NCBI GenBank assembly: GCA_025462735.1
Contig: JAOAPC010000011.1
Location: forward strand, 124,001 to 188,000
From: Acidobacteriaceae bacterium
GTDB lineage: Bacteria > Acidobacteriota > Terriglobia > Terriglobales > Acidobacteriaceae
Direction of reading: 5' to 3'
Length of the DNA: 64,000 nucleotides
Part shown: piece by piece, positions 1 to 64,000 of the stretch
How positions within the stretch are numbered: the stretch's first letter is position 1
How the letters are laid out: each line of letters begins with the position of its first letter
Made by a program: the position numbers and the translations under genes
Notes under the pieces: generated by a model
What the model was told of the DNA's origin: nothing
What the model saw: the letters and a program-made list of their open reading frames with translations, nothing else
Database searches by the model: none

Positions 1-137
1 ACCTGTAAATCCACATGCCCATTGACTTGAAGAGTGCGTTCGAACTCCCCGCGAACTGCGCTGAATGCTGGCACCGCGCACAAAGCCAAAGCTGTGACCG
101 TGATTGCAATCGCGCCTCGTGAACTGAAAGCTCGCAT
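1..137 (-). CDS. DUF4097-like secreted protein (N-terminal part, cut by window edge)
   Basis: Only the first 45 or so codons are inside the window, and the gene runs off the left edge. The ATG at 137 follows a strong AGGAGG eight bases or fewer upstream. The product starts with a signal peptide (charged MRAFSSRG, then a hydrophobic Ala/Val/Leu run ending near AFSA). Next comes GEFERTLQVNGHVDLQV, which resembles the beginning of DUF4097 beta-strand-repeat proteins common in acidobacteria. Function is unknown. It lies downstream of the adaptor gene on the same strand, but a probable terminator separates them. Confidence 0.6.
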   Translation of the reverse strand, partial: MRAFSSRGAIAITVTALALCAVPAFSAVRGEFERTLQVNGHVDLQ

Positions 138-174
138 GATTTCCTCCTGGGGAAATAGTCCAAAACAGATTCAG

Positions 175-217
175 AAAAACGGGCACGGAACCAAGTCCGG
201 TGACCAGTCCCGTGCCC
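175..217 (-). terminator. Rho-independent terminator after the adaptor gene
   Basis: On the minus strand a stem GGGCACGG / CCGTGCCC (181-188 with 210-217, extendable by a G-T and an A-T pair) is followed at once by GTTTTTCTG. A second perfect hairpin (TCCCGGC-GTGA-GCCGGGA, 221-238) lies between it and the stop codon of the upstream gene. Confidence 0.65.
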
Positions 218-250
218 AACTCCCGGCGTGAGCCGGGAACGCATGAATCC

Positions 251-1465
251 CTACTGCAATATGACCTGATCGCCTTCCTTCAGCCCGTTGAGGACTTCGG
301 TTTTGGCGCCATTAGAAATACCAATGTTGATTGCAACCTTGCGCTGCCCGTCTTTACCCTTGGAATCGGGGATTTGAACTGAAGCCTTGCGGTCTTTGTC
401 GTAGATGATTGAGCCCTCAGGAATTTGCAGGACACTCTTGTGTTCATCGAGGATGATTTCCGCGTTGGCCGTCATCTCTGCCTTCAGCTCGCCGCCCGGA
501 TTGTCAATGGAGACGCGGACTTCGAAGGTGGTGACGTTATCCTTTTCCACGCCCATTGGAGAAATTTTCGTGACCACGCCGGTAAAAGTCTTGTCTTTGA
601 AGGACTCGACCTTTATTCGCGCCGGCTGTCCCATGTATACGCGTCCGATGTCGCTCTCGTCCACCTTGCCCTTGACATAAACCTTGCTTGTGTCACCGAT
701 TGTCATTACCAGGGTTGCGCTCGATCCCAAAACCAGGATGGAGCTGACTGCGTCGCCCATTTCCACATCTCGCGAAAGCACAATGCCGTCGATCGGCGAA
801 GTAATATCGGTATAGTTCAACTGTTCAACCAATTGCTTGAGATTGGCTTGGTCCGCTGCCACCTGGGCCTGCGACTGCGCTATTTTGGCCTGTAGCACGG
901 TCATTTGTGCCCGCGCCACATTCTGCTTGTTGACCGCCATCCGGTAATCTTTTTCGGCATCATCGAGCGCGGATTGCGACACCACGCCGCCTCTTTGCAT
1001 TTCCAGGTTCCGTTCGTAAGAGCGTTTCAGCAGCGGCACGTCCGGGCCTTCAGCATCTACCTTGGCGCGTTCGTAATCGGCCTGTGCGCCCTTCATGCTT
1101 GCCTGTGCGGCAAGAAGCGCCGCGCGCGATTGCTCAACTCCCGCTTCGATTTCAACTTTATCGAGCTGCGCCAGAAGCTGTCCCTTTTTCACTCGGTCGC
1201 CATATTCCACATACAACTTTTTCACGATGCCGCTGGCCTTCGACTTCACTTCCACCTTGGTGATGGGCTCAACTTTTCCGGTAGCCACCACGCTCTTGGC
1301 TAAGTCGCCCTTTTCAACTTTGGCGAGTTTTGAGGGGTCAATTTTCGAACTGCCGTGCGAGAACGCGACGGCAACGCCGGCGATCAGCACAAGGACGACT
1401 ACGATGACGGAAATTATGATGATGCGATTGCGCCGCTTCTTGCGTGCGTTTACGTTGCCGTTCAC
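251..1465 (-). CDS. HlyD/MacA-type periplasmic adaptor subunit of an efflux pump
   Basis: 404 residues. A basic N-terminus (KKRRNR) is followed by one membrane segment at about 15-35, so the protein is anchored in the inner membrane and projects into the periplasm. Then come a barrel-sandwich half (VEVKSKASGIVKKLYVEYGDRVKKGQLLAQLD), a long Ala/Gln-rich coiled coil at about 100-215, the second lipoyl half (ITSPIDGIVLSRDVEMGDAV) and beta-barrel domains. This is the MacA/HlyD order. The start is GTG, chosen for its AAGGAGGAG site. Such adaptors bridge an inner-membrane ABC or RND transporter to an outer-membrane channel. No partner gene is adjacent inside the window; one may lie beyond the left edge. 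Confidence 0.88.
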   Translation of the reverse strand: MNGNVNARKKRRNRIIIISVIVVVLVLIAGVAVAFSHGSSKIDPSKLAKVEKGDLAKSVVATGKVEPITKVEVKSKASGIVKKLYVEYGDRVKKGQLLAQLDKVEIEAGVEQSRAALLAAQASMKGAQADYERAKVDAEGPDVPLLKRSYERNLEMQRGGVVSQSALDDAEKDYRMAVNKQNVARAQMTVLQAKIAQSQAQVAADQANLKQLVEQLNYTDITSPIDGIVLSRDVEMGDAVSSILVLGSSATLVMTIGDTSKVYVKGKVDESDIGRVYMGQPARIKVESFKDKTFTGVVTKISPMGVEKDNVTTFEVRVSIDNPGGELKAEMTANAEIILDEHKSVLQIPEGSIIYDKDRKASVQIPDSKGKDGQRKVAINIGISNGAKTEVLNGLKEGDQVILQ

Positions 1466-1781
1466 AACTCCTCCTTAACAATCCGGTCTGTCTTGCTCTT
1501 TGCTTGGCTGTCGCTCAATGATACGAGGCACTCCCGAAATTTGTTCCCCAAGGCGGTAATCCCGGATCAGAAGGCCAGAGATTGTCTGTGCCCTCTAATT
1601 AGACCAGCCAGAGGACAAAATGAAAGCAGGAAACCAGCGGTTACTTTTCAGCGTTGACGACAGCAACCGTTCCGAAAGTGGGTGGCGGGAGCGTGCTTCC
1701 AGAGCTGTACTTATTCTAGCTTCCGCAGTGGCCCGAAGAAAAACATAAAAGGAGCTTTGGAATGTTAAAATTAGGGCTTAA
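1466..1781. other. Intergenic region between divergent genes
   Basis: 316 bases between the adaptor gene (minus) and the CNNM/CBS gene (plus). It should contain both promoters. I found no coding ORF, clear hairpin or confident promoter pair. Confidence 0.5.
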
Positions 1782-3152
1782 ATGATCGCTTTTGTGCTGC
1801 TCAGGGTCTTGTTGATCGTCGCCCTGGTAGCGGCCAACGCTTTCTTTGCCGCTGCCGAGTTCGCGCTGGTCAGTGTCCGCGAAACCCGCATCGAGCAGCT
1901 TATCCGCGCCCGCCGTATCGGAGCGCGCATCCTGCAAAGACTGCACCGCAACTTGGACGAAGTCGTCAACGGTGTGCAACTTGGCGTCACCGTGGTCAGC
2001 CTTACGCTTGGCTGGATCGGTGAGCCTATGGTCGCCCATTTCGTCGAGGGCTTCCAATTCCTGCAGCGTGTCCCGCACGTGCTGGTTTACGCACACGGCA
2101 TTGCCATCGGTATTGCCTTCGGGCTGATCACCTTTCTGCACGTGATCCTGGGCGAACTTGTGCCGAAGTCGCTCGCCTTGCAGCGGGCAGAGCAGGTGGC
2201 TCTCGCAGTAGCGGGGCCGATGGACGTTTTTCTCACTCTCACCCGCCCTTTAATTTTCATAATGGGTAGGTCTGCCGGATGGGTCTTGAGGATGTTCGGC
2301 CTACGCAGAGTGCGCCAGGGTCCGGTGCATTCACCCGATGAGGTCAAGCTGATAGTGAGCGCCAGCAGGGAACTGGGGCAGATTACTCCCGCGCAGGAAG
2401 ACATGGTTCACCACGCGCTGGAACTGGAAAACACTACAGTCCGAGAGGTGATGGTTCCGCGGCCCGATATTTTCTCTTTGCCGGGCGATATCACGCTGCA
2501 AGACGCAATCGACCGTGTGGTCGAGGAACAGCACTCACGGGTTCCAGTCTACGATCCTCAAAGCGGCCCCGAGCATATTATCGGCATACTCTACGCCAAG
2601 GACCTGATGCGGTGGGCTGGTCTGCGGCTTACCACGCGTCCCCTGGCGGTTCCTTCCCGCGTCTCCGAAATGAAGATCAGCCAGGTCATGCACGACGCCA
2701 TGGTGGTGCCCGAGACCAAGCCGCTTTCTGAGCTGCTGGAAGAATTCAAAGACCGAAAACGCCACATGGCAATTGTGGTCGACGAATTTGGTTCCACCAC
2801 CGGCCTGATTACCGCTGAGGACATTCTCGAACAGCTAGTAGGCGAAATTGAAGATGAGTATGACGTGGCCTCGCTCGCCGCTCCCCAATCTGCCGGTAGC
2901 AAAACTCTTTTGCTCGAAGGCACGACCGGTCTTCGCGATCTCGAATCGCAATACGATCTCCTGTTGCCGCGCGACGCAGGCTTCGAAACCCTCGCCGGTT
3001 TCATGCTCTCAAAGCTGCAGAAGATCCCCGCGATCGGCGATTCCTGTTACTACGGCGGCCGCCGCTTCACCGTCGAAGAGATGGACGGCTACCGCATCGC
3101 ACGTGTAAGGATCGAAGACGCCCAGCCCGCCGCCGCCCAAGCCGGGGACTAA
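1782..3152 (+). CDS. CNNM / CBS-pair / CorC_HlyC domain membrane protein
   Basis: 456 residues in the standard order of the HlyC/CorC (CNNM) family. A DUF21 membrane domain spans about 1-195, starting MIAFVLLRVLLIVALVAANAFFAAAEFALVS in outline, with the hallmark AAEFALVSVR. A CBS pair spans about 205-325, including REVMVPRPDI and SRVPVYD. The C-terminal CorC_HlyC domain spans about 350-440. Relatives are Mg2+/Co2+ transport-associated or Na+/Mg2+ exchange proteins of the inner membrane; the old name hemolysin is misleading. The family length is normal and the gene stands alone. Confidence 0.9.
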   Translation: MIAFVLLRVLLIVALVAANAFFAAAEFALVSVRETRIEQLIRARRIGARILQRLHRNLDEVVNGVQLGVTVVSLTLGWIGEPMVAHFVEGFQFLQRVPHVLVYAHGIAIGIAFGLITFLHVILGELVPKSLALQRAEQVALAVAGPMDVFLTLTRPLIFIMGRSAGWVLRMFGLRRVRQGPVHSPDEVKLIVSASRELGQITPAQEDMVHHALELENTTVREVMVPRPDIFSLPGDITLQDAIDRVVEEQHSRVPVYDPQSGPEHIIGILYAKDLMRWAGLRLTTRPLAVPSRVSEMKISQVMHDAMVVPETKPLSELLEEFKDRKRHMAIVVDEFGSTTGLITAEDILEQLVGEIEDEYDVASLAAPQSAGSKTLLLEGTTGLRDLESQYDLLLPRDAGFETLAGFMLSKLQKIPAIGDSCYYGGRRFTVEEMDGYRIARVRIEDAQPAAAQAGD

Positions 3153-3173
3153 GCTCCATGCATCCGTTCAGAC

Positions 3174-3352
3174 GGCGTCATCCCGATGTTCCGCGCTTTC
3201 ACCAGCGGGGCGAGGGATCTGGCGTGCATTGTCAGTCGAGACGCAGTCATGTTTAGCCGGGGAAGCACTTTGCTTTACAGCTGTCCTCTGTGGTCCTCGC
3301 AGGAAGCTTCACTCGGCTGAAGAATGCCGGGCTCGGGGGGGACGCATTTCCA
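3174..3352. repeat. REP-like paired element, copy 1
   Basis: The left arm (about 3174-3228) begins GGCGTCATCCCGA and contains GGGGCGAGGGATCTGGCG. It is nearly identical to the left arm of a second copy at 5221-5275. A diverged inverted arm (about 3306-3352: CTTCACTCGGCTGAA...GACGCATTT) closes the element. No ORF is inside. It separates the CNNM gene from the next gene; the rest of this 400-base gap (3353-3559) holds nothing I recognise. Confidence 0.7.
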
Positions 3353-3559
3353 AAAGAAAAGCGGCGGAACCCCAGAGTTGAAGTTATTTTGTGTTCGCGG
3401 TCACTAGACAGCGCGAGTAGTTCAGGACATACTAAAAAACTTTGAGTGCGGTACGAGGCAGGGGACTTGGGGATTCAAGGTCGATAGAATGGGAAGGGCG
3501 ACTCTATGTCCTACATGTAGCATTCAGCCATAAAAAACTTTCCAAAGCGAGGGGAACCC

Positions 3560-4042
3560 ATGAGAGCAATTCTGGCTATCGCTATGCTTCTGGCACTTGC
3601 TTCCCATTGTCTAGCCTTCGTCGATTCACCTCGACCAAGATACACAACGCTAATTGTGGAATACACGGGAGAGAGTATAGGCGGATCGGCCCTTCCGGTT
3701 GTAATCACCACGTCACAGGAAGAGGGGGAGTGGTACAAGCAACATTTCTCGGGAGACATGGCATTTTTACTTGCCTACGTCCAGTTAGTGCCCCAATCAG
3801 CTCTTAATGAGATTACGGAATTGCCGTTATTAAAGCGTGCATTGCATGGGGCTAAGCCAGTGGACGATGAACCTAAAACAGCTCAGAACGCGAGATTCAC
3901 TGCTGGTGTTGGGCATGATTATGTGCAGATTATTCTAGAGAAACAACCGAGCACGAAGATACTGAAGAGCCTTGAAAGGATCGCTGCCAAATATCCGTTG
4001 CTAAATGCCGGGGTTCATCAACTTGAGTACAAGCTGAGATAA
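3560..4042 (+). CDS. Secreted hypothetical protein
   Basis: 160 residues. The ATG follows GAGGGGAACCC. A signal peptide is clear (MRAILAIAMLLALASHCLAF, cleavage near residue 19-20). The mature part is small and mixed charge, with no membrane segment and no motif I recognise. It includes a Tyr/Thr beta-like stretch (RYTTLIVEYTGESIGG) and an amphipathic C-terminal region (KILKSLERIAAKYPLL). It stands alone between two repeat-containing gaps. Its codon choice is less GC-rich than that of its neighbours. No function is proposed. Confidence 0.65.
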   Translation: MRAILAIAMLLALASHCLAFVDSPRPRYTTLIVEYTGESIGGSALPVVITTSQEEGEWYKQHFSGDMAFLLAYVQLVPQSALNEITELPLLKRALHGAKPVDDEPKTAQNARFTAGVGHDYVQIILEKQPSTKILKSLERIAAKYPLLNAGVHQLEYKLR

Positions 4043-4204
4043 GTTACGGAAAACTCGGCTAATAGTGAGGACGAAAGTCAAGACTTAGCAACACCGACGT
4101 AAACAAGCGTCGAGAGTCCGAAAGGATGCGAACAACAACGACTCCGTGTCAAACTGCAGGACCCTATTGTGGCCAAGGTTGACTCCCAAAGGCACTGAAC
4201 GCGC

Positions 4205-5167
4205 GTGGGAATGCAGCGAAAAACTTGTTATCAAATAAAACCTGTGAGAGCCCTTCGATACCTCTTCGCGCGTGCGTTGTACACATTGCCGGTCCTCTGG
4301 CTGGTGGTCTCGGTTGTTTTTCTCCTGATTCATCTCGTCCCCGGCGATCCCATTCTGCAAATGCTCGGCGAAGGCGCGCCCGTCACGGACATCGCTGCCA
4401 CTCGCCACGCCTACGGCTTGGATGTTCCGCTTGGGCAGCAATATCTGCATTACTGGAAAGGCGTGTTGCATGGCGACCTCGGGCCGTCGCTGCGCTTCAA
4501 CCAGAGTGTGGGCAGTCTGATCGTTCATAGGTATCCTTACACTCTGCAATTGACCGTCGCCTCTTTGCTGGTCGCGATCTTGATTTCAATTCCCGCAGGA
4601 GTTCGTTCTGCACAGCGCCGAGGCCGATGGGATGACAAGCTGCTCAGTGTCGTCAGCTTGTTTGGATTATCCTTTCCAAATTTCGCGCTGGGCCCGATTC
4701 TGATTTTATTTTTCGCGATCAAGCTTGGATTGTTGCCGGTTTCTGGTTCAGGGAGCCTGGAGCATCTGGTACTGCCTGCGATCACCATGGGCAGCGCCTT
4801 GGCGGCGATTCTCACTCGCATGGTGCGTACATCGATGCTCGAAGAGTTGGGGCATGATTACGTTCGCACCGCCCGCGCCAAAGGCCTCCCCGAGCGGACA
4901 GTGGTCTATCGCCACGCGTTGCGCAATGCGATGTTGCCGATCCTCACCGTGCTCGGTCTACAGTTTGGAGCGCTGCTAGCGGGTGCGATCGTGACCGAAA
5001 AGATTTTTTCCTGGCCCGGGATCGGGCGGCTCACCATCGACGCGATTGGCAATCGCGATTATTTCCTGGTGCAGGGATGCATTCTCGCGATTGGCCTGAC
5101 TTACGTTCTAGTGAATTTCCTTACTGATTTGCTGTATTCGGTGGCGAATCCGAGGATAAGGCAGTGA
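4205..5167 (+). CDS. DppB/OppB-type ABC transporter permease (orphan)
   Basis: Up to 320 residues. It has the family N-terminus (RYLFARALYTLPVLWLVVSV, then HLVPGDPI), about six membrane segments, and the EAA loop that contacts the ATPase (MLEELGHDYVRTARAKGLPE). The end is typical (DLLYSVANPRIRQ). This is the inner-membrane permease of a dipeptide/oligopeptide/nickel-type importer. The start is uncertain: GTG 4205, ATG 4211 or GTG 4244. The last gives the usual family N-terminus, but none has a good ribosome site. No DppC, DppD/F ATPase or binding-protein gene is adjacent, which is unusual. Confidence 0.82.
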   Translation: MGMQRKTCYQIKPVRALRYLFARALYTLPVLWLVVSVVFLLIHLVPGDPILQMLGEGAPVTDIAATRHAYGLDVPLGQQYLHYWKGVLHGDLGPSLRFNQSVGSLIVHRYPYTLQLTVASLLVAILISIPAGVRSAQRRGRWDDKLLSVVSLFGLSFPNFALGPILILFFAIKLGLLPVSGSGSLEHLVLPAITMGSALAAILTRMVRTSMLEELGHDYVRTARAKGLPERTVVYRHALRNAMLPILTVLGLQFGALLAGAIVTEKIFSWPGIGRLTIDAIGNRDYFLVQGCILAIGLTYVLVNFLTDLLYSVANPRIRQ

Positions 5168-5220
5168 AAGATCCGTCATTTGTCGTCGCCGTCGCGTCAG
5201 GACCCCGCATTTCCTAATAT

Positions 5221-5411
5221 GGCGTCATCCCGAAGACCCGCGCTTTTACCGGCGGGGCGAGGGATCTGGCGTGCAGCGGCACCCAAGGGTTCGGAGTGTT
5301 ATGCCCTCACAGACAGAGCGAAGGACCTCGTTCTGTGAATCCTACGAGACGATCCGCGCAAGATCCCTCACTCGGGCTGAAAAGCTCCGAGTTTCGGGAT
5401 GACGCATTTTC
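5221..5411. repeat. REP-like paired element, copy 2
   Basis: Two arms of about 50 bases in inverted orientation. Left: GGCGTCATCCCGAAGACC...GAGGGATCTGGCG. Right, read on the minus strand: GCGTCATCCCGAAACTC...GAGGGATCTTGCG. The left arm matches copy 1 at 3174 closely. It fills the gap between the convergent permease and GH16 genes, so it could also stop transcripts. Confidence 0.75.
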
Positions 5412-5423
5412 GGGAACGGTCTT

Positions 5424-6908
5424 TTAGTTTACCGTCAAATTAAAGTTAGTGCTTGCAGACGGTGTAGCCGCGTCAGAGCTGCTGACCGTGTATGCGTTAA
5501 CCGTTACCGTGTAACTGCCTGGAGTCGTCCCGTTCGATCCGCCTCCTCCGCCACCACCCCCACCTCCGCCTGACCCGCCGCCGCAGGCTGGCCAAGCGCT
5601 TATCGTGAGGACCAGACATCCCAGCATGGTGCCGAGCCTTAGCTGCTTTCCATGCCGCCGAATCGGCAGCAACGTTAGTGCAAGAACAGTCGCACCCGCA
5701 AGTCCAAGCCAGCTCACAGAGGAAATTCCAGCTGACGCAGTATTCGCTGTGGTCGTCACCGTGACGGTTGCTGCTGCAGTCGAAGAGTTGCTGAAATCGA
5801 CGGTGTATTGGTTGACCGAATCACTGGTCGTAACCAGGCAACTCGCTTTCGGAGCGGGCGTCGTGCAGGAAAACGCCGTGCGCCCCGTCCCTTGAGTTTG
5901 CGTTAGATTCAACGTCGTCGTGTTTCCGCTGCTCGCGCCTGCCTTGAGCGAAATCGCAGTTGGCTGCGTGAGTTGCGGCACTACCGGCGAGGGCACGTAT
6001 TGCCGAACGTAGTCCACCAGCATCGGGGCCTGGCTTCCGGTTGCCGAATCCGTCGGGGCGCCAAGCGTTCCGCCCACTGCAATGTTCATGATGATGAAAA
6101 ATGGGTTGTTCGAACTGCTGAACGGCCAAGCGTCCCCAGAGGGCAGGTCGGAGGCGGTCACGACGAAGTACGGCTTCGTAGGGTCGTCGATGTAATACTG
6201 AATCATGTTTGCCGACCAGATCTGACCGTAGGTGTGAAAGGCGGTATCGATTTGCTCGCCACTTGGTAACGTGAAGCAATGGCCTTTGCCGATGCCGGCA
6301 GTGACCTGAGTGTGAATGGTCGAGCAATTTCCGGTAGCGCCCGGGCCGGCAATGTTCGAAGTGGTTGGCCAGTTCTCCATGACGTCAGACTCGCCCACCG
6401 TAGGCCACGTAACTCCCGGCTGTGAACCGAGGTTCCAGAACGCGGGCCACAAGCCAGCGTGCGAAGGAATCTGAAGATTGGCTTCAATTCGCCCAGACTT
6501 GAAACTTTGCTTTCCTGCTGTTTTCAGCCGAGCCGAAGTCCACGTGCTTCCTACAGAGCGGACCTGGATCGCAAGATGTCCGCTGCCATCAATGTAAGCG
6601 TTGGGATTGCTGTTGCTGCAAGGTGCTGTGGCAGGATTGACCGTCGGATCGCAATAAGTTTCGAGTTCGTTATTTCCGAAGCCGCTATTTCCGGTGTCGT
6701 AGGTCCACTTGGTGCTATCGATTGGGCTGTTCAGAGCGCCATTGAATTCATCGCACCACTGCGTGGTCCAAGTTACGGATCCCGTAGCGCCAGTGGTCCC
6801 GCATTGCGCCCGCCCGAGACTTGTCCCTAGAACCACAAACGCTGCTATCAGGAACAGCCGCTGAATTGTTCCTGGAAAACAGACTGAAGAGAATCTATCT
6901 GCGATCAA
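5424..6908 (-). CDS. Glycoside hydrolase family 16 (laminarinase-type) with C-terminal membrane/Gly-rich module
   Basis: 494 residues, TTG start. A signal peptide (about 17-34, ending LGRAQ) is followed by a GH16 jelly roll from about 40 to 310. The catalytic ExDxxE is ESDVME at residues 173-178, with Glu173 as likely nucleophile and Glu178 as acid/base. FKSGRIEA and WPAFWNLG are also family-typical. It probably cuts beta-1,3- or mixed-linked glucans outside the cell. After an Ig-like stretch (about 310-395) comes a hydrophobic segment, a basic loop (PIRRHGKQ), a second hydrophobic segment ending WPAC, a run of about 15 Gly, and GSYTVTV. The same tail arrangement ends the sedolisin at 39535. 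Confidence 0.9.
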   Translation of the reverse strand: MIADRFSSVCFPGTIQRLFLIAAFVVLGTSLGRAQCGTTGATGSVTWTTQWCDEFNGALNSPIDSTKWTYDTGNSGFGNNELETYCDPTVNPATAPCSNSNPNAYIDGSGHLAIQVRSVGSTWTSARLKTAGKQSFKSGRIEANLQIPSHAGLWPAFWNLGSQPGVTWPTVGESDVMENWPTTSNIAGPGATGNCSTIHTQVTAGIGKGHCFTLPSGEQIDTAFHTYGQIWSANMIQYYIDDPTKPYFVVTASDLPSGDAWPFSSSNNPFFIIMNIAVGGTLGAPTDSATGSQAPMLVDYVRQYVPSPVVPQLTQPTAISLKAGASSGNTTTLNLTQTQGTGRTAFSCTTPAPKASCLVTTSDSVNQYTVDFSNSSTAAATVTVTTTANTASAGISSVSWLGLAGATVLALTLLPIRRHGKQLRLGTMLGCLVLTISAWPACGGGSGGGGGGGGGGGSNGTTPGSYTVTVNAYTVSSSDAATPSASTNFNLTVN

Positions 6909-7045
6909 GCGCTGGTTCCGTTATTCAGTTGACGTTTGGATTGCTTACGACAGATGAGCTCAAAGCTGCCCACCCGCTCGCAGCGAAGCTATCGCGAGTT
7001 AAGTGGGCTTGTCAATGAAAAATCGATTTTCTAGGAATAAGGAAG

Positions 7046-7990
7046 TTACGCCAGCAGCGGCAGGGAAGTTCCTTGCTGGCCTTCGCCCACCGGATCCGCA
7101 ATCGCCTTAAGCTGCGGATAATGCTCCAGCAGCGCCTCGGGGGCAATCACGCGTCGCCCGGTCAACATGTGCTTGAGCTGCAGCGCATTGACTCCGGCTT
7201 TGGCCTCGAAGTGATTATTCGTGACCACAAACGTAATCTTCGCCTGCTGCGCGATGTTTTCTACGCGCTCTTTCCATCCCGCCAGCTCGTTCGGTTTGTA
7301 CAGATAGTTGTAGCGATCGGCGCAGGTCTCGGCTTCGAACCACTGGTCATAATTTCGCCCGTGCAGCCGGACATATCCGATGGCAGAGGTCACGTGCGAA
7401 GTCGGCTCAAGCGACCGCCCAATCTGCGGCTGGTCAATATTCACGAAGCTGACATTTCTTTCTGAGAAGTAAGCGATGGTCTCCGGATTGTTCCACGTGG
7501 AGTGCCGCACCTCGACGGCGCGCGGATACTCAATGAAATCTCGCAGCAGGGTTTCCAGATATTCGCGATTCAGCGCCGTGTTTTTGAACGAGACCGGAAA
7601 TTGGATCAGCAGGGCGCCGAACTTTCCCGTGGCCGCGAGCGCATCCAGCCCCTGGCGCGCCAGCCGCTCGTCTTCGTCATTGGGATGGATTGAGACCGCG
7701 GACGTTGGCTCCATCGCCGCCAGCGGTGAATGCGTAAACGACCGGTGCAGCTTCGCAGTGAACAGAAAATTGGGATTGGCGTCCGAAACAATGCGAGCCC
7801 AAAGCTTCGCTAGCTCCGGCTTAATGTGCCCGTAGAAAGAAGTATTGATTTCAACTACATCGAAGCAGCGCGCCACCAGCTCCAGCGGATGCTGCTTCCG
7901 CCGCGACATTCCGGGGGGATAGAACACGCCTTCCCAGTCTTTGTAGGACCATCCAGCCGTACCTACGCGAACCTGACTGCTTGGGACCAT
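7046..7990 (-). CDS. DUF72 family protein (YecE-like)
   Basis: 314 residues covering the full DUF72 TIM-barrel-like fold. Visible marks are VRVGTAGWSYKDWEGVFYP near the N-terminus, FDVVEINTSFYG, FLFTAKLHRSFTH, the VEVRHSTW segment and YVRLHGRNYDQW. The biochemical role of the family is not established; some members sit near DNA-repair or metal genes, but no such context is seen here. It stands alone between the GH16 gene and the CAP-domain gene on the same strand. Confidence 0.85.
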   Translation of the reverse strand: MVPSSQVRVGTAGWSYKDWEGVFYPPGMSRRKQHPLELVARCFDVVEINTSFYGHIKPELAKLWARIVSDANPNFLFTAKLHRSFTHSPLAAMEPTSAVSIHPNDEDERLARQGLDALAATGKFGALLIQFPVSFKNTALNREYLETLLRDFIEYPRAVEVRHSTWNNPETIAYFSERNVSFVNIDQPQIGRSLEPTSHVTSAIGYVRLHGRNYDQWFEAETCADRYNYLYKPNELAGWKERVENIAQQAKITFVVTNNHFEAKAGVNALQLKHMLTGRRVIAPEALLEHYPQLKAIADPVGEGQQGTSLPLLA

Positions 7991-8067
7991 TTATTCATTT
8001 AAGCAGGTATGCGGTACGGTGGGCAATGCGGGCGATCGTTGATAAAAGCACGTGCAGTTGCGTCTTA

Positions 8068-8919
8068 TCAGTAGAACACCAGCACCACCCAGTACGCGCC
8101 ATGCGGGTACTTCTCCGTGCGCGCGTAGCAGGTGCCAGCGGAGTAGGTATGCAATCCGCGCTGTGCGATCACTTTGGAAATGTCGGAAGGCAGCGACTCC
8201 GGCTTCATGCTGGTATAGCGCAGCATATATGCCCCCGGCTGAGGGCTTGCCCCACTCAGAGAGTCTGCCTGGGCCATCGCACAGGCGCTCGATTGCACAT
8301 CGCCATCATTGATCCGTTGCAGCCGCGGCATTTTTGCCTGTGCTCGCAACTGTTCCACGCTGTCCGAGACCAGCGCCTGCGCTTGCTGCACGGAGTAGGT
8401 CGCCATGCTTAGGCCGAAGTCCTGCGCCACATAAAGCATGTGCCGCTGCCGAAAGACGCCGAACCCAGCCACGTTGAATTTTGGGCTGAGCAGGTTATCG
8501 CGGTGCGGCGGAGACGCCATCAGCGCGTTATGCGCCTGGTCTACGTTCCCAGCCATCGCCACGTTTTCGCCTTCACGCTCCAGATGCAAATCCGAAGCGG
8601 CAGCAATTCGGGCAGTAGGGGAGGGCTCTCCGGAAAATTGATGTGAAATGCGTTTCTGCGCGGCCATTTCAGCCGCATGCTTCCGTGCCGCCCGGACCAG
8701 TCCTGCGTCCATCTTAAGCGGCGGCAAGCCTGCTTGCGCCCGGTCGGAATTGGCTTTGTCCAAGAGCTCGCGCTCAGCTTGGGCGTCGAAATTCGGAGCG
8801 TCGAAAGGCGAAACCTGCTGCCAGGAACTGTTCGGGACGGTATCCGCGGTTGCGACCGGCAAAGCCGCGCCTGCGGCCGCCAGATGCAAGGGAATCGACG
8901 CGATAAGGGCGAGGAACAT
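8068..8919 (-). CDS. Secreted CAP-domain (SCP/PR1-like) protein
   Basis: 283 residues. A signal peptide at 1-20 is followed by a CAP domain at about 48-165. Visible are LLDKANSDRAQAGLPPL, the His-containing helix (ARKHAAEMAAQKRISHQF), GENVAMAG and SPPHRDNLLSPKFNVAGFGV. The remaining 110 residues show no known domain and carry two Cys pairs. Bacterial CAP proteins are extracytoplasmic and mostly of unknown role. The gene diverges from rmuC with a 144-base spacer that must hold both promoters. Confidence 0.85.
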   Translation of the reverse strand: MFLALIASIPLHLAAAGAALPVATADTVPNSSWQQVSPFDAPNFDAQAERELLDKANSDRAQAGLPPLKMDAGLVRAARKHAAEMAAQKRISHQFSGEPSPTARIAAASDLHLEREGENVAMAGNVDQAHNALMASPPHRDNLLSPKFNVAGFGVFRQRHMLYVAQDFGLSMATYSVQQAQALVSDSVEQLRAQAKMPRLQRINDGDVQSSACAMAQADSLSGASPQPGAYMLRYTSMKPESLPSDISKVIAQRGLHTYSAGTCYARTEKYPHGAYWVVLVFY

Positions 8920-9063
8920 GAGCCTTTTCAGCTCAAAACGCCAAATTGGGCGTTTCGGGCGGTCCGTGTCTACGTTCCAGATGCCCTGGGAGGAATCTGC
9001 TTTGCTTAAGAAAGAATAACTTCTACAATCCGGCTCAGCACCTTACACCGGAGACATTACGAA

Positions 9064-10389
9064 TTGGCCACTCTCCCGCTCCTCCTCGGTCTGCTTGTCG
9101 TCGTCAACCTCGTCCTACTTCTGTGGCTGCTCCTGTACCAACGTTCTGGAACATCGCAAGCTGCTGGAATAAAAGCACTTGTGGAGCGTTCGGATGGTCT
9201 GCAGAAAGCCCTGAGTGAACAGTTTTCAGCAGCGACGGCAGACATGGCAACCCGTCTGGAGCAGACGAAAGGCGACCTCCGCCAACAGGTCACGGACCGC
9301 CTAGCAGACGGCTTTTCCGGTATCCGGCTGACCGTCGAAAATCAGATGAAGGCGGGCCGCCAGGAACAGGCCGAGCGCCTGGGGGAAACCCGATCCGAAC
9401 TGGCTGGGGCGCTGGCTACGACTACATCCGCCCTAAAGTCGGAGTTCGATCGCCTTAACCAGCAGACGGCCGAGAGCCTGGAGCGAATCCGCGAGCGCGT
9501 CGATGCAAAACTGATGGCCATCACCGAACAGGTGCAATCGAAACTCGACCAGAACATTAAGGAAGGCTTTGCCCAGTTCGAAAAAGTTCAGCAACACTTG
9601 CGCGCAGCCGAAGAACAATTGCGGGAAGTGGGCGCGCTCGGACATTCAATTAACGATCTGAACAATCTACTGAAGCTGCCGCATCTTCGCGGAACATTCG
9701 GTGAGGCCAGCCTGGAACGATTGCTCTCTGATTTTCTTCCGGCCAACATGTTTGAAATGCAATGCTCGGTGAACGGCGGCGGCCGCGTGGATGCAATGAT
9801 CAATTTTCCAGATCGGCGGCTTCCCGTCGACGCGAAATTTCCGCGCGAGCAAGTGCTGGCATTTTTTGAAGAGAGCAGCGAGGCAGAGCTTGAAACCGCG
9901 CGCGTTGAGTTCGTACGGGTGATGAAAGCTGAAGCCAAACGCATTAAGGCCTACATTCAACCCGAGCACGGCACCACTGAAATTGCACTGATGTATCTGC
10001 CCAGCGAAACCTTATATATGGAAGCAGTGCGCAACCGTGACCTTGCTGACTGGCTCAACCAGCAGCATGTGTTTCCTGTTTCTCCGAATACATTGCTGAT
10101 GACGTTGCAGACGATTGCGCTCGTCCACAAATGGTATGAAGTCGCCAGCCGCTTCGAAAAGAGCCGTCAGGAGTTGGCTAAGGCGCAAAAGTCTTTCGAC
10201 CACTTCCAGAATCAATTCGAAACTGTCGGCAAGAGCTTGAACAAGGCGCAGGAGGCTTTCGATAAGGCGTCTACTCATCTCAAGACTTATCGGGGAAGAG
10301 TGACGGCACTCAGCGGGCAAGAGCAGCTTGAACTTGACGCCGCAAATGGGGACGGGCCGTTGCCACTCACAGATAAAGCGACCGCCTAA
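9064..10389 (+). CDS. rmuC: DNA recombination protein RmuC
   Basis: 441 residues, TTG start at 9064 behind CCGGAGAC. An N-terminal membrane segment (about 4-22) is followed by a long coiled coil (about 25-190) rich in Gln, Glu and Arg. The RmuC nuclease-like domain covers about 195-420. Typical motifs are LRGTFGEASLERLL, GGGRVDAMINFPDRRLPVDAKFP, YIQPEHGTTEIALMYLPSE and FPVSPNTLLMTLQTIA. RmuC limits recombination at inverted repeats in E. coli; the family shares the restriction-endonuclease-like fold. It is not in an operon with the minus-strand lpxD that follows. Confidence 0.92.
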   Translation: MATLPLLLGLLVVVNLVLLLWLLLYQRSGTSQAAGIKALVERSDGLQKALSEQFSAATADMATRLEQTKGDLRQQVTDRLADGFSGIRLTVENQMKAGRQEQAERLGETRSELAGALATTTSALKSEFDRLNQQTAESLERIRERVDAKLMAITEQVQSKLDQNIKEGFAQFEKVQQHLRAAEEQLREVGALGHSINDLNNLLKLPHLRGTFGEASLERLLSDFLPANMFEMQCSVNGGGRVDAMINFPDRRLPVDAKFPREQVLAFFEESSEAELETARVEFVRVMKAEAKRIKAYIQPEHGTTEIALMYLPSETLYMEAVRNRDLADWLNQQHVFPVSPNTLLMTLQTIALVHKWYEVASRFEKSRQELAKAQKSFDHFQNQFETVGKSLNKAQEAFDKASTHLKTYRGRVTALSGQEQLELDAANGDGPLPLTDKATA

Positions 10390-10417
10390 GTATTTATGAA
10401 CCTTCTTCGTGGGTGGA

Positions 10418-10435
10418 GCAGCGCTTCAGCGCTGC
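10418..10435. repeat. Palindrome between convergent rmuC and lpxD
   Basis: Perfect GCAGCGC-TTCA-GCGCTGC (7-4-7). No T-run follows on either strand, so a terminator role is possible but unsupported. Confidence 0.5.
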
Positions 10436-10487
10436 ATTGGATTCCTGACCAGACATCGCTTTAGCCGCTGAGCAGCGAGTTCTACAA

Positions 10488-11489
10488 CTACTCTCCATCT
10501 TTTCTTCGCAGCGCGCGCGCGATCTCCGGTAGGCGATTGAAGACGGCGACACATCGAAGCCACAATTTGTTGTCCATGGCGGGATAGCCGCTGACGACCG
10601 CTCCGGCAGCAACATCGTTCGGAATACCGCTCTGCGCGGTAGCGACGGCGCCATCTCCAATCTTGCAGTGTCCGGCCACGCCGACCTGCCCCGCGAGGAT
10701 TACGTTCTTACCCACGTCTGTCGACCCGGCGAGTCCGGCTTGCGCGCAGAGCAAAGTATCCTCGCCGACGCGGGACCCGTGTCCCACCTGCACGAGGTTA
10801 TCGATCTTCGCTCCGCGCGCAATGCGAGTTTCGCCAACACTGGCGCGATCGATGCATGCATTGGCTTGGATCTCGACGTCGTCTTCAATCACGGTTGGGC
10901 CGGATTGCACGATCTTGTGCCAATGGCCCTTGCTGTCCTTGGCGAAACCGAAGCCGTCTCCGCCGATTACGACTCCGTTTTGCAGCACAACGTTGTTGCC
11001 GATCCGGCAAAACTCGCGGACGACTGCGTGCGCATGAGCAACCAAGTTATCGCCAATCTTCACTCCGCGATAGACAACGGCGTGCGCTAGCAACACGGCG
11101 TTCTTGCCGATTTCAACATCCTCCTGAACCACGACGTATGGGCCGATGTGTGTTCCCGCGCCGAAGCATGCCGATGGATGCACAACCGCCGTGGGATGAA
11201 TTCCAGGAGCGTACTGCGGTGGCGTATAAAAAAGTTCCAGGGCGCGGGCGAAATCTAAGTACGGATTTTTGCTGCGCAGCATCGCCGTCTTCAGGGCAGG
11301 GAAGTCCTCGCTTACGATCACCGCTGACGCCTTGGTAGTTCGGGCTGCGGCCGAGTATTTCGGATTAGCGATAAAAGTGAGCTGCCCCGGCCCGGCGGCT
11401 TCGATTCCCGCAACGCCACGAATTTCCGTTTCCGGCGCACCATTGTCAAGCCGCGTACCCAGCACACGATTAATTTCCGAAAGTTTCAT
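10488..11489 (-). CDS. lpxD: UDP-3-O-(3-hydroxyacyl)glucosamine N-acyltransferase
   Basis: 333 residues, full length. LpxD adds the N-linked 3-hydroxyacyl chain in lipid A synthesis, acting in the cytoplasm, so it supports an LPS-bearing outer membrane. The N-terminal uridine-binding domain spans about 1-100 (DNGAPETEIRGVAGIEAAGPGQLTFI). Left-handed beta-helix hexapeptide repeats run from about 100 to 300. The catalytic His is probably that in NLVQVGHGSRVG, aligned with QIAHN of E. coli LpxD. The C-terminal helix is short. The gene is not beside lpxA, fabZ or lpxB. Confidence 0.93.
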   Translation of the reverse strand: MKLSEINRVLGTRLDNGAPETEIRGVAGIEAAGPGQLTFIANPKYSAAARTTKASAVIVSEDFPALKTAMLRSKNPYLDFARALELFYTPPQYAPGIHPTAVVHPSACFGAGTHIGPYVVVQEDVEIGKNAVLLAHAVVYRGVKIGDNLVAHAHAVVREFCRIGNNVVLQNGVVIGGDGFGFAKDSKGHWHKIVQSGPTVIEDDVEIQANACIDRASVGETRIARGAKIDNLVQVGHGSRVGEDTLLCAQAGLAGSTDVGKNVILAGQVGVAGHCKIGDGAVATAQSGIPNDVAAGAVVSGYPAMDNKLWLRCVAVFNRLPEIARALRRKDGE

Positions 11490-11552
11490 TTTGCAGATGA
11501 TTGTAAAGGAAGGGTGATCAAGGCAGGCTTCATCTCTGCGTTTTCCCGTGCC

Positions 11553-11607
11553 GTCCCTTCGGGACTCGAATCCATCCCCTATCCTTACCCGGCATTTCCA
11601 TGCCGGG
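11553..11607. repeat. Two tandem small hairpins
   Basis: GTCCC-TTC-GGGAC at 11553-11565 and the perfect CCCGGCAT-TTCC-ATGCCGGG (8-4-8) at 11588-11607. They lie in the 315-base gap between divergent lpxD and the ABC exporter, together with the direct repeat listed next. Nothing else was recognised in this gap. Confidence 0.55.
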
Positions 11608-11613
11608 CTGCCA

Positions 11614-11723
11614 CATGACGTGCCTGCGGCAGTGGATTTAATTCAACGCAAGCAAGCCGCTATTTTCGAGCAACCTTTCGCCATTCCATACACAGGGCCC
11701 ATGACGTGCCTGCAGCACTGGAT
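11614..11723. repeat. 24-base direct repeat pair
   Basis: CATGACGTGCCTGCGGCAGT (to 11637) recurs at 11700-11723 with two changes in the 24 bases (CTGCAGCAC instead of CTGCGGCAG). The 62-base spacer has no coding potential. Confidence 0.6.
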
Positions 11724-11804
11724 GCGACATTCGCTCATAAACAGCTTGCGACATCCCGAGCAAATTGAACCCCGCAGGCGAGGCGTACTATCTAATGACC
11801 TACG

Positions 11805-13709
11805 ATGTCGTCTACTCCAAAACTCACCGCCAAGGGCTCTGCTCGTCCCAACGTTCGGGCGGTTCTGCCGCTGGTCTGGGAACTTATCCGTCCGCGGCGA
11901 GGCCTGCTTGCGCTTGGCTTCGTCCTTATGGCGATCAACCGGGTTGCGTCGTTGGTTCTTCCTTATTCCACGCGCTACCTGATCGACAGCGTGATCATTA
12001 AACACCACATACAACTTCTTAAACCGCTGGTGCTGGGCGTGCTTGCAGCCACGGTGGTTCAGGGCATCACGTCATTTTCGCTGACGCAGTTGCTCTCGAA
12101 AGCCGCACAGCGCCTGATTACGGAGCTACGCCAGAAAGTACAATCCCACGTCGAGCGCATGCCGGTTGCGTTCCACGATTCCACCAAGAGCGGCGTGCTG
12201 GTCTCGCGAATTATGAGCGATGTCGAGGGCGTGCGCAACTTGATCGGCACTGGACTAGTCGATCTCGTGGGCGGACTGCTCACCGCGAGCATTGCGCTGG
12301 TGGTGCTTTTTCGGATCAGCGCGCTGATGACCGTGCTGGCATTCGGCTTCCTAGCATGTTTCGCGTTTGCCCTGAAGAAAGCCTTCCAGACCATCCGGCC
12401 GATTTTTCGCGAGCGCGGCAAGATCAATGCCGAAGTTACTGGGCGCCTGGCCGAATCTCTCGGCGGCATTCGCGTGGTCAAGGGATATCACGCCGAAGAG
12501 CGCGAAGAAAGAGTTTTCGCCGGCGGCGTAATGCGTTTACTCAACAATGTATTGCGAAGTTTGACCGCGACTTCTGTGATGGGACTCTCCGCCAGCGTGC
12601 TGCTGGGCGTTGTAGGCGCGGTCATTATGTATGTGGGAGCGCGGCAGATTCTCGCAGGATCGATGACCATCGGCGAGTTCTTCACTTACACCATGTTTAT
12701 GGGATTCCTGATCGCGCCGGTGATGCAGATCGTGCAGATCGGCACCCAGCTTACCGAAGCGCTTGCCGGTCTCGAACGTTCGCAAGAAATTCTGAACCAA
12801 CCGGCCGAAGACCGCGATCCTCGGCGCACCATCACGCTTCCGCCAATCGAAGGCAACATTGCATTTGAAAATGTCAGTTTCAGCTACGACGGCACGCGCA
12901 CGGTGTTGAATGACATTTCTTTTCATGCGGCACCGGGCACGGTAACCGCGTTGGTCGGGTCTTCCGGTTCCGGAAAGTCCACGATGATTGGACTCATTTC
13001 CGCGTTTTACGTTCCCACGCAAGGCTCGGTCGTTGTCGATGGTTTCGACTTGAGCAAAGTGCGGCTTGATTCCTATCGCACTCAACTTGGCGTGGTTCTG
13101 CAGGAGTCGTTTTTATTCGACGGAAGCATTCGTGAAAATGTGGCATTCTCCCGCCCCGATGCCAGCGAGGAAGATGTCCTGCGCGCCTGCCGCATCGCGC
13201 GCGTCGATGAGTTCGCCGAGAGCTTCGCTGACAAATACAACACCATTGTTGGCGAGCGTGGCGTGAAACTCTCCGGAGGCCAGCGACAGCGCATCTCGAT
13301 CGCCCGCGCAATCCTGGCCGAACCGCGAATCCTGATTCTTGACGAAGCCACGTCCAGCCTCGACTCTGAATCCGAGCAGATGATTCAGGAAGGCCTGTCT
13401 TACTTAATGCGTGGGCGCACTACCTTCGTTATTGCACACCGTCTCTCGACGATCCGCAGGGCCGACCAAATTCTTGTGATTGAGCAGGGCCGCATTGTGG
13501 AGCGGGGCACTCACGAAGAGCTGTATGCGTCAGGCGGACGTTATTACGATCTCTATACCAAACAGCACGGCCTGGAGAGCAATTTGTTTCTTGCGCCGGG
13601 CGAAGGGGACACGGGCGAAACTCGGGTTGAATCGAGTGCAGAACAAAATGGAAACGGCGAGGGGGACGATCGTCCCATTGCAGATGCAATTCGTGCAGTG
13701 AAAGACTAA
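11805..13709 (+). CDS. MsbA-like ABC exporter (fused permease and ATPase)
   Basis: 634 residues. An ABC_membrane domain with about six helices spans about 35-330, including SHVERMPVAFHDSTKSGVLVSR, a typical coupling region. The ATPase domain follows, with Walker A GSSGSGKST at about 385-393, Q-loop VVLQESFLFDGS, signature LSGGQRQR at about 488, Walker B ILILDEATSSLD and switch IAHRLST. It acts as a homodimer in the inner membrane. Lipid A/lipid, drug or peptide export cannot be told apart from sequence. The nearby lpxD is divergent and separated by repeats, so it is weak support for lipid A flipping. The last 50 residues are a low-complexity acidic tail. Confidence 0.9.
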   Translation: MSSTPKLTAKGSARPNVRAVLPLVWELIRPRRGLLALGFVLMAINRVASLVLPYSTRYLIDSVIIKHHIQLLKPLVLGVLAATVVQGITSFSLTQLLSKAAQRLITELRQKVQSHVERMPVAFHDSTKSGVLVSRIMSDVEGVRNLIGTGLVDLVGGLLTASIALVVLFRISALMTVLAFGFLACFAFALKKAFQTIRPIFRERGKINAEVTGRLAESLGGIRVVKGYHAEEREERVFAGGVMRLLNNVLRSLTATSVMGLSASVLLGVVGAVIMYVGARQILAGSMTIGEFFTYTMFMGFLIAPVMQIVQIGTQLTEALAGLERSQEILNQPAEDRDPRRTITLPPIEGNIAFENVSFSYDGTRTVLNDISFHAAPGTVTALVGSSGSGKSTMIGLISAFYVPTQGSVVVDGFDLSKVRLDSYRTQLGVVLQESFLFDGSIRENVAFSRPDASEEDVLRACRIARVDEFAESFADKYNTIVGERGVKLSGGQRQRISIARAILAEPRILILDEATSSLDSESEQMIQEGLSYLMRGRTTFVIAHRLSTIRRADQILVIEQGRIVERGTHEELYASGGRYYDLYTKQHGLESNLFLAPGEGDTGETRVESSAEQNGNGEGDDRPIADAIRAVKD

Positions 13710-13726
13710 CTTCGCTCTCAGCACAA

Positions 13727-13803
13727 TGGCGCGCCCGGAGAGATTCGAACTCCCGACCTACAGCTCCGGAGGCTGCCGCTCTATCCAGCTGAGCTACGGG
13801 CGC
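13727..13803 (-). tRNA. tRNA-Arg (anticodon CCG)
   Basis: Cloverleaf readable on the minus strand. The acceptor is GCGCCCG/CGGGCGC, D-arm GCTC...GAGC, anticodon stem GCAGC/GCTGT with loop CTCCGGA (anticodon CCG, reads CGG), and T-arm GGGAG-TTCGAAT-CTCTC. The genomic sequence encodes the CCA end. It lies 17 bases after the ABC exporter stop, on the other strand. Confidence 0.95.
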
Positions 13804-13970
13804 GTCTTTCAAGTGTACATCGGCAAGTTAGGACCATCAATTTGCGCATGCAGAAACGAAAAATGGAGAAACGGAAGAACGGAGAAATGCCGGAGACGGA
13901 TCGTGCGGAACGTGCGGTCGCCGTTCGTGTTCGAATTACGAGCAAAGGTAAAAGCAGCGCGATGTCCAGC

Positions 13971-14264
13971 TTAACGCCGTCCGCCGCCCTCGCCCCGGCC
14001 ACCGCCGCTGGCGCGCTCCGCTTTCGGGCGGGCTTCGTTCACATTAATGGTGCGTCCGCCGACCTGGCTTCCATTCAATTCGGCAATGGCCTTGTCCCCT
14101 TCTTCGCCGTTTGCCATCTCGACGAAACCGAATCCCCTCGAACGTCCGGTTTCGCGGTCGGTGAGGATGCTGACCCGGTCGACCGTCCCATACGGTTCGA
14201 AGATCTTGCGCAGCTCATCCTCCGAGGTGTTGAAGCTGAGGTTCCCAACGAAAATATTTTTCAC
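13971..14264 (-). CDS. RRM-type RNA-binding protein
   Basis: 97 residues, GTG start behind GAGAGGGGGG. One RRM covers residues 1-80. RNP2 is IFVGNL (4-9) and RNP1 is RGFGFVEM (about 44-51). A short Arg/Gly-rich tail (GGGRGEGGGRR) follows. Such small bacterial RRM proteins, as in cyanobacteria, bind RNA and are often cold-induced. A long leader of about 85 bases lies between a plausible promoter and the start, which would suit post-transcriptional control, but that is inference. Confidence 0.93.
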   Translation of the reverse strand: MKNIFVGNLSFNTSEDELRKIFEPYGTVDRVSILTDRETGRSRGFGFVEMANGEEGDKAIAELNGSQVGGRTINVNEARPKAERASGGGRGEGGGRR

Positions 14265-14349
14265 GGTGCCCCCCTCTCTGTAGTTGCGAACCGGGGCGAA
14301 TATTCCGGCAAATAGACGGCGTTTTTACCGGGCCCGCAAGTGCGCCGAG

Positions 14350-14377
14350 AGTATAGCAAATCCTAAAACTTGGGCAA
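14350..14377 (-). promoter_or_regulatory. Candidate sigma70 promoter of the RRM gene
   Basis: On the minus strand TTGCCC (14372-14377) and TATACT (14350-14355) are separated by 16 bases, about 86 bases upstream of the GTG start. The -10 box is good and the -35 box partial. Confidence 0.4.
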
Positions 14378-14509
14378 GAGAAAATACGCGGGGGACCGCA
14401 TGATCGGCGAGGCCTTTACCTACCGCACCCGATAGATCGTTATTTCGACCGATTGGGAACAGCGAAGATGAGCAGCTGCAAGATCGTCATTCCGGCGGCG
14501 AAATGCGGT

Positions 14510-14740
14510 TCAGCACTTGTCGACTTTCCAATATCCGTCCGCCTGGTAGCCAAGTTCGAGTAGGCGGTTTTTGGGATCGTGTGGCTTTTTGCAATTGGGA
14601 CAGATCAAATACCGGGTCCGGCCGGTTCCGCGGCGATCATAATTGTCGGACACGGCGAAAGTGGTTCCGCAGCTGCACGGAACAAGGTACATCCTGAAAG
14701 GTTCAGGGCGTTGTTTCTCGGTCGGCGGACGACGCGGCAT
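14510..14740 (-). CDS. Small zinc-ribbon-like hypothetical protein
   Basis: 76 residues. Cysteines in the order CSC...CPNC suggest a zinc ribbon: PCSCGTTFAVSD at about 21-32 and YLICPNCKKPHD at about 44-55, with a final Cys. A basic, Pro-rich N-terminus (MPRRPPTEKQRPEP) precedes it. I do not recognise a named family. It may bind nucleic acid or protein, but this is only inferred from the ribbon. It is transcribed in the same direction as the amidohydrolase upstream, with a 62-base gap. Confidence 0.6.
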   Translation of the reverse strand: MPRRPPTEKQRPEPFRMYLVPCSCGTTFAVSDNYDRRGTGRTRYLICPNCKKPHDPKNRLLELGYQADGYWKVDKC

Positions 14741-14802
14741 GAACCGATTCTCGTACAGCCTGAGTATTAACGCCAGAGAAAGCGAAGCAAGGAATCGGTG
14801 GC

Positions 14803-16539
14803 CTAGAAGCCGTCCGATTTATAAACGACGCGCCCACGGACCATAGTCATCTCCACCTTTGTCTTGCCAAGCTCGTGGGGATCAACCTTAAATACATTTT
14901 GCGAGACTACGATCAGGTCTGCTAGTTTTCCGGGTTCCAGGGAGCCTTCGGTTTTCTCGCGATGCCCGGCAAACGCCGCGTTCAACGTATAACCCTTAAT
15001 TGCATCGGCAAGGCTAATGCGTTCCGATGGAATCCATCCCCCCTTTGGCTCTCCCTCCGTAGTCTCGCGTGTGACCGCATTCTGCAATCCCGGCCATGGA
15101 CTCAGCGTCACCACCGGCCAGTCACTCCCAAAGGCCAGCACTCCGCCAGCCGCCTGAATACTGTGCCAGGCCCAGCCCCGACTTCCGCGCTCCGCTCCAA
15201 CTGCCGGCCGCCAGGATTTGAGCGTGTCATCATCTGGATATGCGTGCAGAGGCTGCATGCTGGCGATGACTCCGAGCCGCCCGAAACGCGGAATGTCCGC
15301 TGCCGAGGCATCCTCGATGTGCTCGATTCGGTGGCGCGCATCTTCGGTGGCGTTCTTCGCCGCGGCGCCTTCGTAGGCATCCAGCGCCACGCGGATCGCG
15401 CGGTCGCCAATGGCATGAGTAAAAATTTGAATTCCCCGTCTATCCAGTTCGGCCACGAAGGCCTTGTATTTGTCGGGATCCCACAGCAGCTGACCGGAGA
15501 GCGATGGATCGTTCGAATAGGGCGCAAGCATGGCCGCGGTATGGGTCTCAATCACACCATCGAGAAAGAACTTCACGCCGCCGGCGGCAATCCAGTCATC
15601 GTGATAGCGCCCACGAGCCTGCTCGATCTGCTCCAACTGGTGAGCGGTCACCTCCGGCGGATCAAGCCGGTATGCGAGATAGAAGCGAACCGTGAGTTCA
15701 TTATTCCGGTGCAGCTCTTCCAACAGCTCGGCGTCGGCTACGTCCCCAGCGCCGACGTTCACGCCGCCCATCACGTGTACCCGCGTAATACCCAGTTCGT
15801 TGGCATGCTTCAATCCGGCGCGTAGCGCCTGTAGCTTCGCTTCACGGCCATGGATGGGGATGGCACGCCGAACGATTGCATCGGCGGCATCTTCTTTTAT
15901 GGCCCCCGTGGCCTCGCCGGTTGCCGGATCGCGAACAATCTTGCCGCCCGGTGGGTCGGGCGTGTCCTTTGTTATATGAGCTGCCTCAAGTGCTTTGCTG
16001 TTGGCCCACCAGGTGTGGCCGTCAAATCCTTCGATGTAAACAGGGCGATCAGGAATGATTGCGTCGAGCTGTTTCTTGTCCGGCAGCCCGGATGGTGCGA
16101 ATACCGGGTAAGACCAGCCGCGCCCCAACACCCAAGGATCATTCGGATGGGCCGCAGCGTAGGCCTTTATGCGCTCCTGTATTTCGGCCACCGTCTTGGC
16201 ATTTTCCACGTTGACCTGCTGCATGGAGAACGAGCCGTCCATGAAATGGACGTGACAATCGGTGAAGCCAGGAAGAATGAGGCGCCCCTTGGCGTCGATC
16301 ACAGAAGTGGAGGCGCCACGATAATGTTCAATTTCGCGATCGCTCCCGACGGCCAAAACCTTGCCGTCGCGAATCGCCAACGCCTCTGCCCACGGCTGGT
16401 GCGCGTTCACCGTGTAAATTCGCGCGTGGACCAAAACTACGTCTGCGGTCGTCGACTTCGTTTCGGCAAAGGATGTGCAGGAAAGAAACACCACCAGCAA
16501 ACCCAGAAAGATCTGCCGCAAAAATTTTCCGTTAGCCAA
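14803..16539 (-). CDS. Exported amidohydrolase (YtcJ-like, amidohydrolase family 3)
   Basis: About 578 residues. An upstream reading exists (to 16620), but it would overlap the regulator gene. I chose TTG 16539 because CCGAGGAGCTTCGCA precedes it and the product then starts with a clean signal peptide (NGKFLRQIFLGLLVVFLSCTSFA). The metal site HVHFMDG and a TIM-barrel with FLDGVIETHTAAML, FTHAIGDRAI, RIEHIED and FGSDWPV are typical of YtcJ/NfdA-type enzymes that cleave C-N bonds of amides or formamides. It is likely periplasmic. Its start lies 17 bases after the MerR-XRE-cupin gene stop, so the two probably form an operon. Confidence 0.88.
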   Translation of the reverse strand: MANGKFLRQIFLGLLVVFLSCTSFAETKSTTADVVLVHARIYTVNAHQPWAEALAIRDGKVLAVGSDREIEHYRGASTSVIDAKGRLILPGFTDCHVHFMDGSFSMQQVNVENAKTVAEIQERIKAYAAAHPNDPWVLGRGWSYPVFAPSGLPDKKQLDAIIPDRPVYIEGFDGHTWWANSKALEAAHITKDTPDPPGGKIVRDPATGEATGAIKEDAADAIVRRAIPIHGREAKLQALRAGLKHANELGITRVHVMGGVNVGAGDVADAELLEELHRNNELTVRFYLAYRLDPPEVTAHQLEQIEQARGRYHDDWIAAGGVKFFLDGVIETHTAAMLAPYSNDPSLSGQLLWDPDKYKAFVAELDRRGIQIFTHAIGDRAIRVALDAYEGAAAKNATEDARHRIEHIEDASAADIPRFGRLGVIASMQPLHAYPDDDTLKSWRPAVGAERGSRGWAWHSIQAAGGVLAFGSDWPVVTLSPWPGLQNAVTRETTEGEPKGGWIPSERISLADAIKGYTLNAAFAGHREKTEGSLEPGKLADLIVVSQNVFKVDPHELGKTKVEMTMVRGRVVYKSDGF

Positions 16540-16556
16540 TGCGAAGCTCCTCGGAA

Positions 16557-17357
16557 CTAAAAAGTCGGCGGCGTGTTCACCCACAGAATTACGGTTTCGG
16601 ATTTTCCGGTGTTGGTCCACCTGTGGGGTACCGCGCTTTCGAAATAGAAACTGTCGCCGGTTTTCAGGCGGTACTCTTCATCGTGAAGAAAAATCTGTAA
16701 CTCGCCTTTAATAATGTACAAAAACTCCTCGCCGACGTGAGTGTAGGATTCGCCGCTTCCGGCATTGGGGGCGACGCGAAACAAATGCGGCTCCATCACA
16801 GTGTTGCCCCAGGCCAGCAATTCCATAAGAACTCCGGGACCGGCTTCGAGGACCTTGCGTTCAGCAGGCCGAACCAAAAACTTATTCGCCTCCGCAGTAT
16901 CGTGGAAGTCCAAAATATTGGTCTTGTAATAGCGAGCGAGTTTGCGCAGCGTGCCGACGGACGCGGTCATCTGCGATCGTTCCAGTGCACTCAGGAACCC
17001 AACAGAAATAGCAGCAGCTTTGGCAACGGTCGCAAGCGATGCGCCTTTCTTCAAGCGCAACTTACGCAGACGCGCTCCAATCGCACCAGCATGCCCGTCG
17101 CGCGGCGGCTGCACCAGGCCCTCACGCTTTAATGTCTGCACAATTGCAGGCGCATTCATGCCGCGCACTTTTCTCAGAAAACTAGCTCGCTTCAGCAGGC
17201 GAACATCTTCTGGCGTGTAAAGCCGGTATTTGCTCGCGGTGCGATGCGGTCTCGCCAGGCCAAGAATTTCCCACATGCGAATGACCGTCCGCGAGATGCC
17301 GACGATGCGGGCGACATCGCCGATCTTTAGATAATCGTTGTTCCTCGCGGAAGACAT
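16557..17357 (-). CDS. MerR-XRE-cupin three-domain transcriptional regulator
   Basis: 266 residues with three recognisable parts. A MerR-type winged HTH spans about 10-78 (KIGDVARIVGISRTVIRMWE, then YRLYTPEDV). An XRE-type HTH spans about 94-150 (RLRKLRLKKGASLATVAKAA, then SVGFLSALERSQ). A cupin sensor spans about 185-262 with putative metal/ligand residues His207, Glu211 and His245. The XRE-cupin half resembles PuuR-type regulators of putrescine/GABA use. It is divergent from the Oar-like receptor and upstream of an aminotransferase/aldehyde dehydrogenase cluster, so control of omega-amino-acid uptake and breakdown is a reasonable inference. Confidence 0.85.
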   Translation of the reverse strand: MSSARNNDYLKIGDVARIVGISRTVIRMWEILGLARPHRTASKYRLYTPEDVRLLKRASFLRKVRGMNAPAIVQTLKREGLVQPPRDGHAGAIGARLRKLRLKKGASLATVAKAAAISVGFLSALERSQMTASVGTLRKLARYYKTNILDFHDTAEANKFLVRPAERKVLEAGPGVLMELLAWGNTVMEPHLFRVAPNAGSGESYTHVGEEFLYIIKGELQIFLHDEEYRLKTGDSFYFESAVPHRWTNTGKSETVILWVNTPPTF

Positions 17358-17418
17358 AATTCTTGTGCGGCGGCCAGCTCACCGGCTTTGTTTGCATCGC
17401 GCGGCAGGCGGTTTTTGC

Positions 17419-17468
17419 TTGACAGTTCTGTGTACCCGGTACTAACCTTGCGGGATTATAGCAAGGTT
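17419..17468. promoter_or_regulatory. Candidate operator/promoter between the regulator and the Oar-like receptor
   Basis: A perfect inverted repeat AACCTTGC-(9)-GCAAGGTT at 17444-17468 follows a TTGACA (17419-17424). A possible -10 TACTAA (17440-17445) is 15 bases further on. A dyad at a promoter in the divergent spacer of a MerR-type regulator suggests an autoregulatory site. Confidence 0.35.
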
Positions 17469-17533
17469 TACTTCTGCTGTAACCGTTGCTTCTTGAAGTT
17501 TTTGACCCTTAGCGAACGCTTGGAGGCGCTTCA

Positions 17534-20500
17534 ATGTTCTCCCCCGCACTACGTCGTTCAGCATTCGTTTGTACGGTCGTCCTCTCCCTCTTGAGCCTAT
17601 TGATCACCGCATCGGGACAGAGCACCGGTGGCCGAATCATCGGCCGAGTCTCGGACTCAACGGGCGCCGTCGTCGGTGGCGTGACCGTTATGCTGGTGAA
17701 CGATGCCACTGGCGTTAGCCGTAGTACCAAGACAAACGAGACCGGCGACTATACCTTCATCGAAGTAACGCCTGCCACGTACCACGTCGAATACACCCTG
17801 CAGGGATTTAAAAAAGACGTTCGCACTAATGTGGTCCTGGAAGTCAATCAAGTCCTGACCCTGAACGCCACCCTCCAGCCGGGCGCCACGCAAGAAACGG
17901 TGGAGGTGTCGTCGGAAGCGCCGCTGGTGGACACGACCAGCACCCAATTGGGCGCCGTCGTAAACGATCGTACTATCAGCCAGCTCCCGCTCAATGCTCG
18001 CGATACCTATCAATTTCTGCAATTGCAACCCGGGGTTACTTCCACGGTGGGATCGGGAAACCAGATCGTTTACGGCAGCGACAAAGCGGGCTCGGTATCA
18101 GTCAATGGCGGACGTGGACGCGCAAACAACTTCAGCGTGAACGGTGGCGACGCCAACGATCAGTTCGTAAACCTACCGACGGTGCAGCCCTCGCCAGATA
18201 GCATTCAGGAGTTCCGCGTCCTGACGAATACCTTTGACGCAGAATACGGCCGCAACTCCGGTTCGGTAGTAAACGTGATCACGAAGTCGGGAACCAATGC
18301 GTTGCACGGCAATCTTTACGAGTTCTTCCGCAACACAAAGCTCAATGCCAATCCTTACTGCTTCACGGCTGTAGATGGTATTCCTTGCGACAAGCCACAA
18401 TTCAATCAGAACCAGTTCGGGGGAACGTTGGGTGGGCCCGTCGTAAAAGACCGGACATTCTTTTTCACTTCCTATGAAGGACGACGCATTCGCCAGGGGA
18501 TCCCGTCGCCGCTGGTATTTGTCCCCACGACAGCCGAGCGTCCCAGCGCAACTCAGCCCTTCGCGGATTTTTCGTCAGAGACACCTTTCCCAGGCACTCT
18601 AAGTAGTGAATTCCCCTTGCAGCAGCGCCCGGGCTGTGCCCAGGACATCTTGAACCAATCGGGTGTTACTCTCGGCGATGGAGTTCCCTACACCACCTTC
18701 ACGGATAACACAGGAACCCACCACGGTATCTTCACTGTTCTGGCGACCGGGCAAAACAATATTATTCCTCTCCGCTGTCTAGATCCCACCGCAGTTGACC
18801 TCCTGCAGTATGTTCCAATTCCAGCCAACGGCAGCGACAAACTTGTGAGTACGCCGGTGCAGCCGGAGCGTGCAGACCAAGTCACCCTACGGCTTGACCA
18901 CCGCCTCAACAACCAGCAAAACCTCAGCTTTTATTACTATTTCGATGATCACCATTTGATCTCTCCATTCGCGCAGTTCCAGGCGGCCGGCGCCAATGTG
19001 CCCGGTTTCGGCTCCGTCACCAACGAGCGCTTTCAGCAATGGAACGTCAGCCATACCTGGACCATCAGCAACACAACGGTGAACGAGTTCCGCTTCAACT
19101 ACAATCGCGAAGCTCAGCGTACCTTTCAGCATCCAACCTTCACCACGACAGTGCAGAATTCCTGCCCGCCCGCTCCTGCATGGCTCACGAACGCTACCGG
19201 CCCTGTCCCCTGTTTCTCAGATGGCACGCTGGCGAACACCCTGGGCATACATCCCAATCTCGGTCCTCAACACGAGGGCCTCCCATTTATCCAGGTGAGC
19301 GGCGGTTTTACGATTGGCAACAACGGAGAGGGTGAAATTCCTCAGGTCGGGAATTCTTTCCAGTGGTCGGACAACATCAGCAAGGTGATGGGACACCACT
19401 CACTTAAGTTCGGCACCGATGTCCGCCGCCAGCGCTTCGACCAGACGCTCTATTTTGACGTAAACGGCGAATTCTTCGTCGACGAAACCTCCACCAATAG
19501 CACTGGTGGCGACACCGCATTCTCCGACTACATGCTCGGACTGCCAGGTTCGTACGGCCAAGGTTCAGCCAATAAGGAGAACGTGCGCAGTACCGGGTTG
19601 TACCTGTTCGCACAAGATAGCTGGAAGATCAAACCCAATCTGACCCTCAACTACGGGTTGCGCTGGGAACTGAACACTCCCATCGCCGACATTAGTAAGC
19701 ACGTACAGACTTTCCGTCCTGGGGCGCAGACAAAAATTTATCCATGCAAACTCGATCCCAACATCGACGCCTCCTTGGTGGCGCTGTACGGAAGTACCGA
19801 CTGCAGTCCGACCGGCCCTGCCGCTGCGGTGTTTCCCACCGGCCTGCTTGTGCCTGGAGATGCGGGCGTACCCAATGGTTTGACACAGACGTACTACAAA
19901 GCGTTTGCCCCGCGAATCGGCATCGCGTGGAGTCCGGGAACCACAGGCAAGACCAGCATCCGCGCCGGTTGGGGGTTGTTCTATAACCCCATTGAGCAGC
20001 TTGTGCTCGAACAGTTCAGCGCGGAGCCGCCATTTGGTGGAAGCACCTTCCCCTTCAATACCCTGTTCAACACTCCTTTTATGGACCAGGGCGGACCAGC
20101 CATTACTTACCCCAATCCGTTCGGCCTGAGTCAGCTGGGCGGTGTCAACGGTATCCTGAATCCGACACGCGGACAACCAACAGACTGGGCAATGTTCCGC
20201 CCCAACACGCTCTTCGGACAAATGCAGCCGCACATGCGCAGCCAGTATTCGGCGCAATACAACTTCACAATCCAGCGCCAGTTGACCAATGATATGAAGC
20301 TGGAAGTTGGCTACGTCGGGTCACAAGGGCACCGGCTCCTGGCGACACACGATATCAACTACGGAAATCCCCAGACTTGCCTCGACATAAATGACATACT
20401 CGGAGCGGGAAGCTGCGGTCCATACTTTGCCGACAGTGCGTTTACCATTCCCGCGGGGTCGGTGACAGGTCCGAATGGGTTACACCTTCCATATGGACCC

Positions 20501-21448
20501 AACGGACCGACTGTGATTCCAGCGAACACCACACTCGCTAACGACGTTACCCTCGTAGGTCTGCGGCGCTATTCGTCTCCCCAGTGCGACCCGATGACCG
20601 GTACTGGGTGCCCTCTAGACAGCATCCCGGTCTTCAGCAGCATCTTCGCTCAGGACACGATTGCCAACTCCGCCTATAACTCGCTGCAGGCATCGCTTGA
20701 CAAGCGATTTGGTAAGGGCCTTCAGTTTACCGCCGCGTACACCTTCAGCAAGTCGTTTGACCAAGCGTCGAGCTTTGAGGGAATTCTGAATCCAATTGAT
20801 CCGCGTATCAGTCGTTCGTTGTCGGCGTTTGACGCGCGGCACCGACTAGTCCTTAGCTATTACTGGGAACTGCCCCTCCGCAAATACAGCGGGGCAACGG
20901 GCAAGCTGCTGAACGGGTGGGCTCTCTCTGGCATAACGACGTTTCAAACGGGGTTCCCCATCCAAATCACGTCAGTGGCTGATAACGAGCTGATGTATAG
21001 CTTCGATTTCGAATTGCCAGGCAAGCCTGCGCAGATCGCACCTTTCCGTACCCTGAAGCCGCAGTCGAACAATAACTATTACTTCGATCCCAACAGTTTC
21101 ACCGAGAACGCCACTAGTCCGGTGTTCGATCAAAATGGGAACATAGTCACCTGCGCGCAGCAGCCCGGGTTCGGCTGCTATGACCCGTCGTTGTTGGGGA
21201 CACTCGGAACCGCGAAACGTACGATCTGCTGCGGGCCTCACATCAGCGAAAGTGATTTTGCTGTCCTAAAGACGATCCCAATATCCGAAGCCATGCGCGT
21301 TGACTTCCGGGCTGAGTTCTTCAACATCTTCAATCACACACAGTTCTTCAACCCGGATGGAAATACCTCAGATGGAGCGCAGTTTGGCCAAGTCACGCAG
21401 ACCCGCGATCCCCGTCTTGTACAATTTGCTTTGAAACTGTTCTTCTAG
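17534..21448 (+). CDS. Oar-like TonB-dependent outer-membrane receptor with carboxypeptidase-regulatory-like domain
   Basis: 1304 residues. The ATG follows TTGGAGGCGCTTCA. A signal peptide spans about 1-28. A CarboxypepD_reg-like beta-sandwich (about 30-118: GGRIIGRVSDSTGAVVGGVT) precedes the plug (about 125-245, with SQLPLNARDTYQFLQLQPGV and SVNGGRGRANNFSVNG). A large beta-barrel with many acidobacterial Oar signatures (EFRVLTNTFDAEYGRNSGS, FNQNQFGGTLGGPVVKDRTFF) ends in VQFALKLFF, a C-terminal aromatic beta signal. It probably imports or binds a large substrate with TonB energy. The ligand is unknown; the position before amino-acid catabolic genes suggests a peptide or amine source. Confidence 0.9.
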   Translation: MFSPALRRSAFVCTVVLSLLSLLITASGQSTGGRIIGRVSDSTGAVVGGVTVMLVNDATGVSRSTKTNETGDYTFIEVTPATYHVEYTLQGFKKDVRTNVVLEVNQVLTLNATLQPGATQETVEVSSEAPLVDTTSTQLGAVVNDRTISQLPLNARDTYQFLQLQPGVTSTVGSGNQIVYGSDKAGSVSVNGGRGRANNFSVNGGDANDQFVNLPTVQPSPDSIQEFRVLTNTFDAEYGRNSGSVVNVITKSGTNALHGNLYEFFRNTKLNANPYCFTAVDGIPCDKPQFNQNQFGGTLGGPVVKDRTFFFTSYEGRRIRQGIPSPLVFVPTTAERPSATQPFADFSSETPFPGTLSSEFPLQQRPGCAQDILNQSGVTLGDGVPYTTFTDNTGTHHGIFTVLATGQNNIIPLRCLDPTAVDLLQYVPIPANGSDKLVSTPVQPERADQVTLRLDHRLNNQQNLSFYYYFDDHHLISPFAQFQAAGANVPGFGSVTNERFQQWNVSHTWTISNTTVNEFRFNYNREAQRTFQHPTFTTTVQNSCPPAPAWLTNATGPVPCFSDGTLANTLGIHPNLGPQHEGLPFIQVSGGFTIGNNGEGEIPQVGNSFQWSDNISKVMGHHSLKFGTDVRRQRFDQTLYFDVNGEFFVDETSTNSTGGDTAFSDYMLGLPGSYGQGSANKENVRSTGLYLFAQDSWKIKPNLTLNYGLRWELNTPIADISKHVQTFRPGAQTKIYPCKLDPNIDASLVALYGSTDCSPTGPAAAVFPTGLLVPGDAGVPNGLTQTYYKAFAPRIGIAWSPGTTGKTSIRAGWGLFYNPIEQLVLEQFSAEPPFGGSTFPFNTLFNTPFMDQGGPAITYPNPFGLSQLGGVNGILNPTRGQPTDWAMFRPNTLFGQMQPHMRSQYSAQYNFTIQRQLTNDMKLEVGYVGSQGHRLLATHDINYGNPQTCLDINDILGAGSCGPYFADSAFTIPAGSVTGPNGLHLPYGPNGPTVIPANTTLANDVTLVGLRRYSSPQCDPMTGTGCPLDSIPVFSSIFAQDTIANSAYNSLQASLDKRFGKGLQFTAAYTFSKSFDQASSFEGILNPIDPRISRSLSAFDARHRLVLSYYWELPLRKYSGATGKLLNGWALSGITTFQTGFPIQITSVADNELMYSFDFELPGKPAQIAPFRTLKPQSNNNYYFDPNSFTENATSPVFDQNGNIVTCAQQPGFGCYDPSLLGTLGTAKRTICCGPHISESDFAVLKTIPISEAMRVDFRAEFFNIFNHTQFFNPDGNTSDGAQFGQVTQTRDPRLVQFALKLFF

Positions 21449-21534
21449 TACGAGACCCAGACGGCTCCAAACCGTCCGGGTACAAATCTAACGGCCGCCA
21501 TGAAAACGCGGCTTGAGACTCTTCGGAGACCACG

Positions 21535-22911
21535 ATGTATGCCGATCTACAAAAAGAGCTTGACACTTTTGTGCGCCGTACGCCCAAGTCGGCCGAAGCC
21601 CATAAGAAAAACCTGAAGCGCCTGCCACTCGGCGTAGCCAGCAACTATCGCGCTTACGATCCTTATCCGATTTTCGTGAAAGAGGGACAGGGCTCACATT
21701 TCCGCGATCTGGATGGCAACGACTACATTGATCACAACCTTTGCTTTGGCGCGATTATGGCGGGGCATTGCCATCCGGCGGTGATGAAAGCAGTTGAGAA
21801 ACGCCTTACGACAGGAACCATGTTCGGCATGCCGCATGACATGGAATGGGAGCTCGCGGAAGAAATTTGCAATCGTTTTCCCGTAGAGATGGTGCGCTTC
21901 GGCAACAGCGGAACCGAAGTGACAATGCACGCCATCCGTTTGGCCCGCGCCGCCAGTGGACGTGACAAAATCGTAAAGTTTGAAGGCGCGTATCACGGGC
22001 TGCACAATGATGCCCTGGTGAGCGTCAAGCCGCATGAGCCACACGAGTATGGCGACATTCATGCCCCGACTTCGGCGCCAGCTGGACTCGGCGTGCCCAA
22101 GTCAACTCTCGAAAACGTTCTGATCGCTACCTTCAACGATCTCGCAACTGTGGAGCTGCGCTTCAAGCAGCATCCCGGGGAAATTGCTGCGATTATTCTC
22201 GAGCCGATTCTGATGAATATCGGTTTATGCATGCCGCAACCCGGGTTCCTCGAAGGCCTCCGCGAGATCGCAACTAAGAACGGAGCACTGCTGATTTTCG
22301 ACGAGGTGAAAACTGGCGCGAAACTCGGCTGGGGCGGGGCATCGGAGTACTTTAATGTCCGCCCAGACATGATTTGCCTGGCGAAGTCGATCGGCGGTGG
22401 CTTGCCGTTGGCGGCATTCGGCACCCACAAATCGGTGATGGATCTGATCTCGCAGCACAAAGTCTTCCACGGCGGAACTTACAACACGAATCCGGTTTCG
22501 ATGGCCGCGGGTCTCGCAACTTTCCGCAGCGTGCTCACGCGCGAAAACTATACGCATGTGGACAAGCTCAGCAAGAAGCTGACCGACGGTTACCGCGAGA
22601 TCGTGGCCAAATCCGGGCTGCAGGGTTACATCATCAGCGCGGGTGCTAATGGCGCGCTCATGCTGTATCCGAAAGAAATTCGCAACTACCGCGACTGGCT
22701 CACGATCGACGTCGATTTGTGGCGGCATTACTGGTTCGGCATGGTGAACCGCGGCGTGATGGCGCAGCCTTACTGGTGGGACGAGCAGTGGACCATCTCG
22801 GTTCAGCACACCGAAGCCGACATCGACAAGCACATCGCGGCTTTCGCCGATGTTGCTCCTGCCTTAGCCAAAGCGCAACAGGAGCGTTCGGCGGCCGTGG
22901 TCGCGCACTAG
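21535..22911 (+). CDS. Class-III aminotransferase (glutamate-1-semialdehyde aminomutase-like)
   Basis: 458 residues. The ATG follows GGAGACCACG. PLP-binding motifs are FGNSGTEVTMHAIRLARA, the YHG of FEGAYHGLHND, IFDEVKTG and the Schiff-base Lys in [16 protein letters not shown] (about residue 282). It is closest in style to HemL-like enzymes, but the context of a permease, aldehyde dehydrogenases and two further class-III aminotransferases argues for amino-acid or amine catabolism, not heme synthesis. It lies 86 bases after the Oar-like receptor and is separated from the permease gene by a 77-base palindromic element. Confidence 0.85.
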   Translation: MYADLQKELDTFVRRTPKSAEAHKKNLKRLPLGVASNYRAYDPYPIFVKEGQGSHFRDLDGNDYIDHNLCFGAIMAGHCHPAVMKAVEKRLTTGTMFGMPHDMEWELAEEICNRFPVEMVRFGNSGTEVTMHAIRLARAASGRDKIVKFEGAYHGLHNDALVSVKPHEPHEYGDIHAPTSAPAGLGVPKSTLENVLIATFNDLATVELRFKQHPGEIAAIILEPILMNIGLCMPQPGFLEGLREIATKNGALLIFDEVKTGAKLGWGGASEYFNVRPDMICLAKSIGGGLPLAAFGTHKSVMDLISQHKVFHGGTYNTNPVSMAAGLATFRSVLTRENYTHVDKLSKKLTDGYREIVAKSGLQGYIISAGANGALMLYPKEIRNYRDWLTIDVDLWRHYWFGMVNRGVMAQPYWWDEQWTISVQHTEADIDKHIAAFADVAPALAKAQQERSAAVVAH

Positions 22912-22933
22912 GAGTGCCATAATTTGTGAATGG

Positions 22934-23010
22934 CGGGAGGGCACGGCTTCAGCTGTGCCGGTAACAATCTCTGATCGATCCACGGCACGGATGAAATCCG
23001 TGCCCTCCCG
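22934..23010. repeat. 77-base element with perfect 13-base terminal inverted repeats
   Basis: CGGGAGGGCACGG (22934-22946) is the exact reverse complement of CCGTGCCCTCCCG (22998-23010). The inner part holds a second perfect hairpin (GGCACGGAT-GAA-ATCCGTGCC). A half copy lies at 51492-51516. Confidence 0.8.
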
Positions 23011-23045
23011 ATTGCATTCGAAAACGTCGACGTCGAGAACACCTA

Positions 23046-24497
23046 TTGTCATCTAACGCAAACCAGCCGCATTTGAAACGTGTTCTCGGGCGATGGGACC
23101 TCGTTCTGCTTTTTATTGTGGCCGTTTTCAATCTGAACGTGGTGCCGTCGATTGCGGCCAACGGCGGCGTCACCGTCTGGTTGTGGATCATTGCGCTGTT
23201 GCTCTTTTTCTGGCCACAGGGGATTGCGGTGATCGAGTTAGCACACCGCTATCCCGGCGAAGGCGGAGTCTATCTCTGGGCCAAAGAAGTGTTCGGTGAT
23301 TTCCACGGATTCCTATCCGGTTGGTGCTACTGGACCAACAACATGCTGTACGTGCCGACGGTGATGCTCTACTTCGTTGGAGTCTCGGTGTATGCCCTGG
23401 GACCCAGCCATCAAGGTTTGGCGGACAACAAGGTGTTTGCTTTGGTCACATCGACTGTGCTGCTGGCTTTGCTTACATGGCTGAACATCATCGGTCTCGG
23501 TGTGGGCAAGTGGATCAACAATCTCGGCGCGATTGGCACTGGGATCGCAGCGACCGTCCTGATTGGACTCGGCGTTATCATCTGGTCGCGCTTTGGGACC
23601 ACTCTCACTGCTGCGGATTTTCACATCCCCGCCGATCCGCGCTTTGTTCTGAATTCGTTTGGAGTGATCTGTTTCGGATTAGTGGGCCTGGAACTTGCTT
23701 CAGTCATGGGCGATGAAATCCGTGATCCTGCGCGTACACTTCCCGGTGCAGTCGCCTGGGGCGGTATTCTTTCGGGCGCGCTATACCTCGGGGTGACGCT
23801 CACGCTGCTGATTGCGGTCGGCAATAAGGTCAGCGTGCTGCAAGGCATTGTGCAAGCGGTAAGCCACATGGCTTCACAAGTCGGGGTGGCCTGGATCGTG
23901 GTTCCATTTGCGTTGATGTTGAGTCTCTCGATTGCGGGCATTGGCTCAGCGTGGATGGGAGGCTCGGCGCGAATTCCGTTCGTCGCCGGCCTGGATGCGT
24001 ATATGCCCTCATGGTTGGGAAGCCTGCACCCGCGCTACGCAACTCCTTATGCAGCGCTGATCGTGCAAGGCCTGGTGTCCCTGGCGCTCGTAATCATTAA
24101 TTTCGCGGCGGCTGGTGGAGTACAGGCAGCATTTCAAACTATGCTTTCGATTGCGGTGGTGCTGCAGTTGGTTCCATTTATATATATGTTTGCAGCTTTG
24201 CTTAAGCTTGCCTTTAAGTCCGCCCCATGCGAGGGTCGCTACAGCCGGGGAGTTCTTGTTCTAGCCGGAAGCAGCGGTCTTATCACTACGATCGTGGCAA
24301 TTGTCGTGGCGTTTTTTCCTGCCAGCCAGATTAAGTCGGTTCTGAAATATGAGTTGAGCATGTTTGGCTTGACGCTATTTTTTGTCGCGTTGGCGGCGTT
24401 TTTCTTTTTTGTTTACGGAAGGCGCAAAGCGCAGCAGAAAGTTGGTTTGACGGCGGCGGAACTTGCCCGTCCGGTCGAGCGTGTCTCGACGAATTAG
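23046..24497 (+). CDS. APC-superfamily amino acid permease
   Basis: 483 residues, TTG start at 23046 with only a weak ribosome site. About 12 membrane helices. The first helix region (WDLVLLFIVAVFNLNVVPSIAANGG) and ELAHRYPGEGGVYLWAKEVFG match the conserved APC helix 1 and the gate region of GadC/AdiC/GabP-like carriers. It should import an amino acid or amine across the inner membrane. The aldehyde dehydrogenase gene starts 11 bases after its stop, so substrate and catabolic genes are co-expressed. A GABA, glutamate or putrescine-type substrate is inferred from the neighbours only. Confidence 0.9.
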   Translation: MSSNANQPHLKRVLGRWDLVLLFIVAVFNLNVVPSIAANGGVTVWLWIIALLLFFWPQGIAVIELAHRYPGEGGVYLWAKEVFGDFHGFLSGWCYWTNNMLYVPTVMLYFVGVSVYALGPSHQGLADNKVFALVTSTVLLALLTWLNIIGLGVGKWINNLGAIGTGIAATVLIGLGVIIWSRFGTTLTAADFHIPADPRFVLNSFGVICFGLVGLELASVMGDEIRDPARTLPGAVAWGGILSGALYLGVTLTLLIAVGNKVSVLQGIVQAVSHMASQVGVAWIVVPFALMLSLSIAGIGSAWMGGSARIPFVAGLDAYMPSWLGSLHPRYATPYAALIVQGLVSLALVIINFAAAGGVQAAFQTMLSIAVVLQLVPFIYMFAALLKLAFKSAPCEGRYSRGVLVLAGSSGLITTIVAIVVAFFPASQIKSVLKYELSMFGLTLFFVALAAFFFFVYGRRKAQQKVGLTAAELARPVERVSTN

Positions 24498-24508
24498 CAG
24501 GAGGTTCT

Positions 24509-25990
24509 ATGCCAACCGCATTGGCAACTGAAGTGAAAACTTATCAGCTCTACATCAACGGCGAGTGGAGTGAGAGCAAGTCCACTAAAACCTTCCCGGT
24601 TTACGATCCATCGACGGAGGAGATCGTCGCGCAAGTTCCTGACGCGAATTCTGACGATGTGAATCGAGCGGTTGCGGCGGCCAGAACAGCGTTCGACGAG
24701 GGACCGTGGGCCACGACGACTCCGCAGGAACGCGGTCGCGTACTCTTTCGCCTTGCAGAAAAGATTCGCCAAAATCTGCCGATGCTGGCGGAACTCGAAT
24801 GCCGCAATACCGGAAAGCCGATTGTGGAAGCCGAATACGACATTACCGATGTCGCGACCTGTTTCGAATATTACGGCGGGCTTGCCACCAAGATTCTTGG
24901 ATATGTAAATCCGGTCCCCGACAACGCAGTAAGCCTGACGCTGAAAGAACCTATCGGCGTCGCGGGACAGATTATTCCATGGAACTATCCGTTGCTGATG
25001 GCCGCATGGAAGCTTGCGCCTGCGCTGGCCGCGGGGTGCACCTGTGTGCTGAAGCCAGCCGAACAGACGCCACTCACTGCGCTGGAAATGGCGAACTGGT
25101 TTTCTGAGATCGGCCTGCCGCCCGGAGTAGTAAACATCATCACCGGATTCGGCGAAACCTGCGGGGCCCCTCTCGTGAAACATCCTGATGTAAACAAGAT
25201 CGCGTTCACCGGAAGCGCGGAAGTTGGCAAGATCATCGTGAAGCAGGCGGCAGATACCGTGAAACGCGTTACGCTTGAGCTCGGGGGAAAGTCTCCGAAT
25301 ATCTTTTTCGCGGACGCAGATTTCGAAGCCGCCATCGATGGCGCGCTCTTCGGCGTGTTCATCAATCAAGGTGAAATCTGTTCCGCTGGCAGCCGCATTC
25401 TGGTGCACAAACCGATCTACAAGAAGTTCGTCGAAGCGATGACCGAGAAAGCCCGGAGCATCAAACTCGGGCCGCCTCTCGAACGTTCTACAAAAATGGG
25501 CCCAGTGGTCAGCAAGGAGCAGTACCAACGCGTCCGCTCTTATCAGGACCTTGGGAAAACGGAAGCCAAGATTGCCATCGGCGGCGGGCGCGCGGAGAAG
25601 TTTGCCAAGGGATATTACGTCGAACCGACAATTTTTTACGACGTCGACAACAGCGCTCGCATCGCGCGCGAGGAAATCTTTGGACCGGTCGCATCGGTCA
25701 TTCCGTTCGAAGATGAAAAAGAAGCGCTGAAGATCGCAAATGATTCTCCTTACGGACTCGCGGCAGCAGTTTGGACCCGAGACATCTTCAAAGCATTTCG
25801 CGTGGTGAAAGCGCTGAGAGCCGGAATCGTTTGGGTCAATCACATGCAACCCACTTACGTTGAGGCTCCATGGGGTGGATACAAGCAATCGGGCTTCGGA
25901 CGTGAGCTCGGGCCGTGGGGAATCGAGGAGTACCTCGAGACTAAGCAGGTGCACATTAACTTGAACGAGCAGCCGATCGGGTGGTACTGA
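24509..25990 (+). CDS. NAD(P)-dependent aldehyde dehydrogenase (betaine/aminobutyraldehyde dehydrogenase type)
   Basis: 493 residues. The ATG follows AGCAGGAGGTTCT. Full-length ALDH: Asn of IIPWNYPLLMAAWK, cofactor loop FTGSAEVGKII, general-base Glu in LELGGKSPNI, catalytic Cys291 in GEICSAGS, and EIFGPVASVIPF. It resembles the betaine-aldehyde / gamma-(glutamyl-)aminobutyraldehyde dehydrogenase branch, so a product such as GABA would feed the aminotransferase encoded three bases downstream. Exact substrate is not decided by sequence. Confidence 0.92.
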   Translation: MPTALATEVKTYQLYINGEWSESKSTKTFPVYDPSTEEIVAQVPDANSDDVNRAVAAARTAFDEGPWATTTPQERGRVLFRLAEKIRQNLPMLAELECRNTGKPIVEAEYDITDVATCFEYYGGLATKILGYVNPVPDNAVSLTLKEPIGVAGQIIPWNYPLLMAAWKLAPALAAGCTCVLKPAEQTPLTALEMANWFSEIGLPPGVVNIITGFGETCGAPLVKHPDVNKIAFTGSAEVGKIIVKQAADTVKRVTLELGGKSPNIFFADADFEAAIDGALFGVFINQGEICSAGSRILVHKPIYKKFVEAMTEKARSIKLGPPLERSTKMGPVVSKEQYQRVRSYQDLGKTEAKIAIGGGRAEKFAKGYYVEPTIFYDVDNSARIAREEIFGPVASVIPFEDEKEALKIANDSPYGLAAAVWTRDIFKAFRVVKALRAGIVWVNHMQPTYVEAPWGGYKQSGFGRELGPWGIEEYLETKQVHINLNEQPIGWY

Positions 25991-25993
25991 GAA

Positions 25994-27361
25994 ATGGGAA
26001 CAATTCAACTACAAACAAAAATTCCCGGACCAAAGTCTCGCGCCCTCACCGCGCGCAGGGAGGCCGCTGTTCCTCGAGGACTCTCGCACGCTACGCCGGT
26101 ATACATCGCGCGCGCGCAAGATGCATGGTTGGAAGACGTGGACGGCAATCGTTTCATCGATTTCGCGGGCGGTATCGGTTCACTGAATTCCGGGCACCGC
26201 AATGGCCGTGTAATCTCGGAATTAGAGTCACAGCTCGACAATTTCTTGCATGCGTGCGCTTCCGTCACGCCGTACGAAAGTTACATTCAGTTGGCCGAGC
26301 GCCTGAATCAAATCACACCCGGCAAGTTTCCTAAGAAGACACTACTCGTGAACACGGGCGCCGAGGCAGTCGAAAACGCCATCAAGATTGCCCGTGCTCA
26401 TACCGGCCGCGCTGGAGTTGTCGCCTTCGAAGACGCGTTTCACGGCCGTACCATGATGACCCTGGCGCTGACCAGTAAAACGCATCCTTACAAAGCTGGG
26501 TTCGCCCCATTCCCATCTGATGTGTATCGCATTCCTTACGGCTACTGCTATCGCTGTTCGTATTCACTGACTTATCCATCTTGCAACGTGTATTGTGCAC
26601 GCCATCTCGAAGACACGTTCAAACGGGTAGTCGCAGCCGAAGATGTTGCCGCGGTCATTGGTGAACCTATCCTGGGGGAGGGAGGCTTCGTCAATCCGCC
26701 ACCGGAATTCTTCCGCATTTTGATGGACATTTGCCACAAACACGGCGTGCTGTTTATCGCGGACGAAGTCCAGAGCGGATTCGGACGCACAGGAAAAATG
26801 TTTGCCAGCGAGCATTACGGAATTGAGCCTGACATCGTTGTGACCGCAAAATCGTTAGGCGGCGGCTTGCCGCTGGCGGCAGTTACCGGTCGCGCTGAGG
26901 TCATGGATGCTCCCGGGGTTGGTGGCCTTGGCGGAACTTTTGCCGGGAATCCCCTCTCTTGCGCCGCTGCCAACGCTGTTTTGGACGAATTTGAAAAGAG
27001 CGATCTCCTGAGTCGCGCGAACTCCATTGGACAACGTTTCGAAAAACGCGCCCGTGAGTGGAAAGAGCGCTTCGAGTTGATAGGTGACGCTCGGGGCCTC
27101 GGCGCCATGCGTGCCATCGAACTGGTTAAATCTCGTGATACCCGCGAGCCTGCTCCCGATGAGACGAAGAAGATTACTCAATATTGTTACGAGCATGGGC
27201 TGATCACGATCACAGCAGGCAGTTATGGAAACGTGATTCGCATTCTTGTTCCGTTGGTCGTGACCGATCAACAAATGGATGAAGGTTTGGACGTCTTGGA
27301 AGCGGCGCTGGCATCGGTTTGCGAGAAGCGGCCAAGTCTTGTCGAAGCAGTTACAAAGTGA
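25994..27361 (+). CDS. gabT: 4-aminobutyrate-type class-III aminotransferase
   Basis: 455 residues, starting three bases after the aldehyde dehydrogenase stop. Motifs: [56 protein letters not shown] and the PLP Lys in [17 protein letters not shown] Cys-rich insert ([21 protein letters not shown], about 176-196) is typical of one bacterial GabT subgroup. It probably moves the amino group of GABA (or beta-alanine) to 2-oxoglutarate or pyruvate, giving succinate or malonate semialdehyde. The latter would be the substrate of the next gene product. Confidence 0.88.
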
Positions 27362-27398
27362 ACCTGGATTACTCTTAACTATCAGGAAGGTCTCCGAC

Positions 27399-28889
27399 AT
27401 GAGTACCGTTGCAGCACCGCCGCTGACAAAGGTTCCTAATTACATCAATGGGAAATGGCAGGATTCTACTTCGACCGATTGGCAGGACGTCATCAATCCC
27501 GCCAATGGCGAAGTTGTCGCGCGAGTACCGCTCTCTGGCGTTGCCGAAGTCAGCAAAGCAATCGACGCTGCTGCCGCCGCTTACCCCGCCTGGAGGCGTA
27601 CGCCGCCCGAAGACCGGATTCAGCCGCTCTTCAAGTTGAAACAACTCCTCGAAGAGCATATTGACGGGCTGGCGCGCATCATCACGCAAGAGAACGGCAA
27701 AACTTTCGCGGAAGCCAAAGCCGAGTTGCGGCGTGCAATCGAGAACGTCGAAGTCGCCTGTGGCATTCCTATGATGATGCAGGGCTACAACCTTGAAGAC
27801 GTCGCTCGCGGCATCGATGAAACCATGATCCGCCAGCCGCTAGGAGTTGTGGCGGCAATCACGCCATTCAATTTTCCGGGCATGATTCCATTCTGGTTTT
27901 TACCGTATGCGATTGCTTGCGGAAATACTCTCATCGTTAAGCCGTCCGAGCGGGTGCCCCTCACCATGCGGCATGCGTTTGAGTTGCTCGAACAAGCCGG
28001 ATTGCCTCCCGGCGTGGTAAACCTGGTTAACGGCGGCAAGGCTGCTGTGGATACGCTTCTAGATCATCCCAAAGTTCGGGCAATCAGTTTCGTCGGTTCC
28101 ACTCCTGTGGCTAAGTACATCTATGCTCGCGCCGGAGCCAATGGCAAGCGCGCGCAGTGCCAGGGCGGGGCGAAGAACCACGTGATCGTGCTTCCTGACG
28201 CTGACATGAAGATGGCGACGCAGATCATCAGCGACAGTGCTTTCGGATGCGCCGGGCAACGCTGCCTGGCGGTTTCGGTGGCGATCACCGTCGGGGAGGC
28301 GCAGAAAACATTTCGCGATTCAATCACCGAAGCTGCAAGTTCGCTCAGGGTAGGAAATGGCCTGGATGAAGGTGTCCAGATGGGCCCGGTCATCACCCGG
28401 CAGAGCAAGTCACGTGTTGAGTCGCTGATTGAAGTGGGTGCCCGAGAGGGAAAAGTATTACTCGATGGCCGGCAAGCGCGAATCCCGGGCGGCGAGAACG
28501 GGAATTTTGTGAAGCCCACCGTACTTGACGCGCTCCCGGCGAACAGTGAACTGGCAGATACCGAAATCTTCGGCCCGGTTCTCAGCCTTGTCCACGCTGA
28601 CAGCCTCGATGACGCGCTCGCATTTCTGGAGCGCAGCGCCTACGGCAATCAGGCTTCCTTGTTTACCTCGAGCGGTGCAGCTGCACGCCGATTCCGCTAT
28701 GATGCGCCGGCAGGGAATATCGGCATTAACATCGGAGTTGCCGCGCCCATGGCGTATTTCCCGTTTAGCGGATGGAAAGACAGCTTCTTCGGCGTGCAGC
28801 ATGGTCAGGGTCGTGACGCCGTTGAGTTCTACACCGAAAAGAAAGTCGTGGTGGAACGCTGGGCTGCCGAGCACTCGCGAAAATTTTGA
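27399..28889 (+). CDS. mmsA: CoA-acylating (methyl)malonate-semialdehyde dehydrogenase
   Basis: 496 residues. The ATG at 27399 was chosen over upstream in-frame starts because it follows AGGAAGG at good spacing. It has the diagnostic MMSDH features: [39 protein letters not shown] and catalytic Cys289 in GCAGQRCLA; plain ALDHs differ there. MmsA makes acetyl-CoA from malonate semialdehyde or propionyl-CoA from methylmalonate semialdehyde, releasing CO2. Between two aminotransferases it completes a beta-alanine or 3-aminoisobutyrate route. It lies 37 bases after gabT. Confidence 0.93.
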
Positions 28890-28895
28890 CAGGCA

Positions 28896-28984
28896 TGTCA
28901 TCCTGAGCTCAGCCAAGTTACAGAGATCCTTCGACTGCGTGACCTCATTCGCAAGCGAATGAGTTTACTCCGCTCAGGATGACA
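28896..28984. repeat. 89-base element with perfect 13-base terminal inverted repeats and an inner hairpin
   Basis: TGTCATCCTGAGC (28896-28908) and GCTCAGGATGACA (28972-28984) are exact reverse complements. Inside is a perfect CTCATTCGC-AA-GCGAATGAG (28944-28963). The GTCATCC end resembles the REP-like elements at 3174 and 5221. It fills the mmsA/aminotransferase gap and could weaken read-through or protect mRNA ends. Confidence 0.8.
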
Positions 28985-28995
28985 AAAGAGGTTAT

Positions 28996-30291
28996 ATGTC
29001 CAACACGATCCAGAAATACAAAGACTACGTAATGACCGGCTTTCTGAAGTCGGTTGCGCCGATCGTCATCGATCGTGCCAGCGGCGTTAAAGTGTGGGAC
29101 GAAAACGGCCGCGAATACCTGGATTGTTTCTCAGGAATTTCCGTGGTCAATGCCGGCCACAACCATCCGCGCGTTGTCGCAGCCGCTAAGGCGCAGATGG
29201 ACAAACTGATCCACTGTTCCTCATACCTCTATCATGTTGCACCCGTGGCGGATCTCGCGGAAAAGATCGCCCACATCGCGCCGCGCGGGCTAACCAAGTC
29301 ATTTTTCGGAAACGGAGGCGCCGAGGCGATTGAAGGCGCGTTGAAGCTAGCTCGCCTCTACACCGGCAAACACGAATTCATTTCGTTGCATGGCAGCTTT
29401 CACGGACGCAGTTGGGGCACGCTCAGCCTTACCGGAAATCAGGGCCGCAAAAAACGCGGCGGGCCCTACGCTCCGGGAATAGCGTTCGCTCCCGCCCCAT
29501 ACGCTTATCGTTCGTTGTGGGCCAATGATCCTGAAGAATGCGCGCGGCAATGTGCGAAGTCTATTGACGAAGTCATTCGCTTCGCCACCGCCGGTGACGT
29601 GGCCGCGTTCATTGCCGAACCGGTCATGGGCGAAGGCGGCATTTTGGTTCCTCCAACGAACTATTTCCGCGAAGTAAAGAAGGTCCTCGATCAGCATGGA
29701 ATTCTTTTTATCGCGGATGAAGTCCAGTCCGGATTCGGCCGCACCGGCAAGATGTTTGCTATCGAGCATTACGGCGTCACGCCCGACATTTTGGTTACTG
29801 CTAAAGGCATTGCCGATGGTTTTCCGCTCAGCGCATTCACTACGCGTCCTGAAATAGCGGCCGCTTACAAGCCCGGCGACCACCTTTCCACTTTCGGCGG
29901 GAATCCCGTCGCCTGCGCGGCAGCGCTGGCCAACATTCAAGTAATGGAAGAAGAACACCTGCCGGCCCGCGCAGCGGAGACTGGCGAATACGCGATGAAG
30001 AAGTTACGTGGCCTGCAAAAACAGAATCCTCTCATCGGTGAAGTTCGCGGCCTGGGATTAATGATTGGCGTGGAGCTTGTACGCGACGAAAAGCTCACGC
30101 CCGCTAACACAGAAGCCGAGGCCATTCGCGATGCGCTATTGCGCGAGGGTGTCCTGGTCGGTGTTGGTGGAGTTTACGGAAACGTAGTTCGCTTCCAGCC
30201 TCCTCTGATCATCACTAAAGAACAAATCGACCGTGCGTTGGACGCCTTCGCCGCGGCCTTGACGGAGGTTTCACAACCCGCGGCTGTCTAA
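28996..30291 (+). CDS. Class-III omega-aminotransferase (third in the cluster)
   Basis: 431 residues. The start follows AAAAGAGGTTAT. Full class-III motif set: [59 protein letters not shown] and the PLP Lys in TAKGIADGFPLSAF. In style it fits the AGXT2 / beta-alanine-pyruvate / ornithine transaminase group. With MmsA directly upstream, beta-alanine or 3-aminoisobutyrate are sensible substrates. It ends the apparent catabolic run; the following 166 bases before cpoB hold no feature I recognise. Confidence 0.88.
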   Translation: MSNTIQKYKDYVMTGFLKSVAPIVIDRASGVKVWDENGREYLDCFSGISVVNAGHNHPRVVAAAKAQMDKLIHCSSYLYHVAPVADLAEKIAHIAPRGLTKSFFGNGGAEAIEGALKLARLYTGKHEFISLHGSFHGRSWGTLSLTGNQGRKKRGGPYAPGIAFAPAPYAYRSLWANDPEECARQCAKSIDEVIRFATAGDVAAFIAEPVMGEGGILVPPTNYFREVKKVLDQHGILFIADEVQSGFGRTGKMFAIEHYGVTPDILVTAKGIADGFPLSAFTTRPEIAAAYKPGDHLSTFGGNPVACAAALANIQVMEEEHLPARAAETGEYAMKKLRGLQKQNPLIGEVRGLGLMIGVELVRDEKLTPANTEAEAIRDALLREGVLVGVGGVYGNVVRFQPPLIITKEQIDRALDAFAAALTEVSQPAAV

Positions 30292-30457
30292 CGCCACGGC
30301 GAATGGGGTTATGTCCTTGTGGTCGATTTCGTTAGCCGCTCCGCATCTGATTCGAGGCATCAATACCACCACTCTGCTGCCCCCTAGTGAACTTGACCTC
30401 AGACGACTCTTCTGTTGCACTTACGATTAGGACGTTTTCCGCATCTTAGGAATCGAT

Positions 30458-31312
30458 ATGAAAATCTTCCGCACTCGCATTTTCTTAGTCATTTTGGCTG
30501 GGGTCATGAGCACTCCGGCTTGGGCCGTGAACCGTGAACTGGTTGAGCTGCAAACCCAGGTGCAGCAGATCCAGGACCAAATGACCTCGCTGAAGCAGTC
30601 GCTCGACGAGCGCATGGGCGTGATCAAGAACCTGATGGACCAGAATACCGACAGCATTAATAAGGTCACGGTTGCGATTACGAACATGCAGGTCGCGCTG
30701 CAGAAGCAACAGAGCGACACCAATAATCATGTGGACCAGCTCTCCGGGCAACTGCAAACGCTGAACGACAGCTTGGACGAACTGAAGGCTCGACTCGGCA
30801 AAGTAACTAACCAGCTCGAAACCATGCAGCAGGCCCAACAGAGTCTTGCAGCTCAGGCCAGCCAGCAGGCCCAAACCGCCGCCCAACAGCAGCAACAGCT
30901 CAATGTGCCGCCTCCCGATGTGCTCTATAACAATGCGCTTCGCGACTACAACGGCGGGAACGTCGATCTTGCCAAGCAGGAGTTTTCTGACTACGTAAAG
31001 AATTATCCCAACACCGATCTCGCTGGCAATGCGTACTTCTACCTGGCCGAGCTGGCGTTCAAGGCGGGAGACTATCCGGCTGCAATCAAAGGATACGATC
31101 AGGTCCTACAGACCTTTCCCGACGGAAGCAAGGCTGCTTCTGCCGAGCTGAAGAAAGGCTTGGCACAGATCGAAGCAGGCCAGAAGGACGCCGGCATCTC
31201 GACATTGCGCCACGTCGTGCAACGCTATCCGCGCACCAACGAGGCCATGCAGGCTAAAGACCGGCTGAGGAAATTGGGAGTGGCGACTGCTGCGAGCAGG
31301 CGCGCGGAGTAG
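30458..31312 (+). CDS. cpoB: CpoB/YbgF-like Tol-Pal accessory protein
   Basis: 284 residues. A signal peptide (about 1-23, ending PAWA) leads to a long coiled coil (about 25-135) rich in Gln, Asp and Leu. Three TPR-like repeats follow (about 150-275): LYNNALRDYNGGNVDLAKQEF, AYFYLAELAFKAGDYPAAI and the last with STLRHVVQRYP. This coil-plus-TPR order is that of CpoB/YbgF, which works in the periplasm with the Tol-Pal machine during cell constriction. A Pal-like gene lies 2.1 kb downstream, but two minus-strand genes stand between. Confidence 0.87.
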   Translation: MKIFRTRIFLVILAGVMSTPAWAVNRELVELQTQVQQIQDQMTSLKQSLDERMGVIKNLMDQNTDSINKVTVAITNMQVALQKQQSDTNNHVDQLSGQLQTLNDSLDELKARLGKVTNQLETMQQAQQSLAAQASQQAQTAAQQQQQLNVPPPDVLYNNALRDYNGGNVDLAKQEFSDYVKNYPNTDLAGNAYFYLAELAFKAGDYPAAIKGYDQVLQTFPDGSKAASAELKKGLAQIEAGQKDAGISTLRHVVQRYPRTNEAMQAKDRLRKLGVATAASRRAE

Positions 31313-31329
31313 ATCGATTCCGCTTATTG

Positions 31330-31380
31330 AGACCCTGTCATTCCGAACCGCTTCAGCGGTGAGGAATCTGCTTTATCTCG
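31330..31380. repeat. REP-like single arm
   Basis: CCTGTCATTCCGAACCGCTT...GAGGAATCTGC, with an inner CCGCT-TCA-GCGG-type hairpin. It belongs to the GTCATCC...GGATCT class seen at 3174, 5221 and 28896. It sits between convergent cpoB and the tonB pseudogene. Confidence 0.55.
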
Positions 31381-31386
31381 ATACGC

Positions 31387-32212
31387 CTAATAAAGGTGGA
31401 AGGCGACCTCGACGGCGATCTTCGCCGCCACTGGCTGTCCATTTTTTGTCGCCGGTTGAAATTTCCATTTACTGACAGTCTCCACGGCCTTTTCGTCGAG
31501 AGCCTTACCCAATGCCCTAGTCACTTTAGATATCGCGAGGCTGACCATCGGATCCAACGACTAAGCTCAGAACACAGGTACCCTGGTACATCGCTTTTCT
31601 TGCCGTCTCGCTGTATTCCGGACCAGGCATATAAATTGCCCGGGGCGCCACGATCCCGCGACCCATCTCGTAAACTTTTTCGTTCTCCAATGATAGCTTC
31701 TGAACTGAAGGAGTTAACGCGGCCGAGAGCATAGGCGAAGGGAGCGGTAAATTCAGCTCTGCAAATTTGGCACCGGGGTTGAAGTGAAACACTAGCTCCT
31801 GCCGAATTTGAACTAGATTCCCTCCCTGAGTGTAGGGATCGAACCGCCACTGCCGCACCGCATCTACGGCCGCCTCCGCTAGATGTAAGTCGCCGCTGAT
31901 TATGGACACGTCGGTAACGCTGCCATTCGCCTCTACTGTAGCGAGAAGTACTACTGACCCTTCCAGGTTCTTCTTCCGCGATTCCTTAGGATACTTTGGG
32001 TCTACTTTATGAATGAGCCGCCCAGCACTGATCCGCCTCGTCTCTGAAACTTTCGAATCTGATAACTTCTCTTCGGAAGCCTTCGAATCAATCGCAGATC
32101 CGGAAGGGGGGTCGGCGGGTACCGGATCACTCGGCTGTGTTAGTACACCTTGCGAGTGGCACAGAAATGAAAATGTCAGCACGACGATAACAGCGAATGC
32201 ATGCGGCTTCAT
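31387..32212 (-). pseudogene. TonB-like protein with two TonB C-terminal domains, broken by a 1-base frameshift
   Basis: Start ATG 32212 gives a signal peptide (KPHAFAVIVVLTFSFLCHSQ). A first TonB_C domain (HKVDPKYPKESRKK ... AVRQWRFDPY) is followed by a second (GPEYSETARKAMYQGTCVL ...). The frame stops at 31526, just after GSDGQPRDI. Dropping one T near 31528 restores KVTRALGKALDEKAVETVSK and the normal TonB ending to a TAG at 31387; the repaired length is 274 codons. So this is a real single-base indel or a sequencing error. Intact, it would carry energy or structural links at the envelope. Confidence 0.85.
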
Positions 32213-32237
32213 CTGCGCGGTGCTCCGAAAACAGAGT

Positions 32238-33308
32238 TCAAGCACGGCTGCGAACGGAGGCTGCGGTGGTCGCATGCTCCCCAATTCCCGGCACCGTCCT
32301 CTTTACTACCGGCGCAATCTGCCTGACCTGTGACATCAATTCCTCAAACTGTTCGGGATAGAGCGACTGCATTCCGTCTGACAAAGCCTTGTCTGGGTCG
32401 CAGTGGACTTCGATCAGCAATCCATCCGCTCCCACTGCAACTGCAGCGCGCGACAACGGCGTGACTTTGTTGCGCTTGCCGGTTCCGTGGCTCGGATCAA
32501 CCACAATCGGCAAATGACTTAGGCGTTGCACTGCGGGAATCAAGCTCAAGTCGAGCGTGTTGCGCGTATGGTCGGCGAAGGTTCGAACGCCACGCTCGCA
32601 GAGAATCACGTTGTAATTGCCCTCGCTCATCACGTACTCAGCCGCCATCAGGAATTCTTCCAAGGTCGCCGACATACCACGCTTCAGCAGCACCGGTTTT
32701 CGCGAGCGTCCCGCACGCTTAAGCAAAGAAAAATTCTGCATGTTACGCGCGCCAATCTGGACGACGTCCGCGTATTCTTCGAGCAACTCCAGCGACTCGT
32801 TATCAATCGCCTCAGTGACGATCTTTAATCCAAACTGATCGCGAATGTCGGCCATGATCTGCAACGCCTCTTCGCCCAGGCCCTGGAATGCATATGGCGA
32901 TGTGCGTGGCTTGTAGGCGCCGCCGCGAAAAAACTGCGCACCGGCGCGATGCACGCGCTCGGCCACGGCAAATGCCTGTTCGCGACTCTCAATCGCGCAC
33001 GGCCCGGCAACGATCGCGAGTCCCGGTCCGCCAAACGTGGCGTCCGTGCCGGGAAACGAAACCACCGTATTCTCCGCCTTCATGTCGCGGCTGACCAGCT
33101 TGTAAGGCTTAGTTACGCGAATGACTTCCTGTACGCCTGGCATTTCTTCGAGCGTTCCGGGCTCGATTTCGCCACGGTTTCCGGTAATGCCAATGGCGGT
33201 CCGTTCCGCTCCCGGGATGGAGTGGGCGCGGTACCCAAGCGCTTCGATTTTGTCGCATACCGCGCGGATGGCTTCCTCTTTGGCATGCGCCTGCATAACT
33301 ACGAGCAT
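32238..33308 (-). CDS. aroF: 3-deoxy-7-phosphoheptulonate (DAHP) synthase, type I-beta with N-terminal ferredoxin-like domain
   Basis: 356 residues. Residues 1-85 form the ACT/ferredoxin-like regulatory domain ([20 protein letters not shown]) seen in Thermotoga-type enzymes. The TIM barrel then shows [69 protein letters not shown] and [10 protein letters not shown]. It condenses PEP with erythrose-4-phosphate, the first step to aromatic amino acids. The N-terminal domain gives feedback control in relatives. It lies 25 bases upstream of the broken tonB gene on the same strand. Confidence 0.94.
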
Positions 33309-33399
33309 GAGTTCACCTCGAAAGCTAAGTTTATCGTATAGAAAGCGGTAAACCTAGCTTAAGCAAGGCGCATCGGAAGATTGTCTGTAAGGAGTCAAT

Positions 33400-33963
33400 A
33401 TGCGCCAGGTAATCATTATCGCGGTAGCCGCCATTTGCTTGATGGGCGCAGCTTTTGCGCAATCTACCAACCAGCAAAGCACGTCAGAGCAGCAGGCCGG
33501 AGCTGTACCATACACTCCGCCAACACCTGCTCAGCAGCAGGAAGTACAGCAGAATCTCAAAGACGTACACTTTGCCTTCGACCAATGCGATCTCACTTCG
33601 GACGATCGCCAGAGTCTTGAATCGACTGCCAACTGGCTGAAGGCGAACCCTGAGGTGTACGTCACCATCGCGGGTGATGCCGACGAGCGGGGCAGCATCG
33701 TTTATAACCTGGCGCTATCTGAAAAGCGCGCTTCAGTTACTCGGGATGCCTTAGTCGGGATGGGAGTGCCTGCAGACCGAATCGTATTTGCCACTGGGTG
33801 GGGCAAGCTGTATCCGGTATGCAACCAGTCTGACGACTCCTGCTGGAGTGAGAACAGGCGGGCGCACTTCGAACCCTGGCAAGCGGGATCGTTAAACGCC
33901 TCTAAATCGGGAGCGCCTTCAGGGAGCGAATCAGCTTCTTTGTCGAGTGCTTCGGCGAAATAG
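33400..33963 (+). CDS. Pal/OmpA-like peptidoglycan-associated protein without a lipobox
   Basis: 187 residues. The ATG follows AAGGAGTCAAT. The OmpA domain (about 50-160) is clear: VHFAFDQCDLTSDDRQSL, IAGDADERGSIVYNLALSEKRA and NRRAHFEPW. The N-terminus ends GAAFAQS, a signal-peptidase-I site with no Cys, so unlike normal Pal it should not be lipidated. The 30-residue tail is Ser/Ala-rich. It should bind peptidoglycan in the periplasm. Its Tol partners are absent except the cpoB-like gene 2 kb upstream. Confidence 0.88.
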   Translation: MRQVIIIAVAAICLMGAAFAQSTNQQSTSEQQAGAVPYTPPTPAQQQEVQQNLKDVHFAFDQCDLTSDDRQSLESTANWLKANPEVYVTIAGDADERGSIVYNLALSEKRASVTRDALVGMGVPADRIVFATGWGKLYPVCNQSDDSCWSENRRAHFEPWQAGSLNASKSGAPSGSESASLSSASAK

Positions 33964-33990
33964 TTCTCACCCACATGAGACTGTGGAGGA

Positions 33991-34030
33991 ACGGGCGTCC
34001 TCGCCCGTGTTCTCGCCGGGCATTTGCCCG
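33991..34030. repeat. Palindromic element of the CGGGCG-NCCT-CGCCCG family plus a second hairpin
   Basis: ACGGGCG-TCCT-CGCCCGT (33991-34008), then CGGGCA-TT-TGCCCG (34017-34030). The first has the loop and core of the elements inside leuS and at 50319 and 51428. The TTG at 34024 lies inside it, so it is unlikely to be the nfo start. Confidence 0.7.
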
Positions 34031-34080
34031 CAACTCTGTGCGCTCTCTGCGATACTGTCGCAGTGCCACGTAACCTTTCT

Positions 34081-34998
34081 ATGGCAGCGGAGCAAGACAT
34101 TCTCAAGATGCCGGCTCCCCGACGGCCTCCAAAACTCACCGCGCGCCGCATTGGAATTCACACTTCATCTGCAGGCGGAGTTGAAAATGCTGCCGAGAGG
34201 GCCTATCGCCTGGGCTGCAACACATTTCAGATTTTCTCCTCCAGCCCGCGGCAATGGAAGCCATACGAACTCGGACGCCCGCAATGCGAGCAGATGAACC
34301 GCCTGCGTGAGAAGTATGATCTGAAGCCGTTGGTTATCCATACGAATTATTTAATCAACCTGGCTGGCACCACGGAAGTGTTTCTTCGAAAATCCATTGA
34401 GGCGTTTCGCGGCGAAATCGAGCGTGCCCTGGCGCTCTGTGCGGAGTATCTGGTACTTCATCCCGGATCATTTCGTGGCGCCGATCGTGAAAAGGGATTG
34501 CTGCAAACTGCCGCTGCCATCGCTGCCGCCAGTCGTGGGCTGGATTTGGCAAAGGGTGGGCTGACGATCCTGATCGAAAACACCGCAGGCGCTGAGTATT
34601 CGCTTGGCGGCAGCTTCGAACAGGTTGCCGAGGTGATCGAGCATTTGCGGAACCATGTTCCGGTTGCGGCCTGCATTGATACCTGTCACGTCCACGTTGC
34701 AGGTTACGACATTGTTTCCGAAGAGGGATTTCAAGAAACGATACGCACACTCGACAGCACTATCGGCTTGAAGAAGGTTCCGGTCTGGCATTGTAACGAC
34801 GCCAAAGCCGCCCGAGGTTCGAAGCTCGACCGGCATCAGCACATCGGAAAGGGAACCATCGGACTTGAGGTGTTTCGACGTGTATTAAACGACCCGCGGC
34901 TTGCGCATGCTGCATTCATTGCGGAGACTCCAATCGACCAGCCGGGAGATGATCGCCGGAACGTTGCATCGCTGAAGAAGCTGGTGAAATTGACGTAG
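34081..34998 (+). CDS. nfo: Endonuclease IV (AP endonuclease)
   Basis: 305 residues from ATG 34081; an upstream TTG at 34024 lies within a repeat and was rejected. The AP2Ec TIM barrel has the three-zinc ligands in order: LVLHPGSFRGA, ILIENTAGAEYSLGG, CIDTCHVHVAGYD, WHCNDAKAARGSKLDRHQHIGKG and FIAETP. Nfo cuts the backbone 5' of abasic sites in base excision repair. The leader of about 28 residues before RRIGIHTS is longer than usual, so the true start could be the ATG at 34108. Confidence 0.93.
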   Translation: MAAEQDILKMPAPRRPPKLTARRIGIHTSSAGGVENAAERAYRLGCNTFQIFSSSPRQWKPYELGRPQCEQMNRLREKYDLKPLVIHTNYLINLAGTTEVFLRKSIEAFRGEIERALALCAEYLVLHPGSFRGADREKGLLQTAAAIAAASRGLDLAKGGLTILIENTAGAEYSLGGSFEQVAEVIEHLRNHVPVAACIDTCHVHVAGYDIVSEEGFQETIRTLDSTIGLKKVPVWHCNDAKAARGSKLDRHQHIGKGTIGLEVFRRVLNDPRLAHAAFIAETPIDQPGDDRRNVASLKKLVKLT

Positions 34999-35066
34999 GA
35001 TTCAAACCGCGTCTTTCGTCCGCGCCCGCGGCGTCCGCATATACATTGTAAAATCTAATTCCAACC

Positions 35067-37691
35067 ATGCCGCAGGATGAACGCACCATCGTGAGTCCCG
35101 CATCGCGGGCTGAAGATTCGAACGCGGAAGCCCGCGCTCGCGATGAGCGCTATAACCCGCGCGAAGTCGAAGAGAAGTGGTTCGCCCGTTGGCAGGACGA
35201 TCCTGCGCTTTACGCTGCCGAACCTCATTCCACCAAGCCCAAATATTACGTGCTGGAAATGCTGCCGTATCCTTCCGGCGCCTTGCACATGGGGCATGTG
35301 CGCAATTACGCCATTGGCGACGCGCTCGCCCGTTACATGTGGATGAATGGCTACAACGTGCTTCATCCCATGGGATGGGATTCATTCGGTTTGCCTGCGG
35401 AGAATGCGGCCATCTCTGCCCAAGTTCCGCCGCGCGAGTGGACCGTACGCAACATTGCGAACATGAAAGCGCAGATGAAGCGACTGGGTTTTGGCTATGA
35501 CTGGTCGCGCGAGGTAACTACTTGTCTGCCAGACTATTACAGGTGGAACCAGTGGTTTTTCTTGAAGTTTTACGAGCGCGGCCTGGCCTACCGGAAAAAG
35601 AGCAAAGTTAACTGGTGTCCGAAGTGTGCCACCGTGCTTGCCAACGAGCAGGTAGTTGGCGGGTGCTGCTGGCGGCACGAAGACACTCTTGTCGAGCAGC
35701 GCGAGCTGGAACAGTGGTTCTTACGCATTACCAATTACGCGGATGAATTGCTCCGCGATTTGGACCGGCTTCCCGGCTGGCCGGAAAAAGTGCGCACCAT
35801 GCAGCGCAACTGGATCGGCCGCAGCGAAGGTACGCTGGTCGATTTCCGGCTCGACACACCGACCGGGGACAAGATCACCGTGTTCACTACTCGCGTGGAC
35901 ACGATTTTCGGAGCGACCTCGGTCCAGCTCGCGCCCCAGCACCCGATCACTGAAAAGTTGGCGGCGGCTGATCCCGAGCTGCGCAAGAAAGTGGACCAGC
36001 TCATCGGCGAGCAGGCCAAAGCCAAAGAGACCGGCGACATCGCGGCCATCGAAAAGCATGGCGTAAATACCGGACATTTTGCGGTCAATCCTTACAACGG
36101 CGAGAAGGTTCCGGTGTGGGTGGCGAATTACATCCTCATGGATTACGGAACGGGTGCCATCATGAGCGTCCCGGCGCACGATGAACGGGACTATGAGTTC
36201 GCGAAGAAGTATGGGATCGAGATTCGGCAGGTAATTGTGCCGAGCGTGGCGCGGGCGCCCTCGCCCGCGAGAGATATATCGGACAAGAATGTCCGACCCA
36301 CACAGTCAGAAGGCCTCCCCTTTACTACACTCGATGGCAAGCTGATCAACTCCGGAGAGTTCACAGGTTTGTCATGCCAGGAAGCGATCAAGAAGATGTC
36401 TGCGTTCGCCGAGCAGCACGGCTTTGGGAAGGCGACAGTCACCTTCCGCTTGAAAGACTGGGGAATTTCGCGCCAACGCTATTGGGGAACCCCAATCCCA
36501 ATGGTCTATTGCGACAAGGACGGAGTAGTTCCTGTACCCGAAAAAGACCTGCCAATAATTCTGCCGGAGAATGTTGAGATCACATTAACCGGCGGATCGC
36601 CTTTGCAACGCGTGCCGGAATTCATGAACACGACGTGCCCGAAATGTGGTGGTCCCGCGCGCCGCGAGACCGACACCATGGACACGTTCGTTGATTCGTC
36701 CTGGTATTTCTATCGGTACACCGACGCGCACAACGACAGGGCCCCGTTCGATTCGAAGATCGCCGGTTACTGGTTCGGTGATCGAGGAATTGATCAGTAC
36801 ATTGGCGGCGTCGAGCACGCCATTCTTCATCTTATTTATTCGCGCTTCTGGACCAAGTTCATGCGCGACATCGGCCTCATTAAAAATGACGAGCCGATCG
36901 AGCGCCTATTCACCCAGGGGATGGTGATCAAAGGTGGCGCGAAAATGTCGAAGAGTCTCGGCAATGTGGTCTCTCCCGATGAAATGATCGCGCGCTTCGG
37001 CGCCGATGCCGCGCGAATGTACAGCCTGTTCGCCGCGCCTCCTGACCGCGATTTGGATTGGCAGGAGACGGGCATCGAAGGAATACAACGCTTTCTCGGA
37101 CGCGTCTACAGATTCGTAACCAAAAATGCTCAGCCGGAAGATCCTGACTGGAGGAAACCAGTTCCCAAGGAATTGTCTGCCGAGGCGCGAGCCGTTCAAC
37201 GCAAGCTTCACCAGACCATCAAGCGTGTGACTGACGATTTCCAAGGCCGCTGGCATTTCAACACGTGCATCGCCGCAACCATGGAATTTGTGAACGAACT
37301 ATATGCCACCGCGGACAATGTAGCGCGGACGCGCTCGTCCGCGATCCCCGTGCCCTTGCTCGCCGATGTGCAACGCAAGTTGCTTCTCCTGCTTGCCCCC
37401 TTTGCACCGTATCTCGCGAACGAACTTTGGGAGGTCCTCGGCGAACAGAGTAATTTGCTGAAAGCGCCCTGGCCAAAATACGATCCCGAACTTGCGAAAG
37501 AAGAAGAGATTGAAATTCCAGTGCAGGTGAACGGAAAGCTGCGCGGCAAAATCGTAGTTGCACCTGGCACCAGCGAAGAGGAAATCAAGCAGAAAGCTTT
37601 GGCCGATGAGAAGGTCCAGAGCTACGTCCGGGGAAAAGAAATTGTCAAAGTGATATTCACCGGCAAGCTGGTCAGCATCGTCGTGCGGTAA
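35067..37691 (+). CDS. leuS: Leucyl-tRNA synthetase with two repeat-derived insertions
   Basis: 874 residues, complete class-Ia LeuRS. HIGH-type HMGH is at about 73-76, CP1 editing domain at about 230-430 ([28 protein letters not shown]), Zn-finger-like CPKC...CPKC is absent but [13 protein letters not shown] and CPKCGGPAR are present, and KMSKS lies at about 625-629. The anticodon-binding and C-terminal domains end [13 protein letters not shown]...[15 protein letters not shown]. Two insertions coincide with palindromic repeats: about residues 393-415 ([18 protein letters not shown]) at the end of the editing domain and 752-760 (VARTRSSAI) in the anticodon domain. Both keep frame, so the enzyme is presumably active. 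Confidence 0.95.
36244..36296. repeat. Two palindromic elements inside leuS (insertion 1)
   Basis: CGCGGGCG-CCCT-CGCCCGCG at 36250-36269 (8-4-8, perfect), directly followed by TCGGAC-AAGAAT-GTCCGA at 36279-36296 (6-6-6, perfect). In frame they encode VARAPSPAR and the following ISDKNVRP. The first matches the intergenic copy at 51428 including the trailing GAGAG. Confidence 0.85.
37319..37345. repeat. Palindromic element inside leuS (insertion 2)
   Basis: TGTAGCGCGGACG-CGCT-CGTCCGCG, with an 8-4-8 perfect core at 37324-37343. It shares the TGTAGCGCGG start with the copy at 51426 and is read in the same frame as insertion 1 (VAR...SxA). Confidence 0.8.
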
Positions 37692-37881
37692 ATCGCGCTC
37701 CCGCTCTCACTCCGACCCATGGCTATGTTAGGGCTGACGTCCCTGTGCGTGTCTCCCGCCTTTGCTAGCCTAGGTCCTCCCGCCGAGTCCGCTTCCGTTT
37801 GTCTTATATCGAACAGACCTGCGAATGTGAGCACCTACTATATATCTGCGGCATGCGGGCAGGTCGCCGGAGGTTCATTCA

Positions 37882-38088
37882 TTGAAGGGTCAGAAGAAAG
37901 AAATTTGGATGCAACTTTGCGAGCGTGCTGCAAGCGAACAAGATCCCGACAAGCTGATGGAGTTGGTGAAAGAGATCAACCAGCTGCTCGAAGAAAAAGA
38001 GCGCCGCCTGAAAAATACCTCTGCTGATCCGAACCGCGGAGCTAAGAACGAACTGGAGGGACCGGGCGGAATTGAACCGCCAACCTAG
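37882..38088 (+). CDS. Small helical protein, paralogue of the one at 62656
   Basis: 68 residues. TTG start at 37882 is supported by GGAGGT seven bases upstream. The core WMQLCERAASEQDPDKLMEL plus VKEINQLLEEKERRLK is highly helical and charged. It aligns with the 54-residue protein at 62656 (WKELCEAIVEE-DSKRLMELVEKLNRVLDEREKELK). The last 11 codons (GPGGIEPPT) are read antisense through the 3' part of tRNA-Arg(CCT), so the C-terminus is fixed by the tRNA. Function unknown; a small soluble coiled-coil or adaptor is all that can be said. Confidence 0.65.
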   Translation: MKGQKKEIWMQLCERAASEQDPDKLMELVKEINQLLEEKERRLKNTSADPNRGAKNELEGPGGIEPPT

Positions 38089-38130
38089 AGTTTAGGAAAC
38101 TCTTGCTCTATCCAATTGAGCTACGGCCCC
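38054..38130 (-). tRNA. tRNA-Arg (anticodon CCT)
   Basis: Read on the minus strand: acceptor GGGGCCG/CGGTCCC with one G-T pair, D-arm GCTC...GAGC, anticodon stem AGAGT/ACTCT with loop TTCCTAA (anticodon CCT, reads AGG), T-arm GGCGG-TTCAATT-CCGCC, encoded CCA. It overlaps the end of the small plus-strand CDS. Confidence 0.95.
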
Positions 38131-38374
38131 TTCGTTTCCTTTATACAGGATTTAGATTTCACTCGGGAGAGCCACGGCGCCCCAGGACACCCATCCCTCA
38201 CGCCGATAATACAAGACAGCATCGCCCGAATGTCCCGAAACGCTGGAAAGACACACCCAGTTCTGAACAAAAGCTAGACAAGTTAATGTCAACTTAATGA
38301 GGTTGGATGCACGATTGGACGTGTTTCCCGTTGAGAAGACATCCAGAGGCAAGCAACAATCTACAATAGTGGTC

Positions 38375-39259
38375 ATGGAGAGTTCGCAACAGTTTGCAAG
38401 TTTCTATTTCAACGAGACCGGCATTGCTGCACACACGCGTGTCCCTGCAATTTGCGTGATATTGCTGCTCGCTTTTTGCCCTGGTACTTTTCTCTGCGCA
38501 CAAAAGTTGCCAGACGCGCCCCAGAGCCAATCATCGGCTCAGCAGGATCAGGGTAAAGCTGCCAAGAACCCCTCCCCGCCTTCAGGGCAGTCGGGGAGCG
38601 AAAGCGCCGACAAAAAACAAACTAGTGCCGCGCCTGAGGCAGGTAAGTCAAAATCCGACAACAATTCCGAACCGGAGCAGAGCAAGCGCCTGATGTGGGT
38701 AGTCCCCAATTTCGGGGCGGTGACTGCCAATACTCAGGTTGCGCCGATGTCCACTCGCGAGAAATTCACTCTAGCCCGAAACGATAGCTTCGACTACTCC
38801 GCGTTCGTGTGGACGGGTATCCTGGCCTTCCAAAGCTATGAGCTTAATTCGGACCCGGAGTTGGGCAGCGGAATCGCTGGCTATGGCCGCTATTACTGGC
38901 GCGGGTTTGCCGACGGAGTCTCGGGTACGTACTTTACCGAGGCCATTATTCCCGCGATCACACATGAAGATCCTCGCTATTTCACCCTGGGACAGAGAGG
39001 ATTCTTCCGTCGCGCCGCCTATGCACTCTCCCGAACCTTTATTACCAGAACCGACTCTGGAGGCAGGAGCTTCAATTGGTCCGAAGTAGGAGGCAGTGCT
39101 TTGGAGGCCGGACTGGCGAATGCCTATTATCCGCCTCAGGAAAGGGGAGTGAGCCAAACATTTCGCAGTTTGGGGACACAGATGGAATCAGCTGCTCTGA
39201 ATAATGTCGCCAAGGAGTTCTGGCCGGATATTCGTCACAAAATCCTTCGCCGGAAGTGA
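38375..39259 (+). CDS. Exported hypothetical protein, Pro/Ser-rich N-terminus
   Basis: 294 residues from ATG 38375, preferred over the in-frame ATG 38297, which would add an unlikely leader. A hydrophobic export segment (VPAICVILLLAFCPGTFLCA) is followed by a 70-residue low-complexity Gln/Ser/Lys/Pro linker. A folded domain at about 105-290 starts RLMWVVPNFGAVTAN and contains YYWRGFADGVSGTYFTEAI and EDPRYFTLGQRGFFRR. I have the impression of a family frequent in Terriglobia, but no function is known to me. Aromatic alternation suggests an outer-membrane or periplasmic beta protein. Confidence 0.7.
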   Translation: MESSQQFASFYFNETGIAAHTRVPAICVILLLAFCPGTFLCAQKLPDAPQSQSSAQQDQGKAAKNPSPPSGQSGSESADKKQTSAAPEAGKSKSDNNSEPEQSKRLMWVVPNFGAVTANTQVAPMSTREKFTLARNDSFDYSAFVWTGILAFQSYELNSDPELGSGIAGYGRYYWRGFADGVSGTYFTEAIIPAITHEDPRYFTLGQRGFFRRAAYALSRTFITRTDSGGRSFNWSEVGGSALEAGLANAYYPPQERGVSQTFRSLGTQMESAALNNVAKEFWPDIRHKILRRK

Positions 39260-39534
39260 CGATTTCAGCTTCATAACATGAGCCGTCGGCTTATATCCTC
39301 AATGTCTGTTAACGCCCGGGCGAGGCATTCCCGCATGAATATCCTCAGGGTGATCCTCTTATCTCCTCACGGTGATTCGCCGTAACTGCTTTAAAAATCG
39401 TTAAATTCACGCCAATTTATCTTGACGGTACCTCCCGGAAAGGGCATGATTTCGGCAATCCAGAGTTGCTGGCCCTTCCCCGCCGCCAATTCTGTGCTCG
39501 CAAAACTGCTTGAGGTTCAGCACAGGAGTTTAGG

Positions 39535-42500
39535 ATGGGCCGTCTCCCAAGGTTCTCGTGTTTAGTGGTGTTTTTCTGTTTTGTTCCGGTGGTCGGTTTC
39601 GGCCAGCAGGTTTCTCTCCAGCCGCTGATCACTAAGCCGGTGATCGAATCGGAGTTGACAACCTTAAAGGGGAACACGCACCCGCTGGCGCAGACGCGGT
39701 TTGATATCGGCGCGGCAGCACCCGACCTGCCCATGAACCGCATGCTGCTGGTCCTGAAGCGCAGCCCAGAGCAGGAACATTCTCTTCGCACGCTGCTCGA
39801 TAATCAGCAGGACAAAGCCTCGCCGCACTACCACAAGTGGCTCACGCCGAGTGAATTCGGAACACAATTCGGTCCCGCCGATAATGACGTCCAAGTCGTG
39901 ACCGGATGGCTGCAGGCGCACGGCTTCCAGGTGAACCGCGTCTCGCACGGACGCACCGTGATCGAATTCTCCGGCACCGAAGCCCAGGTCGAGGAGGCGC
40001 TGCACACCTCAATCCATAAATTTGCAGTGAACGGAGAAGAGCACTGGGCTAACGCCAGCGATCCGCAAATTCCGGCAGCGTTGGCGCCAGCGGTGGCAGG
40101 GGTTGCGTCATTAAATAATTTTCCACGTAAGCCGCTGAGCAAGATTGTCGGAACGTACTCTCCTAAAACCAGGCGTCTTACAAGTGTTAATCCCGAATTC
40201 ACACTCCAAGGCTTTGGATGCGATCAGGACAATAATTGCTATGCGGTAGGTCCGGCAGACTTTGGCGCAATCTATAACGTGCAGCCTCTCTGGAACTCCG
40301 GAGTAGACGGCACAGGGCAGACGATCGCAATCGTGGGGGAAACCGACATCAATGTCCAAGATATTCGAGATTTTCGCAACCTCTTTGGCTTGCCGGTAAA
40401 AGATCCGACTGTTATCTACGACGGTCCCAACCCGGGCCCTCAGTCCGACGAGAGCGAAGCCGACATCGACGTTGAATGGTCGGGCGCAATCGCTCCGAAC
40501 GCGACTATCGACTTTGTAGTCTCTGAATCTACAGAGAGCACGTCCGGCATCGATCTGTCGGCGATCTATATCATCGATCACAATTTGGCCCCGGTAATGA
40601 GCGAGAGCTACGGTGCTTGCGAACTGGCCCTAGGAACGAGTGGCAACCAGTTCTATAGCACGTTGTGGGCACAGGCTGCGGCCCAGGGGATTACTGTGAT
40701 CCTTGCGTCAGGAGACGACGGCTCTAACGGCTGCACGTACGGTCCTGCGACGTATGGTTTGAACGTAAGTGGATTTGCGTCAACCCCATTCAACGTGGCT
40801 GTTGGGGGGACCGACTTCAACGATCTACTTAACCCACAACAGTATTGGAGTCTGAATAATGCCACGGCCACCCAAGAATCGGCCAAAGGGTATATTCCGG
40901 AAACGACGTGGAATTTATCATGTACGAACAGCGTTCTCCTCGGGGACCTCGGCTGGGGTACCAATGCTGAAAACAATTGTAATAATGCTCAACTGCAGCA
41001 GTATGGGTTAACGGAGTCGGTCGGTGGCAGCGGGGGTGTCAGCAATTGCACGACAAATTCGCAGGCGCTTGGATCCTGCTCCGGAGGATACTCCAAACCG
41101 TCCTGGCAGGTGGCGCCGGGCGTACCGGCAGACGGGAAGCGCGACATTCCCGATGTCTCGTTGTTTGCCAGCAACGGAGTAATGGGCAATTTTTACATCT
41201 ACTGCCAACGCGACTCGTCTCCCTACTACGCGGATTGTGCGGTCGCCGAATACGGGGCAGCCGGTGGAACATCCTTCGGTGCGCCGATCTTCGCCGGCAT
41301 AATGGCCCTTATTAACCAGCAGACAAGTACAACCGAGGGGCAAGGTAACGCCAACTATGTACTCTACAAACTTGCGTCGCAACAGACGGCGTCGGCTTGT
41401 AACTCGGCGACTGGCTCTGGCGCGAGTTGCGTTTTCAATGACGTGACTGCGGGCACGATCGCGATGCCTTGCGTCGCAGGTACCCCAAACTGCAACGTCC
41501 AAAGCGCGGGACATGCGTATGGGATTCTAAGTGGGTACAGCACCGGCACGGGATACGATCTGGCCACCGGCTTGGGATCACTGAACGTCGCGAATTTAGC
41601 AGCCAACTGGAGCAGTGTTGCTTTTAGGTCCACGACTACCAGTTTGGGTCTAAGTCCGACTTCGAGCCTCACACATGGTCAGTCGGTCACAGTTACGGGG
41701 AGCGTGGCTGCTAGCAGCGGAACCGGCACTCCCACTGGGAAAGTTTCACTTCTCACAAGCACTGGTATTGGCGTAGACGGATTCGCACTTACTAATGGCG
41801 CGATTTCCGGTTCGACAAATCTATTGCCGGGAGGAACTTACACCGTAACTGCGCACTACGCGGGAGACCCGACCTTCGGCGGCAGTGATTCCACGCCTGT
41901 CAGCATAACCGTCGGAAAAGAGAACAGTAGCACGCAACCGGAGCTGGTTACATTTGATTGGAACGGAAATCTGATTAGCAGCAATGCTTCCACTGCCGTT
42001 TACGGATCGCCTTATTTATTCCGTGTAAATGTTCTGAATGGCTCCGGGGTCATTTGCAGCCCCAACCCTCTCGGCGAATCCAGTTGTCCGAGTGGAACCG
42101 TCACTTTGACTGATAACAGCAGCGCTCTCGACGGGGGCGCATTTAAGCTGAACAGCCTCGGCTATACCGAAGACCAACTGGTTCAGTTCCCAGGCGGCAG
42201 TAACGCTGTAAAAGCGACTTATGCCGGCGACAATAGCTTCAACGCGAGTTCGGCAAGCACGACATACAGTATTACGCCGGCGCCGACAACAATGAGCGCA
42301 CCTGTTCTGCAGAATTCTCTTAGCGTGGGATCTCAAGCGATATTCAGTCTGACTACGCAGTCGGCACCGACGTCAGGCGCAGCGCCCACGGGAACCGTGA
42401 CATTCTATGCCAACGGAACTCCAATAGTGGGGTCGGTGTCCTATTCCTCGAGTCCTTCCGGATCTTCTTCAAATAACTTTACCGCCAGCACGAGTGCAGA

Positions 42501-43488
42501 GATATTCAGCTCTTCTTCGCCATTCGCGAATGCAGGAAATTACTCGATAACGGCTAGTTACAGCGGAGACGGAAACTATGCCCCGTCGACATCATCGCCA
42601 ACGAGTATCTCAGTCAAATATCCTGCCCCTAATATCGTCACGACGCCGAATGCGGTCAGCGTGGCGCCTAATACCCCTCTGACGCTGACGTCGATCGTGG
42701 ATACGTCCGGAAAGGGACCCCTGCCAGGTAGTTCGATAACGTACGTTGATAATTCCAACGGGAACACTCTTACCGGAACCGAGACCTACATCCCGACAAC
42801 CGATGCTAATGGAAATACCGCACTTCAAGTAACGTTCACCTTTACACCCACATTTAGCATGCAGGCGCAAGCAGAATTCGCGGGTGACTCCAATTATCCC
42901 GCCGCTCAATCGACCAATAATGTTTTTATAACGGTATCGGGAAACGACTTCAGCTTGGGGACAAATCCTCAGACCGGCCTAACGATCAGCACGCCCGGAG
43001 CGTCAGGTAGCCTGTTCATCATCGTGAGCGGGCAATCCGGTTTCAATGGCACAGTTAATTTCTCACCATCGTCATGCACTGGCCTTCCCGCGGAAGCTCA
43101 GTGCAGCTTCAACCCATCTTCCGTAACAGGAGCTAACCCACCTTTTACCGGCACACAGCTTACGATCACGACTATGGGCCCACATCCGGTCGGACTGAAT
43201 CGAAGCTGGTGGGGTCAACGTCTTACGTGGACTTTTGCTTCGCTGATGCTGGTGGGTGCCTTCTTCCTGGCGCCCTCACCGCGACGGAGCAAGTCTTTGG
43301 CGTTAGCTGCTTTTGCCTGCGTATTCGCCTTTTCCGCAGTCAGTTGCGGTGGTGGGGGCGGAGGAGGTGGCAGCGGAAGCGATCCCGGTACTCCGTCCGG
43401 CAGCTACACAATCACAGTAGCCGGAACCAGCGGCTCCGGTACCAGCGCGGTCACGCATACGACGACGTTTACGCTAGTCGTTCAGTAA
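39535..43488 (+). CDS. Sedolisin (S53) protease with pro-domain, Ig-like repeats and C-terminal membrane/Gly-rich module
   Basis: 1317 residues. The ATG follows CAGGAG. A signal peptide spans 1-24. The pro-kumamolisin domain covers about 45-195 (SPHYHKWLTPSEFGTQFGP). The catalytic domain covers about 235-690: Glu308/Asp312 in ESEADIDVEW, Asp in ILASGDDGSNG, and the nucleophile Ser580 in GGTSFGAP. S53 enzymes are acid-active serine-carboxyl endopeptidases. Several Ig-like (Big_3_5-type) repeats follow to about 1210, with HYAGDPTFGGS and SYSGDGNYAPS motifs. The end (about 1220-1317) is hydrophobic segment, PSPRRSKS, hydrophobic segment ending VSC, Gly run, GSYTITVAG, as in the GH16 protein. Confidence 0.93.
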   Translation: MGRLPRFSCLVVFFCFVPVVGFGQQVSLQPLITKPVIESELTTLKGNTHPLAQTRFDIGAAAPDLPMNRMLLVLKRSPEQEHSLRTLLDNQQDKASPHYHKWLTPSEFGTQFGPADNDVQVVTGWLQAHGFQVNRVSHGRTVIEFSGTEAQVEEALHTSIHKFAVNGEEHWANASDPQIPAALAPAVAGVASLNNFPRKPLSKIVGTYSPKTRRLTSVNPEFTLQGFGCDQDNNCYAVGPADFGAIYNVQPLWNSGVDGTGQTIAIVGETDINVQDIRDFRNLFGLPVKDPTVIYDGPNPGPQSDESEADIDVEWSGAIAPNATIDFVVSESTESTSGIDLSAIYIIDHNLAPVMSESYGACELALGTSGNQFYSTLWAQAAAQGITVILASGDDGSNGCTYGPATYGLNVSGFASTPFNVAVGGTDFNDLLNPQQYWSLNNATATQESAKGYIPETTWNLSCTNSVLLGDLGWGTNAENNCNNAQLQQYGLTESVGGSGGVSNCTTNSQALGSCSGGYSKPSWQVAPGVPADGKRDIPDVSLFASNGVMGNFYIYCQRDSSPYYADCAVAEYGAAGGTSFGAPIFAGIMALINQQTSTTEGQGNANYVLYKLASQQTASACNSATGSGASCVFNDVTAGTIAMPCVAGTPNCNVQSAGHAYGILSGYSTGTGYDLATGLGSLNVANLAANWSSVAFRSTTTSLGLSPTSSLTHGQSVTVTGSVAASSGTGTPTGKVSLLTSTGIGVDGFALTNGAISGSTNLLPGGTYTVTAHYAGDPTFGGSDSTPVSITVGKENSSTQPELVTFDWNGNLISSNASTAVYGSPYLFRVNVLNGSGVICSPNPLGESSCPSGTVTLTDNSSALDGGAFKLNSLGYTEDQLVQFPGGSNAVKATYAGDNSFNASSASTTYSITPAPTTMSAPVLQNSLSVGSQAIFSLTTQSAPTSGAAPTGTVTFYANGTPIVGSVSYSSSPSGSSSNNFTASTSAEIFSSSSPFANAGNYSITASYSGDGNYAPSTSSPTSISVKYPAPNIVTTPNAVSVAPNTPLTLTSIVDTSGKGPLPGSSITYVDNSNGNTLTGTETYIPTTDANGNTALQVTFTFTPTFSMQAQAEFAGDSNYPAAQSTNNVFITVSGNDFSLGTNPQTGLTISTPGASGSLFIIVSGQSGFNGTVNFSPSSCTGLPAEAQCSFNPSSVTGANPPFTGTQLTITTMGPHPVGLNRSWWGQRLTWTFASLMLVGAFFLAPSPRRSKSLALAAFACVFAFSAVSCGGGGGGGGSGSDPGTPSGSYTITVAGTSGSGTSAVTHTTTFTLVVQ

Positions 43489-43516
43489 TTCAAGTAGAGC
43501 ATTGCTGCCTAACGTA

Positions 43517-43543
43517 AGGGCAGGCGAAAGCGCCTGCCCTTTT
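43517..43543 (+). terminator. Rho-independent terminator of the sedolisin gene
   Basis: Perfect 10-base stem AGGGCAGGCG-AAAG-CGCCTGCCCT followed by TTT, 29 bases after the stop codon. Confidence 0.85.
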
Positions 43544-43567
43544 GTAACTCACAGCTGATCACGTTAC

Positions 43568-44068
43568 TTACTTTGTGCTGCAACTGTCAGCAACCATCTT
43601 CACTGAAGTTACGTCCAGAGTTTTGGTGGCAGTGGCGGTTGCTGTGGCGCCTGTCGATCCGGCCGTGCTGCTGCCCGCGTTGGCATTAGCGTCGCCTTGA
43701 TTCGATGATCCCTGAGAAGCACTGTTAGGAGCGTTGGTATCGGCGTTGTTGCTCGCAGAGGCGGAGGCGCTCGATCCTACCGTGCCCATGACCTCGACTT
43801 GTTTATTCACGTTGGCGCTGAGCTGTGAGTCGTCGCCCTGCACTTTGTAGCTCACGCCCGTGGCATCAGTCAGCATGTAGTTGCCGCTGGTCCCGGTGAG
43901 GCAGCCCTGGATCGTGTTACTCGACGTGTTGTGATCGGTGGTCGTCTGAGTGGTGGTGCTCGTGGTTGACCCAGTCTGGCTGGACGCGCCTGCCGACGGG
44001 GTATCTTGTGCCAGGGCCAGAGCTGCGCACAGTGTGATTGCCGCACTTAACAGCATTGCTTTTCTCAT
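43568..44068 (-). CDS. Secreted DUF5818-like protein with Ser/Thr/Ala-rich linkers
   Basis: 166 residues. The ATG follows AGGAGAACTTCTC. Signal peptide 1-20 (ending LALAQ). A central domain (about 52-100: IQGCLTGTSGNYMLTDATG, then KQVEVMGTVG) resembles DUF5818, a small OB-like fold of acidobacterial exported proteins. Both sides are low complexity (Gln/Thr/Ser before, Asn/Ala/Ser after). The C-terminal LDVTSVKMVADSC pairs with the central Cys as a possible disulfide. No function is known. It converges with the sedolisin gene. Confidence 0.75.
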   Translation of the reverse strand: MRKAMLLSAAITLCAALALAQDTPSAGASSQTGSTTSTTTQTTTDHNTSSNTIQGCLTGTSGNYMLTDATGVSYKVQGDDSQLSANVNKQVEVMGTVGSSASASASNNADTNAPNSASQGSSNQGDANANAGSSTAGSTGATATATATKTLDVTSVKMVADSCSTK

Positions 44069-44371
44069 GAGAAGTTCTCCTGTTCAGTTAATCATCGTGC
44101 CAGGGAACTTAGAATTAAAAGCAGTAATCCCCGTTGCTTGCGGAAAAACATATATCGGTTACGGAACATACTGTAGAGCGCCTGAACACGAGAGCTGCGG
44201 CTTGTGGAGACCAGTCCAGGCGCTGCAAAATTCTGGAACTTCGCCGCATGTTCTTGCGTACAAAGACTCAGCCGTATCAGATTCAGCAGCAACACTGCAT
44301 CGCAGCTGAGTTGCGCGCAGCACAGTGGGGCAGCCGCTCACGTATCATCAGAGCAGGTATTACCAGCAAAC
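44069..44371. other. Intergenic region, no recognised feature
   Basis: 303 bases between the DUF5818-like gene and the permease fragment. Short overlapping frames exist on both strands but none has a ribosome site or recognisable product. It should hold the divergent promoters. Confidence 0.4.
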
Positions 44372-44662
44372 ATGCGCATGCTTTTGGAAATCCGTCGCCA
44401 GACCCTAAGTACCCTCTGGGCGCACAAGCTGCGCTCGTTTCTCACCATGTTCGGCATCGCTTGGGGGGTAGGTTCTTTGCTGCTGCTGGTGGGACTGGGT
44501 GAGGGTTTCCGCTCCGGGAACAAAAAACAGTTCAATGAGTTAGGAGAGAACGTCCTATTTATCTGGGGCGGGCGCGCGCCTGCGATGAATGGCAGCTTCA
44601 CCATGTCGTCCACCATCAAAGATGGGATAAAACGCTTTGTGAATGGGACGAACTGGCGGTAG
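44372..44662 (+). pseudogene. MacB/FtsX-type ABC permease, N-terminal fragment
   Basis: 96 residues from ATG 44372. MRMLLEIRRQTLSTLWAHKL and RSFLTMFGIAWGVGSLLLLV are the standard opening of MacB-like permeases of ABC export or lipoprotein systems, including the first membrane helix; normal length is about 400 residues or more. The frame ends at a TAG at 44660-44662, one base before a perfect 39-base inverted repeat. The remaining three membrane helices are missing from the window, so the gene is a remnant, probably cut by insertion of, or deletion against, that element. Confidence 0.8.
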
Positions 44663-44883
44663 AGCAATAACCACGAAGGACACAAAGGTACACGAAGGAA
44701 AGCGGAGCAAGACTAACCCTGATTGTGAATTGTGGAAATACTCGGGGAGACTCGTGTGCGCGACGAGCTGGGAATTAGAAGCGGCAACCACAAAACAACG
44801 AAAAACGAAGCTCAAGGACATTAGCTATAGTTTTTAGATTTCGGTTTCCTTCGTGTACCTTTGTGTCCTTCGTGGTTATTGCT
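44663..44883. mobile_element. 221-base MITE-like element with perfect 39-base terminal inverted repeats
   Basis: Left arm 44663-44701 (AGCAATAACCACGAAGGACA...) and right arm 44845-44883 are exact reverse complements. The inner 143 bases have no ORF. It abuts the permease remnant on one side and the amidase stop (44885) on the other. The arm sequence (ACCACGAAGGACACAAAGG) belongs to a repeat family with shorter copies at 52686 and 58995. No target-site duplication was found. Confidence 0.75.
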
Positions 44884-44884
44884 T

Positions 44885-46573
44885 TTAGATTTTGACTTTC
44901 TCCAGGAACTGCGGCGGTTTTCGTGCGTTGACGAGTTGCTCGAAGCCATATGCGATTTTCAGCAGCGCCGGCTCGCTCCAAGCCCTGCCAAAGAATGAAA
45001 TGCCGACCGGCAATCCGAAAATAAATCCTGCAGGCACGTTGACATTCGGATAGCCCGCGACCGCTGCCGCATTCGAACTACCGCCCACGGCGTGATCGCC
45101 ATTTGCCAGATCTGTGAGCCAGGCTGGCCCGCCGGTGGGCGCCACAATCGCGTCCAGATGGAATTTGTCCATCACCCCATCGATACCGTGCTCGCGCGAA
45201 AAACTGTGATTCGCAGCGAGCGCGGCCACATAGTCCTTATCTGTGAGCGGGCCTTTGTCCTGCGCTTTAAGGAACAGGTCCTGTCCGAAGTAGGGCATTT
45301 CTTTCTCTTTGTTTTTGTCGTTGAAGGCAATAATGTCGGCCAGCGTTCGCACTTGAGTGTTAGGCCGGGACGCCAGATACGTATTCAAATCTGCTTTGAG
45401 CTCATACATGAGCACCAGCAATTCTGTATCGTCGAACTTGCCGTGCGATTCCAAATCTGCCGGGTCGACAATCACCGCTCCCGCAGATTTCATTGCGTCG
45501 ATCAGGTGATTCATCAGCGCATCTACCGAATCGCTGAATCCGAAATACTTTCGCGCTACCCCAATTTTTGCTCCGCGCAGCCCGTTCGGATCGAGAAACT
45601 GCGTGTAATCTTTTTGCATTTTAGTGTCGGCGTCAGCAGTTGCTGGATCGCGCGGATCAGGTCCGGCAAGCGCTGATAAAAGAATTGCCGCATCCCGCAC
45701 CGTGCGCGCCATCGGACCGGATGTGTCCTGGCTGTGTGCGATCGGAATAATGCCGGCTCGGCTGATCAGTCCAACTGTTGGCTTAATTCCTACGATCCCA
45801 TTCGCCGACGACGGACATACGATCGAACCATCGGTTTCAGTTCCCACGGCGACCGTGCAAAGGTTCGCCGAAACCGCAGCCCCCGATCCGGAACTCGACC
45901 CACAAGGATTTCTATCCAGCGCGTATGGATTCCTGGTCAGCCCGCCCCGACCGCTCCATCCGCTGGTGGAGTGGCTGGATCGAATGTTTGCCCATTCGCT
46001 GAGATTCGTCTTGCCTAGAATGACGGCGCCCGCGTCTCGCAATTTCTTCGCAACACCGGAATCTTGCGCCGGCTTCGACCCGACGAGAGCCATCGAACCT
46101 GCCGTGGTTTGCATGCGATCGGAGGTATCGATGTTGTCCTTGATCAGCACTGGAATGCCGTGCATTGGCCCGCGCGGGCCTTTGGATTTGCGTTCTTTGT
46201 CGAGTTCGCCGGCAATAGCAAGAGCGTCAGGGTTCAATTCGATCACGCTGTTTAGTCCGGGAACTTTCTTCTGTCTGCACGCCGTACGGCTACAGTTGTC
46301 ATCTATCTCGTCAATTCGCGCGAGGTAGGCTTCCGCCAACGAATGCGCTGATATCTCCCCGGAGTTCACGCGTTTCTGAATATCGGTAATCGTAACTTCG
46401 TCAAACTCGAAAGCTTTTCCCGACGAAGGCTCCGGCTTCGACGCAGCCAGAGCGCGCCCTGCTGAAAGTGCAGGCGCAAGCGCAGCGCTTGCCGCTCCGA
46501 GAGCTGTTGTCCGCAAGAGTTTTCTGCGCGATATCCCTTGCTGAACCATCTGCGAAAGTTGTTCGTCGCCCAA
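44885..46573 (-). CDS. Tat-exported amidase (amidase-signature family)
   Basis: 562 residues. TTG 46573 follows GGGAGGTGACAT; an internal ATG at 46549 is an alternative. The N-terminus has a twin-arginine signal (SRRKLLRTTALGAASAALAP). The amidase signature fold follows: Lys of IPVLIKDNIDT, the cis-Ser/nucleophile region GSSSGSGAAVSANL, TETDGSIVCPSSANGIVGIKPTVG and SQDTSGPMARTVRDAA. These enzymes hydrolyse amides with a Ser-cisSer-Lys triad. Folding before export and periplasmic action are expected from the Tat signal. Substrate unknown. Confidence 0.92.
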   Translation of the reverse strand: MGDEQLSQMVQQGISRRKLLRTTALGAASAALAPALSAGRALAASKPEPSSGKAFEFDEVTITDIQKRVNSGEISAHSLAEAYLARIDEIDDNCSRTACRQKKVPGLNSVIELNPDALAIAGELDKERKSKGPRGPMHGIPVLIKDNIDTSDRMQTTAGSMALVGSKPAQDSGVAKKLRDAGAVILGKTNLSEWANIRSSHSTSGWSGRGGLTRNPYALDRNPCGSSSGSGAAVSANLCTVAVGTETDGSIVCPSSANGIVGIKPTVGLISRAGIIPIAHSQDTSGPMARTVRDAAILLSALAGPDPRDPATADADTKMQKDYTQFLDPNGLRGAKIGVARKYFGFSDSVDALMNHLIDAMKSAGAVIVDPADLESHGKFDDTELLVLMYELKADLNTYLASRPNTQVRTLADIIAFNDKNKEKEMPYFGQDLFLKAQDKGPLTDKDYVAALAANHSFSREHGIDGVMDKFHLDAIVAPTGGPAWLTDLANGDHAVGGSSNAAAVAGYPNVNVPAGFIFGLPVGISFFGRAWSEPALLKIAYGFEQLVNARKPPQFLEKVKI

Positions 46574-46815
46574 ATGTCACCTCCCATGGCACAGACGCGA
46601 ACTGGAATTATAGTGTTTGCCTGCGGCGCTGCTCACGAATTTGCAAACGCTAACGTCCAAACAGACGGAGAGGTGTCTCCATCGGCGGCTGCTCACGTTT
46701 GGTACGGCGGGAGTGACAATCAACATTCCGAAACGCTACAATCGCACGTTTGCCTTGCTTGCCGGATGAACGTCCCGAGAAGTCGTACAGAAACAAATCG
46801 CATAAAGGAGTGCCC

Positions 46816-49800
46816 ATGATCGCTCGGAGGAAACCCCTTGGCCGTGTCGTTGTCTTTATTGTTGCCCTGTTCGCTTGTTCAGCCACGGCTTTCGCCCAGG
46901 AGACCCAAGAGGGCCGCCTGATGCGCTTTCCCGACGTTTACAAGGACAAGGTTGTGTTCTTCTACGGCGGCGAGCTGTGGCTGGCGTCGACTTCGGGCGG
47001 TGTGGCGCGGCGCATCACTTCTTCTCAAGGGCGCGAGCTGTTTCCCAAATTTTCTCCGGACGGAAAATGGATCGCTTTCACGGGCCAGTATGACGGCAAT
47101 TTCAATGTTTATGTAATGCCCGCGGATGGCGGCCAGCCCAAACAACTCACGTTTTATCAAGGAAGCGCGCATCAGTTGAACGACCGCATGGGTATCCACG
47201 ATGAAGTAATTAATTGGACCCCTGACAGCAAGCGCATCGTCTTCCTGACGCGTCGTGATGCGTCGAACGGATGGATCAAGCGGCCATTCACAGTCAGTAT
47301 TGACGGTGGTTTGCCTCAGCCGCTTCCCATGGATCAGGGCGGCCTGCTGTCTTATTCACCCGACGGCACGAAGATCGCTTACAACATCATCTTCCGCAAT
47401 TTCCGGACCTGGAAACGCTATACCGGCGGTCTCGCACAAGCCATCACGATTTACGACTTGAAGGACAATACCAGCCAGGACATTCCACACACGGATTGGA
47501 CGGACACATTTCCGATGTGGCATGAAAATACGATCTACTTCACCTCCGATCGCGGGTCCGAACACCACCTGAATCTTTACAGCTACGACGTGAGCTCCAA
47601 GCAAATTGAACAGATCACGCATTTCAACGATTGGGATGTGATGTGGCCCAGCCTCGGCCCGGACGCGATCATTTTCGAGAACGCTGGCTATCTCTACACT
47701 TTCGACTTTCAATCCAAGCAGCCTAAAAAGCTCAGCATCTCTTTGCCTGCGGATCGAACCTTCGCGATGAAGCATTGGGACAACGTGAGCCGGCTAATCA
47801 CTGATTTTGACATTGCTCCTGACGGCAAACGTGCCGTCTTTTCCGCGCGCGGTGATGTGTTCACCGTACCCGCGAAAGAGGGAAGCATTCGCAACCTCAC
47901 GCGCACGCCGGGGATTCGCGAGCAAAAGGTTTCGTGGTCGCCCGATGGCCGCTGGATCGCTTACATTTCGGACCGCACCGGCGAAGACGAAATCTACATC
48001 GCGCCGCAGGACGGACTCGGTAAAGAACAGCAGATCACTAGCGGCTACAAGGGATTCAAATTCCCTCCCAACTGGTCTCCCGACAGCAAAAAAATTGCCT
48101 GGGCGGACAAAGATATAAATCTGTGGTGGATCGACATTAACGACAAGAAGCCGGTCAAAATTGACCACGACGAGTACGCTGAGATTACGAATTACTCCTG
48201 GTCGCCGGACAGCAAATGGCTGGCGTACGACAAGCAGAGCGACAACAACTATGCGGTTGTTTATCTCTATTCGCTGGCAGATGCGAAATCGACGGCCATT
48301 ACTTCGGCGTTGAACAACAGCTACGACGCCATGTTCGATCCGGAAGGTAAGTACGTTTACTATCTTTCCGACCGTGACTTCAATGAAGTCCTTGGTAATG
48401 TGGATTTCGAATTTGCGAACCCGAAGACCACGCGGGTTTACATTGTCACGCTAAAAAAAGACGAGCCTTCGCCCCTCGGCGTACAGAGCGACGAGACCGA
48501 GGTAAAGAAGACCGAGCCCCCAGCGCCAATGGCCGTGGAGCAAGATGCCGCGACCGATCCCAAGAGTAAATCGAAGAAAGGCGAATCAAAGACGGCTGGC
48601 GCTGAAGATAAAGATAAAGGTAAGGACAAGGACAAAGACAAGAAGGAAAAGCCGGTCGAGGTGAAAATCGATCTCGAGGGAATCCAGGGTCGTGTCGTGG
48701 CGTTGCCCACCGACCCTGCCGTGATTAAGACGTTTGCTGCCGGCAAGGGCTTCCTCTACTACTCAACCACGCCGGCCCAGGGCCTCGACGGCCCCATTCC
48801 AGGAGAAGCTTCAGCCATTCACGCCTACGACCTGAAGGAGCGCAAAGAGAAAACTTTAATCGAAGGCGTCGAACGCTTCGCACTTTCATTTGACGGATCC
48901 AAACTGATTTACGAAGGTGAAGGTGGCGGTCCGCGGGCGGCCCATACCTACGGAATCATTGACGCGAAACCCGCTGGAGAGCCGAAAAAAGTTGGCGATA
49001 GCGCACTCAGCCTGAATGGCATGCGGGCAGAAATTGACCCCCCGCAAGAATGGAAAAATGTTTTTAACGAGGTATGGCGCCAGGAGCGCGATTACTTCTA
49101 CGAAGCCAAGATGAACGGCGTTGACTGGCAGAAAATGCACGACAAATATGCCCAGCTCCTGCCCGCAGTTTCCGATCGCTACTCGCTGACCTACATTATG
49201 GGCGAGATGATTGGCGAGCTTTCAAACTCGCATACCTATGTTGGCGGCGGAGACTATCCCGATCTTCACCCCGTCAACGTCGGCCTGCTCGGTGTTGATT
49301 ACGAACTCGACCAAGCCAGCGGAAGATATCGGATCAAGAAAATTTACCCGGGAGAAAACTGGAACCCCGAACTGCGATCGCCGTTAACCGAGCCGGGCAT
49401 CAACGTGAAGGAAGGCGACTATCTTCTTGCCGTCAACGGACAGCCGCTGCGCGCGCCGCAGGATCCTTATGAGGTCTTCGTCAACACGGGAAGTGAAACC
49501 GTAACCCTCACGGTCAATTCCAAACCTTCAGAAGACGGTTCGCACAATGTCGCTGTTAAGCCGATCAACGACGAATACAACCTGCGCGAACTGAACATGA
49601 TCAACACCAATCGCAAGAGGGTCGACGAAGCCACCGGCGGCAAGGTAGGTTATATCTATTTGCCGGACATGGGTTCGCCGGGGCTGAACGAATTTGTCAA
49701 ACAGTACTTCCCGCAAATTCGCAAGCAAGGTCTGATCATCGATATCCGCTATAACGGCGGCGGTTTTGTCGATGAACTGATCTTTGAGCGCCTGCGCCGC

Positions 49801-50256
49801 ATTCTGGGCGGCATGGATTCGGCCCGCAACTGGAGGAGCGGCACCGTACCGCCGATCGTATTCAATGGATCGATGGTGTGCCTAACCAACCACTACGCTG
49901 CGTCTGACGGCGATATCTTCAGTTACATGTTTAAGATTTACAAGTTGGGGCCGCTGCTCGGTGAGCGCACATGGGGCGGAGTGCGCGGGATTCGCGGGGA
50001 GACTCCGTTGATAGACGGAGGCTACATTACTCGCCCGGAGTTCGCTCGTTACAATCTCCAAAGTCAATGGATCGTGGAGAACCGAGGTGTTCAGCCGGAT
50101 ATTGTCGTCGAGAACCGGCCGGAGCAAGTTGTGAGCGGCAAGGACCCACAGCTCGACCGCGCAATCGAAGAGGCGATGAAGGCAATTCAGTCGAATCCCA
50201 AACAGCTTCCGCCACGGCCTCCAGCTTTGCCGCCATATCCGGCAGGGCCAGGATAA
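46816..50256 (+). CDS. Tricorn-like S41 protease with beta-propellers and PDZ domain
   Basis: 1146 residues. ATG 46816 has AAAGGAG five bases upstream. A signal peptide (about 1-28, ending TAFAQ) means it works in the periplasm, unlike archaeal tricorn. TolB/WD-like blades (FSPDGKWIAFTG, WSPDGRWIAYIS) form two propellers over about 30-640. A Lys/Asp-rich linker of about 40 residues at about 575-620 interrupts the second. The tricorn C1 region, a PDZ (about 820-900) and the S41 core follow, with YNGGGFVDELI and nucleophile Ser1030 in HYAASDGD. It likely degrades peptides in an envelope compartment. Confidence 0.92.
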   Translation: MIARRKPLGRVVVFIVALFACSATAFAQETQEGRLMRFPDVYKDKVVFFYGGELWLASTSGGVARRITSSQGRELFPKFSPDGKWIAFTGQYDGNFNVYVMPADGGQPKQLTFYQGSAHQLNDRMGIHDEVINWTPDSKRIVFLTRRDASNGWIKRPFTVSIDGGLPQPLPMDQGGLLSYSPDGTKIAYNIIFRNFRTWKRYTGGLAQAITIYDLKDNTSQDIPHTDWTDTFPMWHENTIYFTSDRGSEHHLNLYSYDVSSKQIEQITHFNDWDVMWPSLGPDAIIFENAGYLYTFDFQSKQPKKLSISLPADRTFAMKHWDNVSRLITDFDIAPDGKRAVFSARGDVFTVPAKEGSIRNLTRTPGIREQKVSWSPDGRWIAYISDRTGEDEIYIAPQDGLGKEQQITSGYKGFKFPPNWSPDSKKIAWADKDINLWWIDINDKKPVKIDHDEYAEITNYSWSPDSKWLAYDKQSDNNYAVVYLYSLADAKSTAITSALNNSYDAMFDPEGKYVYYLSDRDFNEVLGNVDFEFANPKTTRVYIVTLKKDEPSPLGVQSDETEVKKTEPPAPMAVEQDAATDPKSKSKKGESKTAGAEDKDKGKDKDKDKKEKPVEVKIDLEGIQGRVVALPTDPAVIKTFAAGKGFLYYSTTPAQGLDGPIPGEASAIHAYDLKERKEKTLIEGVERFALSFDGSKLIYEGEGGGPRAAHTYGIIDAKPAGEPKKVGDSALSLNGMRAEIDPPQEWKNVFNEVWRQERDYFYEAKMNGVDWQKMHDKYAQLLPAVSDRYSLTYIMGEMIGELSNSHTYVGGGDYPDLHPVNVGLLGVDYELDQASGRYRIKKIYPGENWNPELRSPLTEPGINVKEGDYLLAVNGQPLRAPQDPYEVFVNTGSETVTLTVNSKPSEDGSHNVAVKPINDEYNLRELNMINTNRKRVDEATGGKVGYIYLPDMGSPGLNEFVKQYFPQIRKQGLIIDIRYNGGGFVDELIFERLRRILGGMDSARNWRSGTVPPIVFNGSMVCLTNHYAASDGDIFSYMFKIYKLGPLLGERTWGGVRGIRGETPLIDGGYITRPEFARYNLQSQWIVENRGVQPDIVVENRPEQVVSGKDPQLDRAIEEAMKAIQSNPKQLPPRPPALPPYPAGPG

Positions 50257-50268
50257 GGCGTTTACGCA

Positions 50269-50334
50269 GGGGTGGACGCCTCGTCCGCCCCGAGTTTCTG
50301 CGAGAACTAATGGAGGGGCGGGCGCCCTCGCCCG
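50269..50334. repeat. Two adjacent palindromes of the leuS-insert family
   Basis: GTGGACG-CCT-CGTCCGC within 50269-50290 and CGGGCG-CCCT-CGCCCG at 50319-50334. The second has the same loop as insertion 1 in leuS. They lie just after the tricorn stop. Confidence 0.7.
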
Positions 50335-50439
50335 TCCAATTCTGTGCGCTGTTGCCGTTTTGTGACTTGGTTCACCGCGCAATAGTACGCGGACTTTCGT
50401 CTCATCTACTTACCGCCAAAATCGTATAATTAATCTTTC

Positions 50440-51417
50440 ATGCCAAAATATTCGATCGTAATCCCCCTGCACAACGAGCAGGAGAATGTCACTGATCTCT
50501 ACGACCGCCTAAAAGCAGTTATGGAGGCGAGCGACGACAGTTTTGAAATCGTGTTCGTAGATGATGGTTCTTCGGATGAGACCTTTCACCTGTTGCGCCA
50601 GATTGCCGCTGTGGATAGCCGCATTACGGTTGTTCGTCTGCGCCGGAATTTCGGACAGACTTCGGCTTTGGCTGCCGGATTCGATCACGCGCGCGGTGAG
50701 TACATCATCGCCATGGACGGCGATCTGCAGCACGATCCATCCGATATTCCGCTCTTCTTAGAAAAAATTTCGGAGGGCTACGACATCGTCAGCGGGTGGC
50801 GCAAACAGCGCATCGATAATCTCTGGCTGCGTCGCATTCCCTCGCGTTGCGCGAATTGGCTCATGGCCAAGCTCAGCGGCGTTGATATCCACGATTTCGG
50901 GACTACCTTCAAAGCGTATCGCCGCGACATTCTCGAGCAGGTTCCGCTCTACGGCGAGCTACACCGCTTTATTCCCGCATTGGCATCGTGGCATGGTGCT
51001 TCTATATGTGAAGTGCCGATTCGCAACGTGAACCGCGAGCGCGGAGTGTCTCACTACGGAATCTCGCGCACATTCCGGGTGTTTTTCGATCTCATCACCA
51101 TTCGCTTCCTGCTCAAGTATCTGGGCCGTCCGCTTCATTTCTTCGGCACGGTGGGAATGATGGGGGTCTTTGGCGGAATGGGGATCACAGCGTGGCTCTT
51201 TGTCGAAAAGTTTTTGCGCCATTCACACGTGATGATGGAACACGGCCCCATGATGATCTTCGCCGCCGTGCTGCTGCTGGCTGGACTCAATTTGCTGGCA
51301 ATTGGCCTGCTCGGCGAGCTGCAGGTCCGTCATTATCACGAGCCCACTCGCCGGGCGCCGTATTCGCTCGACCGCGTTCTCCGCGCCCACAGCGAAGAAC
51401 AAAGCGTACCGGAGTAA
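50440..51417 (+). CDS. Family-2 glycosyltransferase with two C-terminal membrane helices
   Basis: 325 residues. GT-A fold at 1-220: YSIVIPLHNEQENV, VFVDDGSSDET, LRRNFGQTSALAAGFDHARG, DGDLQHDP with the metal-binding DxD-like acidic group, and GWRKQR. Two membrane segments at about 230-255 and 265-295 follow. This is the DPM1/ArnC/GtrB layout, enzymes that load a sugar onto undecaprenyl phosphate at the inner membrane. The sugar cannot be told from sequence. No partner glycosylation genes are adjacent. Confidence 0.92.
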   Translation: MPKYSIVIPLHNEQENVTDLYDRLKAVMEASDDSFEIVFVDDGSSDETFHLLRQIAAVDSRITVVRLRRNFGQTSALAAGFDHARGEYIIAMDGDLQHDPSDIPLFLEKISEGYDIVSGWRKQRIDNLWLRRIPSRCANWLMAKLSGVDIHDFGTTFKAYRRDILEQVPLYGELHRFIPALASWHGASICEVPIRNVNRERGVSHYGISRTFRVFFDLITIRFLLKYLGRPLHFFGTVGMMGVFGGMGITAWLFVEKFLRHSHVMMEHGPMMIFAAVLLLAGLNLLAIGLLGELQVRHYHEPTRRAPYSLDRVLRAHSEEQSVPE

Positions 51418-51425
51418 AGACGATG

Positions 51426-51516
51426 TGTAGCGCGGCGCCCTCGCCCGCGAGAGTACGAGCTTTGCTGCCGTGTGAGAGATGAAACAAGGTTGGGAGGGCA
51501 CAACTTCAGTCGTGCC
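51426..51516. repeat. Two palindromic repeats in the gap after the glycosyltransferase
   Basis: TGTAGCGCGGCGCCCTCGCC (51426 on) is a copy of the leuS-insert family with one arm base missing. GGGAGGGCACAACTTCAGTC at 51492-51516 is a half copy of the 77-base element at 22934. Confidence 0.7.
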
Positions 51517-51559
51517 TATAAATTTCCTCACCTGACCCAAGAGTGAGCAAAGCGAGCAG

Positions 51560-52663
51560 CTAGAACGCTTCCTTATTCACCACATACGGCATCCTCTTCA
51601 CATCGCCACCGTAGTTTTTCTCCAGCACGTCAATCAACCCCTCCACACATCGTCCGGCCATGCCTTTATTCGGATCAGGCGACAGCCGCGTGATCTTCGC
51701 GGCGCTGGCGAAATGCGGAAGTAATCGGCAGCGGTCTTCAATCTCGGGATCGCGCAACGATGAATCCGAGGGCAAAGGTTCTTTTTCATAAACGTCGAGC
51801 GCCGCACCTGCAATCCATTTGTCTTTGAGGGCCCGAGCCAAAGCGGTTTCATCTATAACCGGCCCGCGCGACGTATTCACCAGGAACGCGGTGGGCTTCA
51901 TCATGCGAAGGGAGCGTTCATTGAACAAATGGTATGTCGGTGTGTCGCTTTCGCCTTCTCGCAACAACGGCACGTGCACGCTGACGAAATCCGCTTGCTT
52001 CAACGCATCTTCAAACGAGACATATTTAATCCAAGTTTTTTCTTTCTGGATGCCGCGCGCGTGGCGTAAATCCATCGTCTCCTGGATCGCGTTCATGTAC
52101 TCGCGATTCTCATACGCTGGGTCATAGCAAAGAAAGTTCATGTCGAACCCTGCGCACTTCTTGATCATCGCCAAGCCGATGCGTCCGGTGCCAATAATCG
52201 CAATTGTCTTGCCTGTAACCTCATCGCCGAGAAATGGTAAATACGGATGCCAGAAGCCCCACTGGTTGTCGCGGGTCAGGTGTTCCGCCGGCCACATTTT
52301 TCGAGCCAGCGCTCCCAACATGAAAAATGCGAACTCGGCTGTTGCCTCAGTCAAGACGTCGGCTGTATTCGTAAATGGGACCTTGTAACGATTGGCGTCA
52401 GCACGATTGATATTGTCAAAACCGACCGCGAACTGTGCGACAACCTTGAGTGAACTCCTTCCGGCCTCAAACACGTCTGCATCGATTTGGTCTCGAAGCG
52501 TGGTAATCAGCCCGTCGATTCCCGAGCGAACTTTTTCGAGAATGAGCGACTTCGGTGGCGCTTTCGGGTCGGGATAGACTTCGAGCTGGTACCCACGCTC
52601 GCGTAGGATATTTAGCGCTGGGCCGACATCGCAAGTCGCAAAAACGCGGAAATTATTGGCCAT
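51560..52663 (-). CDS. NAD-dependent D-2-hydroxyacid dehydrogenase
   Basis: 367 residues. Substrate domain halves flank a Rossmann fold with GTGRIGLAM at about 160. The catalytic Arg lies in VNTSRGPVIDE, Glu in DVYEKEP and His in LLPHFASA. An extra segment after the Rossmann beta-2 (YDPAYENREYMNAIQETM) makes it slightly longer than glyoxylate reductase or phosphoglycerate dehydrogenase cores. It reduces a 2-oxoacid or oxidises a D-2-hydroxyacid in the cytoplasm; the exact substrate is open. It is the last gene of a minus-strand group with small, repeat-filled gaps. Confidence 0.9.
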   Translation of the reverse strand: MANNFRVFATCDVGPALNILRERGYQLEVYPDPKAPPKSLILEKVRSGIDGLITTLRDQIDADVFEAGRSSLKVVAQFAVGFDNINRADANRYKVPFTNTADVLTEATAEFAFFMLGALARKMWPAEHLTRDNQWGFWHPYLPFLGDEVTGKTIAIIGTGRIGLAMIKKCAGFDMNFLCYDPAYENREYMNAIQETMDLRHARGIQKEKTWIKYVSFEDALKQADFVSVHVPLLREGESDTPTYHLFNERSLRMMKPTAFLVNTSRGPVIDETALARALKDKWIAGAALDVYEKEPLPSDSSLRDPEIEDRCRLLPHFASAAKITRLSPDPNKGMAGRCVEGLIDVLEKNYGGDVKRMPYVVNKEAF

Positions 52664-52685
52664 TCGAAGAATCGCTTACTCGTGA

Positions 52686-52714
52686 ACCTTAATGTCCTTT
52701 GTGGTTGCCCGCTT
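52686..52714. repeat. ACCACAAAGGACA-type junction repeat
   Basis: On the minus strand GCAACCACAAAGGACATTAA occupies the 61-base gap between the FMN-binding protein gene and the dehydrogenase. It is a shorter relative of the arms of the 221-base element at 44663. Confidence 0.6.
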
Positions 52715-52724
52715 TTAAGGAGAC

Positions 52725-53222
52725 CTAACTGAAAATCCATCGCGTGGCGCTGCTCGAGAACTTCTTCTCCCACAAACCGAACGCCACTCGTGGCTGGAGG
52801 TAAAATACGGGATCCTGAAGCGCAATCATTTTGTCGCCCATGTCCCCCAACTTCCATTTGTACTTCTTCTCGTACCGAGGAACGAACTCGCGGATACGTT
52901 CCACATTCCGCTCCGTTTCGACGACGCCTTCGAGAATGACCGCCTGATCTGCCTGATCGGTACACAAGATGCAGTGCGGATTCCTAGCCAGGTTCTGCGC
53001 TTTTCGCGACTTCTTTCCCGTGCTGAAATAGAGAAGGCCATTCATCCAGAACGCCCAGACAATCATCACGTGCGGGCGTCCATCCGGCCGTGTGGTCGCG
53101 ATCCAATATTGTCGACTCTTCTTCAGGCGGTCTTCCGCCCATTTCCACGGGAGCAGACCCTTCTTACTCTGCGGCAGCCCATATCCCGGGATATGAGGTC
53201 GCGTTGCCCTTGGAGCTTTCAT
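52725..53222 (-). CDS. Pyridoxamine-5'-phosphate-oxidase-like FMN/F420-binding protein
   Basis: 165 residues. Split-barrel fold: WAEDRLKKSRQYWIATTRPDGRPHVM and WMNGLLYFSTGKKSRKAQNLARNPHC are the cofactor-facing strands, and VILEGVVE follows. The family covers PdxH-like FMN proteins and F420-dependent reductases. The short form without the PdxH C-terminal motif argues against true pyridoxine oxidase. Function is not assignable. Its start lies 26 bases after the aminotransferase stop, in a gap filled by a repeat. Confidence 0.82.
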   Translation of the reverse strand: MKAPRATRPHIPGYGLPQSKKGLLPWKWAEDRLKKSRQYWIATTRPDGRPHVMIVWAFWMNGLLYFSTGKKSRKAQNLARNPHCILCTDQADQAVILEGVVETERNVERIREFVPRYEKKYKWKLGDMGDKMIALQDPVFYLQPRVAFGLWEKKFSSSATRWIFS

Positions 53223-53248
53223 TCTCGGCGTCTCTGCGTGCTCTGCGG
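53223..53248. repeat. GCAGAGACGCCGAGA junction repeat
   Basis: On the minus strand CCGCAGAGCACGCAGAGACG fills exactly the space between the aminotransferase stop and the ATG of the FMN-binding protein. This resembles a repeat class common between acidobacterial genes. Confidence 0.5.
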
Positions 53249-54442
53249 TTAAAAGCTTTTTTGTGAAACCCAGCCCTCGATTCGCGCCAGCGCCTTACCA
53301 AGGTTTTCCGTGGAATTAGCTGTGCTAAAGCGCAAATATCCTTCCCCGTATTCGCCGAATGAAGTACCCGAAAGGCAAGCTACGCCCGCTTCTTCGAGCA
53401 GCGCATCAGCCAAAGGTTTCGACTTCCAACCCGTCGCCGTGATATTCGGGAAAACGTAGAATGCGCCCTTTGGCATGCGGCAGGAGAATCCCTTGATGCG
53501 ATTCAATCCCGCTACAAACATGTCCCTACGCCGCTGAAATTCTGTGCGCATGTGCTCGACCGAGCTCTGGTTACCGCGCAACGCCTCGACGCCCGCTACT
53601 TGCGAAAAGCTCGCCGTACAGGAATTCGAGTTGGTCATCAGGCGCGCCACCTGCCGTGCAAGATCGGTGCGCATCACGCCATATCCCATGCGCCAGCCGG
53701 TCATAGCGTAAGTTTTGGAAAATCCGTCGAGCAGAATTGTCCGGTCTTTGAGTCCGGGTTCCGAAATAATGGAGTGATGATCGCCGTCAAAAATCAGCCG
53801 GCTGTAGATTTCGTCCGACAAAACGAAGATGTTGCGATCGCCGATCGCCTGCGCAATTTGCTCGATGTCGCGTTTGTTCAACACGCCACCGGTTGGATTA
53901 TGCGGCGAATTAATAATGATTAGCTTGGTGCGGTCGCTGATCAGCTTTTCCAATTCATCAACGTCGAACCGGAAGTCTTTCTCTTCGCGTAGCCGGATTG
54001 GCACGCCACGACCGCCTACATAGTTGATCATCGACTCGTAAATCGGAAACCCGGGATTGGGATAGATGACCTCGTCGCCTTCCTCGATCAGTGCAAGGAT
54101 AGAGAAAAAAATAATTGGCTTGCCGCCGGGGACCACCACGACTTCTTCGGGCTGCACCCGAACCCCGCGACTCTGGCTGACTTCGTCCGCAATCGCTTTT
54201 CGCAACTCCGGCAGTCCTGCAGACGGCCCGTAGTGTGTCCAGCCGGCGTTGAGCGCGTTGACGGCAGAGCTAACAATATTGTGCGGAGTATCGAAATCCG
54301 GCTCGCCGATTTCGAGATGAATAACATCCTTGCCCTGGCGCTCCAACTCCCGCGCCCGGATCAGGACTTCAAATGCGGTTTCGGTGCCGAGCCGCGACAT
54401 GCGCTTGGCCAACCGCAGCTCGAATTGGACAGCGTGTGACAT
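53249..54442 (-). CDS. Class-I/II PLP aminotransferase (AspC-like)
   Basis: 397 residues, full length fold-type I. Visible: IHLEIGEPDFDTP, YGPSAGLPELRKAIA, NSPHNPTGGVLNKRDIE, the PLP Lys in LDGFSKTYAMTGWRMGY and the carboxylate-binding Arg in YLRFSTANS. It is in the aspartate/aromatic/branched-chain aminotransferase family and works in the cytoplasm with 2-oxoglutarate. Substrate not determined. It is probably co-transcribed with the two downstream minus-strand genes. Confidence 0.93.
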   Translation of the reverse strand: MSHAVQFELRLAKRMSRLGTETAFEVLIRARELERQGKDVIHLEIGEPDFDTPHNIVSSAVNALNAGWTHYGPSAGLPELRKAIADEVSQSRGVRVQPEEVVVVPGGKPIIFFSILALIEEGDEVIYPNPGFPIYESMINYVGGRGVPIRLREEKDFRFDVDELEKLISDRTKLIIINSPHNPTGGVLNKRDIEQIAQAIGDRNIFVLSDEIYSRLIFDGDHHSIISEPGLKDRTILLDGFSKTYAMTGWRMGYGVMRTDLARQVARLMTNSNSCTASFSQVAGVEALRGNQSSVEHMRTEFQRRRDMFVAGLNRIKGFSCRMPKGAFYVFPNITATGWKSKPLADALLEEAGVACLSGTSFGEYGEGYLRFSTANSTENLGKALARIEGWVSQKSF

Positions 54443-54533
54443 GGGGCAAAACCGACTATTGTACTACTGCGGATAAAGGGTTAGCCACGTTAGCGCAGGA
54501 GGGCTGTGATCCGCTTGTGAGCTGCCTGTTCGG

Positions 54534-55712
54534 TTAATTCAGATTCTCAAAAATCCCGGCTGCACCCATGCCGCCGCCGACGCACATGGTCACGAAGCCG
54601 TATCGCGCGTTTCGCCGCTTCATCTCGCGAATAATCGCTGCCGTAAGCTTTGCTCCGGTGCAGCCCAGCGGATGTCCGAGGGCAACCGCTCCGCCGTTTG
54701 GATTGACCCGCTCGGGATCAAGCCCTGCTTCCTGAATCACCGCCAATGATTGCGCCGCGAAGGCTTCATTCAATTCGATCACGTCGATCTCTGAAAGCTT
54801 GAGCCCTGCCAACTTCAACGCCTTTGGGATCGCGAATACGGGTCCGAGTCCCATCTCTTCCGGCTTGTATCCCGCCGTGGCAAATGCCACGTAACGCGCC
54901 AGCGGTTTGATTCCGAGCGCCCGCGCCCGTTCGGCTGACATAACCACAGCCGCAGCTGCTCCGTCTGACATCTGCGACGAATTGCCGGCAGTTACTGTGC
55001 CTTTGACGTGAAATGCAGGTTTCAGCGCGGCCAGCGCATCGAGCGAGGTATCGCCACGGGGGCCCTCGTCGATCTTGAACACAATCTCCTGCCGCTTCGG
55101 CTTTGATCCGTTAGGAGTAGTGAAGCTCACCGGAACTGGCACGGTCTCATCTTCGAACTTGCCCGATTGGATTGCGGCCATCGCCTTCTGATGACTGCGC
55201 AATGAGAACTCGTCCGCGGCTTCTCGCGTAATTCCGAATCGCTTTGCCAGTCGCTCAGCCGTGAGGCCCATGGAAAGATACGCATCCGGATAATTGTCAA
55301 CCAGCCACGGATTAGGCGAAATCTTGTTTCCTCCCATAGGAATCATGCTCATCGACTCTGTTCCGCCGGCGACCATGACCTCTGTCGCTCCCGCCATGAT
55401 CCGCTCCGCTGCCATCGCAATCGCCTGCAATCCCGAAGAACAGAAGCGATTGATGGTGATCGCCGAAGCTTCGACTGGCAACCCGGCACGCAGGGAAGCG
55501 ATGCGCGCGACGTTCATGCCTTGTTCGGCCTCAGGCATAGCACAGCCGAGAATTACGTCCTCGATTTCTTTCGAATCCAGTTGCGGGACGCGAGCGAGAG
55601 CACCTTTGATAGCAACCGCAGCCAGTTCATCCGGACGCGTTGCCCGCAGTGTTCCTTTGAAAGCTCGGCCAATTGGAGTACGAACTGACGAAACGATTAC
55701 AGCTTCCCGCAT
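54534..55712 (-). CDS. Acetyl-CoA C-acyltransferase (thiolase)
   Basis: 392 residues. Nucleophile Cys91 is in [11 protein letters not shown], His in [15 protein letters not shown] and the second Cys in [15 protein letters not shown]. The N-terminal [14 protein letters not shown] and [10 protein letters not shown] are typical. This could be the FadA-like 3-ketoacyl-CoA thiolase of beta-oxidation or an acetoacetyl-CoA thiolase; sequence alone does not decide. The upstream gene stops three bases before its ATG, so the two are coupled. No fadB-type gene is near. Confidence 0.93.
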
Positions 55713-55715
55713 GAC

Positions 55716-56648
55716 TCACCCTCCATTCCCATATGTCGGAATCCCTTGCTGCACCATGTAAAGCAGTCGTTGCGCGCGTGCGCCCCAGTCGCCAGTACCA
55801 CCCTGCGATATCGCTTTTTGCGCATCGGAAATTGCGCGGCTCCTGGCTTCATCGGATTTCTTTGTCTGGTCTTCTGTTTTGTAAATTTCAATCAATGCAG
55901 ACCAGCGATACGCGGCATGATACAGAGCTTCTGCGGCCGTCGGCGATTGAGGATACTGCTTGGCGTAGTTCTCGTAGATTTCCGCCTCTTTCTGCGGACA
56001 CTTCGACTGCGCCTGCCAGTCGCCGCACAGTTTGTTGTCGATTAAGTGATATGCGGCGAGATAAGCCCATTTCGTATTTGGAAACTTCTTCATCACTTTC
56101 TTGAAATAATCTTCGTTCATCCCACGGCGCAAATAAGATTCCTGCTCCTTCGCTGACGGCAATGACATGACATCAACTTTCTCGATCTGCCAGCGGATAT
56201 CCGCCGAGCGGTACATCGCCTCGCCTGCAAGCGGCGATTGCGGAAAGATCTCCGCCACCTCACTATAGAGCCGCATGGCATCCTGCGCCGCGTAGCGGCG
56301 GCCATTGCGCTGGCTCGCCTGGTCCTCTGAATCTACCGCCTCGCCGAAAAGAATTTTGTCTCCATCCGGAGTTGTCGACTGAATCAGGCCCTTGGTCTGC
56401 ATCCAGCCGGTGACGATCCGCTCCTCTGTAAGATTGGCTTCGACCTTCACCCAATCCCCGCCGGTTTCGAGAAACACCAGCTCACGGCCTCGGTCGACGT
56501 CGGCTAGCTTTGCCGAAGAAACGTCCGGATTGAGATAAATGGGCGCCACCCGAATGGTGGCAGCGCGTACCACATCGGCGGACGCCGGCATAGAAGCTAG
56601 CAATAGCGCTGCAAGTATTGGAAAGCCTAACATGCACGACTTCGGCAT
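55716..56648 (-). CDS. Exported protein with SH3-like domain and TPR-like helices
   Basis: 310 residues from ATG 56648 (an upstream start at 56663 adds five residues). Signal peptide about 1-25 (ending ASA). A bacterial SH3-like domain (about 30-95) shows ATIRVAPIYLNPDVSSAKLA, GRELVFLETGGDWVKV and GWMQTKGLIQ. TPR-like helices (about 105-300) follow with AMRLYSEVAEIFPQSPLAGEAMYRSADI and YENYAKQYPQSPTAAEALYHAAYR. A periplasmic scaffold is likely. It is tightly linked to the thiolase gene, though no functional link is obvious. Confidence 0.82.
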   Translation of the reverse strand: MPKSCMLGFPILAALLLASMPASADVVRAATIRVAPIYLNPDVSSAKLADVDRGRELVFLETGGDWVKVEANLTEERIVTGWMQTKGLIQSTTPDGDKILFGEAVDSEDQASQRNGRRYAAQDAMRLYSEVAEIFPQSPLAGEAMYRSADIRWQIEKVDVMSLPSAKEQESYLRRGMNEDYFKKVMKKFPNTKWAYLAAYHLIDNKLCGDWQAQSKCPQKEAEIYENYAKQYPQSPTAAEALYHAAYRWSALIEIYKTEDQTKKSDEARSRAISDAQKAISQGGTGDWGARAQRLLYMVQQGIPTYGNGG

Positions 56649-56712
56649 ATAACCATCGTACAAGCACTAATCACTTCGGCAAAACCAGGAACTCTGATAG
56701 TCCAGGAAGGTC

Positions 56713-56850
56713 GATGAAGGGCGACCCCTAAACCCCGCTCTGCAAGCAGGATTCGGCGACCTTAGCTCCCGTAAGGTTTCGCTGGTGACTTTCTTCTCGC
56801 GTCCAGGGACATCGCTGTGAGTTGCTCCTGCATCTTTTATCCAGCAGGTT
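56713..56850. ncRNA. Possible structured leader RNA (unassigned)
   Basis: In the 217-base divergent spacer. Plus-strand hairpins include CTGC-AA-GCAG (about 56741-56750) and CCTTA-GCTCCCG-TAAGG extended by GCGA/TCGC (about 56757-56782), ending near the ribosome site of the HAF gene. On the minus strand GCCGAATCCTGC and AGCTAAGGTCGCC look faintly like pieces of the ydaO (c-di-AMP) motif, but the order is wrong. No family is assigned. Confidence 0.3.
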
Positions 56851-56865
56851 CTCAGGAGCTCTCTT

Positions 56866-57993
56866 ATGAAAATGCGCACTCTTTTAATGCTGGTCGTGTT
56901 TTGCGAGTTGCTCGTCGCAGGAGTCTCGGCCCAAACCTCAACCGCCGTCGTTTATAAATACTCAGCAATAAATTATCCGGGTGCCAATGCTCAGAGCACT
57001 GTTGCGTCCGGCATCAACAATAGCAACGTGATCGTCGGCTCGTATTACACCGATGCGTCTAATTCGACTCACGGTTTTGAGTATGCGAACGGCAAGTACA
57101 GCACTATTGATTTTCCTGGCGCAAGCTACACTGTGGCAACGGGAATCAGCGATACGGGCGATGTCGTTGGCTGGTATCAGTTATCGGGATCCAATCACGG
57201 TTTTCTTCGCCACGCGGGAGCCTTCACCACCATTGATCATCCGCAAGCTTCTTCCACGATGTTGACGGGCATTAATAAGGCCGGAACCATCGTGGGCAAC
57301 CACGATAGCCAATATGGCTTTATTTATAAGAACGGGACCTTTACGGACTACAACGCCCCGTCCAGAGCTGGGCTGCCGACCTACTTCACCGCGTTGAACG
57401 GTATCAACAATCCAGGCATATTCGTAGGCACGGCACAGAGCGGAGACTACCAGCAGGGAGTCTGGGTCAACGGGACCGAAACCGACTTTCTCGAGCCGCC
57501 CACCTATTTCAGCAATAACGGTGCGAACGGCATTAACGGACGCTCGGATATCGTAGGCTGCCTGAACTCTGGTGGCTATGTCGCGTTCGCGGTAGAGTCC
57601 TCCGAAGGCGCCGAGACCACGGAGAAATTTCCCAGCTTGCAACTTCTTTCGAATCCTTTCTTGGCGGGTTGGTGTCCGCAGGGCATCAACTACTCTCGAG
57701 TCATTGTCGGAGGGGGTTACATGGCCGTGCCGGTGTTAACACTGAACGTGACCAGCCCGGTGAACCAATCGACCGATACGAATCCGGTACACGTCGCAGC
57801 GACTGCCTCCGGCGTGAACCCGATCTCGCAGATCCAAGTCTGGGTTAATTCCAAAGAGGTTTATCACGTTAGCGGCGGGACTTTGAACGCCTACATCACC
57901 TTGCCCACCGGATCCAACGAGCGGTTTGTGGTGCAGGCAGTGGACTCGAAAGGGGTGATAGCAAAGGTGGTGGATTCGATTACCGTGAACTGA
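56866..57993 (+). CDS. Secreted HAF-repeat protein with C-terminal Ig-like domain
   Basis: 375 residues. Signal peptide 1-23 (ending VSAQ). At least six HAF-type repeats over about 28-270, each built on xGINNxxxIVGxY and HGFxxxxGxxTxIDxP: SGINNSNVIVGSYYTD, HGFEYANGKYSTIDFPGA, TGISDTGDVVGWYQ, HGFLRHAGAFTTIDHP and TGINKAGTIVGNH. An Ig-like domain closes it (about 285-375: NVTSPVNQSTDTNPVHV). Such exoproteins may be adhesive or structural; function is unproven. The start follows CAGGAGCTCTCTT-like spacing. Its end overlaps the convergent threonine ammonia-lyase by 14 bases. Confidence 0.85.
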   Translation: MKMRTLLMLVVFCELLVAGVSAQTSTAVVYKYSAINYPGANAQSTVASGINNSNVIVGSYYTDASNSTHGFEYANGKYSTIDFPGASYTVATGISDTGDVVGWYQLSGSNHGFLRHAGAFTTIDHPQASSTMLTGINKAGTIVGNHDSQYGFIYKNGTFTDYNAPSRAGLPTYFTALNGINNPGIFVGTAQSGDYQQGVWVNGTETDFLEPPTYFSNNGANGINGRSDIVGCLNSGGYVAFAVESSEGAETTEKFPSLQLLSNPFLAGWCPQGINYSRVIVGGGYMAVPVLTLNVTSPVNQSTDTNPVHVAATASGVNPISQIQVWVNSKEVYHVSGGTLNAYITLPTGSNERFVVQAVDSKGVIAKVVDSITVN

Positions 57994-58957
57994 GCGTGGA
58001 GTGTTCGGATGACAGCACTTTCTTGAGTAGTTCCGGGTCGATATTGCCTCCGCTGATTACGGCGACGGTGAAATTCGATTTCGGTAGCGAGTCGCGGTGG
58101 AACAGCCAAGCCGCTGGTGCCACCGCGCCGCTCGGTTCCGCAGCGGTCTTCGGATTCTCCGCCAGGATTTTTACAGCGTTCAAGATGTCTTCTTCGCTTA
58201 CGGTGACCACGTCATCTACGTAGCGGCGAATGTGTTCGAACGTGAGTGTGCCGACATACTGTGAGCGCAGCCCATCGGCGCTCGTCGATAACACTTGCTC
58301 TGCAGGAAACTTCACAATGTGCCCTGCGCGGAAACTGGCTTGCGCATCTGCCGCCAGCTCCGGCTCTACTCCAATCACTTTGGCGTCAGGCTTCAGGGAC
58401 TTGATCGCGGTTGAGATCCCGCTGATAAGCCCCCCACCGCCGATCGGCACCAGCACCAAGTCTACCTCGGGCAGATCTTCCAGAATCTCAAGGCCAGCTG
58501 TGCCTTGCCCAGCAATAATCTTCTCATCGTCGTAGGGCGGAACGATGATGTAACCGTGCTCGGCCGCGAGCTCCTCAGCTTTGACTTGTCGCTCAACTCC
58601 GCTTGGACCAACGAAAACAATCTCGGCGCCAAGGGCTGCGGTCGCTTCCCGTTTGATAGCTGGAGCGTTGCGCGGCATTACGATCACTGCTTTTGTTCCG
58701 AGCGCCCGTGCGGCATAAGCTACACCCTGCGCGTGATTGCCGCTGGAATAGGTGATAACGCCGCGCGCACGCTCATCATTACTGAGTGACGCGATTTTGT
58801 TGTACGCGCCCCGCAGTTTGAATGCGCCAATTGGCTGCAGATTTTCAGGCTTGAGGTAGAGCCTGTCGGCGTTCCATTCCAGGGCGATTAGAGGCGTGCG
58901 GACGGTAATTCCGTCTAGTCGTGTACGCGCTTCGCGAATGTCATCAAGGGAAATGAT
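57980..58957 (-). CDS. ilvA: Threonine/serine ammonia-lyase with no normal start codon
   Basis: About 325 residues. The frame is open from a TAA near 59034 and first ATG is only at 58687, but family sequence begins far upstream: ISLDDIREARTRLDGITVRT, PLP Lys in PIGAFKLRGAYNK, SGNHAQGVAYAA and phosphate loop VPIGGGGLISG. I place the start at ATC 58957 (or ATT 58954) because GGAG lies seven bases upstream and the length then matches the single-domain threonine dehydratase. It deaminates threonine to 2-oxobutyrate. Either an AUC/AUU start is used or the start is mutated. Immediately downstream of rnj. Confidence 0.82.
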   Translation of the reverse strand: MISLDDIREARTRLDGITVRTPLIALEWNADRLYLKPENLQPIGAFKLRGAYNKIASLSNDERARGVITYSSGNHAQGVAYAARALGTKAVIVMPRNAPAIKREATAALGAEIVFVGPSGVERQVKAEELAAEHGYIIVPPYDDEKIIAGQGTAGLEILEDLPEVDLVLVPIGGGGLISGISTAIKSLKPDAKVIGVEPELAADAQASFRAGHIVKFPAEQVLSTSADGLRSQYVGTLTFEHIRRYVDDVVTVSEEDILNAVKILAENPKTAAEPSGAVAPAAWLFHRDSLPKSNFTVAVISGGNIDPELLKKVLSSEHSTLSSR

Positions 58958-58994
58958 CTCTGCACTCCACTGTCGCCCAAAATGTTGTGAGGCC

Positions 58995-59035
58995 CTGCTG
59001 AGTTCCTTCTTGAACCTTCGTGTCCTTTGTGGTTA
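58995..59035. repeat. ACCACAAAGGACACGAAGG junction repeat
   Basis: On the minus strand CTAACCACAAAGGACACGAA follows the rnj stop by a few bases and precedes the ammonia-lyase. Related to the arms of the element at 44663 and to the copy at 52686. Confidence 0.65.
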
Positions 59036-59040
59036 GCGCC

Positions 59041-60705
59041 TCAAATCTCGAGTATGACCGGCATGATCAGCGGCCGTTTCTGTGTCTGCTTGGAAATATA
59101 CCGCTTCAAGTCGGCGCGGATCTTCTCTTTGATCACGCCATAATCCGCCCGTTCTTCTTCGCTTGACTGGCTGAGGGTTTGCACGACAACTTGCCGAACT
59201 TCTTCCATGAATCCGTTTTCGCCCGCCGAGAAGCCGCGCGTCACAATTTCTGGAGATATCTCAACCCGCCCAGTCAACTTATTGATGGCGATAATCGGCA
59301 GCACGAAGCCGTCCTCGCTCAAGTGGCGGCGGTCTTTAATTACTAAATCCTCAACCACATCCGCACGGGAACCGGAATCAATACAGATACGGCCCACGTT
59401 GACCCTGCCGGCTTTTCGCGCACCCAGTTCATCGAACTCCAAAACATCTCCGCTTTCTATCAGCATTACATTGCCTACCGAGCCGTGCATCGACCCCGCC
59501 AGCTCCGCATGAAGCTTGAGCTGCCGGTACTCGCCGTGGATCGGAATAAAATACTTCGGCTTCACCAGATTAATAATCAGCTTAAGTTCTTCCTGGCTGG
59601 CGTGCCCGCTCACGTGAATGGGAGGCGAGGAGCCATCTTCATAAATCACGTGCGCTTCGCGGCGGAACAGGTGATCGATCATGCGGTAGATCGCCTTTTC
59701 ATTACCCGGGATGATTCGCGACGAAAGCACAACTGTGTCGCCCTTTTCAATGGTTGCGTGCTTGTGATTGTTGACCGCGGCGCGCGACAGCGCAGACATC
59801 GGCTCACCCTGTGTCCCGCTGATCAGCACACAAACTTTCTCAGGGGCGAAATTCTTCACCTCGCCGGGATGAACCAGCAGCCCATCTGGAATTTCCAGGT
59901 ACCCGAGGTCCTCCGCAATTTCCGATGAGTTATTCATCGACCTGCCCACGAACGCGACTTTGCGTCCGTGTTCCGCAGCAAGCTCCACCGCGAGTTTGAT
60001 GCGATGAATGGAAGACGAAAAACAAGAGATGAAAAGCCGCCGCTCCGCACGCGCAAACACTTCGTCGAATTTGCGGCGTACCGCACGCTCACTCGGCGTA
60101 TATCCGCGACGCTCAACGTTGGTCGAATCCTGCAACAGGGCAAGCACGCCTTCTTTGCCGTATTCCGCGAAAGCATGCAAGTCAAATAGGCGGTTGTCAG
60201 TCGGTGTGGGATCGACTTTGAAATCGCCGGTGTGAATCACGACGCCAAGCGGGGTATGGATTGCCAGTGAGACGCAATCTACCAGGCTGTGGGTCACGTG
60301 GATGGGCTGGACGGTAAATGGACCAATCTTGAATCGCTCCCCGGGACGAATCTCCCTCAAGTCTGCGTTGTCGAGAAGTCCATGCTCATCCAGTTTGTCT
60401 TCCACATAAGCGAGCGTGAACTCGGTGCCAAAGACCGGCACGTTGAGTTCGGAGAGCACCCAGGGCAACGCCCCGATGTGGTCTTCATGCCCGTGGGTAA
60501 GCACAATACCCCGCACCCGCTGTCGATTTTCAAGAAGATAAGAGATATCGGGAACGACGATATCCACGCCCAGCAGCTCAGCTTCAGGAAACATCAGGCC
60601 GGCATCAATAACAATAATGTCGTCGCCCCAACGGATGGCCATGCAATTCATGCCGAATTCGCCGAGGCCGCCAAGCGGCACTAGATGGAGTTTTCCGGGG
60701 GGCAT
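59041..60705 (-). CDS. rnj: Ribonuclease J
   Basis: 554 residues. Metallo-beta-lactamase core with HGHEDHIGA (residues 71-79) as metal site. Further motifs: FAPEKVCVLISGTQGEPMSALSR, the beta-CASP part with RSMNNSSEIAEDLGYL, HVSGHASQEEL and YFIPIHGEYRQL, and a C-terminal dimer domain. RNase J performs 5'-to-3' exo- and endoribonuclease steps in mRNA turnover and rRNA maturation. Gram-negative acidobacteria using RNase J is consistent with the family's patchy spread. Followed on the same strand by the ammonia-lyase. Confidence 0.95.
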   Translation of the reverse strand: MPPGKLHLVPLGGLGEFGMNCMAIRWGDDIIVIDAGLMFPEAELLGVDIVVPDISYLLENRQRVRGIVLTHGHEDHIGALPWVLSELNVPVFGTEFTLAYVEDKLDEHGLLDNADLREIRPGERFKIGPFTVQPIHVTHSLVDCVSLAIHTPLGVVIHTGDFKVDPTPTDNRLFDLHAFAEYGKEGVLALLQDSTNVERRGYTPSERAVRRKFDEVFARAERRLFISCFSSSIHRIKLAVELAAEHGRKVAFVGRSMNNSSEIAEDLGYLEIPDGLLVHPGEVKNFAPEKVCVLISGTQGEPMSALSRAAVNNHKHATIEKGDTVVLSSRIIPGNEKAIYRMIDHLFRREAHVIYEDGSSPPIHVSGHASQEELKLIINLVKPKYFIPIHGEYRQLKLHAELAGSMHGSVGNVMLIESGDVLEFDELGARKAGRVNVGRICIDSGSRADVVEDLVIKDRRHLSEDGFVLPIIAINKLTGRVEISPEIVTRGFSAGENGFMEEVRQVVVQTLSQSSEEERADYGVIKEKIRADLKRYISKQTQKRPLIMPVILEI

Positions 60706-60882
60706 TAAAGACTTAATGATCGTAGCATAGCCAACACTTTGCGCCGGAAAGGCCAGTTGCCGGTAGATTTAACAAATCTTGCGTTGTTTCCGGCATCATA
60801 CTTCGCTAGAGTTCACGCTGCGCGAACCCCAAATCGGCAGGGAACCACGGAGTGAGTAATCTTTCGAAGTGGATGACCGATA

Positions 60883-61593
60883 ATGAAGTTGGCTGACTCT
60901 CAACTTACGATGTCTACTCCCAAATCCTGGCTGCGCCGGAGGATCGAGAAGTCATTATCTGCGGCGTTGATGCGCGCCTACAAAACCGTAAGGGTCGAGC
61001 CGGAGCGCTTTCTCATCGAACTCCGCGCCGCATATGGTTTACCGGTTTCCAGTTTTCAGGGGATGTACGCGGTCGACGTTGCGGTGCTCGACGATATCTC
61101 CGAGAAAATTATCCATGGCGGAATGAAAGTTGCCGCCGCGGAGGGTGCGGGCTTCGGGCTTGGCGGATTCCTTACCATCGTGCCTGACTTCAGCATCCTC
61201 GCGGGGATCACGCTGCGCATGATCCAAAAGCTCAGCCTGATCTATGGCTACGAATACAACACTGAGGAAGAAGTGCACGGGCTATGGATTGCCGCCGCCA
61301 GTGCAGCTGGCGTGGATATCGGGCGCGACCTATTGGAGAAAAACGTGGTAAACCGCCTGATACCCCGGATCATTCAGAAAATCGCAGCCAAAGCTAGTGC
61401 AGAGTTTGTCGAAAAATGGGCAGGACGGATAATACCAGTTGCCAGTTCACTGATTGGCGCGGTTCTGAATTACTATTTTGTGCGCGGCTGGGGCGAACGG
61501 GCGCACGCCCATTTTCGGCAAAAACATCTAGAAACCCGCCAGCGCATGATTCAGGCCACACTCGCAAGCGCGAATTCTGGGGTCGTGAAGTAG
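60883..61593 (+). CDS. EcsC-family membrane-associated protein
   Basis: 236 residues. The EcsC domain covers about 40-215: hydrophobic, Gly-rich segments GAGFGLGGFLTIVPDFSILAG and MIQKLSLIYGYEY, and AGRIIPVASSLIGAVLNYYF. The last is the common closing helix with its NYYF. A second in-frame ATG at 60910 is a possible start. EcsC proteins associate with membranes; the role is unknown apart from the linked Ecs ABC transporter of Bacillus, which is not present here. Confidence 0.8.
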   Translation: MKLADSQLTMSTPKSWLRRRIEKSLSAALMRAYKTVRVEPERFLIELRAAYGLPVSSFQGMYAVDVAVLDDISEKIIHGGMKVAAAEGAGFGLGGFLTIVPDFSILAGITLRMIQKLSLIYGYEYNTEEEVHGLWIAAASAAGVDIGRDLLEKNVVNRLIPRIIQKIAAKASAEFVEKWAGRIIPVASSLIGAVLNYYFVRGWGERAHAHFRQKHLETRQRMIQATLASANSGVVK

Positions 61594-61662
61594 AACCTGA
61601 TTTAGCGAAATTCCTTTCTCGACAGATGGCTCGGGCACTCGCGAGAAAAACTGAACGCCCGC

Positions 61663-61703
61663 CTTCGTGTACCGGAGCCTGCCCTGAGCGAAGTCGAAGG
61701 GTG
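61663..61703. repeat. GCCCTGAGCGAAGTCGAAGGG repeat
   Basis: GCCCTGAGCGAAGTCGAAGG with flanking GTGTCA, a half of the GTCATCCTGAGC class also seen at 28896, lies between the EcsC gene and modA. Confidence 0.5.
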
Positions 61704-61732
61704 TCATTTGTAGTTGGGCGCTGTTACTTAAG

Positions 61733-62509
61733 ATGAAAATCGCAGCCATCATACTGATTTGCATTTTGGCCGTTCCGTCTCTCGCTCAGGAGATCACAGT
61801 GGCCGCAGCTGCCGACTTGCGCTCTGCCTTGGATGAAATTTCGGCACACTATCAAGCTGACACTTCTAAACGGGTGAAAGTGATTTACGGCTCTTCGGGC
61901 AATTTGTATCAGCAAATTATTAATGGCGCGCCCTTTGATATTTTTTTCTCGGCGAACTCCGACTACCCGAAGAAACTTGAAGCTGCCGGGCTGGCTGTGC
62001 CCGAAACCTATTACGAGTACGCCCGCGGAAGCCTGGTGCTTTTTGCTACTTCTACCTCCACATTGGACTTACAGAAGGGATTGCAGGTTCTGCTTGATCC
62101 GTCGGTACAGAGAATCGCCATCGCCGATCCCACACATGCGCCGTATGGCCAGGCGGCGGTTGCAGCGCTCAAATCGCAAGGCCTCTACGACAGAGTCTCG
62201 CGAAAGATTGTCGTCGGCGAGAATGTTGCTCAGGCGGCTTCCTTTGTCATCTCAGGTGCTGCAAACATTGGAATTGTCGCGCTGTCGCTCGCGCTGCAAC
62301 CAGCGTCTCGTTCTCAAAGCCGTTTCACCGAAATTCCTGCGAATGGATATCCGCCGATCCAGCAAGCTTGCATTGTGCTGAAGTCTTCAAAGCAGCAGAA
62401 CATGGCGCGCCAATTCGAGGCCTATATTCAGGGACCTGAGGCCTCCAAGATATTGCAGAGATATGGTTTCCAAGTCCCGGCCGCGCGAGCAGTGCGGCCA
62501 TTACAGTAA
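61733..62509 (+). CDS. modA: Periplasmic molybdate-binding protein ModA (orphan)
   Basis: 258 residues. Signal peptide 1-18 (ending SLAQ). The mature protein matches ModA: ITVAAAADLRSALDEISAHY, YGSSGNLYQQIINGAPFDIFFSAN, ADPTHAPYGQAA and GAANIGIVALSLAL, including the Ser and Tyr/Ala positions that hold the oxyanion. It captures molybdate or tungstate for an ABC importer. No ModB permease or ModC ATPase follows; the next genes are a small ORF and an oppositely oriented regulator, so the transporter must be encoded elsewhere. Confidence 0.93.
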   Translation: MKIAAIILICILAVPSLAQEITVAAAADLRSALDEISAHYQADTSKRVKVIYGSSGNLYQQIINGAPFDIFFSANSDYPKKLEAAGLAVPETYYEYARGSLVLFATSTSTLDLQKGLQVLLDPSVQRIAIADPTHAPYGQAAVAALKSQGLYDRVSRKIVVGENVAQAASFVISGAANIGIVALSLALQPASRSQSRFTEIPANGYPPIQQACIVLKSSKQQNMARQFEAYIQGPEASKILQRYGFQVPAARAVRPLQ

Positions 62510-62655
62510 TCTCCTCGCTGCATTACCAGAAACCCTCGACGAAATTTCTGCCGGGTTTTCGGACTTCTTTCCCATAACAATCCCGGCATCTGCTTCATTC
62601 TTCGTTTTGGCCCTCCTCATGCACTCCATTTGCTGGAGCACAGAAAGGGAAAACA

Positions 62656-62820
62656 ATGACCAGCAGCCCACAGGATGAACGCTGGAAAGAATTGTGCGAA
62701 GCCATTGTTGAGGAACCGGATTCAAAAAGGCTGATGGAATTAGTAGAGAAATTAAATCGTGTCTTGGACGAAAGAGAGAAAGAGTTAAAAAGGAAAATCG
62801 AAGCGTCAGGCTACCAATGA
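62656..62820 (+). CDS. Small helical protein (54 residues), paralogue of the one at 37882
   Basis: ATG 62656 follows GAAAGGGAAAACA. The product starts MTSSPQDERWKELCEAIVEE and continues DSKRLMELVEKLNRVLDERE, ending in a basic helix KELKRKIEASGYQ. It aligns over about 40 residues with the protein at 37882: invariant W-x-x-LCE, LMELV and a Leu-rich helix ending LK. Strongly helical, soluble, Cys at one conserved place. Two copies in 64 kb with the same spacing of conserved residues support a real family. No function known. Confidence 0.7.
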   Translation: MTSSPQDERWKELCEAIVEEPDSKRLMELVEKLNRVLDEREKELKRKIEASGYQ

Positions 62821-62848
62821 TGTTCAGAGGATGATGATTCGGAAATGA

Positions 62849-63481
62849 TTACAGCCAGCCTTTCGTCCTGGCGATGCGCGACGCTTCCACTCGGTTCGCC
62901 GCGCCCAATTTACTCATCGCCTCCGAAAGGTAGTTGCGAACGGTGCCTTCGGAAAGGTTCAGTTTACCGGCTATATCAATGCTCGCCATTCCGTCTCCGG
63001 CCAGCCGCAACACCTGGCGTTCGCGGTCGGTTAGGGGATCGGCTTCCACCCATGCCTCTGCGGCAAGTTCCGGATCAATCACCCGCAGCCCGCTTTGCAC
63101 ACGGCGAACGGCATCCGCTAATTTATCCGCCGCCATGTCCTTCAAAAGATAACCGGACGCGCCGGCCTCGAGCGCGCGACGCAAATATCCTGCACGCGCA
63201 AATGTTGTGAGAATGATGGTCTTAGTAGAGGACCGCTTCCGTTTCAGTTCAGCGGCAACATCCAATCCGCTCATTTCGGGCATTTCAATATCAGTGAGGA
63301 AAATATCGGGCTTGTGAGTGAGCACCGCATTCAGCGCCTCTGTCCCATTGCGCGCACGAGAGACCACGGTGATGTCGCCCTCAATCTCTAGTAATGTGGC
63401 CAAGGCCCCGAGCACCATCCCCTGATCTTCCGCGATGGTGACGCGGATCATCTTGTGCCCGGTCTTAGTTGCAGAGTTCAA
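62849..63481 (-). CDS. NarL/FixJ-type response regulator
   Basis: 210 residues. Receiver at about 11-128, with phospho-acceptor Asp in DIFLTDIEMPEMSG, Thr/Lys switch residues in IILTTF and YLLKDMAADKLADAV. A LuxR-type HTH at about 145-205 (PLTDRERQVLRLAGDGMASI, DIAGKLNLSEGTVRNYLSEA) binds DNA. It is most like DesR/LiaR regulators. The TTG start at 63481 overlaps the kinase stop by four bases (TTGA), so the pair is translationally coupled. A later ATG at 63451 is an alternative. Confidence 0.93.
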   Translation of the reverse strand: MNSATKTGHKMIRVTIAEDQGMVLGALATLLEIEGDITVVSRARNGTEALNAVLTHKPDIFLTDIEMPEMSGLDVAAELKRKRSSTKTIILTTFARAGYLRRALEAGASGYLLKDMAADKLADAVRRVQSGLRVIDPELAAEAWVEADPLTDRERQVLRLAGDGMASIDIAGKLNLSEGTVRNYLSEAMSKLGAANRVEASRIARTKGWL

Positions 63482-64000
63482 CTCTTGGCGTCCGTCAGCG
63501 CAGTAAGGGGAAATTCAAATTTCAGCTTCGTACCGGCAGAAGTCTCTTGGCCGAAGGTTCCACCCAGCGCTTCAACCCGCTCGCGCATTCCGCGCAACCC
63601 ATTGCCTTCGCTGTAGGGACCACCGCACCCATCGTCCTGGACTTCGAGCACACAATTGCCGTTGTTTCGCGCCAGGCGTAGCGAGCAATGCCGTGCCCGC
63701 GAATGACGGACGACATTTGTCACTGCCTCTCGCATGATCAGTGCGGCCACGCTTTCCTGCGCCGGCGTTAGTGGTACCTCGCTGGATTCTGCGCAGACTG
63801 CTACTCCGGCGCTTTCCAGCGTCGATTGCGCACGTTGCAACTCCTCACTCAGTTTGTAGCTGTTGTACCCGCGGAGCGTGTTGCGAATCTCCGCCATGGC
63901 TTCACGGGAGACTTTCTCAATATCCGCGATTTCGCTCTTGGCCTTCATGGGATCTTTTTCGAGCAGTTTCCCTGCAAGAGTGGACTTCACGGCGATCAGC
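63478..64000 (-). CDS. DesK/NarX-type sensor histidine kinase (C-terminal part, cut by window edge)
   Basis: The visible 174 residues begin inside the dimerisation helix (LIAVKSTLAGKLLEKD), just after where the phospho-His (DLHD-type box) should be, which is beyond the right edge. The HATPase_c domain is complete: N-box IMREAVTNVVRHSRARHC, G1 VQDDGCGG and G2 GNGLRGMRERVEALGG. It should phosphorylate the regulator encoded directly downstream. Sensor domain and signal are not visible. Confidence 0.9.
   Translation of the reverse strand, partial: LIAVKSTLAGKLLEKDPMKAKSEIADIEKVSREAMAEIRNTLRGYNSYKLSEELQRAQSTLESAGVAVCAESSEVPLTPAQESVAALIMREAVTNVVRHSRARHCSLRLARNNGNCVLEVQDDGCGGPYSEGNGLRGMRERVEALGGTFGQETSAGTKLKFEFPLTALTDAKS

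Follow-up and report, generated by a model that had tools for sequence, protein, structure and literature searches.

The leucyl-tRNA synthetase gene (leuS) of an Acidobacteriaceae bacterium contains three REP-type palindromes at two insert sites (I and II). These palindromes are very probably mobile REP elements that were inserted in frame into tolerant loops of the protein, the copies probably having been spread by REP-associated tyrosine transposases (RAYTs) and the encoded peptides being carried as passengers. Confidence is high that mobile palindromes occupy loops in frame, and low that they have any function. The elements are best regarded as selfish and as surviving where a loop tolerates them.

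The gene is located in a window of 64,000 nucleotides (the whole stretch of DNA that was analysed) on contig C15 of a 4.36 Mb genome of 24 contigs, designated G000. The congeners are designated G001 to G008, and L-numbers denote loci. A sequence-only reading of the window had proposed that a mobile palindrome entered an essential gene. This proposal is supported, and neither of the two results named as contrary to it was found. The segment is not conserved in distant LeuRS, as REP1 with REP2 or a REP2 variant appears only in L062, L064, and L082 among 98 distinct LeuRS sequences, all from the same genus. Its DNA is not unrelated to other copies, since the same sequence recurs at 12 further places in the genome. 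The reading was right in substance and understated the extent.

Palindromes within leuS

The leuS gene extends from 35067 to 37691 on the plus strand and encodes 874 residues in an uninterrupted frame of the ORF list. The product was identified from the Pfam domains tRNA-synt_1_2, tRNA-synt_1, and Anticodon_1 and from matches to LeuRS in the PDB. The first palindrome of site I (REP1, 36246–36269, plus strand) reads GTGG-CGCGGGCG-CCCT-CGCCCGCG. The tag GTGG occupies 36246–36249, and the arms at 36250–36257 and 36262–36269 enclose the loop CCCT (8-4-8). This element encodes VARAPSPA, and its 24-mer has 12 identical copies elsewhere in the genome. The second palindrome (REP2, 36279–36301, minus strand; G000:C15:160279-160301) has arms at 36279–36285 and 36290–36296 and a tag at 36298–36301 that appears as CCAC on the plus strand. 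REP2 reads TCGGACA-AGAA-TGTCCGA on the plus strand with 0 mismatches (7-4-7) and GTGGGTCGGACA-TTCT-TGTCCGA on the reverse strand, and it encodes SDKNVRPT.

REP1 and REP2 are separated by 9 nt and have opposite orientations with the tags facing outward, as in an opposed REP pair. The composite insert (36246–36301, plus strand) corresponds to residues 394–412 in the loop after the editing domain, and the peptide VARAPSPA...SDKNVRPT is in the open frame. The sequence-only reading had placed an 8-4-8 palindrome at 36250–36269 back to back with a second palindrome within the open leuS frame, and this arrangement is confirmed. The second palindrome is present at 36279–36296 as described, but the 6-6-6 form assigned to it is replaced by 7-4-7, with a tag that extends to 36301 on the minus strand, and it belongs to a separate family of 64 places.

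Only two palindromes had been claimed for leuS, and a third was missed at 37320–37343 on the plus strand (site II). This REP1 copy reads GTAG-CGCGGACG-CGCT-CGTCCGCG and encodes VARTRSSA at residues 752–759. Site II is positioned between two helices of the anticodon-binding domain (Anticodon_1 at 710–838). A LeuRS model was obtained using AlphaFold2 from 29 LeuRS sequences, with a mean pLDDT of 80.4 and Z of about 39–45 against solved LeuRS structures. The pLDDT is <50 at residues 395–418 and 752–756, within both insert sites, and also at 1–26, 541–544, and 621–632. Helices 731–753 and 762–776 of the model flank site II. The model fits the earlier suggestion that the insert is tolerated as a loop, and both insert loops are predicted to be on the surface.

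Insert sites in related LeuRS sequences

LeuRS sequences from relatives were aligned (111 in total: two sets of 30 and 80 loci and the window gene), of which 104 were usable and 98 distinct, with the window gene counted twice. Seven loci for which a wrong-frame ORF had been chosen (L072, L085, L102, L132, L137, L152, and L161) were left out. The LeuRS tree contains 71 rows after removal of the insert columns, of sequences with <66% identity or <700 residues, and of L061, which is the window gene. Many of the genomes are incomplete and divided into several contigs, and most of the named ones are MAGs. The leuS frames of G003 and G002 are identical to those of JAICSO010000010.1 and QHZW01000027.1, respectively, and these records are probably the same assemblies.

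The alignment gave presence and absence at both loops. At site I, G000 and G001 have REP1 followed by REP2, G003 has a pair of REP2 copies, and G002 has one REP2 whose tag is altered; no REP was detected in G004, G005, or G006, from which the site I segment is absent. At site II, G000 and G004 have REP1, G001 has a copy that is decayed, and no REP was detected in G002, G003, G005, or G006. Only the last part of the gene is present in G007. A third site (residues about 691–704) contains REP5, a family with a GTAG-type tag, in L063, L079, L106, and L123. At L079, which is from another genus, two REP5-type palindromes are in tandem.

With strict cut-offs, 9 of the 71 LeuRS contain a REP, all at sites I, II, or III. 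The strict rows number 5 for REP1 (≤3 mismatches), 4 for REP2 (≤2), and 4 for REP5 (≤2). The fewest state changes on the LeuRS tree are 1, 5, and 4 for sites I, II (matches with ≤4 mismatches), and III, respectively. The value for site II becomes 8 when the weak matches of L066 and L107 and the composite of L097 are counted. Palindrome-like segments were also noticed in the same loops, namely STSSGQAL at site II of L097 leuS, VLRSAQND at site I of L141 leuS, and LSLSKG in L241 prmC. These segments may represent other dispersed repeat families.

The possibility was considered that the loops are merely hypervariable and that GC-rich codon usage yields palindromes by chance or convergence. The length of site I, which is about 10 to 30 residues among relatives that mostly have no REP, agrees with this explanation. 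An enrichment of palindromes as such in leuS was rejected, with 49 stems of at least 8 nt in 98 genes (one of them a run of N) and 32, 41, 41, 33, and 49 in five synonymous shuffles; for this reason, only matches to repeat families were used afterwards. The best matches in synonymous shuffles had 4 mismatches to REP1 (2 of 142), 3 to REP2 (1 of 142), and 7 to REP5. However, real matches reach 0 mismatches in the LeuRS genes, whereas the best matches of the reversed consensus sequences of REP1, REP2, and REP5 have 6, 7, and 7, respectively. REP1 is found at 22 places in the 4.36 Mb genome at ≤2 mismatches, 13 of which are the identical tagged 24-mer including the one in leuS, versus 0 for the reversed pattern; the leuS palindrome is therefore repeated far beyond chance. 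The 36 REP-like matches in congener genes, described below, also have no reversed counterpart. Chance is refuted for the strong copies and exceedingly improbable as the overall explanation, and it may hold for the weak copies of L066, L107, and L118 (≥5 mismatches).

In-frame inserts in other housekeeping genes

A search of the genome for palindromes inside coding genes, which the sequence-only reading had recommended, placed 18 of the 86 REP1 and REP2 copies in frame in 15 Pfam-recognised genes, and leuS holds three of these. The genes are leuS, an ABC exporter, tldD/pmbA, ubiD, dnaE, valS, a PUA-domain methyltransferase, a zinc alcohol dehydrogenase, prmC, uvrD/pcrA (a pair), mutS2, mnmE, an Lhr-type helicase, a PAD_porph deiminase gene, and an ASPIC/UnbV gene. 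Gene names were taken from Pfam and PDB matches, with frames of <240 aa and one 241-aa frame of L034 outside the Pfam scan. The ASPIC/UnbV gene (L187) is the weakest of the 15; its insert follows the last recognised domain by 245 residues, with no break of the open frame in between. Copies at L172, L173, L174 (two frames), L182, and L034 were not accepted as in-gene, although their frames are open, because the repeat is upstream of the recognised domain or no domain was found. Comparison with solved ValRS, MnmE, PrmC, and DNA polymerase III alpha structures placed the insert in an alignment gap or between blocks of aligned residues.

The strongest example is dnaE, which is exactly 30 nt longer in G000 than in G001, G002, G005, G006, and G008. 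The peptide is AARKE-LAGEGAHATQ-VGRFKS in G000 versus AARKE-IGRFKS in G001 and AARKE-LGRFKS in G002, and a REP insert of 42 nt is found at the same place in G003. The mutS2 gene of G000 is likewise 30 nt longer than those of G001, G002, and G004. A REP2 is also present in mutS2 of G003 at the same place within one codon. A segment of similar length with no REP match is found there in G005, so that the mutS2 loop varies for other reasons too. In both genes (L018, L203, L056, and L262), the REP of G000 and G003 is absent from the nearest congener of each (G001 and G002, respectively) with no visible scar. The inserts of G000 and G003 represent either two events at one position or exact losses. 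These two clean insertion junctions are the only ones found, and neither fixes the cleavage dinucleotide.

The 30-nt length of the unit keeps the frame. The consensus units of REP1 and REP2 contain no stop codon in six frames, and a GTAG tag would close one of them. Six open frames are expected from the composition of REP1 (0.70 of plain and 1.0 of palindrome-preserving shuffles) and less expected for REP2 (0.08 and 0.20, respectively). A frame-neutral 30-nt unit of this kind can enter genes that are not destroyed by it. One speculative idea is that the GTGG tag, which leaves six frames open unlike GTAG, might favour life inside genes. To our knowledge, the only genera with many intragenic REPs of this kind are the present genus and Opitutus, both with GTGG.

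The congeners were searched at 41 loci of eight of the 15 genes using seven REP patterns with ≤4 mismatches. Within coding sequence, 36 matches were obtained with the REP patterns and 0 with the reversed patterns. The predefined sites (4,137 bases) contain 26 of the matches, one of which is circular because the insert of a congener itself had served to define leuS site III (the other 25 are not), and 10 matches are outside the sites (73,650 bases). The outside matches are from valS (3), mutS2 (4), uvrD (2), and ubiD (1, with 4 mismatches); those of valS, mutS2, and uvrD cluster and look like further shared sites. Eight of the nine sites defined from G000 hold a REP in at least one congener, with ubiD as the exception. 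The occupants of mnmE are a REP2 pair in G000, REP1 in G001, REP2 with a REP3-type element in G003 and G004, and REP3b in G002. Those of valS are REP1 in G000, REP2 in G003 and G007, and REP3b in G001, and the pair in uvrD is of REP2 in G000 and of REP1b in G002 and G004. The reuse of sites by differing families is read as many insertions filtered by protein tolerance, and shared descent explains some shared sites, such as leuS site I in G000 and G001. In valS of G007 (L218), the site holds REP2 together with a weaker REP1, and fewer than about 60 codons further downstream the frame is broken; either the gene is damaged or the assembly of this genome, which is 65% complete, contains an error.

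The inserts might instead be kept for a function: the hairpin in the mRNA could slow translation from one domain to the next, or the peptide could alter LeuRS. The inserts of prmC, tldD, and the ABC exporter are between recognised domains, that of leuS follows the editing domain, and that of MnmE splits the alignment of the TrmE N domain. A translational pause between domains could help folding, and the stem is perfect in several copies. Against this explanation, the same site in congeners is often empty or occupied by a REP of a different family or orientation. The site II copy of G001 leuS has lost part of its stem and kept the frame, and G005 and G006 retain the full leuS gene with no REP match. 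A functional role is accordingly very unlikely.

Mobile elements in tolerant loops are the preferred explanation. Three copies of two REP families, each a four-base tag with a hairpin in a unit of about 30 nt, would have entered two leuS loops in frame. The copies would be spread by at least one putative RAYT of the genome that acts on single-stranded DNA. Insertion may be widespread, with selection keeping mainly the insertions in tolerant loops and between genes, so that the same loops would be filled repeatedly. The encoded peptide would be tolerated as a passenger and would itself have no function. By this reading, in-frame mobile hairpins go on entering a conserved proteome, including a DNA polymerase III alpha subunit and two tRNA synthetases, and the REP sites mark insertion-tolerant loops of essential enzymes.

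Repeat families, transposases, and related systems

REP2 is found at 64 places in the genome at ≤2 mismatches, and the reversed pattern at 0. At ≤1 mismatch, REP1 is patchily distributed across the taxonomic family of this bacterium, with matches in 49 of 150 genomes. The conserved columns span about 27 to 30 nt (roughly CCGT/GTGG/8-4-8/A(A)). With the first base of the tag as 0, REP1 is conserved over −2 to +24 and REP2 over −4 to +23, with weak conservation as far as +25. The tag GTGG is present in 24 of 25 REP1 occurrences and in REP2, and GTAG is found at leuS site II and as the tag of the REP5 family of relatives. The 24-nt unit of tag and 8-4-8 stem-loop is within the 20–40 nt of REP palindromes. 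Of 32 neighbour pairs within 120 nt for four REP patterns, 13 are opposed with the tags outward, 19 are tandem, and 0 have the tags inward; opposed pairs of the BIME/REPIN type are thus present. The copies of REP1 and REP2 are spread over many contigs, and 18 of 86 are in recognised genes (frames of <240 aa being outside the Pfam scan).

The closest known elements are the GTAG-tagged intragenic REPs of Di Nocera, De Gregorio, and Rocco (2013; PMC3733652). The parts of that survey devoted to them describe tagged palindromes of 20–40 nt, as singles and opposed pairs, within open reading frames of several species, among them Opitutus terrae and members of Thauera and Xanthomonas. Many of these are in DNA repair and RNA-related genes, sometimes twice per gene, and the recB genes of two Xanthomonas species contain a REP at about the same site. 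As with the present elements, they are in frame in DNA repair, helicase, tRNA synthetase, and tRNA modification genes, with two insertions in one gene. GTGG replaces GTAG in most of the GTAG-20 elements of O. terrae, the species with the most intragenic GTAG repeats in that survey. Because intragenic REPs, some GTGG-tagged, are described there in much the same gene classes, the kind is already known. The elements described here differ in sequence and phylum, and eight of nine sites are also occupied in a congener. In the abstract and cited passages of the same survey, acidobacteria figure only for transposase genes that have long inverted repeats on both sides (Koribacter, Terriglobus, Acidobacterium, and Granulicella species).

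A search rule in the relevant section of PMC6006769 accepts GTAG or GTGG, and Acidobacteria are named there for a class of TnpA-like proteins. Granulicella aggregans and two further Acidobacteriota appear in the candidate-REP table of PMC12306157. Among the best-ranked matches of the open literature, with subscription papers mostly outside, titles and abstract starts gave no report of REPs inside genes of Acidobacteriota or of REP site reuse on this scale. The elements are a good example of a process that is known but has drawn little notice, and the record of it across this genus is unusually clear.

The sequence-only reading had likened the insert to Rickettsia palindromic elements. As characterized in the corresponding part of PMC3733652, these elements (RPE-1, RPE-4, and RPE-6) are in-frame palindromes in genes whose products probably still work, and in-frame palindromes in protein genes are also what was found here; the likeness holds in this functional sense. 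However, the RPEs of R. conorii are CGTC-tagged and RPE-1 is longer, whereas GTGG and RAYT genes are found here, a distinction drawn from the descriptions given there. The elements are better placed with REP/RAYT elements because of the tag and hairpin, the opposed pairs, and the RAYT genes in the genome. The REPtrons of E. coli, S. maltophilia, and Marinomonas (TnpA_REP/RAYT), as presented in the sections of PMC8266576 that describe them, share the tetranucleotide with a hairpin, the RAYT genes, and the opposed pairs. They differ in their GTAG tag, and the acidobacterial RAYTs are predicted from their genes. The Marinomonas enzyme is described in that paper as still cutting a GTGG substrate, at CA or CC, and the abstract calls the mechanisms of REP dissemination poorly understood.

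The genome contains 12 Y1_Tnp genes, none of which is on contig C15. Ten were scanned (L024 and L025 were left out), and nine passed the NCBIfam cut-off for the REP-associated tyrosine transposase; the tenth is an IS200-type TnpA. With no Y1_Tnp match on C15, the leuS hairpins are not at the end of a TnpA-encoding element as in IS200/IS605. The RAYT gene at L029 has REP4 at both ends in inverted orientation and is thus a REPtron. Downstream of the RAYT gene at L026 are REP3, at about 170 bp, and REP1, at about 230 bp. Within 1.2–1.5 kb around the 12 genes, no RAYT is bracketed by REP1 or REP2 and none adjoins REP2, so that the link of both families to a given enzyme is putative. Confidence in a RAYT as the putative mover of REP1 and REP2 is moderate.

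Gene conversion or recombination with intergenic copies could have spread the repeats instead of RAYT-catalysed insertion. The differing REP families at one site across congeners (mnmE, valS, and leuS site I) are what hairpin template switching might give, and the REP1 and REP2 families bracket no RAYT. RAYT genes are nevertheless present, and the clean 30-nt inserts of dnaE and mutS2 with no REP in the nearest congener require a first insertion, which argues against gene conversion and leaves it rather unlikely. It is doubtful that RAYTs both insert 30-nt units in frame and remove them exactly, with the loops as docking sites under continual turnover. The scarless absence of the dnaE and mutS2 inserts from G001 and G002 is compatible with such turnover, as are the differing families or pairs in mnmE, valS, and leuS site I. 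With the preferred RAYT-catalysed insertion, related genomes with and without an insert provide natural empty-site junctions from which the cleavage and target rules of RAYTs could be read.

The window was also scanned with the seven REP patterns at ≤5 mismatches. Six matches were obtained, three in leuS and three intergenic, and the reversed patterns gave 0. The first leuS palindrome had been reported to recur between genes at 33991, 50319, and 51426. The last of these is REP1 with a one-base deletion (51427–51449, plus strand), which was read from the sequence and is unmatched by the gapless pattern scan. The other two are related hairpins of other families. The hairpin at 33985–34009 (plus strand) has a GGAG tag and 3 mismatches to REP3 and is a relative, not a copy, of REP1; that at 50313–50336 (plus strand) is REP1b/REP3-like with 2 mismatches to REP1b. 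An exact intergenic copy of REP4, GTGGAGCAGCGCTTCAGCGCTGC, is present at 10413–10435 (plus strand) just downstream of an ORF that ends at 10389, and REP4 is the family that flanks the RAYT gene at L029. Elsewhere in the genome, a cluster of REP2 and REP3 copies in one orientation is present at L176 (G000:C18:243115-246610), and a spacing of 29 nt occurs three times within it.
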